Source: Gammaproteobacteria bacterium (GTDB lineage: Bacteria > Pseudomonadota > Gammaproteobacteria > Xanthomonadales > SZUA-36). Taken from it: a stretch of DNA of 64,000 bases. Position numbers and translations under genes: made by a program. Under the pieces are notes generated by a model that did no database searches, had not been told where the DNA came from, and was given only the letters and a program-made list of their open reading frames with translations. Location: positions 186,001 through 250,000 of the forward strand of contig JAJFLB010000023.1 of NCBI GenBank assembly GCA_021772915.1, read 5' to 3'. Numbering within the stretch: position 1 is the first letter of the stretch; each line of letters begins with the position of its first letter. Below are positions 1 through 64,000 of this stretch, in pieces.

Positions 1-345
1 TTTCCACATGGCATGTGCCATTACTACCGTGCTAATCCCACTCCCAAACTCAATTACACTTTTACATTGCTTACGTGTAATTTTCTTATGTAGATTTACG
101 ACATCTACTATTTTGTGATTCGATACAAAAAGCCTGAAATCAGTATTCTCAGTGTCATTATCTGAAAAGAGCTTTTCCAGCCCAGATTTTCTCCAGTACC
201 GCCTGACAGAGCTATCCAGAAAAAAAGAAGATCTAGGTGACTTGGTTTCTCGACCGATACCAAGTTTGGTATATATGCCCGACCTGTCTGATATTAGCAG
301 TCCAATGCCAAGCTTAATTTTTTTACTTAGTTGGTGTCTGTCCAT
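1..345 (-). CDS. Partial class I SAM-dependent methyltransferase-like protein (3' end outside window)
   Basis: This frame is absent from the ORF track because it has no stop inside the window. Reading the minus strand from ATG at 345 gives 115 uninterrupted codons to the edge. The peptide begins MDRHQLSKKIKLGIG and ends with VIEFGSGISTVVMAHAM. The last stretch looks like the glycine-rich SAM-binding motif I of class I methyltransferases (E-F-G-S-G), sitting about 100 residues in. The gene lies downstream of the two SDR genes on the same strand with a gap of about 90 bases, so it may be the next gene of the ulosonate-like operon or its own unit. The open frame and direction are directly visible; the methyltransferase call rests on one motif. 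Only the first part of the protein can be judged. Confidence 0.6.
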   Translation of the reverse strand, partial: MDRHQLSKKIKLGIGLLISDRSGIYTKLGIGRETKSPRSSFFLDSSVRRYWRKSGLEKLFSDNDTENTDFRLFVSNHKIVDVVNLHKKITRKQCKSVIEFGSGISTVVMAHAMWK

Positions 346-436
346 TCTTGTATCAAATTTGAGCAAGTCTACACATTTAAGGCTATTGCGATCCTACGGT
401 TCACTGTTTTATTGAATTCAACGTCTCATCGACTGT

Positions 437-1276
437 CTACCAAACGGATCTACCGCCATCCATGACAATGTTTTGTCCGTTCATATATGCGGATGCATCA
501 GAACATAGAAACTGCACTGCAGCACGATACTCATCCCTGGCAGCCATGCGCCCCAGAGGGATCAATGTACTTAGTTTCTGAACAAACTCCTCACCCTGAC
601 CATTGAATACACCACCAGGGGATAGTGCATTTGCACGCACACCTCTATCAGCCCAGTATGTTGCCAGGTAGTTCGTCAATCCCACCAAACCTGATTTAAT
701 GACGGAATAGGTTACGGGTTTTACTGGCTGCAATGCTTCAGGAACTCCATCTCTTCGATACAGACGTTGGTCAGGTGAGAATACGGACAAATCAGATGCT
801 ATGTTGAGGATCACACCACCGTTACCGTCACAGGCCATTGCATTTCCAAATACCTGACTACAGAGAAAGGCCCCTGTCAAACCAACTGAGATTTGTAGAT
901 TCCATTGTTCGAGAGGAAAACTTTCTAAACGTGACGTTTCCAAAACACCTTGTTCTCCTTTCACTTTTGGATCAATAGCTGCATTATTAACCAGAATATC
1001 AATACGGCTACCTTGGGCCGCCAAATTTTGGGCGACAGTTTTTACCGCCTCTAGATCAGAAACATCCATGGTGTACGTCTCAATTCGATCAGCACTTGAA
1101 TCACTAGCCAGTGATTCACTGGCAGTTGATAAGCCATCTTCACAAATATCCGTCAACACAACCGCGGCTCCGCTGTCCAAAAGGGCGTAAGCGTGTTCAA
1201 TGCCAAGAAGACCTGCCGCCCCGGTGATCAGGGCCGTCTTACCCGTCAGATCAAATTTTTCAAATGCTTGACTCAC
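437..1276 (-). CDS. SDR family oxidoreductase (PtmA-like)
   Basis: Classical short-chain dehydrogenase, about 279 residues. It shows the nucleotide-binding motif TGAAGLLG near the N-terminus, NNAA in the middle and the catalytic YSVIK (Y-x-x-x-K), with a conserved C-terminal GQNIVMDGG. The insert before the catalytic Tyr (SVFSPDQRLYRRDG) resembles SDRs of flagellin or surface nonulosonate clusters such as PtmA; that match is from memory. The ORF track starts at a TTG at 1351 inside the preceding gene. I prefer the GTG at 1276, which lies 25 bases past the upstream stop and leaves a short leader before FDLTGKTALITG. It is the last gene of the eight-gene operon. It probably oxidises or reduces a sugar-acid precursor; the substrate is unknown. 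Confidence 0.85.
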   Translation of the reverse strand: MSQAFEKFDLTGKTALITGAAGLLGIEHAYALLDSGAAVVLTDICEDGLSTASESLASDSSADRIETYTMDVSDLEAVKTVAQNLAAQGSRIDILVNNAAIDPKVKGEQGVLETSRLESFPLEQWNLQISVGLTGAFLCSQVFGNAMACDGNGGVILNIASDLSVFSPDQRLYRRDGVPEALQPVKPVTYSVIKSGLVGLTNYLATYWADRGVRANALSPGGVFNGQGEEFVQKLSTLIPLGRMAARDEYRAAVQFLCSDASAYMNGQNIVMDGGRSVW

Positions 1277-1301
1277 ATTGGTTTCCGATACTGCTACTGG
1301 A

Positions 1302-2057
1302 TCACGAACGAACCTGACCACCGTCAAGGGTCCAAATGCTACCTGTTGCAAATCTGGCCCGAGGCGATGCGAGGTAGGCCACCAACTCTGCCACTTCGCG
1401 CGGTGTTCCCAGGCTGGTTAACGCAACGTCCTTCTCCAGCATGGCCTGCACGGCTTCTGAATCCTCTATTAACTTGCGTGACCAGACAGACCCATCAAAT
1501 AGAATATTACCGGGGGCAACTGCATTTATTCGAATGCCCTGCTCACCCAACGGTCGGGCAATACCATGCACATACGCATGCAGGGCTGCTTTTGCAACTG
1601 AATATGTTACAGGTGCCCCAGGGACAACTTCAGAACCACATATGGAAGATATGCACACAATTGCACCTTTCGTGGCTGATAATGCCTCACGGGCGGCTTC
1701 AACTGTATTTGTTGTACTCCACAAGTTAACAGCAAACACACGCTGCCATTCCTTGTAATTTTCACTTCCCGGGGGGACTGAACTTCCGCTACCGACATTG
1801 CAAACCACAATATCCAGATTACCCAGTGCATTAAGTGCATCTGAGATCATTTTCTCAGCTTGCGCAGGTCGTGTTACATCTGCCTGTATTGTCGCAACTC
1901 CTGGCAGCTCTTCAGCCATCTTGCTCAAGTCTGCTTTGGTACGGCTATTTATCGCAACACGGCAGCCTTCCGCACGCAAGGTCTCGGCAATACTTTTTCC
2001 GATTCCTCGGGTGGCGCCCGTTATCAGTACCGTTTTGCCTGTTAAGTCAAGCTCCAC
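1302..2057 (-). CDS. SDR family NAD(P)-dependent oxidoreductase (FabG-like)
   Basis: 251-residue short-chain dehydrogenase with TGATRGIG cofactor motif near residues 13-20, an NxG-type element (CNVGSG), catalytic Ser in ISSICGS and YSVAK. The C-terminal GSIWTLDGGQ is typical of the family. It starts at a GTG that overlaps the 3' end of the TIM-barrel isomerase gene by 11 bases and ends 25 bases before the next SDR start, so it is translationally linked to both. FabG itself normally sits in a fatty-acid operon, so a sugar-modifying role fits this context better. The family assignment is sure; the substrate is not. Confidence 0.87.
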   Translation of the reverse strand: MELDLTGKTVLITGATRGIGKSIAETLRAEGCRVAINSRTKADLSKMAEELPGVATIQADVTRPAQAEKMISDALNALGNLDIVVCNVGSGSSVPPGSENYKEWQRVFAVNLWSTTNTVEAAREALSATKGAIVCISSICGSEVVPGAPVTYSVAKAALHAYVHGIARPLGEQGIRINAVAPGNILFDGSVWSRKLIEDSEAVQAMLEKDVALTSLGTPREVAELVAYLASPRARFATGSIWTLDGGQVRS

Positions 2058-2922
2058 TTCGATTGATCCAGTTTATTGTCATGTCCCTATAATCGCTTAA
2101 TACACCTGAGTGATTGTCATCAGTAGCACGTGCCGTTTGTAAAATATAGTTACCCGAATATCCAGCCTTGCCCAGGTTTGCAAACACGGTCTTAAAATCC
2201 GCATTTCCTGCCCCCAGTTGTACTGTTGTTCCGCCCAACACTCTATCCTTTATGTGAACATTACTTACTCTGTTGCCGTAGACACCCATTTCATTTGTTG
2301 GATCAAAACCCAGGGCAGCACTATTGCCGATATCATAGTTGATACCAAACAACGAAGGATCAAGTCGATCAATAAATCTCGCTAACTCTTGTGCCATGAA
2401 ATCTGACTCAAATACGACCTGTAAATTACGTTTTCTCAAAAACCCCTCCAGTTTCTCAAGAAACGCAACCAATACATCCTCCTCCTCCAAGTTATCAATG
2501 CAACCATTGTCCACCAATGGCACTACGATCATTGAGATACCAATAGCTTCACAAGCCACTGCCACTTCTCTAAAATCCCTCTGCAGACCTCGCCGTTCTT
2601 CACCCGCGACCTTCCAAAATGGTGCTTGCATAAAGCAATCACCTGTGACCGAAGGAATACTTATCCCGTGACGTTTACATAATTTCCTTATCTCGATCTG
2701 ACCGTCAGCTGTAAGCAATGGATTTTCATATATGCTTTCCTGATCCAGAGTCCACTCTATTAGTTTGAAGTCGTTTTCCTCAGCAATCTTAAATTCTTCC
2801 TGCCAACAAGACCATGGAAATGCCTGAATACGACCATCTACAAGTGGTGACAATCTACCTTGCATGAATCCAATGCGATTCACATTAGGATGTAAATCAC
2901 GAGTGTTTTCTTTTGTTATCAC
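2047..2922 (-). CDS. Sugar phosphate isomerase/epimerase, TIM barrel (AP endonuclease 2 superfamily)
   Basis: Xylose-isomerase-like TIM-barrel protein of about 291 residues. Visible signatures include the N-terminal RIGFMQGRLSP, the metal-ligand-type VVFESDF, the glycine-rich INYDIGNSAALG and the late HIKDR, in the order seen in sugar-phosphate isomerases/epimerases of this superfamily. The ORF track extends upstream into the VOC gene. The likely start is GTG at 2922, which overlaps the VOC stop codon by four bases (GTGA). It lies in the middle of the ulosonate-like operon and may isomerise or epimerise a keto-sugar intermediate. The superfamily is clear and the reaction unknown. Confidence 0.82.
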   Translation of the reverse strand: MITKENTRDLHPNVNRIGFMQGRLSPLVDGRIQAFPWSCWQEEFKIAEENDFKLIEWTLDQESIYENPLLTADGQIEIRKLCKRHGISIPSVTGDCFMQAPFWKVAGEERRGLQRDFREVAVACEAIGISMIVVPLVDNGCIDNLEEEDVLVAFLEKLEGFLRKRNLQVVFESDFMAQELARFIDRLDPSLFGINYDIGNSAALGFDPTNEMGVYGNRVSNVHIKDRVLGGTTVQLGAGNADFKTVFANLGKAGYSGNYILQTARATDDNHSGVLSDYRDMTINWINRSGA

Positions 2923-3356
2923 GGGTCGACAATCTGGACAAATTCCAGCAGCAGTTTTTCGGGACCAGAAGCGTAAGCCACCTTGGCACACCCGTCGGGT
3001 GAGAGTGCTGGTAAACCCAAGAAATCAACACCCGCAACTCGTAGCCGCTTATATTCATCGTCAATATTATCTACGGTGAAAGCAAGATGAGTTAAGCCCG
3101 TTGAGTAAGGTGTCCCGCCCCAACTATGCTTATCTGGATGGGAATGAAAGTGCAGTAATTCTACGAGATTATCATCGGGCCCGGACAGTTTGCATGTTGT
3201 TACGCGCACATCTTTCAATCCTAAAAGCGCATCTATGAATGGGCCCTTCTCTTCCAATTGTTTAACAATTCTGAATCCAAGAACGTCGCACCAAAAAGAA
3301 AGTGCTCGTTCCAGATCTGCGACCACTATTCCTGCATGTCGAAGCCCTGTGATCAT
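2919..3356 (-). CDS. VOC family protein (glyoxalase/methylmalonyl-CoA epimerase-like)
   Basis: 145-residue vicinal-oxygen-chelate protein. It begins RHAGIVVADLERALSFW, the usual first beta-alpha unit with a metal-ligand His, then has LVELLHF and a second module opening GLTHLAFTVDNID, ending LLLEFVQ with the usual Glu ligand. The ATG lies 19 bases after the neuB-like stop and the stop overlaps the next start. VOC enzymes are uncommon in sialic-acid-type operons, so this gene is one of the features that set this locus apart. It could act as an epimerase or isomerase on the keto acid product. Family is certain; role is inferred from context. Confidence 0.85.
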   Translation of the reverse strand: MITGLRHAGIVVADLERALSFWCDVLGFRIVKQLEEKGPFIDALLGLKDVRVTTCKLSGPDDNLVELLHFHSHPDKHSWGGTPYSTGLTHLAFTVDNIDDEYKRLRVAGVDFLGLPALSPDGCAKVAYASGPEKLLLEFVQIVDP

Positions 3357-3375
3357 CGATGTAGCGGAAACCTTG

Positions 3376-4227
3376 TTAGTTCGCCATCTGGTTCAGGTTA
3401 AGATGCTCGCGTAATTTCTCAGCAATGGGTACTTCATCCTCTATTATTCTCTTCTCACCATCACCCATAGCCTTTTCTATGTTTCGAACCGCCCCGACCA
3501 ACATGCGCAAACCATTCACTTCAACCGATGCTGCCTGATCAGAGCCATACATTGAACGGTCAAGCGTAATATGCCTTTCCAGGGAGGTAATATTCAGCGC
3601 GGCCGCTGCATACGAAACGGCAAGCCCAGATTCGTGCCCACTGTAACCGACGTTGCAATCAAACCTTTTGCGTAACGTTTTGATTACATTAAGATTGGCG
3701 TTTTCAACCTTCATGGGATAGGTGGATACGGTATGCATCAGTTCAAATGAACAGTCTGCTTCTCTAAAGATATCAACTGCTTGTTGAATAACACTATAGT
3801 CGGACATACCCGTAGAGATGAACGTATGCTTGCCTTCTTCCGCAATCATCTCCAACAATTCGGCGTACACAATCATTGCTGATGCAACTTTGTTGTACTT
3901 GCAGTCGAATTGTCTAAGGAACCCTTGGCTGTTTAAATCCCAAGCTGAAGCGAACCAATCGACACCTCTTTCTTTACAATATTTGTCAATCTCACGGTAC
4001 TGATCTGCAGAAAACTCTAGTCCCAATTTCTGTTCTCGTTGAGTCGTGCCCCAAGGACTTTCTCTGGGCAAATCAAGAAACTCCTGAGTATACACCTGGT
4101 CAATATCGCGTTTTTGAAACTTGACCGCATTGCACCCTGCTTCAGATGCTACATCAATCAACTTCTTACAAGTTTCCATATCACCGTTATGGTTGATACC
4201 GATTTCTGCGACTATAAATATGGACAT
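3376..4227 (-). CDS. NeuB-family PEP-condensing synthase lacking the SAF domain
   Basis: 283 residues. Members of the NeuB family condense phosphoenolpyruvate with an aldose or aldose phosphate to make a 3-deoxy-2-ulosonic acid. The hallmarks are present: AEIGINHNGD at residues 7-16, AVKFQKRD at about 34-40, STGMSD, the HTVSTYP loop, GYSGHE, and the metal/substrate motif ERHITLDRSMYGSDQ. Standard NeuB, PseI and LegI proteins run to about 340-350 residues with a C-terminal antifreeze-like SAF domain. Here the protein stops about 40 residues after that last motif, so the SAF domain is absent. SAF-less members paired with a KdsC-like phosphatase (next gene) resemble the KDN-9-phosphate type, which uses a phosphorylated sugar. 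Spacing to the HAD gene is 9 bases. Confidence 0.93.
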   Translation of the reverse strand: MSIFIVAEIGINHNGDMETCKKLIDVASEAGCNAVKFQKRDIDQVYTQEFLDLPRESPWGTTQREQKLGLEFSADQYREIDKYCKERGVDWFASAWDLNSQGFLRQFDCKYNKVASAMIVYAELLEMIAEEGKHTFISTGMSDYSVIQQAVDIFREADCSFELMHTVSTYPMKVENANLNVIKTLRKRFDCNVGYSGHESGLAVSYAAAALNITSLERHITLDRSMYGSDQAASVEVNGLRMLVGAVRNIEKAMGDGEKRIIEDEVPIAEKLREHLNLNQMAN

Positions 4228-4236
4228 ATTCCTTCC

Positions 4237-4746
4237 CTACTCTGTAAATAATATTTTGATGAAATCAAGTTGTAGAACATCTTCCAACAGTTCCCTAACA
4301 ACACCTTCTCCACCACGGGTAGATAATATACGGGTTGCGACTTCCTTTATCATAGGGTGGCTATCAGACGGACACACTGAATACCCACAACGCTGCATGA
4401 CACGATAGTCATTAAGATCATTACCCACATAAAGAATATCATCCAGGGAGAACCCTTCTTTATTGGCAAGGTTCTCCAGTGCTTTTACTTTATCAGTAAT
4501 TCCCTGCAACGCTGTAATCTTTAATTTCTTGGCCCGTGCCGAAACTACAGAATTCTCTTCCGTGGACAATATGAAAGCAGGTTTACTCAACCTTCTTAGT
4601 ACATCAAACCCCAACCCATCCCCTCGATTGCAACTTACCGACTCCTTCCCATACTGGTCGCTATAAACCATGTTATTGGTCAACACACCGTCAAAATCAA
4701 AAACCAGCGCATCCAGGACGTCTATGGTTAGTTTTCGCTCAGGCAT
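4237..4746 (-). CDS. KdsC-like HAD phosphatase (3-deoxy-ulosonate phosphate phosphatase type)
   Basis: 169-residue cap-less HAD phosphatase. Motif I is DFDGVLT, with nucleophile Asp17 and acid Asp19; motif II is the Thr of LSTE; a Lys-rich KVKALENL stretch follows; motif IV is YVGNDLNDY. Length and motifs fit the C0 KdsC/KDN-9-P phosphatase group, which dephosphorylates the product of a PEP-condensing synthase. It lies 9 bases upstream of the neuB-like gene and 6 bases after the SIS gene. The pairing argues that the synthase product is phosphorylated. KdsC of Kdo synthesis normally sits near kdsD and the lpt genes, which are absent here. Confidence 0.9.
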   Translation of the reverse strand: MPERKLTIDVLDALVFDFDGVLTNNMVYSDQYGKESVSCNRGDGLGFDVLRRLSKPAFILSTEENSVVSARAKKLKITALQGITDKVKALENLANKEGFSLDDILYVGNDLNDYRVMQRCGYSVCPSDSHPMIKEVATRILSTRGGEGVVRELLEDVLQLDFIKILFTE

Positions 4747-4752
4747 ATTGCA

Positions 4753-5361
4753 CTAATCTTCCTGCAAATGAAGGTAACCATCGCTTAATAGTCTATTCTC
4801 AATGCACTCCATCAATGCGTGCCCTGCAGTAATATGTGACTCCTGAACTCTGCCGGTATTATCGCTGGGTACAAGAAAAGCAGCATCGCATAACTCAAGT
4901 GCGTCACCACCACCTGCTCCAAGAAACCCAAACACTCTAATTCCCTTTGTTCTTGCAGCTGTCATGGCACGAATGATGTTCTCTGAATTACCGGATGTTG
5001 TTATCCCAACCAAGACATCTCCCTTTTTGCCCAGTGCATATACCATGCGTTCAAAAATATGCTCGTATCCAAAATCATTACCACAGGCCGTGATTGTAGA
5101 AGTATCTTGCGCCAGTGCAATTGCAGGCACTCCCTCACGGTTATTGTGTGGTCTTAATCGAATGAGCATTTCTGCAGCTAGATGTTGTGCGTCGGCCGCA
5201 GAACCACCGTTACCACATAACATTAACTTGTTTCCTCGCTGAATTGCTGTAGAGGAGGCTTCGGCCATGTTAACCAGAGTATCCAGTTGATCGCCTTCTA
5301 GTAACTGGTTCTTGACAGAGACGGATTCTTCAAATAAATGTCTAATATAATTAATTGTCAT
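4753..5361 (-). CDS. gmhA: GmhA-type phosphosugar isomerase (SIS domain)
   Basis: 202-residue SIS-domain isomerase. The signature CGNGGSAADAQHLAAE at about 49-64 and the later TTSGNSENI match sedoheptulose-7-phosphate isomerase GmhA, which makes D-glycero-D-manno-heptose 7-phosphate. The late RVQESHI and GHALMECIE agree. The ATG overlaps the stop of the ABC transporter gene by four bases (ATGA), so it is the second gene of the operon. No heptose kinase or adenylyltransferase (HldE) is seen nearby, so the heptose phosphate may feed the neighbouring synthase instead of ADP-heptose; that is inference. Another C6/C7 phosphate substrate is possible. Confidence 0.88.
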   Translation of the reverse strand: MTINYIRHLFEESVSVKNQLLEGDQLDTLVNMAEASSTAIQRGNKLMLCGNGGSAADAQHLAAEMLIRLRPHNNREGVPAIALAQDTSTITACGNDFGYEHIFERMVYALGKKGDVLVGITTSGNSENIIRAMTAARTKGIRVFGFLGAGGGDALELCDAAFLVPSDNTGRVQESHITAGHALMECIENRLLSDGYLHLQED

Positions 5362-7124
5362 ATATGTGACATTCCTTCAGCATATTCACCCAATACCACT
5401 GTCGCATCACCTTTTTTGACTACCCTGCCTTTCTCCAAGTGGAACAAGAAATCACAGTGCTCAACGGTACTCAACCGATGTGCCACTATGATAATGGTTT
5501 TATCGCCCTGCAAAGCACGTATCGACTTCATAAATCTTTTTTCAGTAGCAATATCGAGCGAACTGGTCGCCTCATCTAACACCAACACCTCAGGATCATG
5601 GTAAAGCGCACGCGCAATTCCGATGCGTTGTCGTTGCCCCCCCGAAAGACGAACACCTCGTTCACCCACGTAGGTTTCGAGTCCCTGAGGTAAATCATCC
5701 ACGAACTTTACTAACTGCGCCGCGCCAATTGCACGCTCAATTGCCGCATCATCTATATCATCTTCAGCTATTCCAAAAGCCACATTACGCCGAAGCGTAT
5801 CATCAGTTAGGAAAATGGACTGGGGTACATAACCAATTTGGTCCTGCCAACCGCGAATATTTGATTTTATATCGATACCATCCACATTTACTGAACCATT
5901 ATCAGGTGTGAGCAAACCCAATATGACATCAACTAAAGTACTTTTCCCTGCGCCGCTGTCCCCAATAAAACCTGCCGATTTGCCACAAGGAATTTCCAGA
6001 CAAATATCAGTTAACACTGAAGCTTCACTGGCAGGATAACAAAATACCAGTTGATCAATGCGTAACACATTTTGAAATGTGAAGCGTTGGCCATGCTGCA
6101 CCTTCTCGGTCCTATCCAGTTCGTAAAGTTCCTGGCTTACCGTATCAATAACGGGCAAGAAGTATCTTACATGTTGAATGGCCATTACTATTCTGTTTAC
6201 AGAGGGCACGATACGAAAGGCGGCAGCACCAAAAACGCCCAATGCTGGCAATATTGATTCCAAGGTTTTGCCTTGCGCAATCATGGAAAACACCAGTGCA
6301 GCCAATCCGGTGACCGCGAGCAACTCCAGCCCCAGTCTTGGCAAGGCTTTGAAAGTAACCTGGCGTTCTCCCACTCTGGCGCTTCCCCTGTTATGTAGAT
6401 TATATTGCTCCAGAAAGTAAGCCTCCCTCCCCAATAACTTCGCATCCTTGACTCCACCCAGTCCTTGCTGTAAGTGTTGAATGCGCTGACCTTCATGTAA
6501 TTGTCGAGCTTCACCCCAGGCTAAGATTTTCCTTCGGGTAAGCCTATGCCCCCCCCAGCCTGCAAAGCCCAAAACACTGACAACTAATATTGCACCAATC
6601 GGCTCTACGGCGATCAACAATAATGAAATACCAAATAAAACCAGCATCTCTGTTATCAGAATAAGGCTTTGCGACATAACACTTGTAAAGTCCGCAACCT
6701 GTCCAACAGTATTTCGAATTAACTCTGCGGAATTTCGCTGCAGATGAAATGCATACGGTTGCCCCAAATACCCTTTAAAAAGACTGTGCGAAACATCAGC
6801 CTGCACCCCATAAGCAAAATTTGCTTGCCGCCAGGCTAAAAATGCCAGAAACAACGTTTTGACGAGATATACAGATACCATTACCAGCATACCCGCAATA
6901 ACCAATTGTTCATGTGTAGGGCTACCGAGGGCATCCAACCATGGAGCCATAAATGGATACTTGGTGGCCAAATCTACCTGTGTCATTAGCCCAATGGCAG
7001 GAATTACCAAACCAATGCCAAATGTTTCCAGTATCATTCCGACTACCATCAGACCCAATAACGCCACCGCCATACGACGCTGAGATAGAGTTAACATCAA
7101 CCAGATTTTCTTTAAGCTAGTCAT
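5358..7124 (-). CDS. ABC transporter ATP-binding protein/permease (PglK/MsbA-type flippase)
   Basis: 588 residues, half-transporter layout: an N-terminal membrane domain with about six segments (for example MAVALLGLMVVGMIL near the start and a pair around 130-170), then a nucleotide-binding domain. Walker A is GDSGAGKST at about residue 385, the signature is LSGGQRQRIGIARAL, Walker B is VLVLDEATSSLD and the H-loop is IIVAHRLST. The N-terminus resembles PglK-like lipid-linked oligosaccharide flippases. It is the first gene of the operon, so it may export a lipid-linked glycan carrying the sugar made by the genes behind it. No promoter could be confidently assigned in the relic-bearing 620-base gap upstream. 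Confidence 0.9.
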   Translation of the reverse strand: MTSLKKIWLMLTLSQRRMAVALLGLMVVGMILETFGIGLVIPAIGLMTQVDLATKYPFMAPWLDALGSPTHEQLVIAGMLVMVSVYLVKTLFLAFLAWRQANFAYGVQADVSHSLFKGYLGQPYAFHLQRNSAELIRNTVGQVADFTSVMSQSLILITEMLVLFGISLLLIAVEPIGAILVVSVLGFAGWGGHRLTRRKILAWGEARQLHEGQRIQHLQQGLGGVKDAKLLGREAYFLEQYNLHNRGSARVGERQVTFKALPRLGLELLAVTGLAALVFSMIAQGKTLESILPALGVFGAAAFRIVPSVNRIVMAIQHVRYFLPVIDTVSQELYELDRTEKVQHGQRFTFQNVLRIDQLVFCYPASEASVLTDICLEIPCGKSAGFIGDSGAGKSTLVDVILGLLTPDNGSVNVDGIDIKSNIRGWQDQIGYVPQSIFLTDDTLRRNVAFGIAEDDIDDAAIERAIGAAQLVKFVDDLPQGLETYVGERGVRLSGGQRQRIGIARALYHDPEVLVLDEATSSLDIATEKRFMKSIRALQGDKTIIIVAHRLSTVEHCDFLFHLEKGRVVKKGDATVVLGEYAEGMSHI

Positions 7125-7297
7125 TTAAATTGGACAGCACCCTCGGCTCTGCGTTAATTGGCTGGTTCTGGATAACCCTGGTTCTGATGGCACCGATTGC
7201 AACTCATTGAACCTCGCTGAGCTGCAAAACTCAAACGAAAACCATCAAACCTTAACCCAGTCCATATCCTTTACCAAAGGCCAACGTTTCTCTTGAC

Positions 7298-7513
7298 CTA
7301 ACTTTGAAAAGTAATTTGTCGTGCCATACATTCACCATCGTGACCACGACACAACTCCACGACATTTTTGTTTTCGAATCCGATCATGGATAGCACGTAG
7401 AGAATAATGCCGTCTTCCTCAAACTGAGAATAGCAACGAAACTCCGTTTCATGAATGGCGGAATAAGGACTAACACCATTTATTCTGATTACAGCATATT
7501 GGATTTGTAACTG
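7298..7513 (-). pseudogene. Relic of an FkbM-like (SQxxEDG-type) methyltransferase
   Basis: Found by translating the 620-base gap 7125-7747; not in the ORF track because no start codon is left. A stop-free stretch of about 71 codons reads RCYSQFEEDGIILYVLSMIG followed by NVVELCRGHDGEC. This strongly recalls the opening of methyltransferases in surface-glycan clusters (S-Q-x-x-E-D-G then V-E-x-C/G-x-G). It ends in a TAG, and a second protein-like stretch (SKLGQEKRWPLVKDMDW) follows in another frame, so the gene has been truncated and shifted. I see nothing else in this gap. The reading is direct; the family comes from memory of the motif. Confidence 0.55.
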
Positions 7514-7747
7514 TTATTGAAAATTGTTGATTGGGAGATTCTTCGTAATCATTTGTGAAAATAATTCGTTGTACAGAATACCGTAAATCACTAATTTTTC
7601 TTTTTGTAGCTGCTCTAATGTTCATAAGAAATCCTGACAAGTTGAATTCATTGCAAACACTAGGGACTCACCTTATTGTTTTTGAACAAAATCGTTTCCG
7701 AACAACGCTTAAAAAGAATGATACCAATCTCACCAGTAACTAATATT

Positions 7748-8782
7748 CTATTTCTTTTGGTCATTTTTACCGCTAACAGCTTTGCATTCTGAAGAAAATT
7801 GGCTGACTTTTTTCTGTCTTTTTTGCCAAGCCCAGGCCGTCTTCAAAATCGAGTTCAGACTTGTAAAGCCCGGGCTCCAGTCTAATTCATTCTGAATGAG
7901 TTCGGCATTACCAACCAGAGATGGCGGGTCACCTGCACGTCTGGGACCTATTTCCACAGAAATATCATGCCCAGCAATACTTTGTGCCACGTTAATGACT
8001 TCCTTAACTGAAAATCCTTTGCCATTTCCCAAGTTATAAGCAGTGGTCATCGCCCCTTCTTCCAATGCGTTTAAAGCTAGCAGATGGGCTGAAGCTAAAT
8101 CAGTCACATGGATATAATCACGAACACAGGTGCCATCTGGCGTGTCGTAATCATCTCCATAAACCGTAATATGCTCCCGGGTGCCTGCTGCCACATCCAA
8201 TACCAGGGGAATCAGATGTGTTTCGGGATGGTGATCTTCACCAATCTCAGCATCAGGATCTGCACCAGCCGCATTAAAATAACGCAATGAAATTGAACGG
8301 AGCTGATGTGCCACATCAAAATCCTGCAGAATCCGCTCAATCATTAGCTTGGAAGCACCGTATGGGTTTATTGGTAGTTGCGGGTGACTTTCAGATATGG
8401 GGATCGTCTGCGGTTCACCATACGTGGCGCAGGTGCTGGAGAATACAAACTTCCCGATCCCGTTATCGCGCATTGCTTCCAAAAGGGTTACCGTTCCGGA
8501 GACGTTATTTTGATAATACTTGCCAGGATTTTCTACTGATTCCCCAACATAAGCGTAAGCTGCAAAATGCATCACTGCACTTGGCTTGTGTTTTTGTATG
8601 ACCTCATCCAGGCGTTGTCGGTCATTTGTATCGCCGTGCTCAAACGGACCCCACTTTACTGCCCATTCATGACCGTAAACGAGATTGTCATAAACAACAG
8701 GAAGATAACCATTTTCGTGTAAAACTTTACACGTATGACTTCCTATATAACCAGCGCCACCAGTTACCAATATCTTTTTCAT
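7748..8782 (-). CDS. galE: UDP-glucose 4-epimerase
   Basis: 344-residue extended SDR that interconverts UDP-glucose and UDP-galactose (or the N-acetyl forms). It starts with ATG and MKKILVTGGAGYIGSHT, the GalE NAD-binding motif, followed by VYDNL, the catalytic Ser/Thr region SSTCATYGEP, YGASKLMIE as Y-x-x-x-K, and the substrate-loop region RYFNAAGADP. The C-terminal 20 residues are Lys/Ser-rich and beyond the usual end. It lies 68 bases downstream of a glycosyltransferase gene and probably supplies UDP-Gal to the same glycan pathway. Confidence 0.95.
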   Translation of the reverse strand: MKKILVTGGAGYIGSHTCKVLHENGYLPVVYDNLVYGHEWAVKWGPFEHGDTNDRQRLDEVIQKHKPSAVMHFAAYAYVGESVENPGKYYQNNVSGTVTLLEAMRDNGIGKFVFSSTCATYGEPQTIPISESHPQLPINPYGASKLMIERILQDFDVAHQLRSISLRYFNAAGADPDAEIGEDHHPETHLIPLVLDVAAGTREHITVYGDDYDTPDGTCVRDYIHVTDLASAHLLALNALEEGAMTTAYNLGNGKGFSVKEVINVAQSIAGHDISVEIGPRRAGDPPSLVGNAELIQNELDWSPGFTSLNSILKTAWAWQKRQKKVSQFSSECKAVSGKNDQKK

Positions 8783-8850
8783 CTATTCTCTTCTAAATAA
8801 TCAGCTTCATCTTTAATTGAAGAGACCAGGAAAGCCCTGTGCTATCCTTC

Positions 8851-9918
8851 TTAGCCACGGTTCTTGCGTAATAAAATATCAAGTTTCGTACCTGCTGACG
8901 CAAACAAGCCAATGCTTCCAGTCACCGCACACAGGTCTATATCGTAAATAGACTCACATATTCTGATTCTCTTGTTTAACGATTTTTTCGAGCATGATAT
9001 GACTTCCATGTCATTCACTTTCTCTCTGTACTTGCTTACTGATGACAACTCATTTCGATAACCGTGACAAAGATCATATAAAACAGAGTGTTTTTCGACC
9101 GAAATATTTGCGTGAATTGACAGAACACCATCATCAGACTCTTCAAATCCACTAAAGTGGAACATGAGCAGTTCTTGATGATTCACAGATATTTTATTTT
9201 TCTCATCTCTTGCAAGAGTTCGTTGATCAAGGTTCCAATAGGCAACATTCAAACCCACTTCATCGCTAATAAAAACGTCTTTGTGCCACAAAACCGGTAG
9301 AACTGAAAGCCATATTTGATCGACAAATAAACCAAGGTGCAGTGCTGAAAACCCAAGGATTGAGATTCTTTCTATCAACCACTCCAATATGGGAACTGCT
9401 GCCGGATGTTTCTTATTAAGTGCAAAAAACCCCGCATTAATCCAACCGGTTACCATCATGCCGTGCTCATCTTCACGGCTTGACACAGCAAGAGTATGTG
9501 GCGTCAAGTAAACTGCACAACCTTCAATTTTCTCAACCAGGGGACGCACATCTCCAAAGAATTTGATATCTGAATCAATATAAACGCATATATCCGTGCT
9601 GGGACACGTCGAAAACAGATGCAGCATGCCAACATACTTTGCAAAGCAGGAGACCTCGAACGGATTGAAATAGCGAAATGTACCGAGGTACAACGTGCGC
9701 AAATTATCTGATAAATCGTCAGCTCCAAAAAAATCAATATAAGGAGCTTCTGTCTCAACCAACAGACTTAGTGCATCAATCGTAGCAGCATGCGCGTCAA
9801 CGACAAAAACATGGTAAGTATCGAAGTCAGAATTGCGATGAGCACTTTTCAAAGTAGCAAGAGTCTGGGGAACGTAACTGACCGTCACGGCGGTCATTAT
9901 GCTCACTGACTGAATCAA
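8851..9918 (-). CDS. GT-A-type glycosyltransferase (GT8-like)
   Basis: 355 residues. The N-terminal two thirds looks like a GT-A nucleotide-sugar transferase: the opening MTAVTVSYVPQTLATLKS, the metal-binding D-x-D motif in VYIDSDIKFFGD, INAGFFALNKK, then DQIWLSVLP and NVAYWNLDQR, the order seen in GT8-like and related enzymes. The C-terminal 80 residues are unrecognised. The TTG at 9918 is preceded at six bases by GAGGAG, a good ribosome site lying inside the end of the upstream methyltransferase gene; an ATG at 9897 has no comparable site. The acceptor and donor are unknown. Confidence 0.8.
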   Translation of the reverse strand: MIQSVSIMTAVTVSYVPQTLATLKSAHRNSDFDTYHVFVVDAHAATIDALSLLVETEAPYIDFFGADDLSDNLRTLYLGTFRYFNPFEVSCFAKYVGMLHLFSTCPSTDICVYIDSDIKFFGDVRPLVEKIEGCAVYLTPHTLAVSSREDEHGMMVTGWINAGFFALNKKHPAAVPILEWLIERISILGFSALHLGLFVDQIWLSVLPVLWHKDVFISDEVGLNVAYWNLDQRTLARDEKNKISVNHQELLMFHFSGFEESDDGVLSIHANISVEKHSVLYDLCHGYRNELSSVSKYREKVNDMEVISCSKKSLNKRIRICESIYDIDLCAVTGSIGLFASAGTKLDILLRKNRG

Positions 9919-9928
9919 AGATCGCTCC

Positions 9929-10495
9929 TCACTTGGTTAACACAAATGTAAGACTCTCAAACGGATATACAAAGGAAAATGCTGAATTTTCAAATCTGCT
10001 CGACCACCTCAACGCCAACTTCGCAAAAATCCACCGAAAAAAAGTTGGTGGATAGTTACTATCCAAAAACTTTTCAATTTTGAAGAAATTCACCTCTGAG
10101 AACCTGTAGTCTTCGTAGAAGTATGTCCCAGCTACAAAATAATCCAGGGAATTCAATGTAAAGTTCCTGATATGTGTTGGATCAACTGCAGCCCAGCTTG
10201 ATCGAAAGTAAGGGACATGAGCAACCATTAAACCACCCGGCTCAAGAACCCTGTGAATTTCTTCTACCAAGCCAATCATATCCGGCACATGCTCCAGAAC
10301 CTGATTGGAATAAACAACTTCGAATTCACCATTCCCAAAAGGTAATGGCTCATTGAGGTCACAAACGATGTCAACACCCGGTAATTGCACGCAGTCCAAA
10401 CCAACAGCGCCGGGTAACTTGTTTCTGCCACAGCCGATATCAAGCGTTTTCTTGTCCTGAATTATTGCCGGATCAAAAACCCTATGATTAAACAC
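9929..10495 (-). CDS. Class I SAM-dependent methyltransferase
   Basis: 188 residues with motif I LDIGCGRNKLPGAVGLD near residue 20, the acidic motif II region PGVDIVCDL, and SNQVLEHVPD followed by PGGLMVAHVPY, a standard Methyltransf_11-like order. The start is GTG at 10495; an in-frame TAG lies two codons upstream, so it cannot extend much. The gene ends 10 bases before the GT-A gene, so the two are co-transcribed. It likely methylates a sugar or glycan intermediate. Confidence 0.82.
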   Translation of the reverse strand: MFNHRVFDPAIIQDKKTLDIGCGRNKLPGAVGLDCVQLPGVDIVCDLNEPLPFGNGEFEVVYSNQVLEHVPDMIGLVEEIHRVLEPGGLMVAHVPYFRSSWAAVDPTHIRNFTLNSLDYFVAGTYFYEDYRFSEVNFFKIEKFLDSNYPPTFFRWIFAKLALRWSSRFENSAFSFVYPFESLTFVLTK

Positions 10496-10582
10496 GACAA
10501 ACTACATCCAGGTTAGCCACTATTCCACCCATTGTTAGGTTCATGTAACGCTCTTCAATAACAAGTGTGATTATTTTGGTCA

Positions 10583-10702
10583 CTAGTCAGCCACATCGGT
10601 GAAAAAAGTCCATCTACCACCACGCTTTGATGCGCAAAGCACAAAATAGGCGGACTTTCCATCGTCCTGCCTCATTGGTTCAAAAATTCTCTTCCATGCG
10701 CC
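10583..10702 (-). pseudogene. Possible 3' gene relic of unknown family
   Basis: The 254-base gap between the methyltransferase and the KpsS-like gene contains a minus-strand stretch that reads like the C-terminus of a protein (GAWKRIFEPMRQDDGK, then FVLCASKRGG, ending in TAG at 10583). An in-frame TGA stands just upstream and no start codon or ribosome site goes with it. It may be the tail of a lost gene. The family is not recognised and chance cannot be excluded. Confidence 0.25.
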
Positions 10703-10749
10703 TCAAGTGTCCGAACAAGTTGCAAAGACCGGTCGGCGAATCATTAACT

Positions 10750-12522
10750 TCAGACCGATAAGGAATCAATACATTCGTGGTTTTCATTACCAATTTCCTG
10801 TTCCAAATCAGTTGGCCACGGATTCAGGAAATCTACTTCACTTTTGTTCAGGCTCCAGTCAAGAAATCCACTTATTGACTCGGGGTAGGAATTCATTTCA
10901 TTCTCAAAATTACCAATAAAAACGAGATCATCAGTTGCATAAATTCTGGATTTGCCTCGTTTTGGTATGGGTTTGAAAAAATCCAATGTAAATGGTTTCA
11001 TGCAAAAAGTGGCGTAGGCGAATCGCTTACCCAATTCGTTCTGATGAGAGCTCGGCAAAGGATGTCTGTGAATATTTTCTAAAGTCTCGAGATACTCATG
11101 CTGTGTTCTAGGGCTTATGGTAAATCCAATATTTTCATATCGACCGGTTCCCCCGGTTACAACAGCCTTGCCCAAAGCACCTAGTTCGATACCCGAGGTA
11201 CCAGTAACAGTAACCCCGTAATCCGCAATTTGTAGCCATGTGTAAGGGCTGTAAGGTGTATCGGGATAAATTAGCTTTACATGCTCTGGTAATTCGCCTA
11301 CATGCTCTCCTATTAATCGTACCTCTTCATAAATGCCTTCGTTGTATTGTTCAAGCTCTCCCCGCCACAAGTTTGAGGGGTGAATTTTTACATACCAGTC
11401 GACATGAGGGTTCCTACATGCAGACTTTATCGATTGAACCAACCAATCAGCATAGTTTTTAAACAGATACTCACCATTAAAAAATAACGTGTCATACAAA
11501 ATGTGACTGTAGATTATTGCCACCTTTCTGTCAGAAGAAATTTCTAATTCACTTTTCGCCTGTTGAGCTGTAACGGTATTTGTATTCGGTTGATTCCTTT
11601 TTGATAGGGCCCAACGATCACTGTATCTATCTTCGAAATTCTGCCTCAGCTCTTCCTCGACGCTCTCGTTGAATGGACGGGAGACAATATCAGCCCAGGA
11701 CTCATCAGATATTGACGAGAAGTGTGTCCGGTCATTTTTAAGTGTTTGATGGGTGACAACAACAGCTTCGTCTCTAACGGTGCCATTGAATCTCATTATG
11801 TTAAGGCCCGCTCTCAAGGCACCGTAATAGAAACCGCCGTAGTAATCCATAAACACTTCCGTAAAAAACAACGTCGATATATTTTTGTCCTCATATAATG
11901 CGGCAGCCACACGCTTGGCTTTGCATAAATAAAACATCCAGTTTTTAATCTCAGCCAGTGATTTCGAGTCATCGATATCCATAATGCCCGTGGCCTGCAT
12001 TCTACTAAACGTGGATAACGCCATTTTTCCTATTGGAGAATCCCCTTCCTCAAAATTCTTAATATTCTCAAATCCTTCCAGGCTGTTAATGGTGTTCACC
12101 AAGGAAGCGCTTAAGTTTACAGATTCGATATTGAGATCCTCAATGTAAATTCTTTCAATATCAAAAAGTCGAAAATATAAATTCTGTATGGGCTCGCTCC
12201 TGGATGTGAGGACAAAAGTCTTATACATCTTGTTTTTGTACGCTCCGGCAAGAACAGACCAAAGCTGGCACCAACTCGTGCCCATTATCCCAGCGATGAT
12301 GAGAAGTCCAGGCTTCTCAGAAGGGTCATAGTCAGGCTTAGAGTCAGCTAGATATTTTTGATAAATTGATACGGAGTTTTTAAACCGTTCGTAGTCACTT
12401 AATGGATATACAAACTCCTGCAAAAACCGCTTTGGTCTAATCAACATCCACGCGAACATTCTCAATGGCCAATATCGCCTGACTAATTTCACAAGTGATT
12501 TTTTCAAAACAATTTTTTTCAT
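10750..12522 (-). CDS. KpsS/LipB-like capsule polysaccharide glycosyltransferase family protein
   Basis: 590 residues. The C-terminal half has the hallmarks of the capsule biosynthesis (KpsS/LipB-like) GT-B superfamily: YVKIHPSNLW, then YTWLQIADYGVTVTGTSGIE with LGALGKAVVTGG at about residue 444. The N-terminal half contains a Rossmann-like opening (GLLIIAGIMGTS) and a basic, hydrophobic first 40 residues suited to membrane contact. Known relatives transfer Kdo or related sugars from CMP-activated donors, so this protein is a candidate user of the ulosonic acid made at 0.4-7 kb; that link is inference. The coding sequence is AT-rich. Confidence 0.65.
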   Translation of the reverse strand: MKKIVLKKSLVKLVRRYWPLRMFAWMLIRPKRFLQEFVYPLSDYERFKNSVSIYQKYLADSKPDYDPSEKPGLLIIAGIMGTSWCQLWSVLAGAYKNKMYKTFVLTSRSEPIQNLYFRLFDIERIYIEDLNIESVNLSASLVNTINSLEGFENIKNFEEGDSPIGKMALSTFSRMQATGIMDIDDSKSLAEIKNWMFYLCKAKRVAAALYEDKNISTLFFTEVFMDYYGGFYYGALRAGLNIMRFNGTVRDEAVVVTHQTLKNDRTHFSSISDESWADIVSRPFNESVEEELRQNFEDRYSDRWALSKRNQPNTNTVTAQQAKSELEISSDRKVAIIYSHILYDTLFFNGEYLFKNYADWLVQSIKSACRNPHVDWYVKIHPSNLWRGELEQYNEGIYEEVRLIGEHVGELPEHVKLIYPDTPYSPYTWLQIADYGVTVTGTSGIELGALGKAVVTGGTGRYENIGFTISPRTQHEYLETLENIHRHPLPSSHQNELGKRFAYATFCMKPFTLDFFKPIPKRGKSRIYATDDLVFIGNFENEMNSYPESISGFLDWSLNKSEVDFLNPWPTDLEQEIGNENHECIDSLSV

Positions 12523-12620
12523 TGTTAGTAGTGCTCTGCCATATGCATCTGTCTCGTAGGTTATCGAATCCTAGAAGCATGTCCAAATTGACATGTTTTC
12601 TTTACGCTATAGATACCTAT

Positions 12621-13739
12621 TTACCTGATATGCTCAATAACCGTTTCAGCGACCCTCTCAATTTGATCTTCGGTTAATGCCATACCGCTGGGCACATAAA
12701 ACCCCCGCTGATACAACTTTTCTGCCACGGGATAACTTTCACCTGCAAGCAAACCCATATTTCTCAACACCGGCTGTTGGTGCATAGGATAAAAAAACGG
12801 CCGGCAACCAATTTCTTGGTCGTGTAAACGCCGCATGGCTTCTTCGGCATCAAATCTCAATGTTCCGTCCAATACAATACCGAAGACCCAGTAAATATTG
12901 TGTGCATAGTCGGTTTCTACCACGGGAAGCTGAATGCCTTCAGTGCCATCCAGCAATTCAGTATACCGAGCCCCCATTTTCCGTTTTCGAGTAACAAATT
13001 CGTCCAACCGCTCTAGCTGTGCCAGACCCAGTGCAGCCTGCAAATTAGTCATGCGGTAGTTCCAGCCCAACCGTTCGTGCACAAAGCGTTTATTAGCTTG
13101 AAAACACAGGTTGCGCAAACCACGACAGGTTTCAGCAAGTTGCTCATCATTGGTGACAATCATGCCACCTTCGCCTGTAGTAATGTGCTTATTTGGATAA
13201 AAACTGAAGGTGCTGATATCACCAAAGCTCCCACAAGGCTTACCCTTATATTTCTGCCCATGCATTTGGGCAGCATCTTCAATTATTTTTAGTCCGTGAC
13301 GTTGCGCAATTTTCAGTACCGGATCCATATCAACCGGCAGACCAAATATATGTACCACCATGATAGCTTTGGTTCGAGAAGTGATTTTGTTCTCTATTTG
13401 AGAGACATCCATGTTCCAGGTTATTGGGTCACTATCCACCAACACAGGTTTCGCTCCCGCCCTGACAATCTGCCCGATGCAGGAGATAATCGTAAACGTT
13501 GGCAGGATCACTTCGTCACCAGGCCCGATACCAAGAGCCTCGACGGATACATCTAATGCCGCAGTCCCATTACTCACAGCCACTCCGTGCGCGCACCCCA
13601 TCATGTGTGCAAACTCTCTTTCGAATCGTTTAACGAACGGGCCCTCTGACGATATCCAACCGGTGCGGATACATTCGCTCAAATATTTTTCTTCATTGCC
13701 GTCGACCAATGGTGTGTTGACTGGTATAAACTCGTCCAT
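12621..13739 (-). CDS. DegT/DnrJ/EryC1/StrS aminotransferase (perosamine synthase-like)
   Basis: 372-residue PLP-dependent sugar aminotransferase. PLP Lys184 is in FYPNKHITTGEGG; EDAAQ near 154-158 carries the Asp that pairs with the pyridine nitrogen; SNGTAALD near 56-63 binds phosphate. The opening VNTPLVDGNEEKYLSECIRTGWIS is like that of GDP-perosamine synthase and PglE-type enzymes that make 4-amino-4,6-dideoxy sugars from 4-keto sugars. It starts 3 bases after the methyltransferase stop, forming a cupin-methyltransferase-aminotransferase operon. The matching 4,6-dehydratase is not in the window. Confidence 0.9.
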   Translation of the reverse strand: MDEFIPVNTPLVDGNEEKYLSECIRTGWISSEGPFVKRFEREFAHMMGCAHGVAVSNGTAALDVSVEALGIGPGDEVILPTFTIISCIGQIVRAGAKPVLVDSDPITWNMDVSQIENKITSRTKAIMVVHIFGLPVDMDPVLKIAQRHGLKIIEDAAQMHGQKYKGKPCGSFGDISTFSFYPNKHITTGEGGMIVTNDEQLAETCRGLRNLCFQANKRFVHERLGWNYRMTNLQAALGLAQLERLDEFVTRKRKMGARYTELLDGTEGIQLPVVETDYAHNIYWVFGIVLDGTLRFDAEEAMRRLHDQEIGCRPFFYPMHQQPVLRNMGLLAGESYPVAEKLYQRGFYVPSGMALTEDQIERVAETVIEHIR

Positions 13740-13742
13740 AAT

Positions 13743-14489
13743 TTAACTTTTGCGTAAAATCACACAAACTCCCCATGTATCTTCGCCGGGCTCTTCACCG
13801 CTAAGAAACTCTTCGGCACCAATTCTTTCAAAGCCTGCTGATTCGGCAAACAGATCAATTTCCGGCAATGAAAAATGGCGCATTGGATGCACTTCACTAA
13901 AAACTTGATGCCGTTGTGAAGGCATCTCTTCTGCGAAAACGGTGTAATGAACATCAATTCTGTTTTCATTTGGATAAATTTCGGGTTCAGCGACTCGGGT
14001 GATACTCACCTGTTCACTTCCCATCCGTTTCACCCTGACTTCGGGTTTTTGCGCATAAACCGCCGGACTGTACCAGAAGTCGAACACAAACAAGCCACCG
14101 GATAACAAGTGTGCCGCAGCATTTGAAATTGCAGAACTAAAATCAGCATTGGAGGTTTGATAACTCATAACATGAAATAATGAATAAACAGCATCGAAAG
14201 TGCGCTCCAGTTTCACACGACGAATATCGCCTTGCTGACTGGTAAACCCCTCCAGCTTTTCTGCTCTATCAGACATTTTCTGGCTGAGTTCAATGCCGGT
14301 TACCTTGTAGTTCTTCATGGCAAGCAGCTTGCCGTGAATCCCAGTGCCAGATCCAAACTCAAGTAAATCATTTACGTCTTTTCCATAGCGGTTTAACAAC
14401 TCATCAATATAAGCTACCTCTGCTACATAATCCTTATCCCTGTACAAGAGATCGTAGTAGGCGCTGTAGGTATCAAATACTGGGGTCAC
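13743..14489 (-). CDS. Class I SAM-dependent methyltransferase
   Basis: 248 residues, motif I LEFGSGTGIHGKLL near residue 42, then VTGIELSQKMSDRA as motif II, FDAVYSLFHVMSY and GGLFVFDFWYSP. Start is GTG at 14489, 6 bases after the cupin gene. The layout resembles methyltransferases that act on amino or deoxy sugars in O-antigen loci. The neighbouring aminotransferase suggests N- or O-methylation of a 4-amino sugar; this is inference. Confidence 0.83.
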   Translation of the reverse strand: MTPVFDTYSAYYDLLYRDKDYVAEVAYIDELLNRYGKDVNDLLEFGSGTGIHGKLLAMKNYKVTGIELSQKMSDRAEKLEGFTSQQGDIRRVKLERTFDAVYSLFHVMSYQTSNADFSSAISNAAAHLLSGGLFVFDFWYSPAVYAQKPEVRVKRMGSEQVSITRVAEPEIYPNENRIDVHYTVFAEEMPSQRHQVFSEVHPMRHFSLPEIDLFAESAGFERIGAEEFLSGEEPGEDTWGVCVILRKS

Positions 14490-14495
14490 TCGTGG

Positions 14496-14927
14496 TTAAC
14501 CTTTAATTCGGAGCTGATCTGCTGCAACCGGATTGAATCGTGTCTTATCTTCATCACCGGCATATGGCCCCTGTTTAACTTCAATGACTTCTGCGGCTTC
14601 CAACATTTCAAATCCGTGGCCACCATATGCAAGAAGAATGACGTCGCCGGCACACAAAATCGTGCTTTCAAGGTAAGCTTGTTCCTCAGAATAAAAATCC
14701 ACCCTAACGCGACCGCTTTTGATATACAAAACTTCTTTAGTGTATTGCACTTGCCGTGCAACAGGATTATGCACGTGCGGTGTGATCACATATCCTGATG
14801 GGCGGTTCATATAACCAATTTGCTGAGAGTAATCGTTGGGTGTAAAAAACTCTATACCATCAGAATGGAATGTGTGCCTTATGATTAGCGCCAGCTCTTT
14901 ATCTCCGTGGTTAATTCGATCAATCAT
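14496..14927 (-). CDS. Cupin domain protein
   Basis: 143 residues forming a single cupin beta-barrel. The metal-binding H-x-H motif is in ITPHVHNP, followed by VQYTKEVLYIKSGRVRVD and GDVILLAYGGHGFEML, the second motif. The end VKQGPYAGDEDKTRF is a conserved tail that I recall from cupins next to methyltransferases and aminotransferases in polysaccharide loci. It may be a sugar isomerase or epimerase, but it lacks the typical FdtA/RmlC catalytic sequence. It is the first gene of the three-gene set. Confidence 0.78.
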   Translation of the reverse strand: MIDRINHGDKELALIIRHTFHSDGIEFFTPNDYSQQIGYMNRPSGYVITPHVHNPVARQVQYTKEVLYIKSGRVRVDFYSEEQAYLESTILCAGDVILLAYGGHGFEMLEAAEVIEVKQGPYAGDEDKTRFNPVAADQLRIKG

Positions 14928-15081
14928 TATTTAAATCCCAGCAAGATTGTGAAATAACATGTTGATCTGCCCCAAGCCTCAGTTTCAAAGTTTCGCTCTT
15001 TAAGGTTTGACAGTTTCTCAACCCATTTGCACCGGGGATTTATGGTCCGGGAATTAAAATCGGAAGACACTCAGAATGGGT

Positions 15082-16608
15082 TTATGAAATCTTTGGGTTA
15101 GCCGACTTTCTCATTAGCGTGATAAAGACTCCGACCATACCACCAAGAATCCAGGCGACCAATGCAAGTTTTATTATTCGTTTCATTTGAATTTTGTCAA
15201 AACTGCTCACTCTTGCAGTGCTATTCATTGACTCATATAGAGCTCCCGTATTGGATAAGACATGATTCCGGACCAAATTGATTATATTGTCATAATCAAC
15301 AACCAACGTCATAAACTCTTCAACCGCTTTTTCGTAAGGTTCGAATGTAGAATCTTCCAGTTCGTGACCATTGATTTTTAGGCCGGCCAGCTGTCGCTTT
15401 AATTGCACGATCTCCACATTCATATCTTCGGCTTGGGTCTTCAGTTTTATTTGATGCTCAAGTAAGTATTGTCTGAACGTGCTTTCTGAAAGTTCATCTC
15501 CCAGTTTCAAAAGCTGCCCAAGAAAGGCATCACCAATTTGTGTTTCTGTTGTTGTTCCTCTGGGTAGTTGTAACCCTGTTCCAAAATTTCGAGATGCAGC
15601 CAAGGTCTCCTGGTACGCATTTGAAAATATGGCAACTTTTTTTTCTATTGCATTTAACTGATCAGTAAGCATTTGCAGGCTTGAATTAAGGAAAACCTCA
15701 ATGTAAGCAGCGTTGCGGTAAATATTTTTGCTGCTGATCAAATTAAGAGCTGGCTCCAAATGGAATTGATCGAATTTTTGAAGCCTGTGCACAAGACCAA
15801 TGATTGAGAGTCCGGAAACTGGGTCATGTATACGGGATAAGCGATCATTACCTACAACTAGGTTTGATGCAGTGAGCATGGCTTTGGTATCACCCTTCAT
15901 AAGAGTAATGCCGATAAGAAAGTCTACGTTTCGCAATTCTTCAGCGCTGGAGAGGGCCCTTATGTCAATGACAGGGGGGGTAAGCACACCGTGCTCGTTC
16001 ACGGTAATACTTGCCCATGTTTCCGGTATGTCAAATAAAATCTGACCAATTTGCTGGCTGGAGATAAGGTCACGGCTTCCGTAACTGTAGCTTAAGAGTG
16101 CTGCACGGTGATTGGCGATTGTTAGTTCTGCTTTATAGCCACTTTCAAGTTCTTCGATTTCGGCTTGGGATAAATCTTCTGTACTCAGTCGTGTTTTGTA
16201 TTTCTTATCTATGAACTCACGATCGATAGCAGCTGGTCGAATCGAAATATTGTTGGTAAAACCTTCCAGGCTGATACCCATTTCAGACAACTTTTGTTTT
16301 TCGTGAACGACACTCAAAACCTGACTGGATATAATATCCGACAACTGAAACCCGGTGCCGTTAGGATACTCGCCCTTTTCTGCCCCGCTGAATGGAAAGC
16401 TGATTTGGATATCCTGTGTTCTGTGCTCGCTAGATATCAGGAAACGTGACCCGAAAAAAATTCCGACCAAAAGTAAAAAACCAAGTGCTACACCCAGGAT
16501 TAACCCTCTGCCAGACCAAATGGTGTTTATCAACTGGCCGATTTCTATCTCATCATTTTCGAAAGCAACCTGTCTGTTTTCAAGATTGTTATTATCAGTG
16601 GGATTCAT
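15082..16608 (-). CDS. Wzz-like polysaccharide chain-length determinant (PCP family)
   Basis: 508 residues. One transmembrane segment lies near residues 37-57 (ILGVALGFLLLVGIFFG) and one near the C-terminus (LALVAWILGGMVGVFITL), with a long periplasmic, partly helical region between, the layout of polysaccharide co-polymerases. The first cytoplasmic motif is EIEIGQLINTIWSGR, the usual Wzz start. No C-terminal tyrosine kinase domain is present. The ATG is preceded by an AGG-type ribosome site. It should set the chain length of the glycan assembled by this island. Wzx/Wzy partners are not evident; the ABC flippase may replace Wzx. Confidence 0.82.
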   Translation of the reverse strand: MNPTDNNNLENRQVAFENDEIEIGQLINTIWSGRGLILGVALGFLLLVGIFFGSRFLISSEHRTQDIQISFPFSGAEKGEYPNGTGFQLSDIISSQVLSVVHEKQKLSEMGISLEGFTNNISIRPAAIDREFIDKKYKTRLSTEDLSQAEIEELESGYKAELTIANHRAALLSYSYGSRDLISSQQIGQILFDIPETWASITVNEHGVLTPPVIDIRALSSAEELRNVDFLIGITLMKGDTKAMLTASNLVVGNDRLSRIHDPVSGLSIIGLVHRLQKFDQFHLEPALNLISSKNIYRNAAYIEVFLNSSLQMLTDQLNAIEKKVAIFSNAYQETLAASRNFGTGLQLPRGTTTETQIGDAFLGQLLKLGDELSESTFRQYLLEHQIKLKTQAEDMNVEIVQLKRQLAGLKINGHELEDSTFEPYEKAVEEFMTLVVDYDNIINLVRNHVLSNTGALYESMNSTARVSSFDKIQMKRIIKLALVAWILGGMVGVFITLMRKSANPKIS

Positions 16609-16741
16609 TTGCGCGCCTTTCTTCTACAAAAGATGAGGAGTGCTTATTGTAAGTCAGAAAAACTAATACCACACCTGTCAGAGAGGATAAGTGACTTGAA
16701 GCACCACGTATGGAGTGCCCCCAAACATTGGACCAGGTATG

Positions 16742-16877
16742 TTAGGCTTTCTTCCTGCTGAAAAAAAATACACTATCTGGCGTCTTGCTTCCCAAAGCGC
16801 AGTAGGGCCACATTTGATTGTAAAGATCCAAGTATCGTCCTAATTCACTGCACACCAGGCAGAGGCTGTTACGCTGG
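16742..16877 (-). pseudogene. IS3-type transposase (OrfB C-terminus) relic
   Basis: Seen by translating the 550-base gap 16609-17159. The minus-strand frame gives GRYLDLYNQMWPYCALG then SKTPDSVFFFSRKKA and TAA. This matches the tail of IS3/IS481-type integrase-core transposases (R-Y-x-x-F/L-Y-N-x-x-R-P-H-x-x-L-G-x-x-T-P). About 40 codons remain, without start or ends, and the rest of the element is gone. An 18-base palindrome (TAGATCGGTACCGATCTA, 16878-16895) and a hairpin at 17021-17039 lie next to it. Nothing else is seen in the gap. Confidence 0.7.
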
Positions 16878-17159
16878 TAGATCGGTACCGATCTAATGAT
16901 TGTGTAGCTTGCTGAAATTATCAGAGATGTGGTTGGAAATACTGGAGACTCGGATTATTACAGTACATACTCGAATGGCACAAAACAAAACCTATTAGCT
17001 TTTTTCGCAGTTTAAGGGCTGAACCGGAATGTCCGGTTCGGTCGTATCACATCAACATATCATTGGCATTTGAATAACTTCTAGTCACTATTGTGGGATG
17101 ACGATTGCAAGGGATTAAGGGATAATGTGAAAAACAGTTATTGGGCGGAGACATAACCC

Positions 17160-18407
17160 GTGAACGGATATGCACCCGATGAACACAATATTTCGAATAC
17201 TGCCTTCCTCAAAGGTTTAGGCAAAGCACTTTTAGCTCTGACTGTCAGCGCTCTAATTCTAATACCCGCGTTTCTGACATTGCGCCCCCATGCCACACCA
17301 TCAGATACCCGGGAAGTAGTTTTTCCCGGCAATGAATTCACGGTCATTCTCGGTAGTGCAAAAGCATCCTCCACTGCCCTTGAGATAGTCGAGTTATCAG
17401 AAGACAAAAGAGCAGTCCTTTCAAATTTGTTTATAAACTTCAAGGCCGATGATTACCCTTTTATTAGCTATCGAATAAACAACGCCAATCCGGGAACATC
17501 CATAGTCTTGTTTTGGAGGACCGCGCAGGACCCAAATGAAGTCATCTCTACGCCCCTGTACTGGGGTGGTGATAAACCGACCTCCATAAACATGGCCAAG
17601 CATCAACAATGGCGAGGTAACATCACAGAACTGGGGCTGGGTATCGATGGGGATTTGCGTGATCAACCCCTTATTGTAGAGAAATTGACATTAGCACCAT
17701 ACTCCTGGGGCGCCGTATTATCGACTATCTGGTCGGAATGGACGGCATTTCGCGATTGGGACCAAAGTTCGATCAACAATCTGCCGGGCACACCCGGAAA
17801 CCCCGTTTTATCACCCACTGTGGCGGCTGCTGCATGGGCCGGGCTTGCACTTCTTTTATTGGCGTCTACCTATTTGTTTACCAAAGCCCATAGTTTCATT
17901 GGCTATGGGGCAGCCGTTCTTATCCCCTGGATATCATTGGACCTTTTGTGGCAGGGGGAGCTGAACACACAACTTGTTGAGACCAAGTTTCTGTTTGCGG
18001 GTAAGACTCAACATGAGAAACATTTGGCAGACTGGGATGCCGATATCTATCAATATGCACAATACCTTAAGAACGAAGTACTGCCGGAGCCTGGGTTCAG
18101 GCTATTTGTTTTTGATGAGCAGTCGCTAGACTCAGAATACAAGAAATTAAAAACACTCTACTACCTCATGCCTCACAATTCTTATCCAGCACATCAGTGG
18201 TTTCCAGCACATCAGTGGTTCCTGCCAGAAAAACATATGAGTGACGTAGATTATGTCCTTTTTCTAGGAAAAGTAGTCAGGATACCTTACCTCCCCGACC
18301 AGAAGATATTGCAATGGACCAATGACCAATCGCTACCTGTAACACTAATTGATACCCACCCCTCCGGCACTGTCTTTAAAGTATCAACATCCAAACCAAA
18401 TGACTGA
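17160..18407 (+). CDS. Membrane-associated protein of unknown function, polysaccharide locus
   Basis: 415 residues; not recognised. It has a hydrophobic segment at about residues 22-40 (ALLALTVSALILIPAFLTL), a probable periplasmic region of about 180 residues, then two adjacent hydrophobic segments (AAAWAGLALLLLASTYLF and GYGAAVLIPWISLDLLW), and a C-terminal region of about 140 residues. Start GTG at 17160 follows GGCGGAG at nine bases. A perfect in-frame duplication gives PAHQWFPAHQWF near residue 344. It overlaps the next gene, a GT-C-like transferase, by 8 bases, so the two proteins probably work together. The gene points opposite to its neighbours on the left and is flanked by transposase relics. 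Confidence 0.7.
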   Translation: MNGYAPDEHNISNTAFLKGLGKALLALTVSALILIPAFLTLRPHATPSDTREVVFPGNEFTVILGSAKASSTALEIVELSEDKRAVLSNLFINFKADDYPFISYRINNANPGTSIVLFWRTAQDPNEVISTPLYWGGDKPTSINMAKHQQWRGNITELGLGIDGDLRDQPLIVEKLTLAPYSWGAVLSTIWSEWTAFRDWDQSSINNLPGTPGNPVLSPTVAAAAWAGLALLLLASTYLFTKAHSFIGYGAAVLIPWISLDLLWQGELNTQLVETKFLFAGKTQHEKHLADWDADIYQYAQYLKNEVLPEPGFRLFVFDEQSLDSEYKKLKTLYYLMPHNSYPAHQWFPAHQWFLPEKHMSDVDYVLFLGKVVRIPYLPDQKILQWTNDQSLPVTLIDTHPSGTVFKVSTSKPND

Positions 18408-19809
18408 CCCAATATCATTTGTGGGCCTAATCACGTCATTGCTGCTTCCCTGGCTGCTTGGAAGTATCTGGACGTATTGGTTACTATGTAAATCTGGTCG
18501 TTGGAATATATTCGTTATTTTGGGTCACGGTTATCTAGCCGGACTTTTCATTACGACTGTAATTATCAGACTATGGAATCTGGCGGGAATCCCTCTACAT
18601 TTTTGGGGCTTGACAACAACAGTCCTTGTACTCGCCGTTTGTGGCTTGTTTGCAATTCGATTCAAAAGACCCTGTGTTGCGATCGCACAAAGGTCCCACA
18701 CACTAAAGCAATGGGAAATTGCTGTCATCACAGCGCTTCTGGTATTGATCGCCTACCGATACATTACCATCGCTCAGGAAATAGCCCTACGCCCCCTTTT
18801 TCCTTGGGATGCCTGGTCGCAATGGGCACCCAAAGCGATTGTCTGGTACAACAATAAAGAGGTCACTCCTTTTGTCGACCTGGGGCCGTGGTTGGCACAA
18901 AAGGATGCTGCATATCACTACATAAACACGTGGAACTACCCACTCACCGTTCCATTGATTCAACTGTGGGGCATGCTCGGAGCGGGAACGAGTGATCACA
19001 CCTTGATATATCTTCCGTGGCTGTTGGTGATTTTATCACTTGGCCTAGCAGTTTATGGCCATCTCAGACTATCCGGACCGTGTATTCTGAAAGCTACGCT
19101 GGCATGTTATTTTTTATTGAACATGCCATATATCAATGTTCACACAGCACTGGCGGGATATGCAGACATTTGGCTTGCCACGGCATTTGGTCTGGCGACC
19201 TTCGCACTGCATGAGTGGAAAGAGACAAGGCAGTGGTCATATGGAATTCTTTCTGTTTTCTTCGCGATCGCCTGTATTCAGCTAAAAGGCCCGGGCATAA
19301 TACTTGGGGTTGTAGTTATTTCAGTAATTTCCATATATCTGATTAAATTCAGTTTCAAGACATACATGGGTCTTGGCTTGGCCTTAATCGGCGCATTTGC
19401 CTATGCCTTAGTGAATGGAATACAGATTGACATCCCGCTCCTGGGCACTCTTGCGCTGACCAAGGAGTTAGTTCAATTACCGCATCTTGGCACTTTTGCA
19501 ATAACTTACCACCCGGTCCATGCTGTGTTCCTGAACTCACTTTTTGATATGCTCAATTGGAACATGCTGTGGTATTTGCTCGCGCTGATAGCTGTACTAA
19601 AAATAATCAGGGTCGAATTTTCAACTACTCCGACCCCTTTGCTGGTCTCAATTCTTTTTGTTATGTTGCTTTATGCTTTCGTTTTTAGTTTTACAGGTAA
19701 TTATGTATATGCCGAAATCGGCACACTGCAAAATCGAGTGCTAATTTACTTGATGCCTTCAGTGGTCTTTTATATATTCGTAACCACTACTGTCCGGAAT
19801 TTCCGGTGA
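18400..19809 (+). CDS. GT-C/PMT-type membrane glycosyltransferase-like protein
   Basis: About 469 residues with ten or more transmembrane segments. The track start at 18349 is a TTG inside the previous gene; ATG at 18400 overlaps its stop. After the first segments comes a loop with PLFPWDAWSQWAPKA, where acidic and aromatic residues fit the first extracytoplasmic loop of GT-C enzymes (ArnT/GT39-like), and later ALAGYADIWLATAF. Such proteins transfer sugars from polyprenyl-phosphate donors on the periplasmic side. The call rests on topology and the loop. A Wzy-type polymerase is an alternative, since no other polymerase is visible in the island. Confidence 0.65.
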   Translation: MTDPISFVGLITSLLLPWLLGSIWTYWLLCKSGRWNIFVILGHGYLAGLFITTVIIRLWNLAGIPLHFWGLTTTVLVLAVCGLFAIRFKRPCVAIAQRSHTLKQWEIAVITALLVLIAYRYITIAQEIALRPLFPWDAWSQWAPKAIVWYNNKEVTPFVDLGPWLAQKDAAYHYINTWNYPLTVPLIQLWGMLGAGTSDHTLIYLPWLLVILSLGLAVYGHLRLSGPCILKATLACYFLLNMPYINVHTALAGYADIWLATAFGLATFALHEWKETRQWSYGILSVFFAIACIQLKGPGIILGVVVISVISIYLIKFSFKTYMGLGLALIGAFAYALVNGIQIDIPLLGTLALTKELVQLPHLGTFAITYHPVHAVFLNSLFDMLNWNMLWYLLALIAVLKIIRVEFSTTPTPLLVSILFVMLLYAFVFSFTGNYVYAEIGTLQNRVLIYLMPSVVFYIFVTTTVRNFR

Positions 19810-19890
19810 ATGTGCGGCAATAGCTGACGCCGCACAGGCACGCGCCATCGACGGATCAACACGACAGGAAGATTTAGACCGCCCCAAATC

Positions 19891-20637
19891 ATGACTGACA
19901 TCACCATTATCACTCCAGTCTGGAACAACGCGGAAACCATCGAACACAACATTCGCTCGATTGCGGACCAAAGCGTATCGAGCCAGCACATATTAGTAGA
20001 TGGGGCATCAACCGACGGCACCCTGGAGATCATCCGGCACCAACAATTACCTGGTTCCGTCATTATCAGTGAACCCGACAAAGGCATGTATGACGCGATA
20101 AACAAGGGGCTCAAACAAGCCAAAGGAGACATCGTCGGCATCCTGAATGCCGATGATTACTACCCGACCGATAACGTACTAGAGCTAGTGCAAGAGACAT
20201 TCACCGACCCTGACATTGACGCCTGTTACGGCGATCTGATTTACGTGGAGCGACACAACACAGACAAGATAGTGCGTAACTGGAAATCGGGATACTACAA
20301 CCGACACAAGTTCTACTCAGGCTGGATGCCACCCCACCCCACATTTTTTATACGAAGAAAACTATATGAACAATTTGGAGGATTCCGACTGGATCTGGGA
20401 TCGGCTGCAGACTACGAACTGATGTTGCGGATGCTATTGAAGCACCAAACCAAAACGGCTTATATTCCGCAGGTATTAGTGCATATGAGGAATGCAGGGG
20501 TGAGTAATGTTAGCCATGTAAACCGCCTCAGAGCGAACCGGTTTGATCGTCAGGCATGGAGGGTTAATGAAATAAGGCCAAGGCCGTGGACTTTGTTGGC
20601 AAAACCACTACGGAAAATTGGTCAGTGGCTTTTGTAA
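19891..20637 (+). CDS. Family 2 glycosyltransferase (WcaE-like)
   Basis: 248-residue GT2 enzyme. ITIITPVWNNAETIEHNI opens the Rossmann-like domain, HILVDGASTDGT follows, then PDKGMYDAINKGL, the metal-binding ILNADDYY (D-D motif) and HPTFFIRR with DYELMLRML. The last two segments are typical of colanic-acid WcaE-like transferases. It is the last gene of the plus-strand three-gene cassette, 81 bases after the GT-C gene. The enzyme uses a nucleotide sugar in the cytoplasm; donor and acceptor are unknown. Confidence 0.92.
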   Translation: MTDITIITPVWNNAETIEHNIRSIADQSVSSQHILVDGASTDGTLEIIRHQQLPGSVIISEPDKGMYDAINKGLKQAKGDIVGILNADDYYPTDNVLELVQETFTDPDIDACYGDLIYVERHNTDKIVRNWKSGYYNRHKFYSGWMPPHPTFFIRRKLYEQFGGFRLDLGSAADYELMLRMLLKHQTKTAYIPQVLVHMRNAGVSNVSHVNRLRANRFDRQAWRVNEIRPRPWTLLAKPLRKIGQWLL

Positions 20638-20711
20638 GCCCGCCAGAAATTAAAGGCGGTTAGAAGAAGAGTTTTCCATTAGTGAGGAGATTCTACGATG
20701 AAAAAGTCACG

Positions 20712-20923
20712 TTAGACATAAAGCCAGATTCGTTTGAGGGCCAACAGATGCTCAGCCGAGATATATACAGGCTTACTACCGTCGCGTCGTTTTACGCGTG
20801 GGTTACTGCGTTGATTCAGTAGCCGGATAGCGTATTTACGGTGATATCCGTAAACCACTCAAAATTCGTCGAGAATGCCGCCCGTTTGAACTCCGAATCA
20901 TATTTCCTGCTTTGTCTTTTCAT
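20712..20923 (-). pseudogene. Transposase relic (N-terminal part)
   Basis: The 280-base gap after the GT2 gene holds two matching frames on the minus strand. One begins MKRQSRKYDSEFKRAA, like the start of IS3-type OrfA. After a frame change comes LDEF, a stop, then GYHRKYAIRLLNQ and, further on, EHLLALKRIWLY. The second stretch resembles the N-terminal DNA-binding part of an integrase-type transposase (G-Y-x-R-K-x-A-I-R-L-L-N). Stops, a frameshift and missing halves show it is dead. Its ATG overlaps the stop of the sugar transferase gene. With the relic at 16742 it brackets the plus-strand cassette. Confidence 0.68.
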
Positions 20924-22500
20924 TTAGCACCTCGTTTTGGATCACTACCATGATCCTTAACGCGGTGCTTGGTATCGTGGGGGGAGAGCACAATTTTCAG
21001 GGCAGGCGCAGGGTTGCGGGACTGGAGGTCGTGAGATAGGCAGTCGTCTTCTTGCATGAGCTGTTCAGAATGCTTGGTCGTGGAGGTATCTTCAGTAGGA
21101 GGCGTACGTGAAGAGCTTATAGGTGAGAGGAAAGACGTCTCACTAATGAATATCCTCTTGGTCGTCTTAAGAAGGATCCCAAGGTCAAGCGCAAAGGAAA
21201 GGTTTTTGACATAGTAGAGGTCGTAGCGAAGCTTCTCCTTAGAGTCTTCTGGACCAGATGTGGCCTTGAAGTTTACCTGAGCCCACCCCGTGATGCCCGG
21301 TTGCACAAGGTGGCGAAGATGATAATGTGGAACGTGTTTCTCCAGGACTTCGACTTCTTCCAGCCACTCGGGACGTGGTCCAACGAGAGACATTTCCCCT
21401 ACAAAAACGTTCCAAAACTGTGGTAACTCGTCAAGGCGTAATCGGCGTAGGACGCTCCCCCAGGACGTGATAGTAACATTCGTTTTGCCCGTGTTGAATG
21501 GACCGTTTTCGTCGGAGCCCTCTTCCATAGTTCGAAATTTCCAAATCACAAATTTCTGACCCTTATATCCCAGGCGATGTTGACCGTATAAAGGGTTGCG
21601 AATTCCTGTTAGTCGAGAGATTGTTGCGATAACTATCATCGGCAATATAAAGGTAATTAGACCCAGTGTAGCCATCGCCACATCAAGCCATCGTTTAAGA
21701 ACGAGGTATGTCCGCCGTTGCCGTGCGAGAATATTAGCCAAGAGCCATTCTGGTCGCGCCGCGTGATCAGGGGGAATTTTCCCATAAAGAGTTTCGTAGA
21801 AATCGATATCAGTCAGGACAGGGATATCGTCGGCTATGGCAGCTGCAAAAATTGCTCTGAATCTTTCTGGGCTGTTCTCCAGTGTTTCGTGTGTGATAAC
21901 AATAATGTCTGTAAACTCACGCAGGCCATCGGTTGGTCGGTAAGAGGGACGCCATTGGCTTAAATCCCAGGTTTGCGCATTCATTAATCCATGATCCGAT
22001 GATATGGGTTTGAATCCTAGTTGTGGATGGGCAATGAGGTCTTCGCGAATCTCGGCAAGAATTTCGTTTTCGCTCAGGAACCAGATTCTCTGGGCCATTA
22101 AATTTGAGGAAAATAGTCTAACCCAGAAATGACGCCACATAAGAAAGCAGGCGTGTGCAAAGATTGCAGCTAGAAGCAACTGAGTTTTCGGAGTCAAGTC
22201 ATGAAATGGCGATAGCGCATAGAATAAAGCAATTCCAAGCAGGGTGTTGACTGCAAAAGCCCCAACTGAGTCCCGGAGTAGAGAAATAAGATTGCGCATT
22301 GCTCGGAATTCATACAATCCGAGTGTGTATATCGTGAGAATCCAAACCAAAAAGACGGGGCTAAACGCAACAACGTGTTTGAGGAAAAATTGTCCGTTGA
22401 CAACTGAGAGATCTCGGACGGACATCGCTATCCAAAGCGAGGCGTAACAGATCGCCAGATCGCCCAAAACTAATACGGTTTTCCTTTTCGAAGTTACCAT
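20920..22500 (-). CDS. Polyprenyl-phosphate glycosyl-1-phosphate transferase (WbaP/WcaJ-like)
   Basis: About 526 residues. The N-terminal membrane domain has four to five segments and is followed by a CoA-binding-like region. A further hydrophobic segment (VAMATLGLITFILPMIVIA) leads into the catalytic domain with WKFRTM, LRLDELPQFWNV, MSLVGPRPE, HLVQPGITGWAQV and RYDLYYVKN. Such enzymes start glycan assembly by moving a sugar-1-phosphate to undecaprenyl phosphate. The ATG at 22500 is preferred to the track's TTG three codons upstream. The last 70 or so residues are hydrophilic and not family-like, and the stop overlaps a transposase relic, so this tail may be read through insertion-sequence DNA. 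Confidence 0.92.
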   Translation of the reverse strand: MVTSKRKTVLVLGDLAICYASLWIAMSVRDLSVVNGQFFLKHVVAFSPVFLVWILTIYTLGLYEFRAMRNLISLLRDSVGAFAVNTLLGIALFYALSPFHDLTPKTQLLLAAIFAHACFLMWRHFWVRLFSSNLMAQRIWFLSENEILAEIREDLIAHPQLGFKPISSDHGLMNAQTWDLSQWRPSYRPTDGLREFTDIIVITHETLENSPERFRAIFAAAIADDIPVLTDIDFYETLYGKIPPDHAARPEWLLANILARQRRTYLVLKRWLDVAMATLGLITFILPMIVIATISRLTGIRNPLYGQHRLGYKGQKFVIWKFRTMEEGSDENGPFNTGKTNVTITSWGSVLRRLRLDELPQFWNVFVGEMSLVGPRPEWLEEVEVLEKHVPHYHLRHLVQPGITGWAQVNFKATSGPEDSKEKLRYDLYYVKNLSFALDLGILLKTTKRIFISETSFLSPISSSRTPPTEDTSTTKHSEQLMQEDDCLSHDLQSRNPAPALKIVLSPHDTKHRVKDHGSDPKRGAK

Positions 22501-22661
22501 TTGTCCCAAAACCCTATCAGAATGGCCAATTGGTGTCTTGCGTAATTAAAGTTAAGTATAATTTCGATAGAATGACTATTCTACTGAATAAGCGGAAATA
22601 AGTGGCTTGCTTGACGGCAGGAGTAACTGCTTTCTTCTCGGGAAATGGTTTAAATTTTAGA

Positions 22662-22691
22662 GTTCCCGACGAATGAATTCGTCGGTCCTAC
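22662..22691 (-). repeat. REP-like palindrome (single copy)
   Basis: A 30-base element in the 270-base gap before the TonB receptor gene: GTTCCCGACGAA, a short centre, TTCGTCGGTCCTAC. Read on the minus strand it begins GTAGGACCGACGAA. The arms pair as CCGACGAA/TTCGTCGG. It belongs to the dispersed family described for 25234-25662. Confidence 0.85.
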
Positions 22692-22769
22692 GGTCACTTT
22701 CGTGCCACATGCTGACCAGCGGTGCCGGTTTTGGCACGCCGGACAGATTCTAATCTGACCCGCCCAATT

Positions 22770-25142
22770 TCAGAACCTGTAATTAAAAATAATCCCCTGC
22801 GTAGAAGGATTATTCCAGTTCGCTTGCAACGTCGTAATGTCGGGGCGGGCCGCCGGGTTGTACACCCTGGCCCAGTTCAGGGTTGCCTCATCACTGTGAT
22901 TAAGAAAATAAAACTGAATCTGAAAATTACTGCTCGCCACGTCCCATATCAACCTGAAATCAGTCCGCGTATGAGAATCCTGCCGGACACCCGCAAGGTT
23001 GATGTCGTTGGCATAATAATCACTGGCATAGGTGCCCTGCAGGTACGGCGTCAGTGTTCCCCAGTTATCAAAACTGAAAGTGTAAGAAGTCTGCAAACCG
23101 ATCACCCACTCCGGTGAAAGCGCCGGGTGCCAACCGTTAAACGAGAGCGAATCACCCTGCGTGTGACCGGGTATATCCCCCAGGCCGGCCAGGTTCGGTG
23201 CCTGGTACTCTCCAAAAGTCGCGTCCGTATATGCAATATTTGTAGCCAGCTTCCACTTTGGTGTGGGTGACCACTGAATTTCAGCCTCGACACCCTTGGC
23301 CTCCACGGCACCGCCATTGCCAGTATATTCAGTGGCTTCAGGCGAACCTGGAAAAGGTAAGTTCAGAAAAGACTGCGACTGCACATCCTTGAAGTCGTTG
23401 TACCAGACCGACAGGTTGAGTCGCACGGCACCGTCTGCCAAACTGCCCTTTACGCCAATTTCATAGGCCGACAATTCTTCGGGCTCCCAGGTCGGATTAA
23501 CACGCGGAGCCGAGTTGTTGCCACCGGCCACGTAGCCGGTCGAGGCCGAGACATAGCTCATCAACTGCTCGTTAATCTGGTATTCCAAGGCGGCTTTCCA
23601 CAGGATATCGTCCCAGCTGCCCTCTTCACCCGTTTTCAGCGTCTTGCTCTCGTCGTTCCAACGCAGGCCACCGGTAACCGTAAAACGATCACCGAATGCA
23701 TAGCTGACTTGCCCAAATGCTGCCTGAGTATCGGTCAGAAAGTCTCCCTTCACATCCCAGGCAGGTTGTGAAAGCACACCTTTGTTTGCCTCCAGCCAGC
23801 CCCAGTCCGCTTCGCGGTCAGACACGTAAAGCCCCAATAGCCAGTCAAACGCACCGCCTCCATTGCCTGATATACGTAGTTCACTGGACCAGTAGGTATC
23901 CCGGGTGTTCCAACCCACAAAGTCACTGCTGGTGAACTCACCCTGGTCACTAAAATCACTGTCATAGGTTTGCTCGCTTTCGAATCGGCTGTAGTTGCTG
24001 AGCCATTGCAGACTGGCGAAGCCCATGTCCCAATTCAGGTCAACCGTATTGACCTCGTGTTCGGACTGGGCCGCGGAAATGTAGTTTCGAAATACACTCC
24101 AGGGACCCAGATCCGGGATAATGCCGGCCGGTGCAAATTGATGACCGGGTTTTAGTTCGCCATCAACATATGCGCCGATTTGCTGATACCCCCAGGGGGC
24201 CGTTCCCGTTCCATTTTCATCCTGGAATTTTCTCCACACGAGAACACTGAAGCGATCATTGGGTTGCCACAGCAGACTGGTGCGCAATGTTTGTTCTTTG
24301 CGATCGTTGAGGTCGTCTGAGTCAGGTTCAAGGGTGAAGTTGCCGATCCAGCCCGAACGACTTTCAGACAAACCCGCCATGCGTAGCGCCAGTGTGTCGG
24401 TGATCGGAATATTGAGTGTCAGACGCCAACGTGTTTTATCCGGAATACTGTTTTCACCCTCGGCGTAGCCGTAAAACCCCTCAAACGTGGGCGCATTCGT
24501 GACAATGCTGACAGCACCTGCATAAGCATGCTGACCAAAGCTGGTTACCTGTGGTCCACGTAGTACTTCGATATGATTGACATCCAGAAAGGACTCAAAC
24601 CGCGTGGTTGAGGTTGGGATGTATATCCCGTCCTCGAATACGCCCACCACCGAGTCAGCCTCTGGACCGATGCTGTTGGTCCTGGCGCCACGCATGGACA
24701 ACCGGACATCCTGACCGGTTTGTCCGTAACGCAATCCCGGCGTGAGATACTCCAGACGTGAGAGGTCTTCAACACCGCCCAGCGCCAGTTGTTCCGCACT
24801 CAAACGAGTAATGGATGCGGGTAATTCAGAGCCCGCCGGCATAGGCGTCCCTCTGACAGCTTTCTCCCTCGTTGCACCAGCGGCGGGTGAACCGCTGTGT
24901 GCTTTCGCGACAGCTATCTTTTGACTGTTCGCAAATTCATTTTTGGCCGCTTCCAGTTCAGATTCCAAACCCGAAATGGTTTGCCTGGCATTCTTGAGCT
25001 GTGCTTCCAGATTGCTGATCTTGGCCTGCATTGCTTCCTCGCGTGCACTCAGGGTCGAATCGGCTGGCTCCGACGCATTAATTGGCTCGACCACAAAGGT
25101 CAGCACCATGATAGCCAGCAATAAAAACAAAGATGGTCGCAT
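22770..25142 (-). CDS. TonB-dependent outer membrane receptor with N-terminal coiled coil
   Basis: About 790 residues. A signal peptide (MRPSLFLLLAIMVLTFVV) is followed by a heptad-like coiled coil of about 50 residues (AQLKNARQTISGLESELEAA), then the plug domain (ITRLSAEQLALGGVEDLSRL, IEVLRGPQVTSFGQHAYAGAVSIV) and a long beta-barrel ending NPSTQGIIFNYRF with terminal Phe. The ATG at 25142 has GGGAG seven bases upstream; the track's TTG start is five codons earlier. Plug wording (RGPQ, YAGAVSI) is like the FecA/catecholate-type and uncharacterised receptors. A coiled coil ahead of the plug is unusual. No substrate gene lies nearby, so the ligand is unknown. Confidence 0.9.
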   Translation of the reverse strand: MRPSLFLLLAIMVLTFVVEPINASEPADSTLSAREEAMQAKISNLEAQLKNARQTISGLESELEAAKNEFANSQKIAVAKAHSGSPAAGATREKAVRGTPMPAGSELPASITRLSAEQLALGGVEDLSRLEYLTPGLRYGQTGQDVRLSMRGARTNSIGPEADSVVGVFEDGIYIPTSTTRFESFLDVNHIEVLRGPQVTSFGQHAYAGAVSIVTNAPTFEGFYGYAEGENSIPDKTRWRLTLNIPITDTLALRMAGLSESRSGWIGNFTLEPDSDDLNDRKEQTLRTSLLWQPNDRFSVLVWRKFQDENGTGTAPWGYQQIGAYVDGELKPGHQFAPAGIIPDLGPWSVFRNYISAAQSEHEVNTVDLNWDMGFASLQWLSNYSRFESEQTYDSDFSDQGEFTSSDFVGWNTRDTYWSSELRISGNGGGAFDWLLGLYVSDREADWGWLEANKGVLSQPAWDVKGDFLTDTQAAFGQVSYAFGDRFTVTGGLRWNDESKTLKTGEEGSWDDILWKAALEYQINEQLMSYVSASTGYVAGGNNSAPRVNPTWEPEELSAYEIGVKGSLADGAVRLNLSVWYNDFKDVQSQSFLNLPFPGSPEATEYTGNGGAVEAKGVEAEIQWSPTPKWKLATNIAYTDATFGEYQAPNLAGLGDIPGHTQGDSLSFNGWHPALSPEWVIGLQTSYTFSFDNWGTLTPYLQGTYASDYYANDINLAGVRQDSHTRTDFRLIWDVASSNFQIQFYFLNHSDEATLNWARVYNPAARPDITTLQANWNNPSTQGIIFNYRF

Positions 25143-25233
25143 GAAAGTCTCCCGCAAAAGTCCAACGCGCAGTGGCTTTGCAGTGTAGCAGTTTCATGTG
25201 GTTTATCGATACGTTATTCAGGCACAGAGCTGG

Positions 25234-25662
25234 GTAGGACCGACGACAAATTCGTCGGGAACTGCTCCCGACCGGCGGGTTGGTTGCGTGAAAGACCAGT
25301 TCCCGACCAGCAAGCTGGTCAGTCCTACAAAAACCCCTCCACCCGTAGGACCGACGACAAATTCGTCGGGAACCGTTCCCGACCGGCGGGTTGGTTGCGT
25401 GAAAGGCCGGTTCCCGACCAGCAAGCTGGTCAGTCCTACAAAAACCCCTCCACCCGTAGGACCGACGAATTCATTCGTCGGGAACTGTTCCCGACCGGCG
25501 GGTTGGTTGCGTGAAAGACCAGTTCCCGACCAGCAAGCTGGTCAGTCCTACAAAAGCCCCTCCACCCGTAGGACCGACGACAAATTCGTCGGGAACTGTT
25601 CCCGACCGGCGGGTTGGTTGCGTGAAAGACCAGTTCCCGACCAGCGAGCTGGTCGGTCCTAC
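25234..25662 (-). repeat. Tandem array of four REPIN-like inverted repeat pairs
   Basis: Four near-identical units start at 25234, 25345, 25456 and 25568 (periods 111, 111 and 112 bases). Each begins GTAGGACCGACGA and ends in CCTAC, so it is a pair of GTAG-headed palindromes in inverted orientation, about 95 bases, separated by a 16-17 base spacer (AAACCCCTCCACCC). Within each unit a centre CCGACCGGCGGGTTGGTTG is conserved. GTAG-headed palindromes in inverted pairs match the REPIN type mobilised by RAYT transposases. The array fills the gap between the TonB gene and algC. The ORFs called across it are artefacts. Confidence 0.85.
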
Positions 25663-25684
25663 AGGAACTCCAATTTACGATGTC

Positions 25685-28144
25685 CTAAAAAGGCAGGTCT
25701 AACTGATCATTTATCGCCAGCATTTGCTGTTTAAATTCGTCTTTGATGCGCTCCAGCGCAATCTCGCTATCCGCATCAAAACGTAATACCAGCACGGGCG
25801 TGGTATTGGATGCTCTAACCAAGCCCCAGCCGTCTGCATAATCGGCACGTACACCATCGATGGTATTGATGGTTGCGTCCGCAAAAACCGCTTCCTGCTG
25901 CATACGGGTGACAAATGTATGGTTTTCACCCTCTGCTGTTTCCACTTTGAGTTCGGGTGTACTGTAACTGTCGGGCAGACTGTTAAGTATTTCTTCTGCA
26001 CCACGCTCATCAGCAGCCAGTATCTCGAGTAATCTTGCGGCCGCATAAATACCACAGTCAAAACCGTACCACCGTTCCTTAAAGAAGAAATGTCCGCTCA
26101 TCTCACCAGCAAACGGTGCATCCACTTCCTTCATCTTGTTTTTGATCAGCGAGTGGCCGGTCTTGTACATCATGGCCTTACCGCCGGCAGCCTCGATCTC
26201 TTCGTGCAGGTGGCCGGTGCACTTGACGTCATAAATGACGGTCTCACCTGGGCATCTGGCAAGTATGTCCCTTACAAACAACATCATCAGGCGGTCGGCG
26301 TAGATAATGTCACCGGCCGGTGTTACCACCCCCAGTCTGTCTGCATCACCATCAAATGCGACCCCCAGGTCTGCACCCATAATTTTGACCGAAATGATCA
26401 GGTCCTGCAGATTTTCAGGCTCGCTGGGGTCAGGGTGGTGGTTTGGGAAACTTCCGTCTACGTCATCAAACAACGGGAATACCTCTGCACCAATATCACG
26501 AAGTACGTCGGCCGCACACACAGCGCCGATTCCATTGCCACAATCCGCAACCACCTTGAGGGGTTTTTGCAACTGAATATCTCCGGAAATTTTCTCGCGG
26601 TAGCGGCCCACCATTTTTTCCTGCTTGACCTCACCCTTACCCACTCGCAGGTTGCCGCTCTTGATGCGTGTGTACATATCGGTGATCTGTTGACCCGATT
26701 GGGTGACACCACCGATCAATGCTTTGAATCCATTGTAATTTGGCGGGTTGTGGCTACCGGTTACCATTACACCGGTCCCGTTACCGAGCTCATAAGCCGC
26801 GAAATACAACACCCCGGTGGGCACCGCGCCAATATCCACGACATCACAACCGGTTGATGCAATACCCTCAACCATGCCCGCTGCCAGGTCCGGTCCGGAT
26901 ACCCTGCCATCTCGTGCCACCACTACCGGCCCGGCTTCCTGCTCCAGGGTAAGACTCCCGACGACCTGACCGACTTGCCGGGCGATTTCTGCATCCAGCG
27001 TCTCACCGATGATCCCACGAATGTCATAGGCCCTGAATATGGTTTCCACCAGCTCCACAGGCGGCAGGTTTTTGCTGGGAGCCATATCGCCTTTCTCCCT
27101 ATTGAAACTTAAGTTCGGTAAACCAACTTCTCCCAGCGAATCAAGGTGCTCGATCAGGTTGCGGGTCTCTTGTTCATCAGGCTGGTCTTCACCGGCCCCT
27201 TCTGCCTGCCCGGATACTTCGGGTACCACGCCAGCTTGCATCTGCCCACTTTGATTCTGAACAGCTTGTAGCGGCTTTTCTGGCTTTTCTGGTTCTTCCG
27301 GCGGAATCTTATAAGGCCTGAACTTCAGTAGGACACCAAACCCAAGCGCTATGAGACCAACCACAAACAACAGCAGATGCAAGAAGACGTTTGAACTTGA
27401 CACCCAAATGGCCTGTGTGACGCCGACACGCAAAAAGCTACCGGGGATAAGCAACCAGCTAACCCGTTCGGACGACGTCGGTCTTACAGCAAATTCGGAG
27501 ACTCTCGTTGGCATGAACAGACCATTGTGTTGATATAAGGCAAACACACCTGCCGCTGGAAGGGAGGCTTTGAAAGCCGTTACTATCAGGGAAGGCCTGA
27601 CCTTCACCAGCAGGTACACAACCGGGGATGCTTCACCACCCGCCCGCACCACCATGGCCATGTAAGCATCAGCTCCCGCTCCGTGCACTTGCACCGTTGA
27701 CTGCCCCAGCTCTTGGGCCGAGAGCAGCATGTCGTAGAGGGCAAAACCAAACGGACCCATATCCAGGGGGCGCAGCTCGGCCAGATTGTTGTCATACAAC
27801 TGGATATCAATAAGCTCTGGTACACGTTCACCGACATACTGCCTAAGGCCGGCCAGTTGGTCCGGTGCCGCGGCCGCGCTGGCTACGAGTTGCCGCAGCT
27901 GTGAATCCATGAGCACTTTTCGAAAGCTATGTACCGTTTCACTGACCTGTCTCATGGTCTTCTCGGCATTCTTGTAAAACGCGTCGTTGTCGTCCTGGCT
28001 GGTCCCCCCAGAAAACAACAACAAGCTGAGCAGGAGCAATAGCAGAACTCCGGGTACAATCAATGCTAACGGGTTTAGCGCCTCAAGCTGGACTTTCCAC
28101 CAATTGATATCGCGGGGGAATTTAATTTTCTTGGTGAGTTTCAT
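25685..28144 (-). CDS. algC: Phosphomannomutase/phosphoglucomutase AlgC type with N-terminal membrane domain
   Basis: About 819 residues. The catalytic alpha-D-phosphohexomutase part (roughly 370-819) shows AYDIRGIIG, the phosphoserine loop VTGSHNPPNYNG, the metal site DGDADRLGVV, the sugar-binding GEMSGHFFF and the phosphate-binding RASNTTPVLVLRF. It converts mannose-6-P/1-P and glucose-6-P/1-P for polysaccharide precursors. The first 370 residues hold a segment near 27-45 (LIVPGVLLLLLLSLLLF), a periplasmic stretch and a second segment (FLHLLLFVVGLIALGFGVLL), then a Pro/Glu-rich linker. Pseudomonas AlgC of about 460 residues lacks this part, but longer versions occur. ATG at 28144 is 22 bases after dut; the track start lies within dut. 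Confidence 0.93.
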   Translation of the reverse strand: MKLTKKIKFPRDINWWKVQLEALNPLALIVPGVLLLLLLSLLLFSGGTSQDDNDAFYKNAEKTMRQVSETVHSFRKVLMDSQLRQLVASAAAAPDQLAGLRQYVGERVPELIDIQLYDNNLAELRPLDMGPFGFALYDMLLSAQELGQSTVQVHGAGADAYMAMVVRAGGEASPVVYLLVKVRPSLIVTAFKASLPAAGVFALYQHNGLFMPTRVSEFAVRPTSSERVSWLLIPGSFLRVGVTQAIWVSSSNVFLHLLLFVVGLIALGFGVLLKFRPYKIPPEEPEKPEKPLQAVQNQSGQMQAGVVPEVSGQAEGAGEDQPDEQETRNLIEHLDSLGEVGLPNLSFNREKGDMAPSKNLPPVELVETIFRAYDIRGIIGETLDAEIARQVGQVVGSLTLEQEAGPVVVARDGRVSGPDLAAGMVEGIASTGCDVVDIGAVPTGVLYFAAYELGNGTGVMVTGSHNPPNYNGFKALIGGVTQSGQQITDMYTRIKSGNLRVGKGEVKQEKMVGRYREKISGDIQLQKPLKVVADCGNGIGAVCAADVLRDIGAEVFPLFDDVDGSFPNHHPDPSEPENLQDLIISVKIMGADLGVAFDGDADRLGVVTPAGDIIYADRLMMLFVRDILARCPGETVIYDVKCTGHLHEEIEAAGGKAMMYKTGHSLIKNKMKEVDAPFAGEMSGHFFFKERWYGFDCGIYAAARLLEILAADERGAEEILNSLPDSYSTPELKVETAEGENHTFVTRMQQEAVFADATINTIDGVRADYADGWGLVRASNTTPVLVLRFDADSEIALERIKDEFKQQMLAINDQLDLPF

Positions 28145-28166
28145 GTTCGAGGTCTGATGCCAGGTC

Positions 28167-28637
28167 CTAATTTCTGCCGGTGTGGCCGAAGCCACCCGCA
28201 CCACGTTTGCTGGCCGTAAAAGAATCGACAACTTCGAAACGGGCCATGACCACAGGAACAATCACCAGCTGGGCTATACGCAGCCCGGGTTCAATCTCAA
28301 ATTCCTTGTCTGAGCGATTCCAGCAGGATACAAAAACCTGACCCTGGTAATCACTGTCGATCAACCCCACCAGGTTACCAAGCACCAGTCCGTACTTATG
28401 CCCCAAACCCGAGCGTGGCAATATGACGGCAGCCAGTCCCTGGTCAGCAATGTGCAGGGCAAACCCCGTGGGTATCAGCACTGTTTCGCCCGGGTGAACG
28501 GTGAGGGCTTGTTCTACACATGCACGTATGTCCATACCGGCCGAACCGTTGGTGGTATACGCGGGCAAAGGTATTTCCTGACCCAGTCTGGGATCCACAA
28601 TTTTTAACTGGATGGCCTTAAGACTTTGTTTTTCCAA
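28167..28637 (-). CDS. dut: dUTP diphosphatase
   Basis: 156-residue trimeric dUTPase that hydrolyses dUTP to dUMP and PPi. The five motifs are visible: [38 protein letters not shown] and the C-terminal [10 protein letters not shown]. It is followed closely by algC, the order dut-algC known from other Gammaproteobacteria. In that order coaBC usually precedes dut, but here the upstream neighbour is divergent radC with no coaBC between. Confidence 0.96.
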
Positions 28638-28805
28638 CTGGCATCCTTTAACAACCCATCCCCATCACCCCATCATATCAAGCCTTTGGCCTGATGTAAT
28701 ACCCAGTTTGTCCTACATGCAGTACCGGCAAGCTCCGATTTACCCATGCTTGCTGATAATTCAACATCTGGTCTGAGACTACAGTCCTTTTTTTCAGCAG
28801 GGGCC

Positions 28806-29471
28806 ATGAGAAATAGCACAAAGAAAAACATGAGTCCGCCAGGACAGCAATTTCTGCCCGCGTCCTTATCCGACGCGGAGCTGGTGGCAAGACTGCTGCA
28901 TGGCGGACAAGAACAAGGGGAAGACCTTACGCGAGCCGAGCGGCTGTTGAAGAAATTCGGCGGATTGCGTGGCCTGCAAGTCGCCAGCCGCACACTGGCC
29001 CACGATCGTGAAGGGATGGATGACCGTTGTGCACATCAACTCCGGGTCGCGCATGAACTGGTTCATCGGCAATTGAAACAGTCACTGCAACGCGGTATCT
29101 CGCTGACCAGCCCGGCCATGACCATGGAATACCTGCAGACCGTATTGAGAGACCGCAACCGCGAGATTTTCACCTGTTTGTTTCTGGACACACGCCACCG
29201 CGTAATTGCGGCTGAGGATCTCTTCCAGGGCTCCATAGACGGCGCCTGTGTTTACCCCAGGATCGTTGCTGAAAGAGCACTCAGACTGTACGCGGCCGCG
29301 GTCATCGTCGCGCACAATCATCCCTCGGGAGTAACTGAACCAAGTCTTGCCGACCAGGCGATTACACGACGCCTGAAAGACGCGTTGCTGTTACTGGAAA
29401 TCCGCTTGCTGGATCATTTTGTAGTGGGCGATGGTTTGCCGGTCTCCATGGCCTCGCGGGGCATGTTGTAA
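28806..29471 (+). CDS. radC: RadC family protein (JAB/MPN domain)
   Basis: About 221 residues from the ATG at 28806, which has AGGGG just upstream; ATG at 28746 or 28830 are alternatives. The N-terminal part has PASLSDAELVARLLHGG, a helix-hairpin-helix-like region with LLKKFGGLRGL. The C-terminal JAB1/MPN domain has EDLFQGSIDGACVYPRIV and the metal site AHNHPSGVTEPSLAD, then LDHFVVGDG. The function is unclear in most bacteria; links to repair or recombination are weak. It is divergent from dut and sits just ahead of rpmB-rpmG, a common arrangement. Confidence 0.93.
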   Translation: MRNSTKKNMSPPGQQFLPASLSDAELVARLLHGGQEQGEDLTRAERLLKKFGGLRGLQVASRTLAHDREGMDDRCAHQLRVAHELVHRQLKQSLQRGISLTSPAMTMEYLQTVLRDRNREIFTCLFLDTRHRVIAAEDLFQGSIDGACVYPRIVAERALRLYAAAVIVAHNHPSGVTEPSLADQAITRRLKDALLLLEIRLLDHFVVGDGLPVSMASRGML

Positions 29472-29487
29472 CTTGCTAAGAACAATA

Positions 29488-29539
29488 GCCCGCATATTGC
29501 ATCAGTATGGCCCAGGCCAGCCTGGTGTAATATGCGGGC
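29488..29539. repeat. Inverted repeat, CCCGCATATT family, copy 1
   Basis: Left arm GCCCGCATATTGCATCAG and right arm CTGGTGTAATATGCGGGC pair over 18 bases with two mismatches, with a 16-base centre. It lies just after radC. The arms are nearly the same as those of the perfect palindrome at 55164-55197, so this is a dispersed element; it could also act as a transcription end, though no T-run follows. Confidence 0.75.
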
Positions 29540-29618
29540 TCTAATCCGGTTGCATATCAACAGGCATTAAGGTATAAAGTGCGGCTCACTTTCAGTAGTA
29601 CAGTAACGGAATATTCCA

Positions 29619-29855
29619 ATGGCCAGAGTTTGTCAGGTTACCGGTAAGCATCCCGTTTCCGGGAACAATGTGTCGCACTCAAACAGAAAAAGCAGGCGAC
29701 GCTTTCTACCCAACCTTCACCGCCACCGTTTTTGGGTGGAAAGTGAAAATCGTTGGGTCCGTTTACGTGTGTCCACCAAGGGTTTGCGTATCATTGACAA
29801 GAAGGGCATTGATGCCGTTTTAACTGACCTGCGTTCACGCGGTGAGAAGGTCTGA
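29619..29855 (+). CDS. rpmB: 50S ribosomal protein L28
   Basis: 78 residues. It starts [24 protein letters not shown] and runs through [21 protein letters not shown], matching proteobacterial L28 along its full length. It has a single Cys, so it is the zinc-free form. rpmG follows after 12 bases, as in most Proteobacteria. Confidence 0.98.
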
Positions 29856-29867
29856 GGAGTATAGACA

Positions 29868-30035
29868 ATGGCAAAATCATCACGCGAAAAAATCCGCCTT
29901 ACATCTTCCGCCGGTACCGGTCATTTTTACACCACGGATAAAAATAAAAAGAACACACCGGGGAAAATGGAAATGAAAAAATATGACCCCGTGGTTCGTA
30001 AGCACGTGATGTATAAGGAAGGCAAGATCAAATAG
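29868..30035 (+). CDS. rpmG: 50S ribosomal protein L33 (zinc-free form)
   Basis: 55 residues, too short for the ORF track. ATG at 29868 is preceded by GAGGAG at a good distance (TGAGGAGTATAGACA). The peptide reads [20 protein letters not shown], has the typical [17 protein letters not shown] and ends YKEGKIK. It contains no Cys, so it is the C-minus paralog that does not need zinc. It forms an operon with rpmB. Confidence 0.97.
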
Positions 30036-30290
30036 TTGATCTGGACGATTACCAAACCACTTTTCTAGACGACCTCTGGCCCACTTTCCAAACCACATCT
30101 TCCTCATTTATAACCTGTGGGGCGCTGTGCCGGGTATTTGTTTCCGGGACTCGCCATGAACCCTTCCCTGGGGGCTCGGTCGTTTCCTCCCTGAAACTCA
30201 CGGTCCCGGAATCAAATACCCGTCCCAGCTTTGGCGTTACCGTCCAGCTTCGATTCACCTCAAAAAAGTGCCTGCTCAATTACACGATGA
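30036..30290. other. Gap after rpmG with a possible distant repeat copy
   Basis: No gene is seen. On the minus strand the stretch CATGGCGAGTCCCGGAAAC (within 30140-30170) resembles the flank CACGACGAGTCCCGAAAG of the element at 43019-43082, which suggests a diverged copy of the same repeat family in the opposite orientation. Confidence 0.35.
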
Positions 30291-30360
30291 TAAAGCTGTG
30301 AGGGTGTCCATCTCGCTTCAGCGACTGTATGAAACAGGGAGAAGGTGAGAGAAGGTGAGA

Positions 30361-30424
30361 CCGTAAAACGGTCGAGAGACTGGCCTGGGCCACCGTAAAA
30401 CGGTCGAGAGACTGGCCTGGGCCA
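30361..30424 (+). repeat. 32-bp tandem duplicate, CGGTCGAG family copy 1
   Basis: Two perfect 32-base copies follow one another (30361-30392 and 30393-30424), each starting CCGTAAAACGGTCGAG and ending GGCCTGGGCCA. They follow GAGAAGGTGAGA repeats and precede TTTACGACGGGTCC. The same architecture recurs at 43019-43082. Confidence 0.85.
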
Positions 30425-30487
30425 GGGGTTTACGACGGGTCCTGAAGCGAGTTGGCACACCCTCACAGCGGCACCCTGGCACGCGCT

Positions 30488-32476
30488 TCACGTCTCCAGC
30501 AGCAGATTTCCCCATTTATCCACACTCGCTACCCAACCCGGCTTGACCCAGATTGTGGCTGCAGATTCTGTCAGTAGGGCCGGGCCGCTCAACGACTCCC
30601 CCGTTTGCAAACTGTGGCGGTGACGCTGCGGTACGACTTCACCCAGATCAGGCATCTGGACCATCTCAATCGTGCCGGAACCTTCGCTCTCCTGACTCAC
30701 ATCGATGGAGTCCAAAGCGGCGGGACCCCTCGCACTTAAACGTAAATTAACCAGCTCTATCGGATGCGGTAATCGCAGACCACTGACTCTTTCGTGTGCC
30801 CGGTGAAATGTCTCATCATGCGGAGAGCCTACTGACCAGTCAATGCCGATAGTTGCACTCTGCCCCTGGTAGCGTAGTTCAAGCTGATGCTGAAACACGA
30901 TGTCGCCGGCCGGGCATCCCTCCTCCAGCAACTGCGCAGTGGCATCTGCTTCAAGGTCGCCGAAGCGCTGCCCAATGTGCTCGTCGTCCAAACTTGCCAG
31001 CGGGGCCAAGATTGCCTGTGACAGCTCCCGGCCGGGTTTACTAACCAGCATACCGACAGCTGAGAGCACCCCTGCACGAGCTGGAATGATGACCCGGTTC
31101 GTGGGCAGTAGTTCGGCCAAATCACAGGCGTGCAGACCGCCGGCACCCCCAAAACACAGCAGTGTGTACTCAGCCGGGTTATGACCACGTTCCACGGAAA
31201 TAACCCGCAAGGCCCGCACCATGTGTTCGTTGGCGATGCGTATTACCCCGCGTGCTGCATCCAGTAAACCACAGCCCATGTCTGTGGCCAGGGCTTGCAG
31301 CACCTGCTCCGCTGCATTCAAATCCAACGGCAGATACCCACCCAGCAGTGTGCCCGCAGGTATGCGGCCCAAAAGTAAGTTGGCATCGGTCACTGTTGCA
31401 TCCGAACCGCCCTGACCGTAGCATGCCGGCCCTGGGCTGGCACCCGCAGATTCCGGTCCTACCAATAGCATGCCGGCTTTATCTACCCTCGCGATAGAAC
31501 CACCACCGGCACCGATGGTGTGGATGTCTACCGAGGGAATAGACACCGGCCAAGCGCCAAGCCGGCATTGGCCCGTCAGGGGAATGGCGTCGTTTGACAG
31601 CGCGACATCGGTCGAGGTGCCACCCATGTCAAAACTCAGCAGACGAACGTGACCGGTTTGTTGACCAATGCAGCGGGCGGCCGACAGTCCACCGGCCGGG
31701 CCAGACAGCAGCAACCGCACGGCCTGTTGTGCTGCCTGGTTGGCTGCAATCGTAGTGCCTGCACTTTGCATGACTGCAATGCGAGAGCCTGGCAAACGCG
31801 TTTGCAGACGTTCAAGATAACGGGAAATAACCGGCCCCACACTCGCATTCAACCAGGTGGCGATGCCTCTTTCGTATTCCCGGACCTCGGGCAGAATTTT
31901 GCTTGAGCAGGATACAAACCACTGCGTCCCCAACGCGTTGGCAATGCGTTGCTCCTGCTCCGGTCTTAAAAAAGAAAACAGCAGATTAATCGCTACCGAG
32001 TCGACATCCTGGGCTTCCAGAAAGGCTTTGAGCTCGGCCAGTTCGACAACGCTGGTCTCACCTGACAGACTGCCATCGGCGTTAATGCGGGTTGAGACTT
32101 CAAAACAGGCAGACGGGGGCACCGGTGGCGATATTTCGGGCTGCCGGAGTTGATAAACCTGCTCACGCTCCTGCCGCCCCAACGACAACACATCGGCAAA
32201 TCCCTTACTGGTCACGTAAGCAACATGGGCGCCCTTACCTTCGAGCACCGCATTGGTGCCCACGGTCGTGCCGTGTATGACCTGCAATGGCTGGTCTGCC
32301 AAACCCAGCTGCTGCAGACCGGTGAGGATGGGTCCGGCCGGGTCAGAGGGATCAGAAAGCACCTTGCACTGCCGAATACCGCCCCCCTCCACACCATCAT
32401 TGGTACCGGCGTCCAACACCACGATGTCGGTAAATGTACCACCCGTATCAATGCCCACCAGGGTAAAGTCACTCAT
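30488..32476 (-). CDS. Hydantoinase/oxoprolinase family protein (HyuA-like)
   Basis: 662 residues. The N-terminal ATPase-like fold opens VGIDTGGTFTDIVVLD; the second phosphate-binding motif is SFDMGGTSTDVAL, followed by IHTIGAGGGSIARVD and LLCFGGAGGLHACDLA. These are the signatures of HyuA/5-oxoprolinase A, which opens cyclic amides using ATP. HyuA normally works with a HyuB partner encoded next to it. No HyuB is present here, so the protein is an orphan in this window and its substrate cannot be stated. It ends within the repeat-rich gap after rpmG and starts just before the REP array. Confidence 0.9.
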   Translation of the reverse strand: MSDFTLVGIDTGGTFTDIVVLDAGTNDGVEGGGIRQCKVLSDPSDPAGPILTGLQQLGLADQPLQVIHGTTVGTNAVLEGKGAHVAYVTSKGFADVLSLGRQEREQVYQLRQPEISPPVPPSACFEVSTRINADGSLSGETSVVELAELKAFLEAQDVDSVAINLLFSFLRPEQEQRIANALGTQWFVSCSSKILPEVREYERGIATWLNASVGPVISRYLERLQTRLPGSRIAVMQSAGTTIAANQAAQQAVRLLLSGPAGGLSAARCIGQQTGHVRLLSFDMGGTSTDVALSNDAIPLTGQCRLGAWPVSIPSVDIHTIGAGGGSIARVDKAGMLLVGPESAGASPGPACYGQGGSDATVTDANLLLGRIPAGTLLGGYLPLDLNAAEQVLQALATDMGCGLLDAARGVIRIANEHMVRALRVISVERGHNPAEYTLLCFGGAGGLHACDLAELLPTNRVIIPARAGVLSAVGMLVSKPGRELSQAILAPLASLDDEHIGQRFGDLEADATAQLLEEGCPAGDIVFQHQLELRYQGQSATIGIDWSVGSPHDETFHRAHERVSGLRLPHPIELVNLRLSARGPAALDSIDVSQESEGSGTIEMVQMPDLGEVVPQRHRHSLQTGESLSGPALLTESAATIWVKPGWVASVDKWGNLLLET

Positions 32477-32519
32477 GTGATTTACCCATGGACCCGCCCG
32501 TCAGGGGGGGTGTGCCGAT

Positions 32520-32730
32520 GTTCCCGACCACAAGGTGGTCGGTCCTACACCGACCGGTGGTGTCTGTGTTCCCGACCACAAGGTGGTCGGTCCTACGGGG
32601 GGCGGTTGCGGCGATGTTCCCGACCACAAGGTGGTCGGTCCTACGGAGGGCCGTTGCGATAATGTTCCCAACCACTTGGTGGTCAGTCCTGCGACGACCG
32701 GTAGGACCGACGAGCTTGCTCGTCGGGAAC
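32520..32730 (-). repeat. REP-like array with exact 48-bp period
   Basis: Four 29-base copies of GTTCCCGACCAC...GTCCTAC begin at 32520, 32568, 32616 and 32664, an exact 48-base period; the fourth is diverged. A fifth copy in the opposite orientation, GTAGGACCGACGAGC..., lies at 32701-32730. Spacers of 19 bases differ but share GACCGG or GGCGGTTGCG-like sequence. The array fills the gap between divergent hyuA and mutM. It is not CRISPR: the units are palindromic and occur elsewhere singly. Confidence 0.85.
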
Positions 32731-32816
32731 CCTTGTCCGTTGTATTTTTGAGCGGATAAGAAAAAACATGACTTCACTCCGGCAATTCAGTTAACCAGCA
32801 TATTACAATACTACCC

Positions 32817-33629
32817 ATGCCTGAACTGCCAGAAGTCGAAACCACACTCCGGGGCATTGAACCGCATTTGCTGCACCAGCGCATTGCTCAAGTCACGGTG
32901 CGTGATCCACGTTTGCGGTGGCCAGTACCAGCGGAAGTCCAACAGGCCGAAGGGCAACGAGTAATCAGTCTGAGCAGACGGGGCAAATACCTGTTGCTGG
33001 AGCTGCAACGCGGGGGGCTCATCCTGCACCTGGGTATGTCCGGTTCGCTGTGCATATTGAAGCAACCCCGGGAGCCGGGAAAACATGACCACGTCGACAT
33101 CGAAATGGTCAATGGCACCAGTCTACGGTTTAATGACCCACGTCGGTTTGGGGCCTTTTTATGGACGGAGGGTCAATTTTCCGAGCACCCGCTGCTCCGC
33201 GATCTCGGCCCGGAACCCCTGTCTGACGAGTTCACCGCTGAACATTTATACCACTACTCTCGTGGACGCCGGGTGGCGATCAAGAATTTCATCATGAATG
33301 GTCACATTGTCGTTGGTGTGGGCAACATTTATGCTTCAGAGGCGCTTTACATGGCCGGTATTCACCCACAGCGGGCAGCCGGCAGGGTTTCCCAACAACG
33401 TTACCAGGGTCTGGTAGATGCTATTGTCGATGTACTCAGCCGCTCCATCAAACTGGGTGGCACTACCCTGCGGGATTTCGTCAATTCAGACGGAGGAGCA
33501 GGATACTTTGCCCAGGAGTTGCTGGTCTATGATCGAGGTGGGGATGATTGCTTCCAGTGTGGCACCGCCGTCCGGCAAAAAGTCATCGGCCAACGCTCCA
33601 GCTATTACTGCGCCAGTTGTCAGAGGTAA
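32817..33629 (+). CDS. mutM: Formamidopyrimidine-DNA glycosylase
   Basis: 270-residue Fpg/MutM that removes 8-oxoguanine and other oxidised purines. Catalytic Pro2 and Glu3 are in MPELPEVET, Lys57 is in RRGKYLL, the H2TH region includes VGNIYASEALYMAGI, and the C-terminal zinc finger is CFQCG...YYCASCQR. ATG lies 90 bases after the REP array. All catalytic residues are intact. Confidence 0.98.
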   Translation: MPELPEVETTLRGIEPHLLHQRIAQVTVRDPRLRWPVPAEVQQAEGQRVISLSRRGKYLLLELQRGGLILHLGMSGSLCILKQPREPGKHDHVDIEMVNGTSLRFNDPRRFGAFLWTEGQFSEHPLLRDLGPEPLSDEFTAEHLYHYSRGRRVAIKNFIMNGHIVVGVGNIYASEALYMAGIHPQRAAGRVSQQRYQGLVDAIVDVLSRSIKLGGTTLRDFVNSDGGAGYFAQELLVYDRGGDDCFQCGTAVRQKVIGQRSSYYCASCQR

Positions 33630-33651
33630 TGCAACCAGGTCTTTTGGATGA

Positions 33652-34167
33652 ATGATGATGGAGATCAGAGCCTGTAAAGAGTCCGACTTTGAGACGATCC
33701 ATACGATCATCAATGATGCTGCACAAGCCTATCGCAGTGTAATCCCGGCTGATCGTTGGCACGAACCCTACATGAGTGCCGCTGAACTCGCGGATGAGAT
33801 CCAGGATGGCGTTGTGTTCTGGGGTGCCGAGCAAGATTCCGGGCTTGACGGAATAATGGGCATTCAGGACAAAGGTGATGTCACCCTGATTCGCCACGCC
33901 TATGTCCGCACCGGCATTCAGCAAAAGGGGATTGGTACACATCTATTACGCCGTTTGGAAAGTGTGACCAAAACCCCTATTCTGATTGGGACCTGGGCTA
34001 CCGCGGTCTGGGCGATTTCCTTTTATCAGAAAAATGGATACCAACTCGTAATCCCGGAAGAAAAGACGCGATTGCTGAAGAAATACTGGTGTATTCATGA
34101 GAGGCAAATTGAGACCTCGGTTGTTTTGGCGGATTCGAAGTGGTTTGAGGTGGGTACCCGTCGGTAG
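33652..34167 (+). CDS. GNAT family N-acetyltransferase
   Basis: 171 residues. It begins EIRACKESDFETIHTIINDA and has the acetyl-CoA-binding motif A in AYVRTGIQQKGIGTHLL (Q/R-x-x-G-x-G), then AISFYQKNGYQLV near the C-terminus. Three consecutive ATG codons make the exact start uncertain. It lies 22 bases after mutM on the same strand and may be co-transcribed. Substrate unknown. A REP copy follows its stop. Confidence 0.88.
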   Translation: MMMEIRACKESDFETIHTIINDAAQAYRSVIPADRWHEPYMSAAELADEIQDGVVFWGAEQDSGLDGIMGIQDKGDVTLIRHAYVRTGIQQKGIGTHLLRRLESVTKTPILIGTWATAVWAISFYQKNGYQLVIPEEKTRLLKKYWCIHERQIETSVVLADSKWFEVGTRR

Positions 34168-34179
34168 TCAACTGTGGGG

Positions 34180-34209
34180 GTTCCCGACGAGCGAGCTCGT
34201 CGGTCCCAC
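34180..34209 (-). repeat. REP-like palindrome (single copy)
   Basis: A 30-base element, GTTCCCGACGAGC then GCTCGTCGGTCCCAC, with arms CCGACGAGC/GCTCGTCGG. The last bases are CCCAC rather than CCTAC, so its GTAG head has mutated to GTGG. It sits between convergent GNAT and SRPBCC genes. Confidence 0.8.
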
Positions 34210-34273
34210 CTGTGGTTCGGCGTATCTTCTTCGCCTCCTGCGCAACTTTACCGGTTGCTGGTGCCCAGTCGAA

Positions 34274-34777
34274 CTACAGCTCCAGTAGTTTGCCGGTCTT
34301 GAGATAGTGGTTCATTGCTTTTTCCCAGATTTGCATGAACTCTTTGTACCAGGCACTCGTAAATCCCTCCAGGAACTTGTCACCGGCCGGGCCGAGTGAG
34401 GTGAATTGGTATGCTATTTTTGCGTGGGTCGCACTCTTGCCGTCGGCTTCGAGTGAAATTTCCAGTTTGCCTACCGTCTGATCTGGTGTCACTTTGTACA
34501 TCTTCACCTCGAATGCCTGTGGGTCATGTCGCGTGATGATCCAGATTGACGGGGTGGTTTCACCCTCACGTGCGGGTGTCTGGAAAAGACACTCCTGCTC
34601 GGCCACACCAGACTCGGTTATTACCCAGTCAGTCGTCCAGCCCGGAGCCCAATCCCATTCACGTACCGGACACAGCAGTGGAAAAACCTCCGCAGGTGTC
34701 GCGTTTATGGACTGCACGTAGCTGTGTCGTAACCGGTGTGGCTTGTCGATGCCTGAATTTTTGTCTTGCGTATTCAT
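34274..34777 (-). CDS. SRPBCC (START-like) domain protein
   Basis: 167 residues. RHSYVQSINATPAEVFPLLCPVREWDWAPGW is the N-terminal strand-helix pattern of polyketide-cyclase/START-like proteins, followed by alternating strands (WIITRHDPQAFEVKMYKVTP, KLEISLEADG) and a long C-terminal amphipathic helix (AWYKEFMQIWEKAMNHYL). Such proteins bind hydrophobic ligands in a cavity. It is divergent from a MerR regulator, and paired CTAT-N6-ATAG sites lie between them, so it is probably controlled by that regulator. Confidence 0.82.
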   Translation of the reverse strand: MNTQDKNSGIDKPHRLRHSYVQSINATPAEVFPLLCPVREWDWAPGWTTDWVITESGVAEQECLFQTPAREGETTPSIWIITRHDPQAFEVKMYKVTPDQTVGKLEISLEADGKSATHAKIAYQFTSLGPAGDKFLEGFTSAWYKEFMQIWEKAMNHYLKTGKLLEL

Positions 34778-34850
34778 AAGAAACTCCTCATTAACTGATT
34801 ACTGGACCGCCATAGAGGGGCCATTCCCTTTATGGTGCTGGTAGGTTAAA

Positions 34851-34955
34851 CTATGAAGCTATAGACAGGTAAAGTCATAAAAGTCATATATTCCGATCAA
34901 TTTGGCAAAAACACAAAGATTGAAGTAGTAGACACCTTTTACTATGAACTTATAG
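34851..34955. promoter_or_regulatory. Paired dyad sites, probable MerR-type operators
   Basis: CTATGAAGCTATAG at 34851-34864 and CTATGAACTTATAG at 34942-34955 are two copies of CTAT-N6-ATAG, each followed by ACAGGT or ACGGTT and then AAAGT/TTTAG. They lie about 75 bases upstream of the SRPBCC start and about 290 bases before the MerR gene. Repetition of a dyad between a regulator and its divergent neighbour suggests operator function; the binding protein is inferred. Confidence 0.55.
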
Positions 34956-34959
34956 ACGG

Positions 34960-35246
34960 TTTAGTGTAAAGTAATAGTCGACCCAAACATTTCACCAAGG
35001 CGGGCGCCAAAGTGGCTTTTGCGTTGTTCAATCAGGTAGATGAGTCTGGATTAGTGTACTTTTGCTGGTTACAGCTTGCCCTATCCGGTTTTGCAACACA
35101 TCTGGCTTCACATTTCGGCCGATCCTTCTCAAACCATAGCCATGGCTATGCTATTTCAATCGATCGACCAAACTGTTTTGCCAGCGACTGCGCAAGCTCA
35201 CTATCCGTGGTGAGATGTTCCCGCCAGGTTGGAAGGAGGAAGTAGG
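34960..35246. other. Gap before merR with a 16-bp perfect palindrome
   Basis: No convincing gene. CATAGCCATGGCTATG at 35135-35150 is a perfect 16-base palindrome. The minus-strand reading ahead of it ends in a protein-like tail (LAQSLAKQFGRSIEIA, stop), and plus-strand ORF 35012-35245 looks like an artefact. A strong ribosome site, GGAAGGAGG, precedes merR. Confidence 0.4.
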
Positions 35247-35768
35247 GTGTTGTCCATAAGCAAGTTAGCCAAAAAGTTTGCCCTGTCACGTGCCACGCTG
35301 CTCTATTACGAGCGCGAAGGCCTGCTAGAGCCCGCAAGCCGCGAAGCCAACGGCTACCGTGTGTATGGCGACCGGGAGATAGCGCGTTTACGACAAATCG
35401 TCGGATTCAGATCGTATGGCGTATCAGTGAGGGATATCCGCGAATTGCTGGCGAGGGATGATGCCCAGGCACATGAAAAAATTCTGCGAAAGCGCTTCAC
35501 CCAGTTGGAAACTGATATTCAGGACCTGAGGCGTCAGCAAGAGGCCCTGGTCGCAATTCTGGGTCAGTCGCAGACCCTGCCGCAACAACCGATGAGCAAG
35601 GAACGGTGGACAAACGTCATGCGCTCAGCTGGTATGAGTGATGAGGACATGCACAACTGGCACCGCGAGTTTGAGACCCGCGAGCCGCTTGCCCACCAGG
35701 CTTTTCTGGAATCCCTTAATCTCAACAGGACGAAAATCGAGCGAATCCGGCGCTGGTCACGCAGATAG
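35247..35768 (+). CDS. MerR family transcriptional regulator
   Basis: About 173 residues. The helix-turn-helix start SISKLAKKFALSRATLLYYEREGLL is followed by the wing (ANGYRVYGDREIARLRQI) and the dimer helix (LRKRFTQLETDIQDLRRQQEAL). The C-terminal effector part of about 60 residues has no Cys, so it is not a thiolate metal sensor. Start GTG at 35247 has GGAGG eight bases upstream; the track's TTG lies ahead of that site. Its last codons form the first copy of a 42-base tandem repeat. It probably controls the divergent SRPBCC gene. Confidence 0.9.
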   Translation: MLSISKLAKKFALSRATLLYYEREGLLEPASREANGYRVYGDREIARLRQIVGFRSYGVSVRDIRELLARDDAQAHEKILRKRFTQLETDIQDLRRQQEALVAILGQSQTLPQQPMSKERWTNVMRSAGMSDEDMHNWHREFETREPLAHQAFLESLNLNRTKIERIRRWSRR

Positions 35769-35944
35769 CCGTGCCCGATCGAACGAATCCGGCGCTGGTC
35801 AAGCAGATAGCCGAGCCCGATCGAACGAATCCGGCGCTGGTCAAGCAGATGACCGAACCCGATCGAACGAATCCGGCGCTGGTCAAGCAGATGACCGAAC
35901 CCGATCGAACGAATCCGGCGCTGGTCAAGCAGATGACCGAACCT
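35742..35944 (+). repeat. 42-bp tandem repeat (minisatellite), five copies
   Basis: Copies start at 35742, 35784, 35826, 35868 and 35910, an exact 42-base period, each opening CGAATCCGGCGCTGGTCA. The first copy is the 3' end of the merR coding sequence, including its stop; the last is cut by a REP element at 35945. Because 42 is a multiple of three, long ORFs run through it in several frames; I regard these as artefacts. Confidence 0.9.
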
Positions 35945-35974
35945 GTAGGACCGACGAGCTCGCTCGTCGGGAAC
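35945..35974 (+). repeat. REP-like palindrome (single copy)
   Basis: GTAGGACCGACGAGC followed by GCTCGTCGGGAAC with a two-base overlap at the centre; the arms pair as CCGACGAGC/GCTCGTCGG. It interrupts or borders the fifth copy of the 42-base repeat. Confidence 0.85.
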
Positions 35975-36029
35975 CATTCAAAATGGCACGGAAATTCCCG
36001 ACTGCAATCCGCAGTCGGTCGTACTGATT

Positions 36030-36548
36030 TTACTTATGAAAGCGGATATCCACCATCAGTTCATTGGCAAGGTCTTCAAGTTCACCCGCAAGCGCTTCGA
36101 CGTCACTACCCTCCGGCAGCAGCAAATGCGCCTTGGCCTTGAATAGTTCACCGCCACCCATGGAGGCGCTTTCCACCCTGGATTCGAATTCAATCACACT
36201 GACACGGTTGCGCGTCAGCACCGTGGTGATCTCGTACACGATACCGGGTCGGTCATTGCCGATCAGTTCCAGTGTGAATTCCTGCTCATTGCCCGGCAGG
36301 AACTCATCGCCGCTGGTACGAACAATAATTTTGAGACCTTCGGATTCCAGGGCACACAACTGCTCGAGGCAGGCCTGTGATTGATCGGAAGGCACAGATG
36401 CCAGCAGAATGCCCGCAAACTGACCCGCCAGGGAACTCATACTGCTTTGTGTCCAGTTGCCACCATGACTGCTAAGCACACTCGAAACTGTCTCAATAAT
36501 TCCGGGTTGGTCGTCGGCTATTACGGTCAGTACGATTGAAGTGTTCAT
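36030..36548 (-). CDS. Tandem ACT-domain protein, GcvR-like
   Basis: 172 residues with two ACT domains: VLTVIADDQPGIIETVSSVLSSHGGNW opens the first and LELIGNDRPGIVYEITTVLTRNRVSVIEF the second. This is the layout of GcvR, the glycine-cleavage regulatory protein, though functions differ between species. Its ATG overlaps the stop of the BrnA-like antitoxin gene by four bases (ATGA), so it is translated from the toxin-antitoxin message. No gcv genes are nearby. Confidence 0.87.
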   Translation of the reverse strand: MNTSIVLTVIADDQPGIIETVSSVLSSHGGNWTQSSMSSLAGQFAGILLASVPSDQSQACLEQLCALESEGLKIIVRTSGDEFLPGNEQEFTLELIGNDRPGIVYEITTVLTRNRVSVIEFESRVESASMGGGELFKAKAHLLLPEGSDVEALAGELEDLANELMVDIRFHK

Positions 36549-36805
36549 TTAGCTGATGGTTGGGTTTTTACTGGATTATTGAGTGCCGTGTGTTCCAGCC
36601 TTTCAGCTAACCAGACCTTAATGATGGATTGTCTGGTTACCCCAACACGTTTAGCCTCCCTGTCCAGTCGGTCAACCATCCACGTGGGAAAATCAACGTT
36701 AACTCTTTTTTGCTCTTGCAACGGGCGACGTGCCCTGGTGAGATTCAATACATCCGTAATGTCTTTACCTTCATCGAATATACGTTCAAAACTCTTAGCT
36801 TTCAT
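36545..36805 (-). CDS. brnA: BrnA-like antitoxin (CopG/RHH type)
   Basis: 86 residues. The C-terminal part (RVNVDFPTWMVDRLDREAKR then VGVTRQSIIKVWLAERLE) is a ribbon-helix-helix of the BrnA/CopG type. The N-terminal part would bind the toxin. It overlaps the BrnT frame by 11 bases and the GcvR-like start by four. BrnA normally neutralises BrnT and represses the pair's own promoter; a matching palindrome lies at 37054-37070. Confidence 0.85.
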   Translation of the reverse strand: MKAKSFERIFDEGKDITDVLNLTRARRPLQEQKRVNVDFPTWMVDRLDREAKRVGVTRQSIIKVWLAERLEHTALNNPVKTQPSAK

Positions 36806-37049
36806 ATAATGTCACCTCTTCCTCACGCGACCGCCGAACTGAGATCAGTCTAATTTTCCCATTTCGGTATGTGATTACGGCCGACCAGTGTTTCAGACCA
36901 ATCTTGCCGATTGTGAGAAACCTGGGTTCATCTGAAGTTTTAGCTGGAATCTCCAGTAGGTTTAAGTCATCCCAAAGAGATTGAGCCTCAATGAAATCTA
37001 TGCCGTGTTTGTCAAGGTTGGACTTACTCTTTAAATTCGTCAAATTCAA
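36795..37049 (-). CDS. brnT: BrnT family toxin, apparent +1 frameshift near N-terminus
   Basis: The body is a clear BrnT ribonuclease-like toxin: SKSNLDKHGIDFIEAQSLWDD, EPRFLTIGKIG, HWSAVITYRNGKIRLISVRR and EEEVTLYES. The track uses TTG at 37049, giving an odd start (LNLTNLK). In the neighbouring frame GTG at 37053 gives V-F-E-F-D-E-F-K, the usual BrnT opening, which then hits TAA. Removing one G after the AAA codon joins both parts into a standard N-terminus (FEFDEFKSKSNLDKHG). So either the gene carries a one-base insertion or it starts weakly at TTG. There is no visible ribosome site for the TTG. The toxin may be inactive. Confidence 0.75.
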   Translation of the reverse strand: MNLTNLKSKSNLDKHGIDFIEAQSLWDDLNLLEIPAKTSDEPRFLTIGKIGLKHWSAVITYRNGKIRLISVRRSREEEVTLYES

Positions 37050-37053
37050 ACAC

Positions 37054-37070
37054 GGTATAGTAATTATACC
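37054..37070. promoter_or_regulatory. Palindromic operator over the brnTA promoter
   Basis: GGTATAGTAATTATACC is a near-perfect 17-base palindrome (arms GGTATA/TATACC) directly before the BrnT start. On the minus strand it contains TATAAT, a good -10 box. This position fits autorepression by the RHH antitoxin; the function is inferred. Confidence 0.6.
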
Positions 37071-37175
37071 ATTATTAACCTAACTGCAAATGGTGTTGGG
37101 TCACTGTAGTGAATACCCGTCACGGCGTCACGCCACTGGTAGATTGGGGAATCGGTACGCAACCCTCACCATGAC

Positions 37176-38231
37176 CTAACTGTCAGTGATTACTACCGCC
37201 TGCCCCGCTTCCAAACGTTCACCACCACGGGTAACGATGCGGTCATCCTTAAATATGTCGCCAATGATCTCAACAGAACCGCCAAGGCCAATACCCGTTT
37301 CAACCGCGATCTTTTCCACGGTGTTGTCATTATTCACCCGCATCACATAGATATCAGTGCCACGCAACACCAACGCATCCCGGGAAATGGCAACCAGGTC
37401 TCTGGGTTCAGAGTTGGGTAACGCAACCCGGACAGGGCTGCCGACGATCCAGGCTTTGTCGGTAGCGGCTACCCGAACCTCAAACATGCGGGAGCGCTCA
37501 TCACCCACAGGGATAACGTGCTTGATGGGGCTCAGTGATTCAATCCGCTGATGCTCAACCGAAACCTGCATTCCTGAGCGAATCCAGCCCGCAACTGAAA
37601 GCGGCGCCAGGGCCCTGATTTCGCGGTGTTCGGTATCCACAAGCCGTGCAACCTGGGCACCCCTGCTTACAAACTCACCCACCTGGACCAGTCTTTCTGC
37701 CACCACCCCTGGAAAGGGTGCCAGCACTTCTGCCTGGCTGATACGGCGCTTGATCTGGGCAATGGAAACTTCCGCTCGCTTGATCCCCTGCCAGGTCATA
37801 TCCAGTTGGGACTGCGCCTCATCCAGCTGCGTAGCGGATGCGTTGCTGCGCTCGGCAAGCTGTTGAAGTCTCTGCAAACTGCTGTCGCGGTATTTCAGTT
37901 GTGATTTCAAACCGCTCAACTGGGCTTCGCTGTCTGCAAGATCAAGCCACAGATCACCAGCATCGATACGCGCGATGGCCTGACCCTCGTCGATACGTGA
38001 GCCGACATCGGCGACCCAGATGATACGGCCATCGGTCTCGGCAGCGATACGTGCGTCGTTCTTGCTAACCACCGTTCCAGACACCCATAGCGTGGCTGAA
38101 AATGTATCCCGTTGGGCTTTTTCAATGACCACTGGTGCCGCGGGTTCTTGTGGTTGCTGGGCATCCTGGGCCGCCGTGATGGTGGGTAACAAAAAACAGG
38201 TGGATATTACGATTCTTGTAGTGATACTCAT
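37176..38231 (-). CDS. RND efflux membrane fusion protein (periplasmic adaptor)
   Basis: About 351 residues. A signal peptide (MSITTRIVISTCFLLPTITAAQ) leads into a lipoyl/hairpin region (GTVVSKNDARIAAETDGRIIWVAD, QAIARIDAGDLWLDLADSEA), a coiled-coil hairpin, and the return lipoyl half (VLAPFPGVVAERLVQVGEFV). The ATG at 38231 overlaps the RND stop by four bases and has GAGGA at eight; the track start lies inside the RND gene. No Cys lipobox is visible. It pairs with the RND pump just upstream; no outer membrane channel is encoded here. Confidence 0.93.
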   Translation of the reverse strand: MSITTRIVISTCFLLPTITAAQDAQQPQEPAAPVVIEKAQRDTFSATLWVSGTVVSKNDARIAAETDGRIIWVADVGSRIDEGQAIARIDAGDLWLDLADSEAQLSGLKSQLKYRDSSLQRLQQLAERSNASATQLDEAQSQLDMTWQGIKRAEVSIAQIKRRISQAEVLAPFPGVVAERLVQVGEFVSRGAQVARLVDTEHREIRALAPLSVAGWIRSGMQVSVEHQRIESLSPIKHVIPVGDERSRMFEVRVAATDKAWIVGSPVRVALPNSEPRDLVAISRDALVLRGTDIYVMRVNNDNTVEKIAVETGIGLGGSVEIIGDIFKDDRIVTRGGERLEAGQAVVITDS

Positions 38232-41200
38232 GAAACGGTCCTCAGAGATTCTAATGTCATTTCCGGTTCGATTGTCTGGACCTGCCTGGCTTTGCCAAGT
38301 CGCAACATGCACGGTAAAAGCAATAGTGTGAAAAACAGGCTACAAATCATACCGCCGACAATGGACGCACCCAGTCCGCGGTATATCACGCTGCCTTCGC
38401 CCGGTAGCAACAGCAACGGCAACATGCCAAAAATACTGGTCAGGGTACTCATGAAAATAGGCCGTAACCGGATTCTCAAAGCGTGTTCCACTGCTTCGTG
38501 CCGGTCCATGCCTTTGCGTTCCGCCTGACGTGTCTGATCCACCAGCAAAATGGCGTTGTTGACCACCAGACCCAACAGGATGATGAAACCGATCATGGTC
38601 AGCAAATCCATGGGTTGGAAGGTAAACAGATTCAATGTCTGCAAAGCGATTACACCACCCACTCCAGCCAATGGAATGGTCATGATGACCAGGGCGCTGT
38701 CCTTCAGGGAACGAAATAATCCAGCCATCAACATGAACAGGATGAACAGGGCCATAATAAAGTTACGGCTCATGGTTGTTATGGCCTCACTCAGGCTGTC
38801 CGCACTGCCACCATACTGAATGGAACCGTCCGCGGGTAATGCGGCTCGCAACCCCGGCTCAACATCCGCTTTGATCATCGCTATGGCGGTCTCCAGGGAG
38901 ACGTTATCAGGTGGGCTCAGATTCACACTCACCGTCCGCCTGCCGTTAACCCTGCGAATCTGTCCAGGCCCGGTTGCGCGTTCAATAGAGACCAGTTCAC
39001 CCAGCGGCACGACCCCGCCAGCGGGTGTCATGATGGGTGTTGTAACCAGCTGCTCGGGTGTATCCCAACCATTTGCACGCATGATGATATCCATGCGATT
39101 TTCACCGTTGAAATACTCACCCAACCACAATCCATTACCCAGGGTTCGCACCAAGGATGCAACCCCGGCCCTGTCCATACCCACCTCGTTAATGCGGGCA
39201 TCGTCAGGGGAAATCCGCAACTCGGGCTCAGCCAGTTCAATGCTGGGCCAGGTTTGGATATTGGCACCGGGAAACGCCTCTGTCAGTCGCTTTTGACCCA
39301 GGTCGGCTGCAGCGTACAAGCCCTCCTGGTCAGCCGATTGCATGTGCATTGAGATATCGCGCCCGCCACCAAAGCCACCAAACAAATTGCCCTGCATGGC
39401 AAACCCCTTGAAATCCGGAATGTCCACCAATACGTCATTCCTGACAATCTCCAGCAATTCTCCAACCCGGCTCTGGTCCAGCACCCGGGCACCGATTGTG
39501 CCACCACCCGGCCAGGTCAGAATGTAGTAATTCTTAAGTGCCGGCTCTTTCACACCATCCATATAAGGTTGCAGGCGTTCCACCAGCTTGCTGACGACTT
39601 CTCTTTCATTGGTTTCTACATTCGCACCCGGTGGGAACTGCAAAAAGGCATCGACCGCATCGCGTTTGACTGGTGGCAGGTAGTCCAGTTGCGGAAACAA
39701 TAACCAGGTAACCAGCAAAGGCACCGACACCAGGCTCGCAATCAATAGCAGCCGTCGTTTACCCGTGCTACTGGCTTTCATCAGCACCCTGGCCAGACGC
39801 GTCCAGCCCTGTTCCCGACTCCGGGTCAATTTTTTTGGTTTCAGCCAACTGCCCGCGAGAGTGGGCAGGATGGTGAGTGCCACGAACAGTGATATCACCA
39901 CCGCTATAGAAATGGTCAGGGCCAGATCAGAAAATAACTGACCCTCAACATCCTTTAAAAACAACACCGGCAAAAAGATGGCGACGGTGGTCGCGGTAGA
40001 CGCCAGCAAGGCACCCTTGACCTGGGATGTTCCTGTCAATGCGGCGAGCGTGGGGACCTCACCACGCTCGCGCAAACGCACGATGTTTTCCGAAACCACT
40101 ATCGCGGCGTCGAGAACCATACCGACCGCAAAGGCCAGTCCGGCAAGGGAAATGACGTTGAGGCTGCGACCCGTCATTTGCAACACAATAAATGTGGATA
40201 ATAATGAAATCGGGATTGCCGTGGCGATCAGAAAAGTTGCGCGGAGATCACGCAGGAACCACCAAAGCACACCGATTGCAAACAGCACACCGATCAGCAG
40301 ATTGGTGGTCACCATGCTCACCGCCCGATTAATAAAAACGGCGGCGTCAAATGATTGTTGTATGTCCAGGCCGGCGGCGGCAAGTGGACCTTCACGCAGC
40401 TCGGCGACGGCCGTTTTCACCAGCTTCAGTGTGCCCAGAACATTGGCGCCATTGGCGCGGTCGACCCGCAGGCTCATGGCCGGATTGCCATTTTGGATCG
40501 CAATCTGGCTCTTCTTGCCACGGGCCACGTCGACCTCGGCAATATCACCCAGACGAATCGGTCGCCCGTCGCGCCACTCAAGTATCAGGTTTTCAAACTG
40601 CTTTGGATCATAACGACCTTCAAAGCGTAAGGTGTACTGACGTCGACCGACATCAACAAAACCACCCGACACATTGGTTGAACGCCCTGTGCGAGCAGCC
40701 ACGGCACCCAGTTCAACTCCATACTCAGCTGCCAGGTATGGGTCAATAGTGATTTGAAGTTCTTCTGCGGCGCCCGCATTGATCTGAACGCCTGCGACGC
40801 CTTCAATCGACTCCAGTTTGGGTTTGATCGTATCGGTGATGAATTGGCTATGGCTTTCTATGGTTCCGGGGGTGCCGGGCAACAGCTGCACAAAAAACCA
40901 GCTCAGTGCCTGATTGGCGCCACCGCCACCACCGCCCATCCGCACAACCGGCGGATCAGAGTCAGCCGGCATGGGGGGCAAGCGGTTAAGTCTGCCAATC
41001 ACTTCCATCAGGGTGGCTTGCATATCGGTGCCCAATGCAAATTGCATATTTATCCAGGCACCACCATTGAAGGCATTGGACGACATTTCATCCATGCCAG
41101 GCATCCCCTGGAGCACTTCTTCCATGGGTTCAAGAATTTCTGATTCAACTTCTTTCGGAGAGGCTGCCCGCCAATTTGCGTTAACACTGATTTGTGGCAG

Positions 41201-41323
41201 ATCTATATCCGGGAACAGCTGAACGGGTAACCCGGACAGGCTGAACAGCCCAAACAGGAGAATGATGGCGATAGCCACCGCGACCCCGGCAGGATTCTTA
41301 ACCGCACGTTCGGTAATATTCAT
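38228..41323 (-). CDS. RND efflux transporter, permease subunit (HAE1-like)
   Basis: 1031 residues. First transmembrane segment VAVAIAIILLFGLFSLSGLPVQLFPDIDLP is the usual RND opening. The first porter half carries a Gly-rich insert (RMGGGGGGANQ). The TM4 region with proton-relay Asp is GLAFAVGMVLDAAIVVSENI, and the second half repeats the plan (MIGFIILLGLVVNNAILLVDQTRQ). It exports small molecules with the adaptor encoded behind it, using the proton gradient. The hydrophobic pattern and two large periplasmic loops are intact. No local regulator is present, so the substrate class is unknown. Confidence 0.95.
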   Translation of the reverse strand: MNITERAVKNPAGVAVAIAIILLFGLFSLSGLPVQLFPDIDLPQISVNANWRAASPKEVESEILEPMEEVLQGMPGMDEMSSNAFNGGAWINMQFALGTDMQATLMEVIGRLNRLPPMPADSDPPVVRMGGGGGGANQALSWFFVQLLPGTPGTIESHSQFITDTIKPKLESIEGVAGVQINAGAAEELQITIDPYLAAEYGVELGAVAARTGRSTNVSGGFVDVGRRQYTLRFEGRYDPKQFENLILEWRDGRPIRLGDIAEVDVARGKKSQIAIQNGNPAMSLRVDRANGANVLGTLKLVKTAVAELREGPLAAAGLDIQQSFDAAVFINRAVSMVTTNLLIGVLFAIGVLWWFLRDLRATFLIATAIPISLLSTFIVLQMTGRSLNVISLAGLAFAVGMVLDAAIVVSENIVRLRERGEVPTLAALTGTSQVKGALLASTATTVAIFLPVLFLKDVEGQLFSDLALTISIAVVISLFVALTILPTLAGSWLKPKKLTRSREQGWTRLARVLMKASSTGKRRLLLIASLVSVPLLVTWLLFPQLDYLPPVKRDAVDAFLQFPPGANVETNEREVVSKLVERLQPYMDGVKEPALKNYYILTWPGGGTIGARVLDQSRVGELLEIVRNDVLVDIPDFKGFAMQGNLFGGFGGGRDISMHMQSADQEGLYAAADLGQKRLTEAFPGANIQTWPSIELAEPELRISPDDARINEVGMDRAGVASLVRTLGNGLWLGEYFNGENRMDIIMRANGWDTPEQLVTTPIMTPAGGVVPLGELVSIERATGPGQIRRVNGRRTVSVNLSPPDNVSLETAIAMIKADVEPGLRAALPADGSIQYGGSADSLSEAITTMSRNFIMALFILFMLMAGLFRSLKDSALVIMTIPLAGVGGVIALQTLNLFTFQPMDLLTMIGFIILLGLVVNNAILLVDQTRQAERKGMDRHEAVEHALRIRLRPIFMSTLTSIFGMLPLLLLPGEGSVIYRGLGASIVGGMICSLFFTLLLLPCMLRLGKARQVQTIEPEMTLESLRTVS

Positions 41324-41598
41324 CAGTCTTTTACTTCTCCCTGCTTTCTATCACTACTTTGAGGTTGGACGTGCTTAGGCAAGCAAACGTTACCCAACCC
41401 TTTTTTAGCTCACGCAGCTTAGAGCGCCATCGCTACGTTTGGTTGTAACGAAAGTCATGGGTTGCGATGACCTGACGCACACAATCGACGAACCGATTGT
41501 CAGAGTGGCAACTCAACCGGAACCACAAGTACCATTGATGCAATCCATGCTTTGCACCACACTAGTGGTCCAAGAATGTCGCCCCGGATACTGCACCC

Positions 41599-42600
41599 AT
41601 GAAGACAAACCACGCCCTGACCGACGCCATCGGCAATACACCCTTGATCCACCTGCGCAAGGCATCCGAATTGACGGGCTGTACCATTGTCGGTAAGGCG
41701 GAATTCATGAACCCGGGTGGCTCTGTCAAAGACCGCGCAGCCAAGTTCATTATTCTTGATGCCGAGCAGCGAGGCATTATTGAGCCAGGCGGAGTAATCG
41801 TTGAAGGCACGGCCGGCAATACCGGCATCGGCCTCGCATTGATCGGTAATTCACGCGGCTACCGCACGGTAATCACCATCCCGGAAAGCCAGACCATAGA
41901 GAAAAAGGACACCCTCAGACTATTCGGTGCAGAATTGCGTGAGGTCCCCGCGGTACCCTTCAAGAATCCGGAGCACTATGTGAAAGTAGCCGCGCGCCTG
42001 GCCGAAAATCTCGCCGCCACCGAGGACCATGGCGTGCTGTATGCCAACCAGTGGGAAAACCTGTCCAACGGCGACGGACACTACCGCACAACCGGCCCGG
42101 AAATCTGGCAACAAACCAACGGCACCGTGGATGCTTTTTGCTGCGCGATCGGCACTGGCGGCACTATTTCCGGTTGCGGGCGTTACCTGAAAGAGCAAAA
42201 CCCCAACGTCGTTATTGCGCTGACAGATCCAATGGGATCATGTATGTTCAACCACTACAAACATGGTGAATTAAGCGCGCAGGGCAGTTCCATTACCGAG
42301 GGCATCGGCCAGGGGCGGATTACCGCCAACATCGCCAGTGCCCCGGTGGATGAAGCCTTCCGTGTACCGGATGAAGAGGCTTTACCGGTTCTGTTTGACC
42401 TGTTGTCAGAAGAAGGTCTGTGTCTGGGTGGTTCCACCGCCATCAATGTTGCAGGGGCCATCCAGTTGGCCAAAAAACTGGGGCCGGGTCATACCATCGT
42501 GACGATACTGGCCGATTTTGGTACCCGCTACCACTCGAAGTTATTTAACCCCGTTTTCCTACGTGAAAAAGGGCTGCCGGTACCGGCGTGGCTTGCATAG
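41599..42600 (+). CDS. Cysteine synthase A-type PLP enzyme
   Basis: 333-residue fold-type II PLP enzyme. PLP Lys44 is in NPGGSVKDRAAKF, the substrate loop is EGTAGNTGIG, the phosphate loop is GTGGTISGCG, and GGSTAINVAG is near the C-terminus. It would make cysteine from O-acetylserine and sulfide. Some relatives of this length use other beta-substituted amino acids, so cysteine synthase is likely but not proven. The ATG follows a 275-base gap in which I see no gene or clear signal. Confidence 0.88.
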   Translation: MKTNHALTDAIGNTPLIHLRKASELTGCTIVGKAEFMNPGGSVKDRAAKFIILDAEQRGIIEPGGVIVEGTAGNTGIGLALIGNSRGYRTVITIPESQTIEKKDTLRLFGAELREVPAVPFKNPEHYVKVAARLAENLAATEDHGVLYANQWENLSNGDGHYRTTGPEIWQQTNGTVDAFCCAIGTGGTISGCGRYLKEQNPNVVIALTDPMGSCMFNHYKHGELSAQGSSITEGIGQGRITANIASAPVDEAFRVPDEEALPVLFDLLSEEGLCLGGSTAINVAGAIQLAKKLGPGHTIVTILADFGTRYHSKLFNPVFLREKGLPVPAWLA

Positions 42601-42664
42601 ACGTCGAACCGGTTGACGTGATTTCTATTGGCAAGCGATAGTCGGAACGACACACCAGCGCGAA

Positions 42665-42945
42665 CCGGGTAGCTCCTCCAGAGACGCGCTCAAGTACATC
42701 CTGTATCGCTCTGTCGCCAACTTCCTGTTGGCTCAAGGTCTCTGGAGGAGCTACCCGGCTCACACTAGTGTTTTGTGCGTAACTGCAAACTTCCTTTGCG
42801 CGGACACAAGACCGACGATGTCATCGTCAAAAACCGGAATGTTCGCAAGTTGGCTCGGAGCCTGGAATTTATCAGACTGGTACTGAACACCGTTCCCAGT
42901 CGGTTAGACCATTCTGGGACCTTGAGCCAACAGGAAGTTGGCGAC
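42665..42945. repeat. Nested inverted repeats
   Basis: Two pairs interlock. CCGGGTAGCTCCTCCAGAGA (42665-42684) is the exact reverse complement of 42739-42758. A 28-base stretch at 42713-42740, starting GTCGCCAACTTCC, is the exact reverse complement of 42918-42945. The right arm of the first pair overlaps the left arm of the second by two bases. The region lies after the cysteine synthase gene; no coding sequence is seen. The structure resembles a decayed mobile element or a family of structured intergenic repeats. Confidence 0.8.
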
Positions 42946-43018
42946 ACGAGTCCATGGATGGACTCGGTAGAGCGAAGCAGGGAGCCCGAGCCGAGAGCGC
43001 TACATGGAGAAGGTGAGA

Positions 43019-43082
43019 CCGGGGACCGGTCGAGAAGCCGGCCTGGGCCGCCGGGAACCGGTCGAGAGGCTGGCCTGGGCCA
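43019..43082 (+). repeat. 32-bp tandem duplicate, CGGTCGAG family copy 2
   Basis: Two 32-base units (43019-43050 and 43051-43082), CCGGGRACCGGTCGAG and on to GGCCTGGGCC, diverged from each other at a few positions. They are preceded by GGAGAAGGTGAGA and followed by TTCACGACGAGTCC, the same order as at 30361-30424, 12.7 kb away. Confidence 0.85.
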
Positions 43083-43188
43083 TGTATTCACGACGAGTCC
43101 CGAAAGTAAACCCCCACACCTACTACAGTCCCCAACCAAAATAAGCGGGACATCGGTGCCTTGGGAGTATCTTGAATGATGCTGATGA

Positions 43189-43218
43189 GTTCCCGACGAG
43201 CAAGCTCGTCTGTACTAC
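43189..43218 (-). repeat. REP-like palindrome overlapping the nnrS stop
   Basis: GTTCCCGACGAGC, AAGCTCGTC, then TGTACTAC; one arm is slightly diverged. On the minus strand its GTAG head supplies the TAG stop codon of nnrS. It belongs to the same family as 25234-25662. Confidence 0.75.
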
Positions 43219-44360
43219 GGTCGGGGTCGGGTCAGTATTGGCCAATAGGTCCAGGTGAAGATTGCAAAGGTCAGCATCCAACCGGCGGCAGAGAAATCTG
43301 TCAGCAGCATTTGATACTCCCCGGTCAGTGGTCCGAATACCCGACTCAACGCGGCAAGCATGAAAATCCAGTACGCCATTACAGTTGCCCTGGACGCCTG
43401 CAATGGTCTGCCGGTGTGCCCCAGTGCAACTCGCGTGGTCACGGCCAATACGATGCTGCCAATGGCGCCTACTGTTAGGGCGTGCAATGCGGTAGTTGGT
43501 GTAAACCACCATCCAAATACCGAGCAGCCCAGTAGGGCGTAGCCGACGGGCAACCAGACGTAGGCAGCGTGCAGCACGAACAATAGGGGGTTGGAGGTGG
43601 TAGAAAAAGCCTGCCATTGGCTCAGCCGGTAGCCATGTACCAGGGCTGCGGCGAAAGCCAGCCAACCGGTCATGGAATGTTGTGGTGTGAAACCCGCTGC
43701 CAGGCCGACCACCACACTCAACCACAGGGCAAGTCGGTCAACGGCTTCATTATTGACCGGCAAACGCTCGTGACCCTGCGTTCGCAACCAGTTTGCTGTA
43801 AAGCTCGGCACGATACGTCCGGCGATGATGCTGACCAGCACCAGGATGGTGTGGATCAACAGGTAAATGACAGTTCTGTCACCCGCAACCGCCCAGTGGT
43901 TAGTGCCCAGGTGGTATAGACCGTTGAGAGCTGCAATTACAACGGTAATCGCAACCAGAGGGTAATTGCGACGGCTGCGACCGCCGATGATTTCAATACT
44001 GAGTAAGGTGCACAGCAGGATTGGAAATAACATGTCCAGCAAGGCCACCAGTACTGGTGGTATCCACCCTGAGAATAGCATGGCCAGCCTACCGGCCAGC
44101 CAGCTAAGCACCAACCAGACCAATGGTGCCCCTTGCACTGCCGGACGACCGGTCCAGTTGGCCACCGCGGTCAGACTGAAACCGGCGACAGCGGCCAGGG
44201 CAAAACCGACCAGCATTTCATGGCTATGCCAAAGTGGTGTGATAAACCCTAAACCCGAGCCATGCAGTGTCAGAATCCAGAGCAGCATAATCAGGATCGC
44301 GAAAACCCCATTGAGGAGAAAGAATGGCCGGAACGCGTAACTGAATAAGGCCGTTTTCAT
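43215..44360 (-). CDS. nnrS: NnrS family membrane protein
   Basis: About 381 residues with some twelve transmembrane segments. Family signatures are FRPFFLLNGVFA near the start, LWHSHEMLVGFALAAVAGFSLTAVANWTG, LIHTILVLVSIIAGRIVPSFT and LHALTVGAIGSIVLAVTTRVALGHTGR, with conserved His residues that bind haem and copper. NnrS is linked to nitric oxide stress relief in other bacteria. ATG at 44360 is 13 bases after the gltD stop; the track start lies inside gltD. It ends the hemerythrin-gltB-gltD-nnrS run. Its stop codon lies in a REP element. Confidence 0.9.
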   Translation of the reverse strand: MKTALFSYAFRPFFLLNGVFAILIMLLWILTLHGSGLGFITPLWHSHEMLVGFALAAVAGFSLTAVANWTGRPAVQGAPLVWLVLSWLAGRLAMLFSGWIPPVLVALLDMLFPILLCTLLSIEIIGGRSRRNYPLVAITVVIAALNGLYHLGTNHWAVAGDRTVIYLLIHTILVLVSIIAGRIVPSFTANWLRTQGHERLPVNNEAVDRLALWLSVVVGLAAGFTPQHSMTGWLAFAAALVHGYRLSQWQAFSTTSNPLLFVLHAAYVWLPVGYALLGCSVFGWWFTPTTALHALTVGAIGSIVLAVTTRVALGHTGRPLQASRATVMAYWIFMLAALSRVFGPLTGEYQMLLTDFSAAGWMLTFAIFTWTYWPILTRPRP

Positions 44361-44373
44361 GGGGCTCACAGTG

Positions 44374-50296
<5,923 letters not shown>

Positions 50297-50300
<4 letters not shown>

Positions 50301-50710
50301 ACCAGACCTTTTTCCCTGAAAAATGACGCGTACTTCATATCGGTCACGAGCACGTGATTGGTTAGCCAGTCGCCTAGATATGCCGCCATGTCTGATTTGA
50401 TTTTTCCGGATTGAGTCAAATTGTCGCCGCAAAAATCCAGCACACGCTCCACAAACTTCGAGTGTTCGGCACAATGCTCAGAATAACCCGGGTAGTCATG
50501 CTCGCTCATACATCGCTCTTCCGATCTGAAATGGTGGTGGAAGTAATCGGTCATTTTAGTGATCAAATCCGTAACCGTTTCTGATTCCTCTTGCGCATCT
50601 CCATCTCCAGAATCAAGTAACTTATTTATCATTTCAATCAGAATTTTGTGCTCATCATCAAACCTTTGGACTCCGACACTAAATTTGTCGTCCCAGATAA
50701 TCTTTTCCAC
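50297..50710 (-). CDS. Bacteriohemerythrin
   Basis: 137-residue four-helix non-haem di-iron protein that binds O2. Ligand motifs: FDDEHKILI (first His), HHHFRSEERCM (His and Glu), YSEHCAEHSKF (His pair) and WLTNHVLVTDMKYASFF (last His and Asp). The opening W-D-D-K-F-S-V-G-V is typical. It is single-domain and soluble. Its stop overlaps the probable gltB start, so it leads the gltB-gltD-nnrS run. An O2/NO buffering role near an iron-sulfur enzyme is inferred. Confidence 0.95.
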
Positions 50711-50868
50711 AATGCGCTCCTGTATTTCAAAGCTGATGATGATGAAGTCTGTAGAATATTACATTTATATAATCAGTAATAGACGTCAATGGACCTTATG
50801 CATTAGGCCAAACCCGGCGTTTTCTTAGTGGAAACGACACCGTGTCCTTCATAACAGGGAATCAAATC

Positions 50869-51702
50869 ATGTCTCTTATTCGTGTAATTTCCCTGACCTC
50901 CCTGGCCATGATTGCGTTTGCCGGGAATTCCCTGCTTTGCCGCATTGCACTCAAAGAGACCGGTATTGATGCAGCCAGTTTTACCAGTATTCGACTGGTA
51001 TCGGGGGCACTCATGCTGTGGATACTCATACGGATGAGACAGGAAACTTACACTGGCCAGGGTAACTGGCTCTCAGCTACGGCCCTGTTTGTTTATGCGG
51101 CGGGATTTTCATTTGCCTACGTGAACTTGCCTGCCGCCACCGGAGCCCTGCTACTTTTCGGCGCAGTCCAGGCAACGATGATCGGTTTCGCCCTCTTTTC
51201 GGGAGAGCGTTTGGTCAAACTCCAAGGGGTCGGTCTGGTGCTGGCATTGGCGGGTCTGATTGGATTATTGCTCCCCGGTATTTCGGCACCGCCGGTAGGC
51301 GGTTCAATATTGATGCTGGGTGCCGGGACTGCCTGGGGTGTTTACTCGCTGCGTGGTCAGGGTACGGCTGACCCGATACGTGTCACTACCGGCAATTTCA
51401 TCCGCACGATCCCCTTCACCCTGGCCTTGAGTGCCATCATGTTGAACCGGACCTCTTTTGACTCCACCGGAGTCTTCTACGCAATTGCTTCCGGTGCTGC
51501 TGCCTCTGGTATTGGCTATGCGATCTGGTACACCGCATTACCCGCACTCAAAGCTGCCAACGCCGCAACAGTACAGCTCAGTGTGCCGGTCATCGCGGCA
51601 CTGGGCGGTGTCGTTCTTCTGGAGGAGCCGATGACATTGCGGCTGCTGTTGGCGTCTGCTGCAATTCTTGGTGGGGTTGCACTCGTGATCTCGCGAAAAT
51701 GA
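50869..51702 (+). CDS. EamA family (DMT) transporter
   Basis: About 277 residues with ten transmembrane segments in two EamA repeats: MIAFAGNSLLCRIALKETGIDAASFTSIRLVSGA begins the first and GGSILMLGAGTAWGVYSLRGQG the second. ATG at 50869 has AGGGA eight bases upstream; the track's GTG lies earlier. Relatives export amino acids or metabolites; the substrate here is unknown. It is divergent from the hemerythrin gene. Confidence 0.92.
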   Translation: MSLIRVISLTSLAMIAFAGNSLLCRIALKETGIDAASFTSIRLVSGALMLWILIRMRQETYTGQGNWLSATALFVYAAGFSFAYVNLPAATGALLLFGAVQATMIGFALFSGERLVKLQGVGLVLALAGLIGLLLPGISAPPVGGSILMLGAGTAWGVYSLRGQGTADPIRVTTGNFIRTIPFTLALSAIMLNRTSFDSTGVFYAIASGAAASGIGYAIWYTALPALKAANAATVQLSVPVIAALGGVVLLEEPMTLRLLLASAAILGGVALVISRK

Positions 51703-51983
51703 CATACCGACATCATCCTCTCTAAATGTGCTCTGGTCATAATCCGCGGCGCAGACACTTTTCACCACCACAGGCTTATTTTCTCCCCCAAAAAAGGTTT
51801 CGAAAAAGTCCAGATCATTACACTTGCGCTCGACCCGCGTTATGTTTGCAAAAAACACGCAACACGTCATACCTCATTCGGTCCTCGTCTCGTCGCAGGC
51901 AGGTACACTGCAACGCAGGTTTCCTCTATAAACAATCATCTTTAGACCAACCGGTTTGATACGCGGACAAGCAGAGGCACAAA

Positions 51984-52547
51984 ATGAAAATACTGAAAAA
52001 TTATGGTTTGATCCTGATTCCCGCCCTGGGAATAGCCACATCCAGCCTGGCCGAAGAACAAGCTGAGGTAACACCAGCACCGGTAAAATCTGCACCGGCA
52101 AAATCTGTGTGTGAAACCATGGATGGTTTTGGTGACTTTGATTTCTGGGTGGGCGATTGGAACGTCTATTCCAATAATGAGAAACGAACTCTCCAGGGCA
52201 GCAACTCCGTTTCAAAGCAACACAAGAACTGTCTGATTGTTGAAAACTGGACCAGCGCACGGGGCGGAACCGGTAGCAGCATGAACTACTTTGATCCGGT
52301 GACCGGCCAGTGGCGCCAGTTGTGGGTGGCCGGAGGTTATTCCATTGACTACACGGGCGGCTTGAGTAAAGACGGTGCAATGATCCTCAAGGGCAAGATC
52401 AACTACTACAAGAATGACACAACGCAGGCCTTTCGCGGCACCTGGACGGCGAATTCCGATGGCAGCGTCCGACAGTTGTTTGAAATACTCAGCCTGGAGA
52501 CGAACGAGTGGACCGTGTGGTTTGATGGACTTTATGTAAGAAAATAA
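51984..52547 (+). CDS. Secreted protein of unknown function (FDFWVGDW motif)
   Basis: 187 residues. A signal peptide (MKILKNYGLILIPALGIATSSLA) is followed by a Pro/Ala-rich linker, VCETMDGFGDFDFWVGDWNVYS, and a beta-rich domain (NYFDPVTGQWRQLWVAGGYSIDY, GTWTANSDGSVRQLFE). The motif F-D-F-W-V-G-x-W is shared by a family of small periplasmic beta-barrel-like proteins, lipocalin-like in outline; no biochemical role is known to me. Two Cys may form a disulfide. The 280-base gap before it shows nothing clear. Confidence 0.78.
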   Translation: MKILKNYGLILIPALGIATSSLAEEQAEVTPAPVKSAPAKSVCETMDGFGDFDFWVGDWNVYSNNEKRTLQGSNSVSKQHKNCLIVENWTSARGGTGSSMNYFDPVTGQWRQLWVAGGYSIDYTGGLSKDGAMILKGKINYYKNDTTQAFRGTWTANSDGSVRQLFEILSLETNEWTVWFDGLYVRK

Positions 52548-52676
52548 ACCGGGGGAGCGCTTTTTAGAAGATGCTCCAGCCGGGGCTTGCGACTCTTACG
52601 ACACCGTTTACCGCATTTGCTGAAAACATTTTTGCATTTTCACTGTCCTAAAAGATGTGTCGCGAGGATTTGGTTT

Positions 52677-52874
52677 ATGGATCGTAGAGAGATGGTGTCA
52701 CTCAAGCTACAGATGGGTATCAACCCATCGGTGGAACTTGCGCCGGATATTCTGCGGGCCATGTGGCAACAGTTAAAACGTGAACGCGTGAATACACGAA
52801 CCACACGTTTGGTCATGGCCACGGCCAGGTCCCGTGACCACCAGCACAGCACCGTTCCCAAGCCCATCATTTAG
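52677..52874 (+). CDS. Small hypothetical protein
   Basis: 65 codons from ATG at 52677, with GAGGA eight bases upstream. The peptide starts MDRREMVSLKLQMGINPSVE, continues with a probable amphipathic helix (LAPDILRAMWQQLKRERVN) and ends in a basic tail. It is not recognised. The track's longer version starts 30 codons earlier without a ribosome site. It lies in the 750-base region between the secreted protein and the PqqD-like/GT gene. Confidence 0.35.
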   Translation: MDRREMVSLKLQMGINPSVELAPDILRAMWQQLKRERVNTRTTRLVMATARSRDHQHSTVPKPII

Positions 52875-53065
52875 TTGGTCCCGGACGGGTCAGTTCCCTT
52901 AAAGATATAAAAAAGACGGTTTTTTTTCACCAAAAGCCGTGTAAGCACTGGATTTTGTGCGCTTTTTCGAGTACCCTTGTACGCACCAGGATAGGGAGGG
53001 GAGGGAATCCAAGCATCTTGATCTGCATTGCTGCCGGCCGACACGGGGTCGTGCTTCTGGTTGCA

Positions 53066-53137
53066 ATGTCTTTAAACGATTTCGCCACCCGCTGTACTCA
53101 GTGCGGTTGTAAATGCAGAAGCGGAGCCGACAAATGA
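53066..53137 (+). CDS. Possible 23-residue Cys-rich peptide
   Basis: A short frame, MSLNDFATRC then TQCGCKCRSGADK, stop, with four Cys within eight residues. It is the 3' part of a 60-codon frame starting at TTG 52955. No good ribosome site is visible, so it may be chance. It is noted because it lies 160 bases ahead of a protein with a PqqD/RRE-like domain and just before a strong terminator. Coding status is unproven. Confidence 0.2.
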   Translation: MSLNDFATRCTQCGCKCRSGADK

Positions 53138-53206
53138 TCGCTGCTCACAGTGACGGGTTCTGACTGTAATTCTGCCGAATCGCAGTGAATTATGTACAGG
53201 GTCAGT

Positions 53207-53243
53207 AAGACAGACGCTTCGAAGAGGTGTCTGTCTTTTTTTC
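53207..53243 (+). terminator. Rho-independent terminator
   Basis: AAGACAGAC (53207-53215) pairs with GTCTGTCTT (53229-53237) around a 13-base loop, followed by a run of seven T. It ends about 58 bases before the PqqD-like/GT gene on the same strand. It should end a transcript from the 52.6-53.2 kb region, either the small ORFs or an RNA, or act as a leader attenuator. Confidence 0.8.
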
Positions 53244-53300
53244 TGAACCAGACTCTTTTTTGGCTTACAATTTCTTATCACTCAGACAACTCCCGGAACA

Positions 53301-55163
53301 ATGACAGACAAACCTGAATTATCCCTGGATATCACGGTAGACCCGAACGCGAACTTTAAGCCGCTATCGGACCACGTCGCCTTTGATCTTTGTTCGGCCT
53401 ACTCCCTTTCTGAGGGCAGTCTTTTGCTCTACAACACGCGCACTGGCAATCGCACAAAGATTACGCCTGATGTTTACACCGCACTATGGAGTTGCCAGCA
53501 GTTCAAAACCCTTGACCAGCATGTCAAGCAGATTATTGTTGAGCACCCGGGTATGGAAGGGCAGCAAGCCGATGTCCGAATGGTATTGGAAACCATGCTT
53601 AACGACGGCATGCTGCTGTCTGGGAAAAGAGTCTGCGACTCACTCAGGCAACAAACCGACAAGCAAGACATTAAGAAAGATGATAGTTCGCCAGTAGTTG
53701 TAATTATTACCTGGGAACGGCCAGAGGCACTCGAGCGCCTGCTGACATCCGTAGCCACAAACTGCAACACCGGGAAAGTCCACCGGCTGTATGTGGTGGA
53801 CGACTCACGCCAGCAGGAAAACATCGGCCTTAACCAAGCGGCAGTTGACCAGTTTGCATCCAAGGTTAACACCCAAGTGAAGTATTTTGGTCAGACCGAG
53901 CAACAATCCCTACTGGAGCAGCTCGCAAAGAAACTACCCGACCATGAAAGCGCACTGCGTTTTCTCGCCGACCAGTCCCAATGGCGGGATCACTGGACCA
54001 GTGGCCTGGCCCGCAATCTTGCCTTACTCCTGTCCTGTGGTCACCGCCTTGTGATGCTGGATGACGATACAATCTGTGATGTATACGAGCCTGATCAGCC
54101 AAAACCCAACATTACGTTTTCCACTGCTCAACGCGAGGCTGACTTTTTTGAGAACGAAAAGGGCTGGAAGCATCGGCACCAGCCAATCAATCCAGACGCC
54201 GTCGACCGCCACATGCAGTGCCTCGGTTTGCCGTTTTCCGTTGCACTGGGTGTCCTGGGTCAAAATAATCTGAAGCCAACCGGGCTCGAACACGCAAACG
54301 CGTTATTGCTCAACGATCTTAAGCAGGATTCATTGGTGCTGGTAACGGAGTGCGGTTCGTACGGTTGTCCCGGGATGGGTTCAAATACCTGGCTGCCGGA
54401 TATGACACCAGATTCCATCAAGGCCATGCTGACATCCGAGCAGAAAACGCACAACGCCCTGACCAAGCGGGCTGTTTGGTGTGGCCGCAACCAACCACAC
54501 TTTGGGCCCCGTACCAACATGTCACAGATTACCGGCTTCGACAATCGCCACATGTTGCCGCCTTATTTACCCATCCTGCGTGGCGAAGACCGGTTGTTTG
54601 GCATTATGCTGAATTTCATGTTCCCATCGGCCGTGACACTGGACTATCCCTGGGCCATCCCCCACCTGCCTCTGCCGGAGAGACATTGGACCGAAGAAGA
54701 TCGGGATTTCACGCCGGGCGGGGCATTTCCACTATTATTCAACGAGCAGTTGCTGGAGCGAAAGTCATTCTGTGCCGCCGGCACCGACCAAGGACGTCTG
54801 ACGGCGGTGGCGGCCTGGTACAGCGAACTGGCCACTGCCTCTGTAAGCTCCCTGACTTCAATGCACCGCGATGCCATGTTGCAGGAAATCTCGGAGCAAC
54901 TCCAGCACTTGAGTTTCTTGCTGGCGGAGGCAGAGGCTGATTCTGCCCCAACCGAGTGGCAGGATTATCTGAAAACTGGCATTACCCAGCTGGAGTCTGG
55001 ATTGGACCTGACCAGCCATGAAGATTTCTCACTCAAGGGACTGCCAACAACCCTGGAAGGGACTGAACTGGCTAACTTCTGGAAAGAAACATGGGCCGGC
55101 TTTGCAGCAGCCCTACATGCGTGGCCCGAAATTCGCGCTGCTGCGGCTGAACTGGACCCCTAA
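53301..55163 (+). CDS. PqqD/RRE-like domain fused to a GT-A glycosyltransferase-like domain
   Basis: 620 residues. The first 110 resemble PqqD or a RiPP recognition element: LLLYNTRTGNRTKITPDVYTAL, then a helix (TLDQHVKQIIVEHPG) and VRMVLETMLNDGMLLSG, the usual three-helix and wing order. Residues of about 130-330 look like a GT-A transferase: VVVIITWERPEALERLLTSV, LYVVDDSRQ, and the metal-binding LVMLDDDTICDVYEP. About 290 further residues, including GEDRLFGIMLNF and HLPLPERHWTEED, are not recognised. The combination suggests a peptide- or protein-linked sugar transfer, but no RiPP genes lie nearby. Domains are inferred from pattern; start ATG at 53301 is clear. Confidence 0.65.
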   Translation: MTDKPELSLDITVDPNANFKPLSDHVAFDLCSAYSLSEGSLLLYNTRTGNRTKITPDVYTALWSCQQFKTLDQHVKQIIVEHPGMEGQQADVRMVLETMLNDGMLLSGKRVCDSLRQQTDKQDIKKDDSSPVVVIITWERPEALERLLTSVATNCNTGKVHRLYVVDDSRQQENIGLNQAAVDQFASKVNTQVKYFGQTEQQSLLEQLAKKLPDHESALRFLADQSQWRDHWTSGLARNLALLLSCGHRLVMLDDDTICDVYEPDQPKPNITFSTAQREADFFENEKGWKHRHQPINPDAVDRHMQCLGLPFSVALGVLGQNNLKPTGLEHANALLLNDLKQDSLVLVTECGSYGCPGMGSNTWLPDMTPDSIKAMLTSEQKTHNALTKRAVWCGRNQPHFGPRTNMSQITGFDNRHMLPPYLPILRGEDRLFGIMLNFMFPSAVTLDYPWAIPHLPLPERHWTEEDRDFTPGGAFPLLFNEQLLERKSFCAAGTDQGRLTAVAAWYSELATASVSSLTSMHRDAMLQEISEQLQHLSFLLAEAEADSAPTEWQDYLKTGITQLESGLDLTSHEDFSLKGLPTTLEGTELANFWKETWAGFAAALHAWPEIRAAAAELDP

Positions 55164-55197
55164 CCCGCATATTTCACCAGCTGGTGAAATATGCGGG
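55164..55197. repeat. Perfect 34-bp palindrome, CCCGCATATT family, copy 2
   Basis: CCCGCATATTTCACCAG followed directly by its exact reverse complement CTGGTGAAATATGCGGG, with no loop. It starts right after the stop codon of the preceding gene and ends 15 bases before the thrC stop, so it lies between convergent genes. It shares its arms with 29488-29539. Confidence 0.9.
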
Positions 55198-55211
55198 CTA
55201 AAAGCCTCCAC

Positions 55212-56498
55212 TCAGGATCTTTGTCCCTCCAGTAAGAAACCACGCAACATTTTGTAATCGGCCGGCATTACCTCGCTTAATACCTGTAGTTCAGCGACAC
55301 GTGCAAGCTCAGCAGGTAATGATATTGATTGCTTGAGTGCGGCTGAAAGCGTTTCCACGAATTTGGCCGGGTGGGCAGTACACAAAAACACACCCGTCTC
55401 GTCATCTGCCAGATTATCCTGCAACGCTTTCCAGGCCAGGGAGCTGTGTGGGTCGGCGAGGTAGCCGGTATCATTGAGGTCGCGAACCGCGGTGATGGTT
55501 TCAGCATCATCAATGGCAAAAGACGTCAGCAGGGTCTCTAACTCCAAACCATGGCGTTCACCCAGTTCCAACACCCGGGGAAAATTGTTCGGCAAGGATA
55601 TATCCATCGCATTGGTCAAAGTCGCCACCGTTGGTCGTGGCTCCCATTTTCCGGAGCGCAGAAATCTTGGCACGGTATCGTTTCGATTGGTGGCGGCGAT
55701 CATACGTTTTGCCGGCAGTCCCATGGCAAAAGCCAGCAGACCGGCGGTGATATTGCCAAAATTTCCGCTGGGAACGCTGAATACCGGTTCCACCCCACGC
55801 GGTAACCTGGCGACCGCTTCAAAGTAATAACAAACTTGCGCCAGCAGGCGGGCTACATTGATCGAGTTGGCCGAGTTCAACCCCAGTGTTGAAACCAATT
55901 CTGAATCATCAAACGATTGCTTGACCAATTGTTGGCAGGCATCAAAATCATCGTCAATGGCAATGGTACGAATATTGCCCCCCAGGGTGCAAAACAGTTT
56001 TTCCTGCAAAGGTGTGATTTTGCCGCTTGGATACAGGATGACGACATCAATAGTCGGCTGACCATAGAAAGCATGCGCTACGGCAGCGCCTGTATCGCCG
56101 GATGTTGCTGTCAGTATGGTGGTGCGTTGTGCGGCATTGAACGCGGCCAGGCACTGCGCCATAAAACGCGCACCAAAATCTTTAAACGCCAGCGACGGGC
56201 CGTAAAAAAGCTCAAGCGCGTACACCCTTGCAGAAACACGTTTGAGTGTAAGTGGAAAGTTAAACGCCCTTTCAACACAGCCCTCGAGGGTGTCCACAGC
56301 CATGGATTCGCCTACCAGGTGTTGCAGGATGATCGTGCTGCGGCGCACGAAATCCATCTCCAACAAACCCTGTACATCCTTTAGGGTCTCGAGACGTTCC
56401 GGAAACAACAGACCTTGACCCTTTCCGAGCCCTGTAACCACCGCCTGCGGAAAACTCATGCCTTGCTCTGGGTGGGCTATGTTGATGAACTGCACCAT
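55212..56498 (-). CDS. thrC: Threonine synthase
   Basis: 428-residue PLP enzyme that turns O-phosphohomoserine into threonine. PLP Lys106 is in GPSLAFKDFGARFM; LTATSGDTGAAVAHAF binds the phosphate; FSVPSGNFGNITAG follows. The length and N-terminal IAHPEQGMSFPQAVVTGLGKGQGLLFP match the gammaproteobacterial type. It is last in the asnB-thrA-thrB-thrC operon, 31 bases after thrB. Confidence 0.96.
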   Translation of the reverse strand: MVQFINIAHPEQGMSFPQAVVTGLGKGQGLLFPERLETLKDVQGLLEMDFVRRSTIILQHLVGESMAVDTLEGCVERAFNFPLTLKRVSARVYALELFYGPSLAFKDFGARFMAQCLAAFNAAQRTTILTATSGDTGAAVAHAFYGQPTIDVVILYPSGKITPLQEKLFCTLGGNIRTIAIDDDFDACQQLVKQSFDDSELVSTLGLNSANSINVARLLAQVCYYFEAVARLPRGVEPVFSVPSGNFGNITAGLLAFAMGLPAKRMIAATNRNDTVPRFLRSGKWEPRPTVATLTNAMDISLPNNFPRVLELGERHGLELETLLTSFAIDDAETITAVRDLNDTGYLADPHSSLAWKALQDNLADDETGVFLCTAHPAKFVETLSAALKQSISLPAELARVAELQVLSEVMPADYKMLRGFLLEGQRS

Positions 56499-56529
56499 CT
56501 TTTACTTCCTGGGGGCCTACACGCCCGGG

Positions 56530-57498
56530 TCAAACCTCCCTGGCGCCGGCAAGATCAATCCTGCAAACGTGCACAAAGCCGTTGTCACTTTTTATATAGT
56601 GTTGCTGTAACCAATCCACCATTTTTTGTACGACCTGCCCGTCGTCCGCAAGACAAAATATAGTCGGGCCGGAGCCTGAAATTCCAGTAGCCAGCGCCCC
56701 CATGCCCGCCAAGGCCACCCTGGCCGCTTCAAAACCCGGCAACAGTGACGCACGGTAGGGTTCGGCCAGTAAATCAACCATACAGGCAGCAGCAGCTCTG
56801 GCCTCGCCCTGGTGTAGCTCATGAACAAACAGCGCCAAGTTTGCGGCGTGTGCAATCGCCGTTTTACGGTCATAATTTGATGGCAGAACCCCACGTGCTT
56901 CGCGGGTGTCCAACCGCGTGCCCGGCCACGCTACTACACACTGCCAATGGCCTGGCCACGGCAAGGCATACTGGCTTGCACGATCCGGTGGGCACAAACG
57001 TAACCCACCGAGCAAGCATGGGGCGATGTTGTCCAGCACCACCTCGCCGTTGATGCTACCCTCCATCTCAGCCATCAACTGCAATAATGCCGGGCGATTC
57101 AATGGCCGGCCAAAATACTGGTTGAGCGCCACCAGCACCGCTACGATAGAGCTGGCGCTGGAACCCAGCCCACTGCCCACCGGCAGGCATTTTTCCAGCA
57201 AAATATTCAGTGGCCGGACAGTGGCTCCCTCAGCGACTGCCGCCCGATCAAAGCGCCGGCAGGAACCAATAACAATATTCTGCTCCTGATCTTGTGGCAA
57301 CGCATGGGCAAATGGACCTTCGATACGCAGATTCCAGTCATCCGGCCGGCCGGGCAAGACGCTGACACAATCACCCAACAGGCTACCATCCACTGGCGCC
57401 AGAGCCAGTCCGATGGCATCAAAGCCTACCGAAAGATTGCCACATGATGCAGGTGCGTAAACCGTAAGCGTTTTGTCGCTCGAGGGCATCATGCTCAC
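56530..57498 (-). CDS. thrB: Homoserine kinase
   Basis: About 322 residues, GHMP kinase. TVYAPASCGNLSVGFDAIGLAL is the first motif, GLGSSASSIVAVLVALN is the ATP-binding loop and GALATGISGSGPTIFCLA is the third motif. It phosphorylates homoserine for threonine synthase. The GTG at 57498 overlaps the thrA stop by four bases (GTGA), though the ATGs at 57492 and 57489 are also possible. Confidence 0.96.
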   Translation of the reverse strand: MSMMPSSDKTLTVYAPASCGNLSVGFDAIGLALAPVDGSLLGDCVSVLPGRPDDWNLRIEGPFAHALPQDQEQNIVIGSCRRFDRAAVAEGATVRPLNILLEKCLPVGSGLGSSASSIVAVLVALNQYFGRPLNRPALLQLMAEMEGSINGEVVLDNIAPCLLGGLRLCPPDRASQYALPWPGHWQCVVAWPGTRLDTREARGVLPSNYDRKTAIAHAANLALFVHELHQGEARAAAACMVDLLAEPYRASLLPGFEAARVALAGMGALATGISGSGPTIFCLADDGQVVQKMVDWLQQHYIKSDNGFVHVCRIDLAGAREV

Positions 57499-59945
57499 AG
57501 GTCCAGCGGTCTCCAGGCCGTGCGCAGAAGGTCACCAAAAACACCAGCTGCGGTCACTTCGGCACCGGCGCCATAACCCCTCAACACCAGCGGGATAGGC
57601 TGGTAATAACGGGTATGCAATACCAGGGCGTTCTCGCCATCACGGATCGAGCCCAGGGGTTGGTCCCTGGGTACAGTATCGACTGAAACCCTGCAAACGC
57701 CATCTTCAATCTGACCCACGTAGCGCAAAACACCGGCGTCAACACGAGCTTGTTCAACCCGCGCCGCAAAGCCCTCATCCAGTTCTTGCAAACGCGAAAC
57801 CAGTTCTGCGCTATCGGCATCAGCCGCAAAACCATTTTCAATCACGCCTTCAACTTCGATGTCATCAAGCTCCAGCTCAAGTCCGACCTCACGTGCAACA
57901 ATCAGCAGTTTTCGTGCCACGTCCATACCGGAGAGGTCATCCCTGGGATCCGGCTCGGTGAATCCCAGTTGCATGGCCTTTTCCACGGCAGCAGAAAACG
58001 CCACCCCGTCTTCCAGCATGCCAAAAATCATGGACAGTGAGCCTGACAATATGCCCCCGAACTTGTGTAGTACATCACCGGAGCGGATCAGGGACTGGAG
58101 TGTATCGATGACTGGCAACCCAGCACCCACATTGGTTTCATACATGAATTTGCGAAAATGCCGCGTCGCGGTGTCACGCATTTCGCGGTAGTAGTCCATG
58201 TCAGCCGTGTTGGCCTTCTTGTTGGCGGTCACGACATTGAACCCATTGGCCAGGAAACGTGTGTACTCACCGGCAAGGCCTTCATCCGTTGTGCAATCAA
58301 TGATGGTCGGATTTAACAACCCCAACTGTTTACGGATATCAATAATGTCGTCTACGGTCCAGGCACGGCCCTGCTCTTCGAGATCTTGCTGCCAGCTGGC
58401 AAGCTTGATTGTATCGTGCCCAAGCAACAGTTTGCGGCTATTTGCAATGGCACGTACATGCAAAGCCCGATTGTCAGCAGACAGTGTACCCCCCTGGTTC
58501 TGAAACTGTTCCAACAAGACCGAACCCACGTTGCCACAACCCAACAGAATGACATCCATATGGCTGGTATGGCCAAACAACGAAGTGTGACAGGCACGTA
58601 CCGCAGCGTGGGCATCCTGCTGCTCAACCACCACGGCAATGGCACACTCGGTGGAGCCTTGCGCGACCACCTCAACATTAACCCCGGCGGCAGATATGGC
58701 ACTCAGGAAGCGTGCGGCGATACCGCGGTAATGCCGCATACCGTCACCCACCAGAGTAATTACCGAGCGCCGATCCATTAAGGTGATACCACTTATCAGG
58801 CCATGCAGAAGCTCAAAATGAAAAGTCTCGGTCAATGCCTCGGAGGCTCTTTTTGCCTCGCTACTACGCACACACAAGGTAATGCTGTATTCCGACGAGG
58901 ACTGAACAATCAGCAGCACCGATATGGACTGGCTGGCCAGCGCCTCCATCACCCGTCGGGCGACACCGACACGTCCGCGCATACCGCCACCCTGTAGCGT
59001 AATACTGGCGACATCGTCCAGGTGTGAGATCCCCCTGACCACGGTTGGTTTTTCGGTGTCTGCATGAATCAGGGTGCCGGCGAGGTCCGGGTGGTATGTA
59101 TTTCTTATCTCGCAGGGAATGGCAGCACTCATCAACGGCGTGAGTGCCTTGGCGCTGATGACCTTGGCTCCGAAATAAGACAATTCCATGGCCTCTTCGT
59201 AGCTGGCCTCCTGCAGACACTTCGCACTGGCAACAATGGCCGGATCCGCGGTAAAGAAGCCGTCGACATCTTTCCAGATCTGGCAACTGCGTGCATTGAG
59301 GGCTGCAGCCACGCTGGCTGCCGAATAATCCGAACCATTCCTGCCCAGAAGTTGCGGTCGACCCAGGTCATTGCAACCATAAAACCCGGGTAAAACCAGA
59401 ATGCGATTATCATCACCGGTTACCTGACGCAACAGGGGTGCCGCTGCCTCAACGTCTACCAGGCTGTCGAGATAACTGTCATTGGCCAGCGGTAAAACAC
59501 CGGTATCTGACCAACGCGCAGACTGTCCTTGTCCCTGTAACAGGTCGCACATCAAACGACTGCTGAAACCTTCGCCTGTTGACAGGATCTCGGCCCGCAC
59601 TTCCGGCGGGCACTGTTCCAGCAGTGCTGTGCCTTCAAGACGGATTACGAGCCGCTGTTGCTGCTCACCCAAAAATGCCCTGGCAAGGGGGCATGCCAGA
59701 TCTGCCTCCTCCAGTTGCTTCAGGATTGACAGCTCCTTGTTGCTGATTTCATCGATGACTGCCTTGAAGTCACCCCCTTCAACCGCCGCCTTTATTGCAC
59801 CTTCCAGCAGATCAGTGACACCATAAATGGCTGACAGCACAACGACCACTTTTTCGCTGCTCGCTGCATTACCGATGATATCGGCGCCTGCGAGGAATCC
59901 TTCCACGGTTGCCAGTGAGGACCCTCCAAATTTCTGCACCAACAT
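57495..59945 (-). CDS. thrA: Bifunctional aspartokinase/homoserine dehydrogenase
   Basis: 816 residues. The aspartokinase domain begins VQKFGGSSLATVEGF and has the catalytic stretch LLGRNGSDYSAASVAAAL; two ACT units follow (about 310-460; IMVQS-like VLLIVQSSSEYSI and VITLVGDGM). The homoserine dehydrogenase starts at VILLGCGNVGSVLLEQF and has FNVVTANKKANT and GGILSGSLSMIFGML. It channels aspartate towards threonine. ATG overlaps the asnB stop by one base (TGATG). Feedback control by threonine is expected from the ACT units. Confidence 0.97.
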   Translation of the reverse strand: MLVQKFGGSSLATVEGFLAGADIIGNAASSEKVVVVLSAIYGVTDLLEGAIKAAVEGGDFKAVIDEISNKELSILKQLEEADLACPLARAFLGEQQQRLVIRLEGTALLEQCPPEVRAEILSTGEGFSSRLMCDLLQGQGQSARWSDTGVLPLANDSYLDSLVDVEAAAPLLRQVTGDDNRILVLPGFYGCNDLGRPQLLGRNGSDYSAASVAAALNARSCQIWKDVDGFFTADPAIVASAKCLQEASYEEAMELSYFGAKVISAKALTPLMSAAIPCEIRNTYHPDLAGTLIHADTEKPTVVRGISHLDDVASITLQGGGMRGRVGVARRVMEALASQSISVLLIVQSSSEYSITLCVRSSEAKRASEALTETFHFELLHGLISGITLMDRRSVITLVGDGMRHYRGIAARFLSAISAAGVNVEVVAQGSTECAIAVVVEQQDAHAAVRACHTSLFGHTSHMDVILLGCGNVGSVLLEQFQNQGGTLSADNRALHVRAIANSRKLLLGHDTIKLASWQQDLEEQGRAWTVDDIIDIRKQLGLLNPTIIDCTTDEGLAGEYTRFLANGFNVVTANKKANTADMDYYREMRDTATRHFRKFMYETNVGAGLPVIDTLQSLIRSGDVLHKFGGILSGSLSMIFGMLEDGVAFSAAVEKAMQLGFTEPDPRDDLSGMDVARKLLIVAREVGLELELDDIEVEGVIENGFAADADSAELVSRLQELDEGFAARVEQARVDAGVLRYVGQIEDGVCRVSVDTVPRDQPLGSIRDGENALVLHTRYYQPIPLVLRGYGAGAEVTAAGVFGDLLRTAWRPLDL

Positions 59946-61609
59946 CAGTACGCTTCCTGGTGGACCGATCGAACCGCACGGCCGGATGGATCATCCAACT
60001 CCTGCAGGCTGCTGTCCCACAAAACGGCCTCCGGTGTACTGCAAGCCACTGAAGGACCACCCGGCACACACTCGGCCGCACTCGGCGATGGGAAATGGTG
60101 GTCAAACATGGTTCGAAACAGGTAGGCCTCCTGGGTTGCGGGGGTATTGAAAGGGAACCGCTTTGCTGCCTGTGTCATTTGTTTTGCACTGACCCGGGTT
60201 TTTGCGTGGTCGCGAATGCCATCGATCCAGCTGTAGCCCACACCATCGGAAAACTGCTCTTTTTGCCGCCACACAATTTCTTCCGGTAACAGGTCGGAAA
60301 AGGCCTCGCGCAATATCTGCTTTTCCATTTTGCCCGCGGTAATCATTTTGTCTTTCGGATTGATCGACATGGCCACATCCAGGAATTCACGGTCGAGGAA
60401 CGGCACACGGGCCTCCACACCCCAGGCGGCCATGGATTTGTTGGCACGCAAACAGTCATAGCTGTGCAGGCGGGATAGCTTTCGCACGGTTTCTTCGTGG
60501 AAAGCTTGCGCATTCGGCGCCTTATGAAAGTAAAGGTAACCACCGAAAACCTCGTCGGCGCCCTCACCTGAAAGCACCATTTTGATACCCATGGCGTGGA
60601 TTTTTCGTGCCAATAAATACATGGGTGTGGCCGCGCGGATCGTGGTTACGTCGTAAGTTTCAAGGTGGTAGATAACCTCATCCATGGCATCAAGGCCCTC
60701 CTGCAAGGTAAACACAAAACCGTGGTGTACCGTGCCAATGTGCCCGGCAACTTTCTCCGCGGCCGCCAGATCAGGCGAGCCCTCCAGCCCGATAGCAAAC
60801 GAATGCAGCCGTGGCCACCACGCCGGACTGCGTTCCCTGTCCTCAACCCGCATACCGGCGTGTTTTTGCGTAAGGGCAGCGATGATGGACGAGTCCAGTC
60901 CACCGGAGAGCAACACGCCGTAAGGCACGTCGGTCATCAAGTGACTGATTACCGAATTCTCCAGTGCCTTGCTCACTTGCTGCACATCGGTGGAAGCGTT
61001 TTCCACCGCCGGATAATCTTGCCAGGGCCGAGCGTAATACGCCTTTGGCTGGTCGTCACCCTTCATCCAGTAATGCCCGGGAGGAAACTCTGAGACCACG
61101 TTGCAGACATCCAACAGGGCTTTCATTTCCGAAGCCACGTACAACTGGTGTTGGTCATCAAAGCCGTAATACAGGGGGATAATCCCGATGGGATCGCGTG
61201 CGATCAGGTAGCGGCCGTCGGCTTCATCATATAAAACAAAAGCAAACATACCCTGTAGCTGGTTCAGAAAATCACTGCCGTACTCACGGTACAACGGCAG
61301 GATCACTTCGCAATCTGACTCGGTACTGAACTCATATGACCGCGTGAGTGTTTCACGCAGCGCACGGTGATTGTAGATTTCACCATTGACCGCCAATGAC
61401 TGCTGACCATCGGGTGACAGCAAAGGCTGCGCACCGGTGTTGACATCCACAATGGCCAGACGCTCGTGTGCCAGGACAGCACCATCACAAATGTGTATGC
61501 CGCTCCAGTCCGGCCCGCGATGACGCAGCAGACGTGATTGGCGCAAAGCCATCTGCCGTACCGCTTGTAAATCTGTGCAAATATCCAGCACAACAAATAT
61601 AGAACACAT
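59945..61609 (-). CDS. asnB: Asparagine synthase (glutamine-hydrolysing)
   Basis: About 554 residues. The nucleophile Cys must follow Met, and MCSIFVVLD does so from ATG at 61609, so the track's TTG start six codons upstream is rejected. The glutaminase domain has RHRGPDWSGIH, AHERLAIVD and NGEIYNH; the synthetase domain has the ATP loop LLSGGLDSSIIAAL and GEGADEVFGGYLYF. It makes asparagine from aspartate. It heads the thrABC genes with a one-base overlap, which puts the two uses of aspartate in one message. Confidence 0.96.
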   Translation of the reverse strand: MCSIFVVLDICTDLQAVRQMALRQSRLLRHRGPDWSGIHICDGAVLAHERLAIVDVNTGAQPLLSPDGQQSLAVNGEIYNHRALRETLTRSYEFSTESDCEVILPLYREYGSDFLNQLQGMFAFVLYDEADGRYLIARDPIGIIPLYYGFDDQHQLYVASEMKALLDVCNVVSEFPPGHYWMKGDDQPKAYYARPWQDYPAVENASTDVQQVSKALENSVISHLMTDVPYGVLLSGGLDSSIIAALTQKHAGMRVEDRERSPAWWPRLHSFAIGLEGSPDLAAAEKVAGHIGTVHHGFVFTLQEGLDAMDEVIYHLETYDVTTIRAATPMYLLARKIHAMGIKMVLSGEGADEVFGGYLYFHKAPNAQAFHEETVRKLSRLHSYDCLRANKSMAAWGVEARVPFLDREFLDVAMSINPKDKMITAGKMEKQILREAFSDLLPEEIVWRQKEQFSDGVGYSWIDGIRDHAKTRVSAKQMTQAAKRFPFNTPATQEAYLFRTMFDHHFPSPSAAECVPGGPSVACSTPEAVLWDSSLQELDDPSGRAVRSVHQEAY

Positions 61610-61743
61610 GTTTTTTCCCGAAACCACTCAGCCAAGATGCATGCTTGCATGATACTTGCAGTGGATAGAGCATGGAACCACCTTGCGAGCATTTTGCTTA
61701 CAACACCAGCACGGGCCGAATTGGTCACTGCGTCAAATGAACA

Positions 61744-62550
61744 ATGAAGATCGATATAATTGCAGCCAACTATTTGATGGATGACCATACGATCATGGCA
61801 GGTGTTGTAATTCGAAACTTCGAGGACCTGATACGATGCTGGGCTCCTGAGGTGGAGAATTTTTATTTCGTACAGGTTGGGGCCAACAATCCACGCTGCG
61901 GCGATCCGCTATACAGGTTTGTCAGGGATATGAACTGGGGTGGCATACTGATCGAGCCGCAGAAATGGGTATTCGAAGAGCAATTGCTGCCCGCCTACCT
62001 CGATTGCACCGGACTGTTTTTTGAAAACGTCGCCATCGCCGAAGAGGACGGCGCAGGCGAACTGTTCAAACTTGCTATCAGCCGACAACGCTGGGCGACG
62101 GGCATTGCCTCCCTGAGCATGGGCCATATAACCGCCCACATCGAACGCGGATTTGTTGAGCAAAATATAGGCAATAGGCGTGCTGACCTTCCGGAATCCA
62201 AGGAAGACTACGTCGATGTGGAGCAAATTCGGACCATGCGCTTCGACTCGTTGCTGGACAAGTACCATCCCGCAAAGATCGACCTGTTGCAGATCGATGC
62301 CGAGGGCCACGACTACCGACTGTTGCAGCTCTTTGACTTCGATCGTTACCGGCCGGGAATCGTACAATGGGAGTCACTTCACATGTCTCCCGATGAGCGT
62401 ACAAACGCCCTTGATCATATGTGTGGTCTGGATTACCTCTGTTTTAAATCGAGCATCAACGTCGTATCCGTTCAGCAGTTCGTAGTTGACCGCCTTGGCC
62501 TGGGATTTGCAGATGCTCCGCTACGACGGCCGCCACTGACGCTTAAATGA
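61744..62550 (+). CDS. FkbM family methyltransferase
   Basis: 268 residues. The SAM site is FYFVQVGANNPRCGDPLY, then GGILIEPQ and the Asp/Glu-rich KIDLLQIDAEGHDYRLLQLF, the hallmark of FkbM-type O-methyltransferases. It is divergent from asnB with a 134-base gap. It precedes the convergent O-acetylation genes at the right edge, so it may modify the same glycan. Confidence 0.87.
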   Translation: MKIDIIAANYLMDDHTIMAGVVIRNFEDLIRCWAPEVENFYFVQVGANNPRCGDPLYRFVRDMNWGGILIEPQKWVFEEQLLPAYLDCTGLFFENVAIAEEDGAGELFKLAISRQRWATGIASLSMGHITAHIERGFVEQNIGNRRADLPESKEDYVDVEQIRTMRFDSLLDKYHPAKIDLLQIDAEGHDYRLLQLFDFDRYRPGIVQWESLHMSPDERTNALDHMCGLDYLCFKSSINVVSVQQFVVDRLGLGFADAPLRRPPLTLK

Positions 62551-62602
62551 GCAGCAAGGTGATTGGTTCAATGTAGTCTTCTCTCAGCATTCTGTGGTGC
62601 GC

Positions 62603-63673
62603 CTAATTAATGATGTTTCCACGTCTCATATAGTTGACAAGCTCGTGGGCAACGATTACGTGCCCTTCATATGACCAATGCGTATTGTTAGGCAGATACA
62701 GGTCAACTTTTCCGTTTCCTACATGCTCGGTGAGCAGTATATCCAAACGCAAGTAATTCAGATGCTCTGACACCAGGCGTGAGAGGTTGTTTGGGGGTAG
62801 CTCTTTATCTGTAATAAACGGTTTATAAATCGTGGATTTATCAGGGGCAACCATGAATATGAAGCTGCTCTTGCCATTTTTTTGCACTATATTTTGCATA
62901 CTCAGGATGCTGCACTTCATGGTATTCCAGTCGCGCTCCGACCAGGACGACTTCACATAATCGTCTTTCAGGAAAAGTACATGCCCGGACTTTTTGTTGC
63001 TGAACAGATCGTCTCGAGACAAACGCGCCTTCACCACACGATTGGTAAATCTGTGATTGGTTAGTTTTGCAAATAGATATTTGCTCGTATATGAGAAATC
63101 GAATATTCCCGGGCTTGTGTTTCGATTGAAGGGTGCGGGCCTGGCAGACTCTGCTGCCTGGTTCGACAGAGTGCCTTTCGGGTCTAGCTTGTGAAATTCC
63201 TCCGGACAAACAGAACTCTGTCCCAGCCTGCTCCGCATACTTCTTTCTCCAGTCTGGTAGATGATGGCAATTGGAGGTTCTTCCTGCTCCGCGAGATCCT
63301 GGAGAAGACCGAGTACCGATTGGTCATCAATATGAAACACGCCGACTTTAAGTCCGGTTTCACTGGCAAGCGTGTTGGTAAAATTCCCTCCTTCCATAGT
63401 TCGGTTTGGTGAGGCGTGGACTGAAAACGAATCCCCAATGATAACGATGTCATATCGCTGTCCCGAATTGCCTTTTTCACTAAGCGGTGGATCATATTCG
63501 TATTGCCTGCCGTTCCATCCAAAATCGTTCTCTGAATAAAAACCAAGCCTTGTTAAATCCCCGTCGATGGGTTGTAACCCCAATCCAGTAAGTATTGAGG
63601 GTATTGCAACTGCTACTGTGACAATAAGTAAAATGACCGTATAGGTTTTATATGAAAGACTTGAGTATTTCAT
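62603..63673 (-). CDS. AlgJ/AlgX-like SGNH-type acyltransferase
   Basis: 356 residues. An N-terminal membrane anchor (YTVILLIVTVAVAIPSIL) is followed by an SGNH-like domain: the nucleophile Ser in VIIGDSFSVHAS, YQTGERSM, and the C-terminal catalytic region LPNNTHWSYEGHVIVAHEL (His). The pattern is that of periplasmic O-acetyltransferases such as AlgJ and AlgX. The ATG overlaps the stop of the MBOAT gene by one base (TAATG), the pairing seen in alginate-type acetylation systems. Confidence 0.83.
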   Translation of the reverse strand: MKYSSLSYKTYTVILLIVTVAVAIPSILTGLGLQPIDGDLTRLGFYSENDFGWNGRQYEYDPPLSEKGNSGQRYDIVIIGDSFSVHASPNRTMEGGNFTNTLASETGLKVGVFHIDDQSVLGLLQDLAEQEEPPIAIIYQTGERSMRSRLGQSSVCPEEFHKLDPKGTLSNQAAESARPAPFNRNTSPGIFDFSYTSKYLFAKLTNHRFTNRVVKARLSRDDLFSNKKSGHVLFLKDDYVKSSWSERDWNTMKCSILSMQNIVQKNGKSSFIFMVAPDKSTIYKPFITDKELPPNNLSRLVSEHLNYLRLDILLTEHVGNGKVDLYLPNNTHWSYEGHVIVAHELVNYMRRGNIIN

Positions 63674-64000
63674 TAGAAGTTAAAATACAGAAATTCGCTG
63701 ATATTAGACATGGACATCAAAGCGTAAATAAGACAGAACAATGTAATGACTAAATTTGGTACGGTTGGTGTCCACTCGAGCCAGCCCCACTTCATCGGCT
63801 TAATTTCACCCGTGTAAGTTTCATAAGCTGGTCTGTAACGACCCATTATCTGTTGAATATTGGGACACAACACACTGATCACCATGAGCGCAAGAATCCA
63901 GACGATGGACCACACAGATATATTCAGTTGAAAAAAACTGCTAAAAACAACGCCCTGATCCTCAAGCCAGGAACCAAGTGGGCCCAGGACAGCCAGCAAC
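63673..64000 (-). CDS. MBOAT family O-acyltransferase, C-terminal part (cut by window end)
   Basis: The last 108 residues of a protein whose start lies beyond the window. It shows transmembrane segments (VWSIVWILALMVISVLCP and LVITLFCLIYALMSMS) and the C-terminal ending NISEFLYFNF, typical of AlgI-like MBOAT proteins that pass acetyl groups across the membrane. The first codon in the track is an internal Leu. It is paired with the AlgJ-like gene downstream. Confidence 0.82.
   Translation of the reverse strand, partial: LLAVLGPLGSWLEDQGVVFSSFFQLNISVWSIVWILALMVISVLCPNIQQIMGRYRPAYETYTGEIKPMKWGWLEWTPTVPNLVITLFCLIYALMSMSNISEFLYFNF

Follow-up and report, generated by a model that had tools for sequence, protein, structure and literature searches.

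What would a glycosyltransferase do with a domain of the kind that binds the leader peptides of RiPPs? The question is raised by a gene in the window, the whole 64,000-nucleotide stretch of a gammaproteobacterial contig that we analyzed. The initial annotation had read its product as a PqqD/RRE-like N-terminus fused to a glycosyltransferase and had raised, on links it called weak, the possibility of a peptide glycosylation system involving small upstream open reading frames (ORFs). RRE-glycosyltransferase fusions have been reported as unexplored (RRE-Finder, PMC7470986; fusions to PF00535, PMC12710340). The fusion type is already known, and the surface-system context in which we find it is, as far as our literature search reached, undescribed. 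The reading that we favor, with a probability of roughly 0.5, is that the protein is a cytoplasmic GT-A glycosyltransferase of a surface-protein and glycan export system, with its RRE domain recruiting a polypeptide.

Architecture of the enzyme

The gene and the elements of its product are arranged as follows, with the evidence for each in brackets.

53301..55163, + strand: RRE-glycosyltransferase gene, 620 amino acids (ORF list and orthologue identity)
53373..53651, + strand: N-terminal RRE/PqqD-like domain, residues ~25-117 (AlphaFold model, hhalign, Foldseek)
53694..54665, + strand: GT-A catalytic domain, residues 132-455 (AlphaFold model, Foldseek, conserved motifs)
54060..54068, + strand: DxD metal/nucleotide-sugar motif, D254-D255-D256 (D255 in 33/33 members, D254 in 32/33, D256 in 31/33)
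54582..54590, + strand: xED motif, G428-E429-D430 (D430 in 32/33, E429 in 28/33)
54663..54665, + strand: GT-A C-His, H455 (invariant, 33/33)
54732..55154, + strand: C-terminal all-helical domain (bundle), residues 478-618, with an invariant W608 (AlphaFold model, alignment)

Searches of relatives' genomes recover the gene throughout the window's genus (ten genomes of ten), where orthologues are 53-63% identical, and in many families across the order Lysobacterales/Xanthomonadales, with identities of 19-41% outside the genus. A profile of the operon-borne subgroup, scanned against named genomes, led to 77 named loci, with matches in Rudaea, Tahibacter, Dokdonella, Pseudofulvimonas, Chiayiivirga and Marinicella among them. 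The window protein alone, used as the query against genome contigs, returned no match, and no plasmid copies of the gene were found. Sequence searches of Pfam, NCBIfam and the PDB gave no significant match to the enzyme: Glycos_transf_2 (PF00535) reaches 14.0 bits on the window protein (E 0.05; gathering cut-off 23.3), and similarly weak matches appear in 19 of the 33 family members. Upstream of the gene, at window positions 51984-52547, lies a coding sequence for a secreted protein of 187 amino acids without a Pfam match, which is conserved in this place in the genus.

The AlphaFold model of the full-length enzyme, calculated from an alignment of 33 homologues, has a pLDDT of 90.9 and a pTM of 0.90. 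In Foldseek it matches TarP, GlfT2, AvpGT and GalNAc-T2, with E-values down to 4e-5. The enzyme shares with these proteins the GT-A fold with its DxD, xED and C-His motifs, but is only ~10-14% identical to them and adds the N-terminal RRE and the C-terminal helical domain. Upon alignment of the 33 members, the motif set, which is among the matters treated in PMC7185993, proves to be complete. Taken with the model, this conservation makes it highly probable that the enzyme is an active glycosyltransferase. The GT-A motifs that the initial annotation had picked out (TWERP at 137-141, DDD at 254-256) stand, and the ~290 C-terminal residues that it had left unassigned comprise the remainder of the GT-A domain (as far as ~455, including xED and C-His) and the helical bundle of residues 478-618.

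In the full-length model, the N-terminal domain adopts the β4-α3 topology of RREs, mostly at a pLDDT above 90: strands at residues 25-28, 31-35, 41-45 and 51-54 are followed by helices at 56-63, 71-81 and 89-101. A profile-profile comparison (hhalign) with the PqqD family, represented by 11 PqqD-type proteins from related genomes, aligned the two in register over 78 columns (score 28.4, P 1.3e-4), at a probability of 54% where RRE-Finder requires 90% from HHpred with its own database. When the comparison was rerun, the true pair scored 23.9 against a maximum of 7.9 among 200 column-permuted controls. Among the Foldseek matches of the full enzyme model, TigE, which we take to be an RRE-bearing RiPP enzyme, stands at rank 22 (E 2e-4; aligned residues not shown). 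A model of the N-terminus only, built without an alignment, is weak (pLDDT 50); the TbiB1 RRE, CteB-type sactisynthases and PqqD head its PDB match list at E >0.4, and RRE proteins account for 8 of its 16 top structural matches, none of them individually significant. Because the topology, the in-register profile match and the RRE structural matches agree, we consider it very likely that the domain has an RRE fold. In this respect the three lines of evidence bear out the initial annotation, which had itself named structure prediction of the N-terminus as a check. That the domain also binds a polypeptide is a prediction toward which we lean with less confidence. Compared with PqqD and other RREs (PF05402; PDB 3g2b, 5v1u, 5why and TigE 8vpo), it has the same secondary-structure order and an in-register profile similarity, but it falls below Pfam detection (PF05402 matches none of the 33 family members), is fused to a glycosyltransferase and has no precursor peptide gene nearby.

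Several proteins outside this comparison deserve mention. The window's genome encodes two other PqqD-domain proteins (~474 and ~382 amino acids) close together, at L178:1321-2745 and G000:C52:118168-118332, which presumably form a separate RRE system. One operon copy of the enzyme (L158:13244-15178, in genome G029) retains a recognisable N-terminal RRE-like domain, and its glycosyltransferase motifs look degraded. In another protein (L189:136-3045), the same glycosyltransferase and C-terminal domains lie behind FkbH-like and carrier-protein domains, as read by eye, with no RRE, that is, a different recruitment domain is placed on the same catalytic core. The wider family in other gammaproteobacteria (L190 to L205) consists of putative glycosyltransferase proteins of ~600 residues that share the core and the C-terminus and differ in the N-terminus.

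The operon downstream of the type II secretion genes

In most families other than the window's, and at nearly all loci outside it, profile-based gene calls place the enzyme gene within a fixed operon, whose components we named by their Pfam and NCBIfam matches. Its order is lipo (a lipoprotein-like gene), SURF, a PKD-like secreted protein, PPIase, Wzm, Wzt, GT_a, methyltransferase, RRE-GT (the enzyme) and GT_b. Wzm and Wzt make up an ABC-type glycan exporter, whose Wzt carries the C-terminal domain of that family, and GT_a and GT_b are GT2 enzymes. Neither a ligase nor an initiating transferase could be recognised among these genes. The operon lies directly downstream of a type II secretion (T2SS) cluster, which in the genome that holds the window comprises gspE, F, G, H, J and K, a PilN/GspL-like gene, gspM and gspD and leads, on one strand, into lipo and SURF.

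SURF is a secreted protein of ~500 residues, encoded in the window's genome at L149:11959-13599 (contig C10) and by orthologues such as L057:15622-17040; some genomes hold up to nine matches to it. Across 200 genomes of the order, 95 carry both SURF and the enzyme, 28 carry SURF without a recognisable enzyme, 10, most of them incomplete, carry the enzyme only, and 67 carry neither (Fisher p 7e-20, kinship ignored). Together with the gene order, this co-occurrence argues that the enzyme is functionally tied to the SURF/glycan locus, which we regard as likely.

Slr4 provides a precedent for a surface protein encoded next to a T2SS of its own (PMC7821379). As with Slr4 and the Aeromonas S-layers, a gene for a secreted surface protein lies directly downstream of the T2SS cluster; the SURF locus differs in adding glycan export, a PPIase and the RRE-glycosyltransferase, and SURF itself has no Pfam match. 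The fusions listed by RRE-Finder likewise join an RRE-type domain to a GT2/GT-A enzyme, but were proposed as RiPP enzymes, whereas here the fusion belongs to an operon of type II secretion, surface protein and glycan export with no small precursor. Our search of a limited literature library found no description of this operon.

Candidate ligands and alternative roles

How might the parts work together? In the reading we favor, the enzyme would act in the cytoplasm as a metal-dependent GT-A glycosyltransferase that docks a polypeptide through the RRE fold at its N-terminus and ends in a helical domain. It would belong to a surface system of the Lysobacterales, in which a T2SS cluster is followed by the operon for SURF, a second secreted protein, a periplasmic PPIase, the Wzm/Wzt exporter, two GT2 enzymes and the methyltransferase. 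We infer that the RRE may hold a polypeptide of this system (SURF, by its leader, or an enzyme partner from the glycan pathway) and that the GT-A domain may meanwhile transfer a sugar, with the glycan chain bound for Wzm/Wzt or the protein itself, before export, as the acceptor.

Signal peptides are normally less conserved than the mature part of a protein. SURF shows the reverse: with boundaries set by a simple pattern, its signal peptide (MKRNNLTTAVVAGIAGVAG...) has a mean pairwise identity of 66%, compared with 46% for the first 150 mature residues, and in the PPIase of the same operon, divided in the same way, the signal peptide is 14% and the mature part 28% identical. By its conservation, the SURF signal peptide recalls a leader peptide and makes the best, leading but unproven, candidate for the RRE ligand; that it is in fact the polypeptide bound we hold to be possible, though doubtful. 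Genomes of the window's family that have the operon and lack the enzyme retain the SURF leader, so some other factor must also constrain it. In a bolder version, the RRE would read the conserved Sec leader of SURF, and the enzyme would glycosylate the large T2SS surface protein while it is still in the cytoplasm. We consider this version unlikely; if true, it would extend RiPP-style leader logic to bulk surface-protein glycosylation across a bacterial order. RREs that work with Sec-exported precursors have been described for DUF2063/DUF2282 (PMC12710340), where, as here, the RRE is encoded with a protein bearing a Sec signal peptide; the precursor there is small, whereas the candidate here is a secreted protein of ~500 residues and the enzyme is a glycosyltransferase.

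The enzyme may instead be an ordinary glycosyltransferase of glycan chains in the Wzm/Wzt pathway, in which the RRE fold would provide protein-protein docking or a structural winged helix and would recognise no leader. For a capped glycan that is exported, one usually finds just what the operon holds: an exporter whose Wzt has the C-terminal domain, two more GT2 enzymes and a methyltransferase. The persistence of the SURF leader in enzyme-less genomes is also in line with such a role. The N-terminal domain itself points both ways. RRE folds resemble winged-helix domains generally (PMC7470986), and relatives outside the order that have the same glycosyltransferase and C-terminal domains have no recognisable RRE; yet within the order the domain is retained in nearly all copies of the enzyme, including those detached from the operon, and the models place peptide-binding RREs among its leading, if individually weak, structural matches. 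We regard an ordinary glycan-chain enzyme as a real possibility, and retain as our preferred reading the enzyme that recruits a polypeptide to the surface system.

In the window's family, the enzyme gene has left this system's operon. The operon lies on another contig, and in it the methyltransferase gene is followed directly by GT_b, with RRE-GT missing between them. In the window's genus, the RRE-GT gene stands alone beside thrC (thrC, thrB and thrA near it are presumptive names that we gave from their sequences), and in family f9 it lies beside genes that resemble Fe-S assembly genes by size and order. In a tree of the enzyme rooted on relatives outside the order, all detached copies group in a single clade (99/99) that lies within the operon copies, from which we conclude that one departure from the operon, in an ancestor shared by two families, accounts for them. 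The new position in the window's genus and in family f9 could mean that the detached window copy now acts on something else, outside the surface system. This is improbable in our view, as the catalytic motifs and the domain order are unchanged and the enzyme is kept almost only together with the SURF operon, most exceptions being incomplete genomes.

Upstream sequences and the meaning of the fusion

Three elements upstream of the enzyme gene bear on the small-peptide proposal.

52677..52874, + strand: 65-codon ORF, a small conserved gene outside the system (homologues in genomes G004, G005, G006, G008 and G010)
52930..53260, + strand: conserved intergenic element of ~330 bp upstream of the enzyme gene (nhmmer matches, alignment, terminator stem)
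53066..53137, + strand: Cys-rich 23-codon ATG frame with CTQCGCKC, judged not a gene (Cys codons lost and frame broken in relatives)

The 65-codon ORF exists as first described. Five of the searched relatives have a homologue, and we judge it to be a real small gene of the genus, separate from the enzyme. The proposed tie between the two does not hold: in relatives with both on one contig they are ~2 kb apart, separated in G006 (the only locus mapped) by an M28 peptidase gene, and one genome that lacks the enzyme has the ORF as well. We rejected it as a partner of the enzyme on these grounds. The 23-codon frame is likewise present, but in the DNA alignment of relatives it is interrupted by frame-breaking indels and in-frame stops and loses its cysteines, while the surrounding DNA is conserved; as a reading frame it is nothing beyond what chance would give. 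With no protein conserved, and no flanking small ORF in homologues, we rejected this frame as a RiPP precursor. The initial annotation had looked to a conserved small ORF next to homologues; around 98 distinct homologues there is none, and the small-ORF clusters found there are alternate-frame shadows only. A RiPP-like peptide glycosylation with either frame as its precursor, which the presence of an RRE domain near small ORFs in the window's genome had brought to mind, is thus highly improbable, the more so as no leader peptidase or small-peptide exporter was recognised near the enzyme gene.

The conserved upstream element is most simply read as the gene of a small RNA or as a leader that is transcribed, probably non-coding and ending in a terminator, rather than as a peptide gene. 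Matches by nhmmer to the intergenic element occur at the same place in seven other genus members (L002, L003, L004, L005, L006, L007 and L010). It contains an invariant 15-mer, TTCGCCACCCGCTGT (53081-53095), which is found in 8 of the 10 genus members, single-copy in most, and is absent from the other genomes tested in the window's family. The element ends in a hairpin resembling an intrinsic terminator (53207-53237). The initial annotation had called a strong terminator here, and the hairpin is indeed present. One site of this kind is close to the shuffled expectation (0.7), but relatives preserve its stem through paired changes. An Rfam search with the element returned no family, even with E-values of up to 1 allowed. 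We saw the element only in this genus, as a candidate new small RNA or leader.

RRE domains serve as flags for RiPP clusters. The enzyme family described here presents a clear case in which conserved gene order links the RRE-type domain of a glycosyltransferase with the secretion of a surface protein and the export of a glycan, and not with a small precursor peptide. Orphan RRE-glycosyltransferase fusions thereby gain a concrete, testable context in the culturable Dokdonella, Marinicella, Rudaea and Tahibacter, and the family draws attention to a surface system that is large and still uncharacterised, and in which a signal peptide is strongly conserved.
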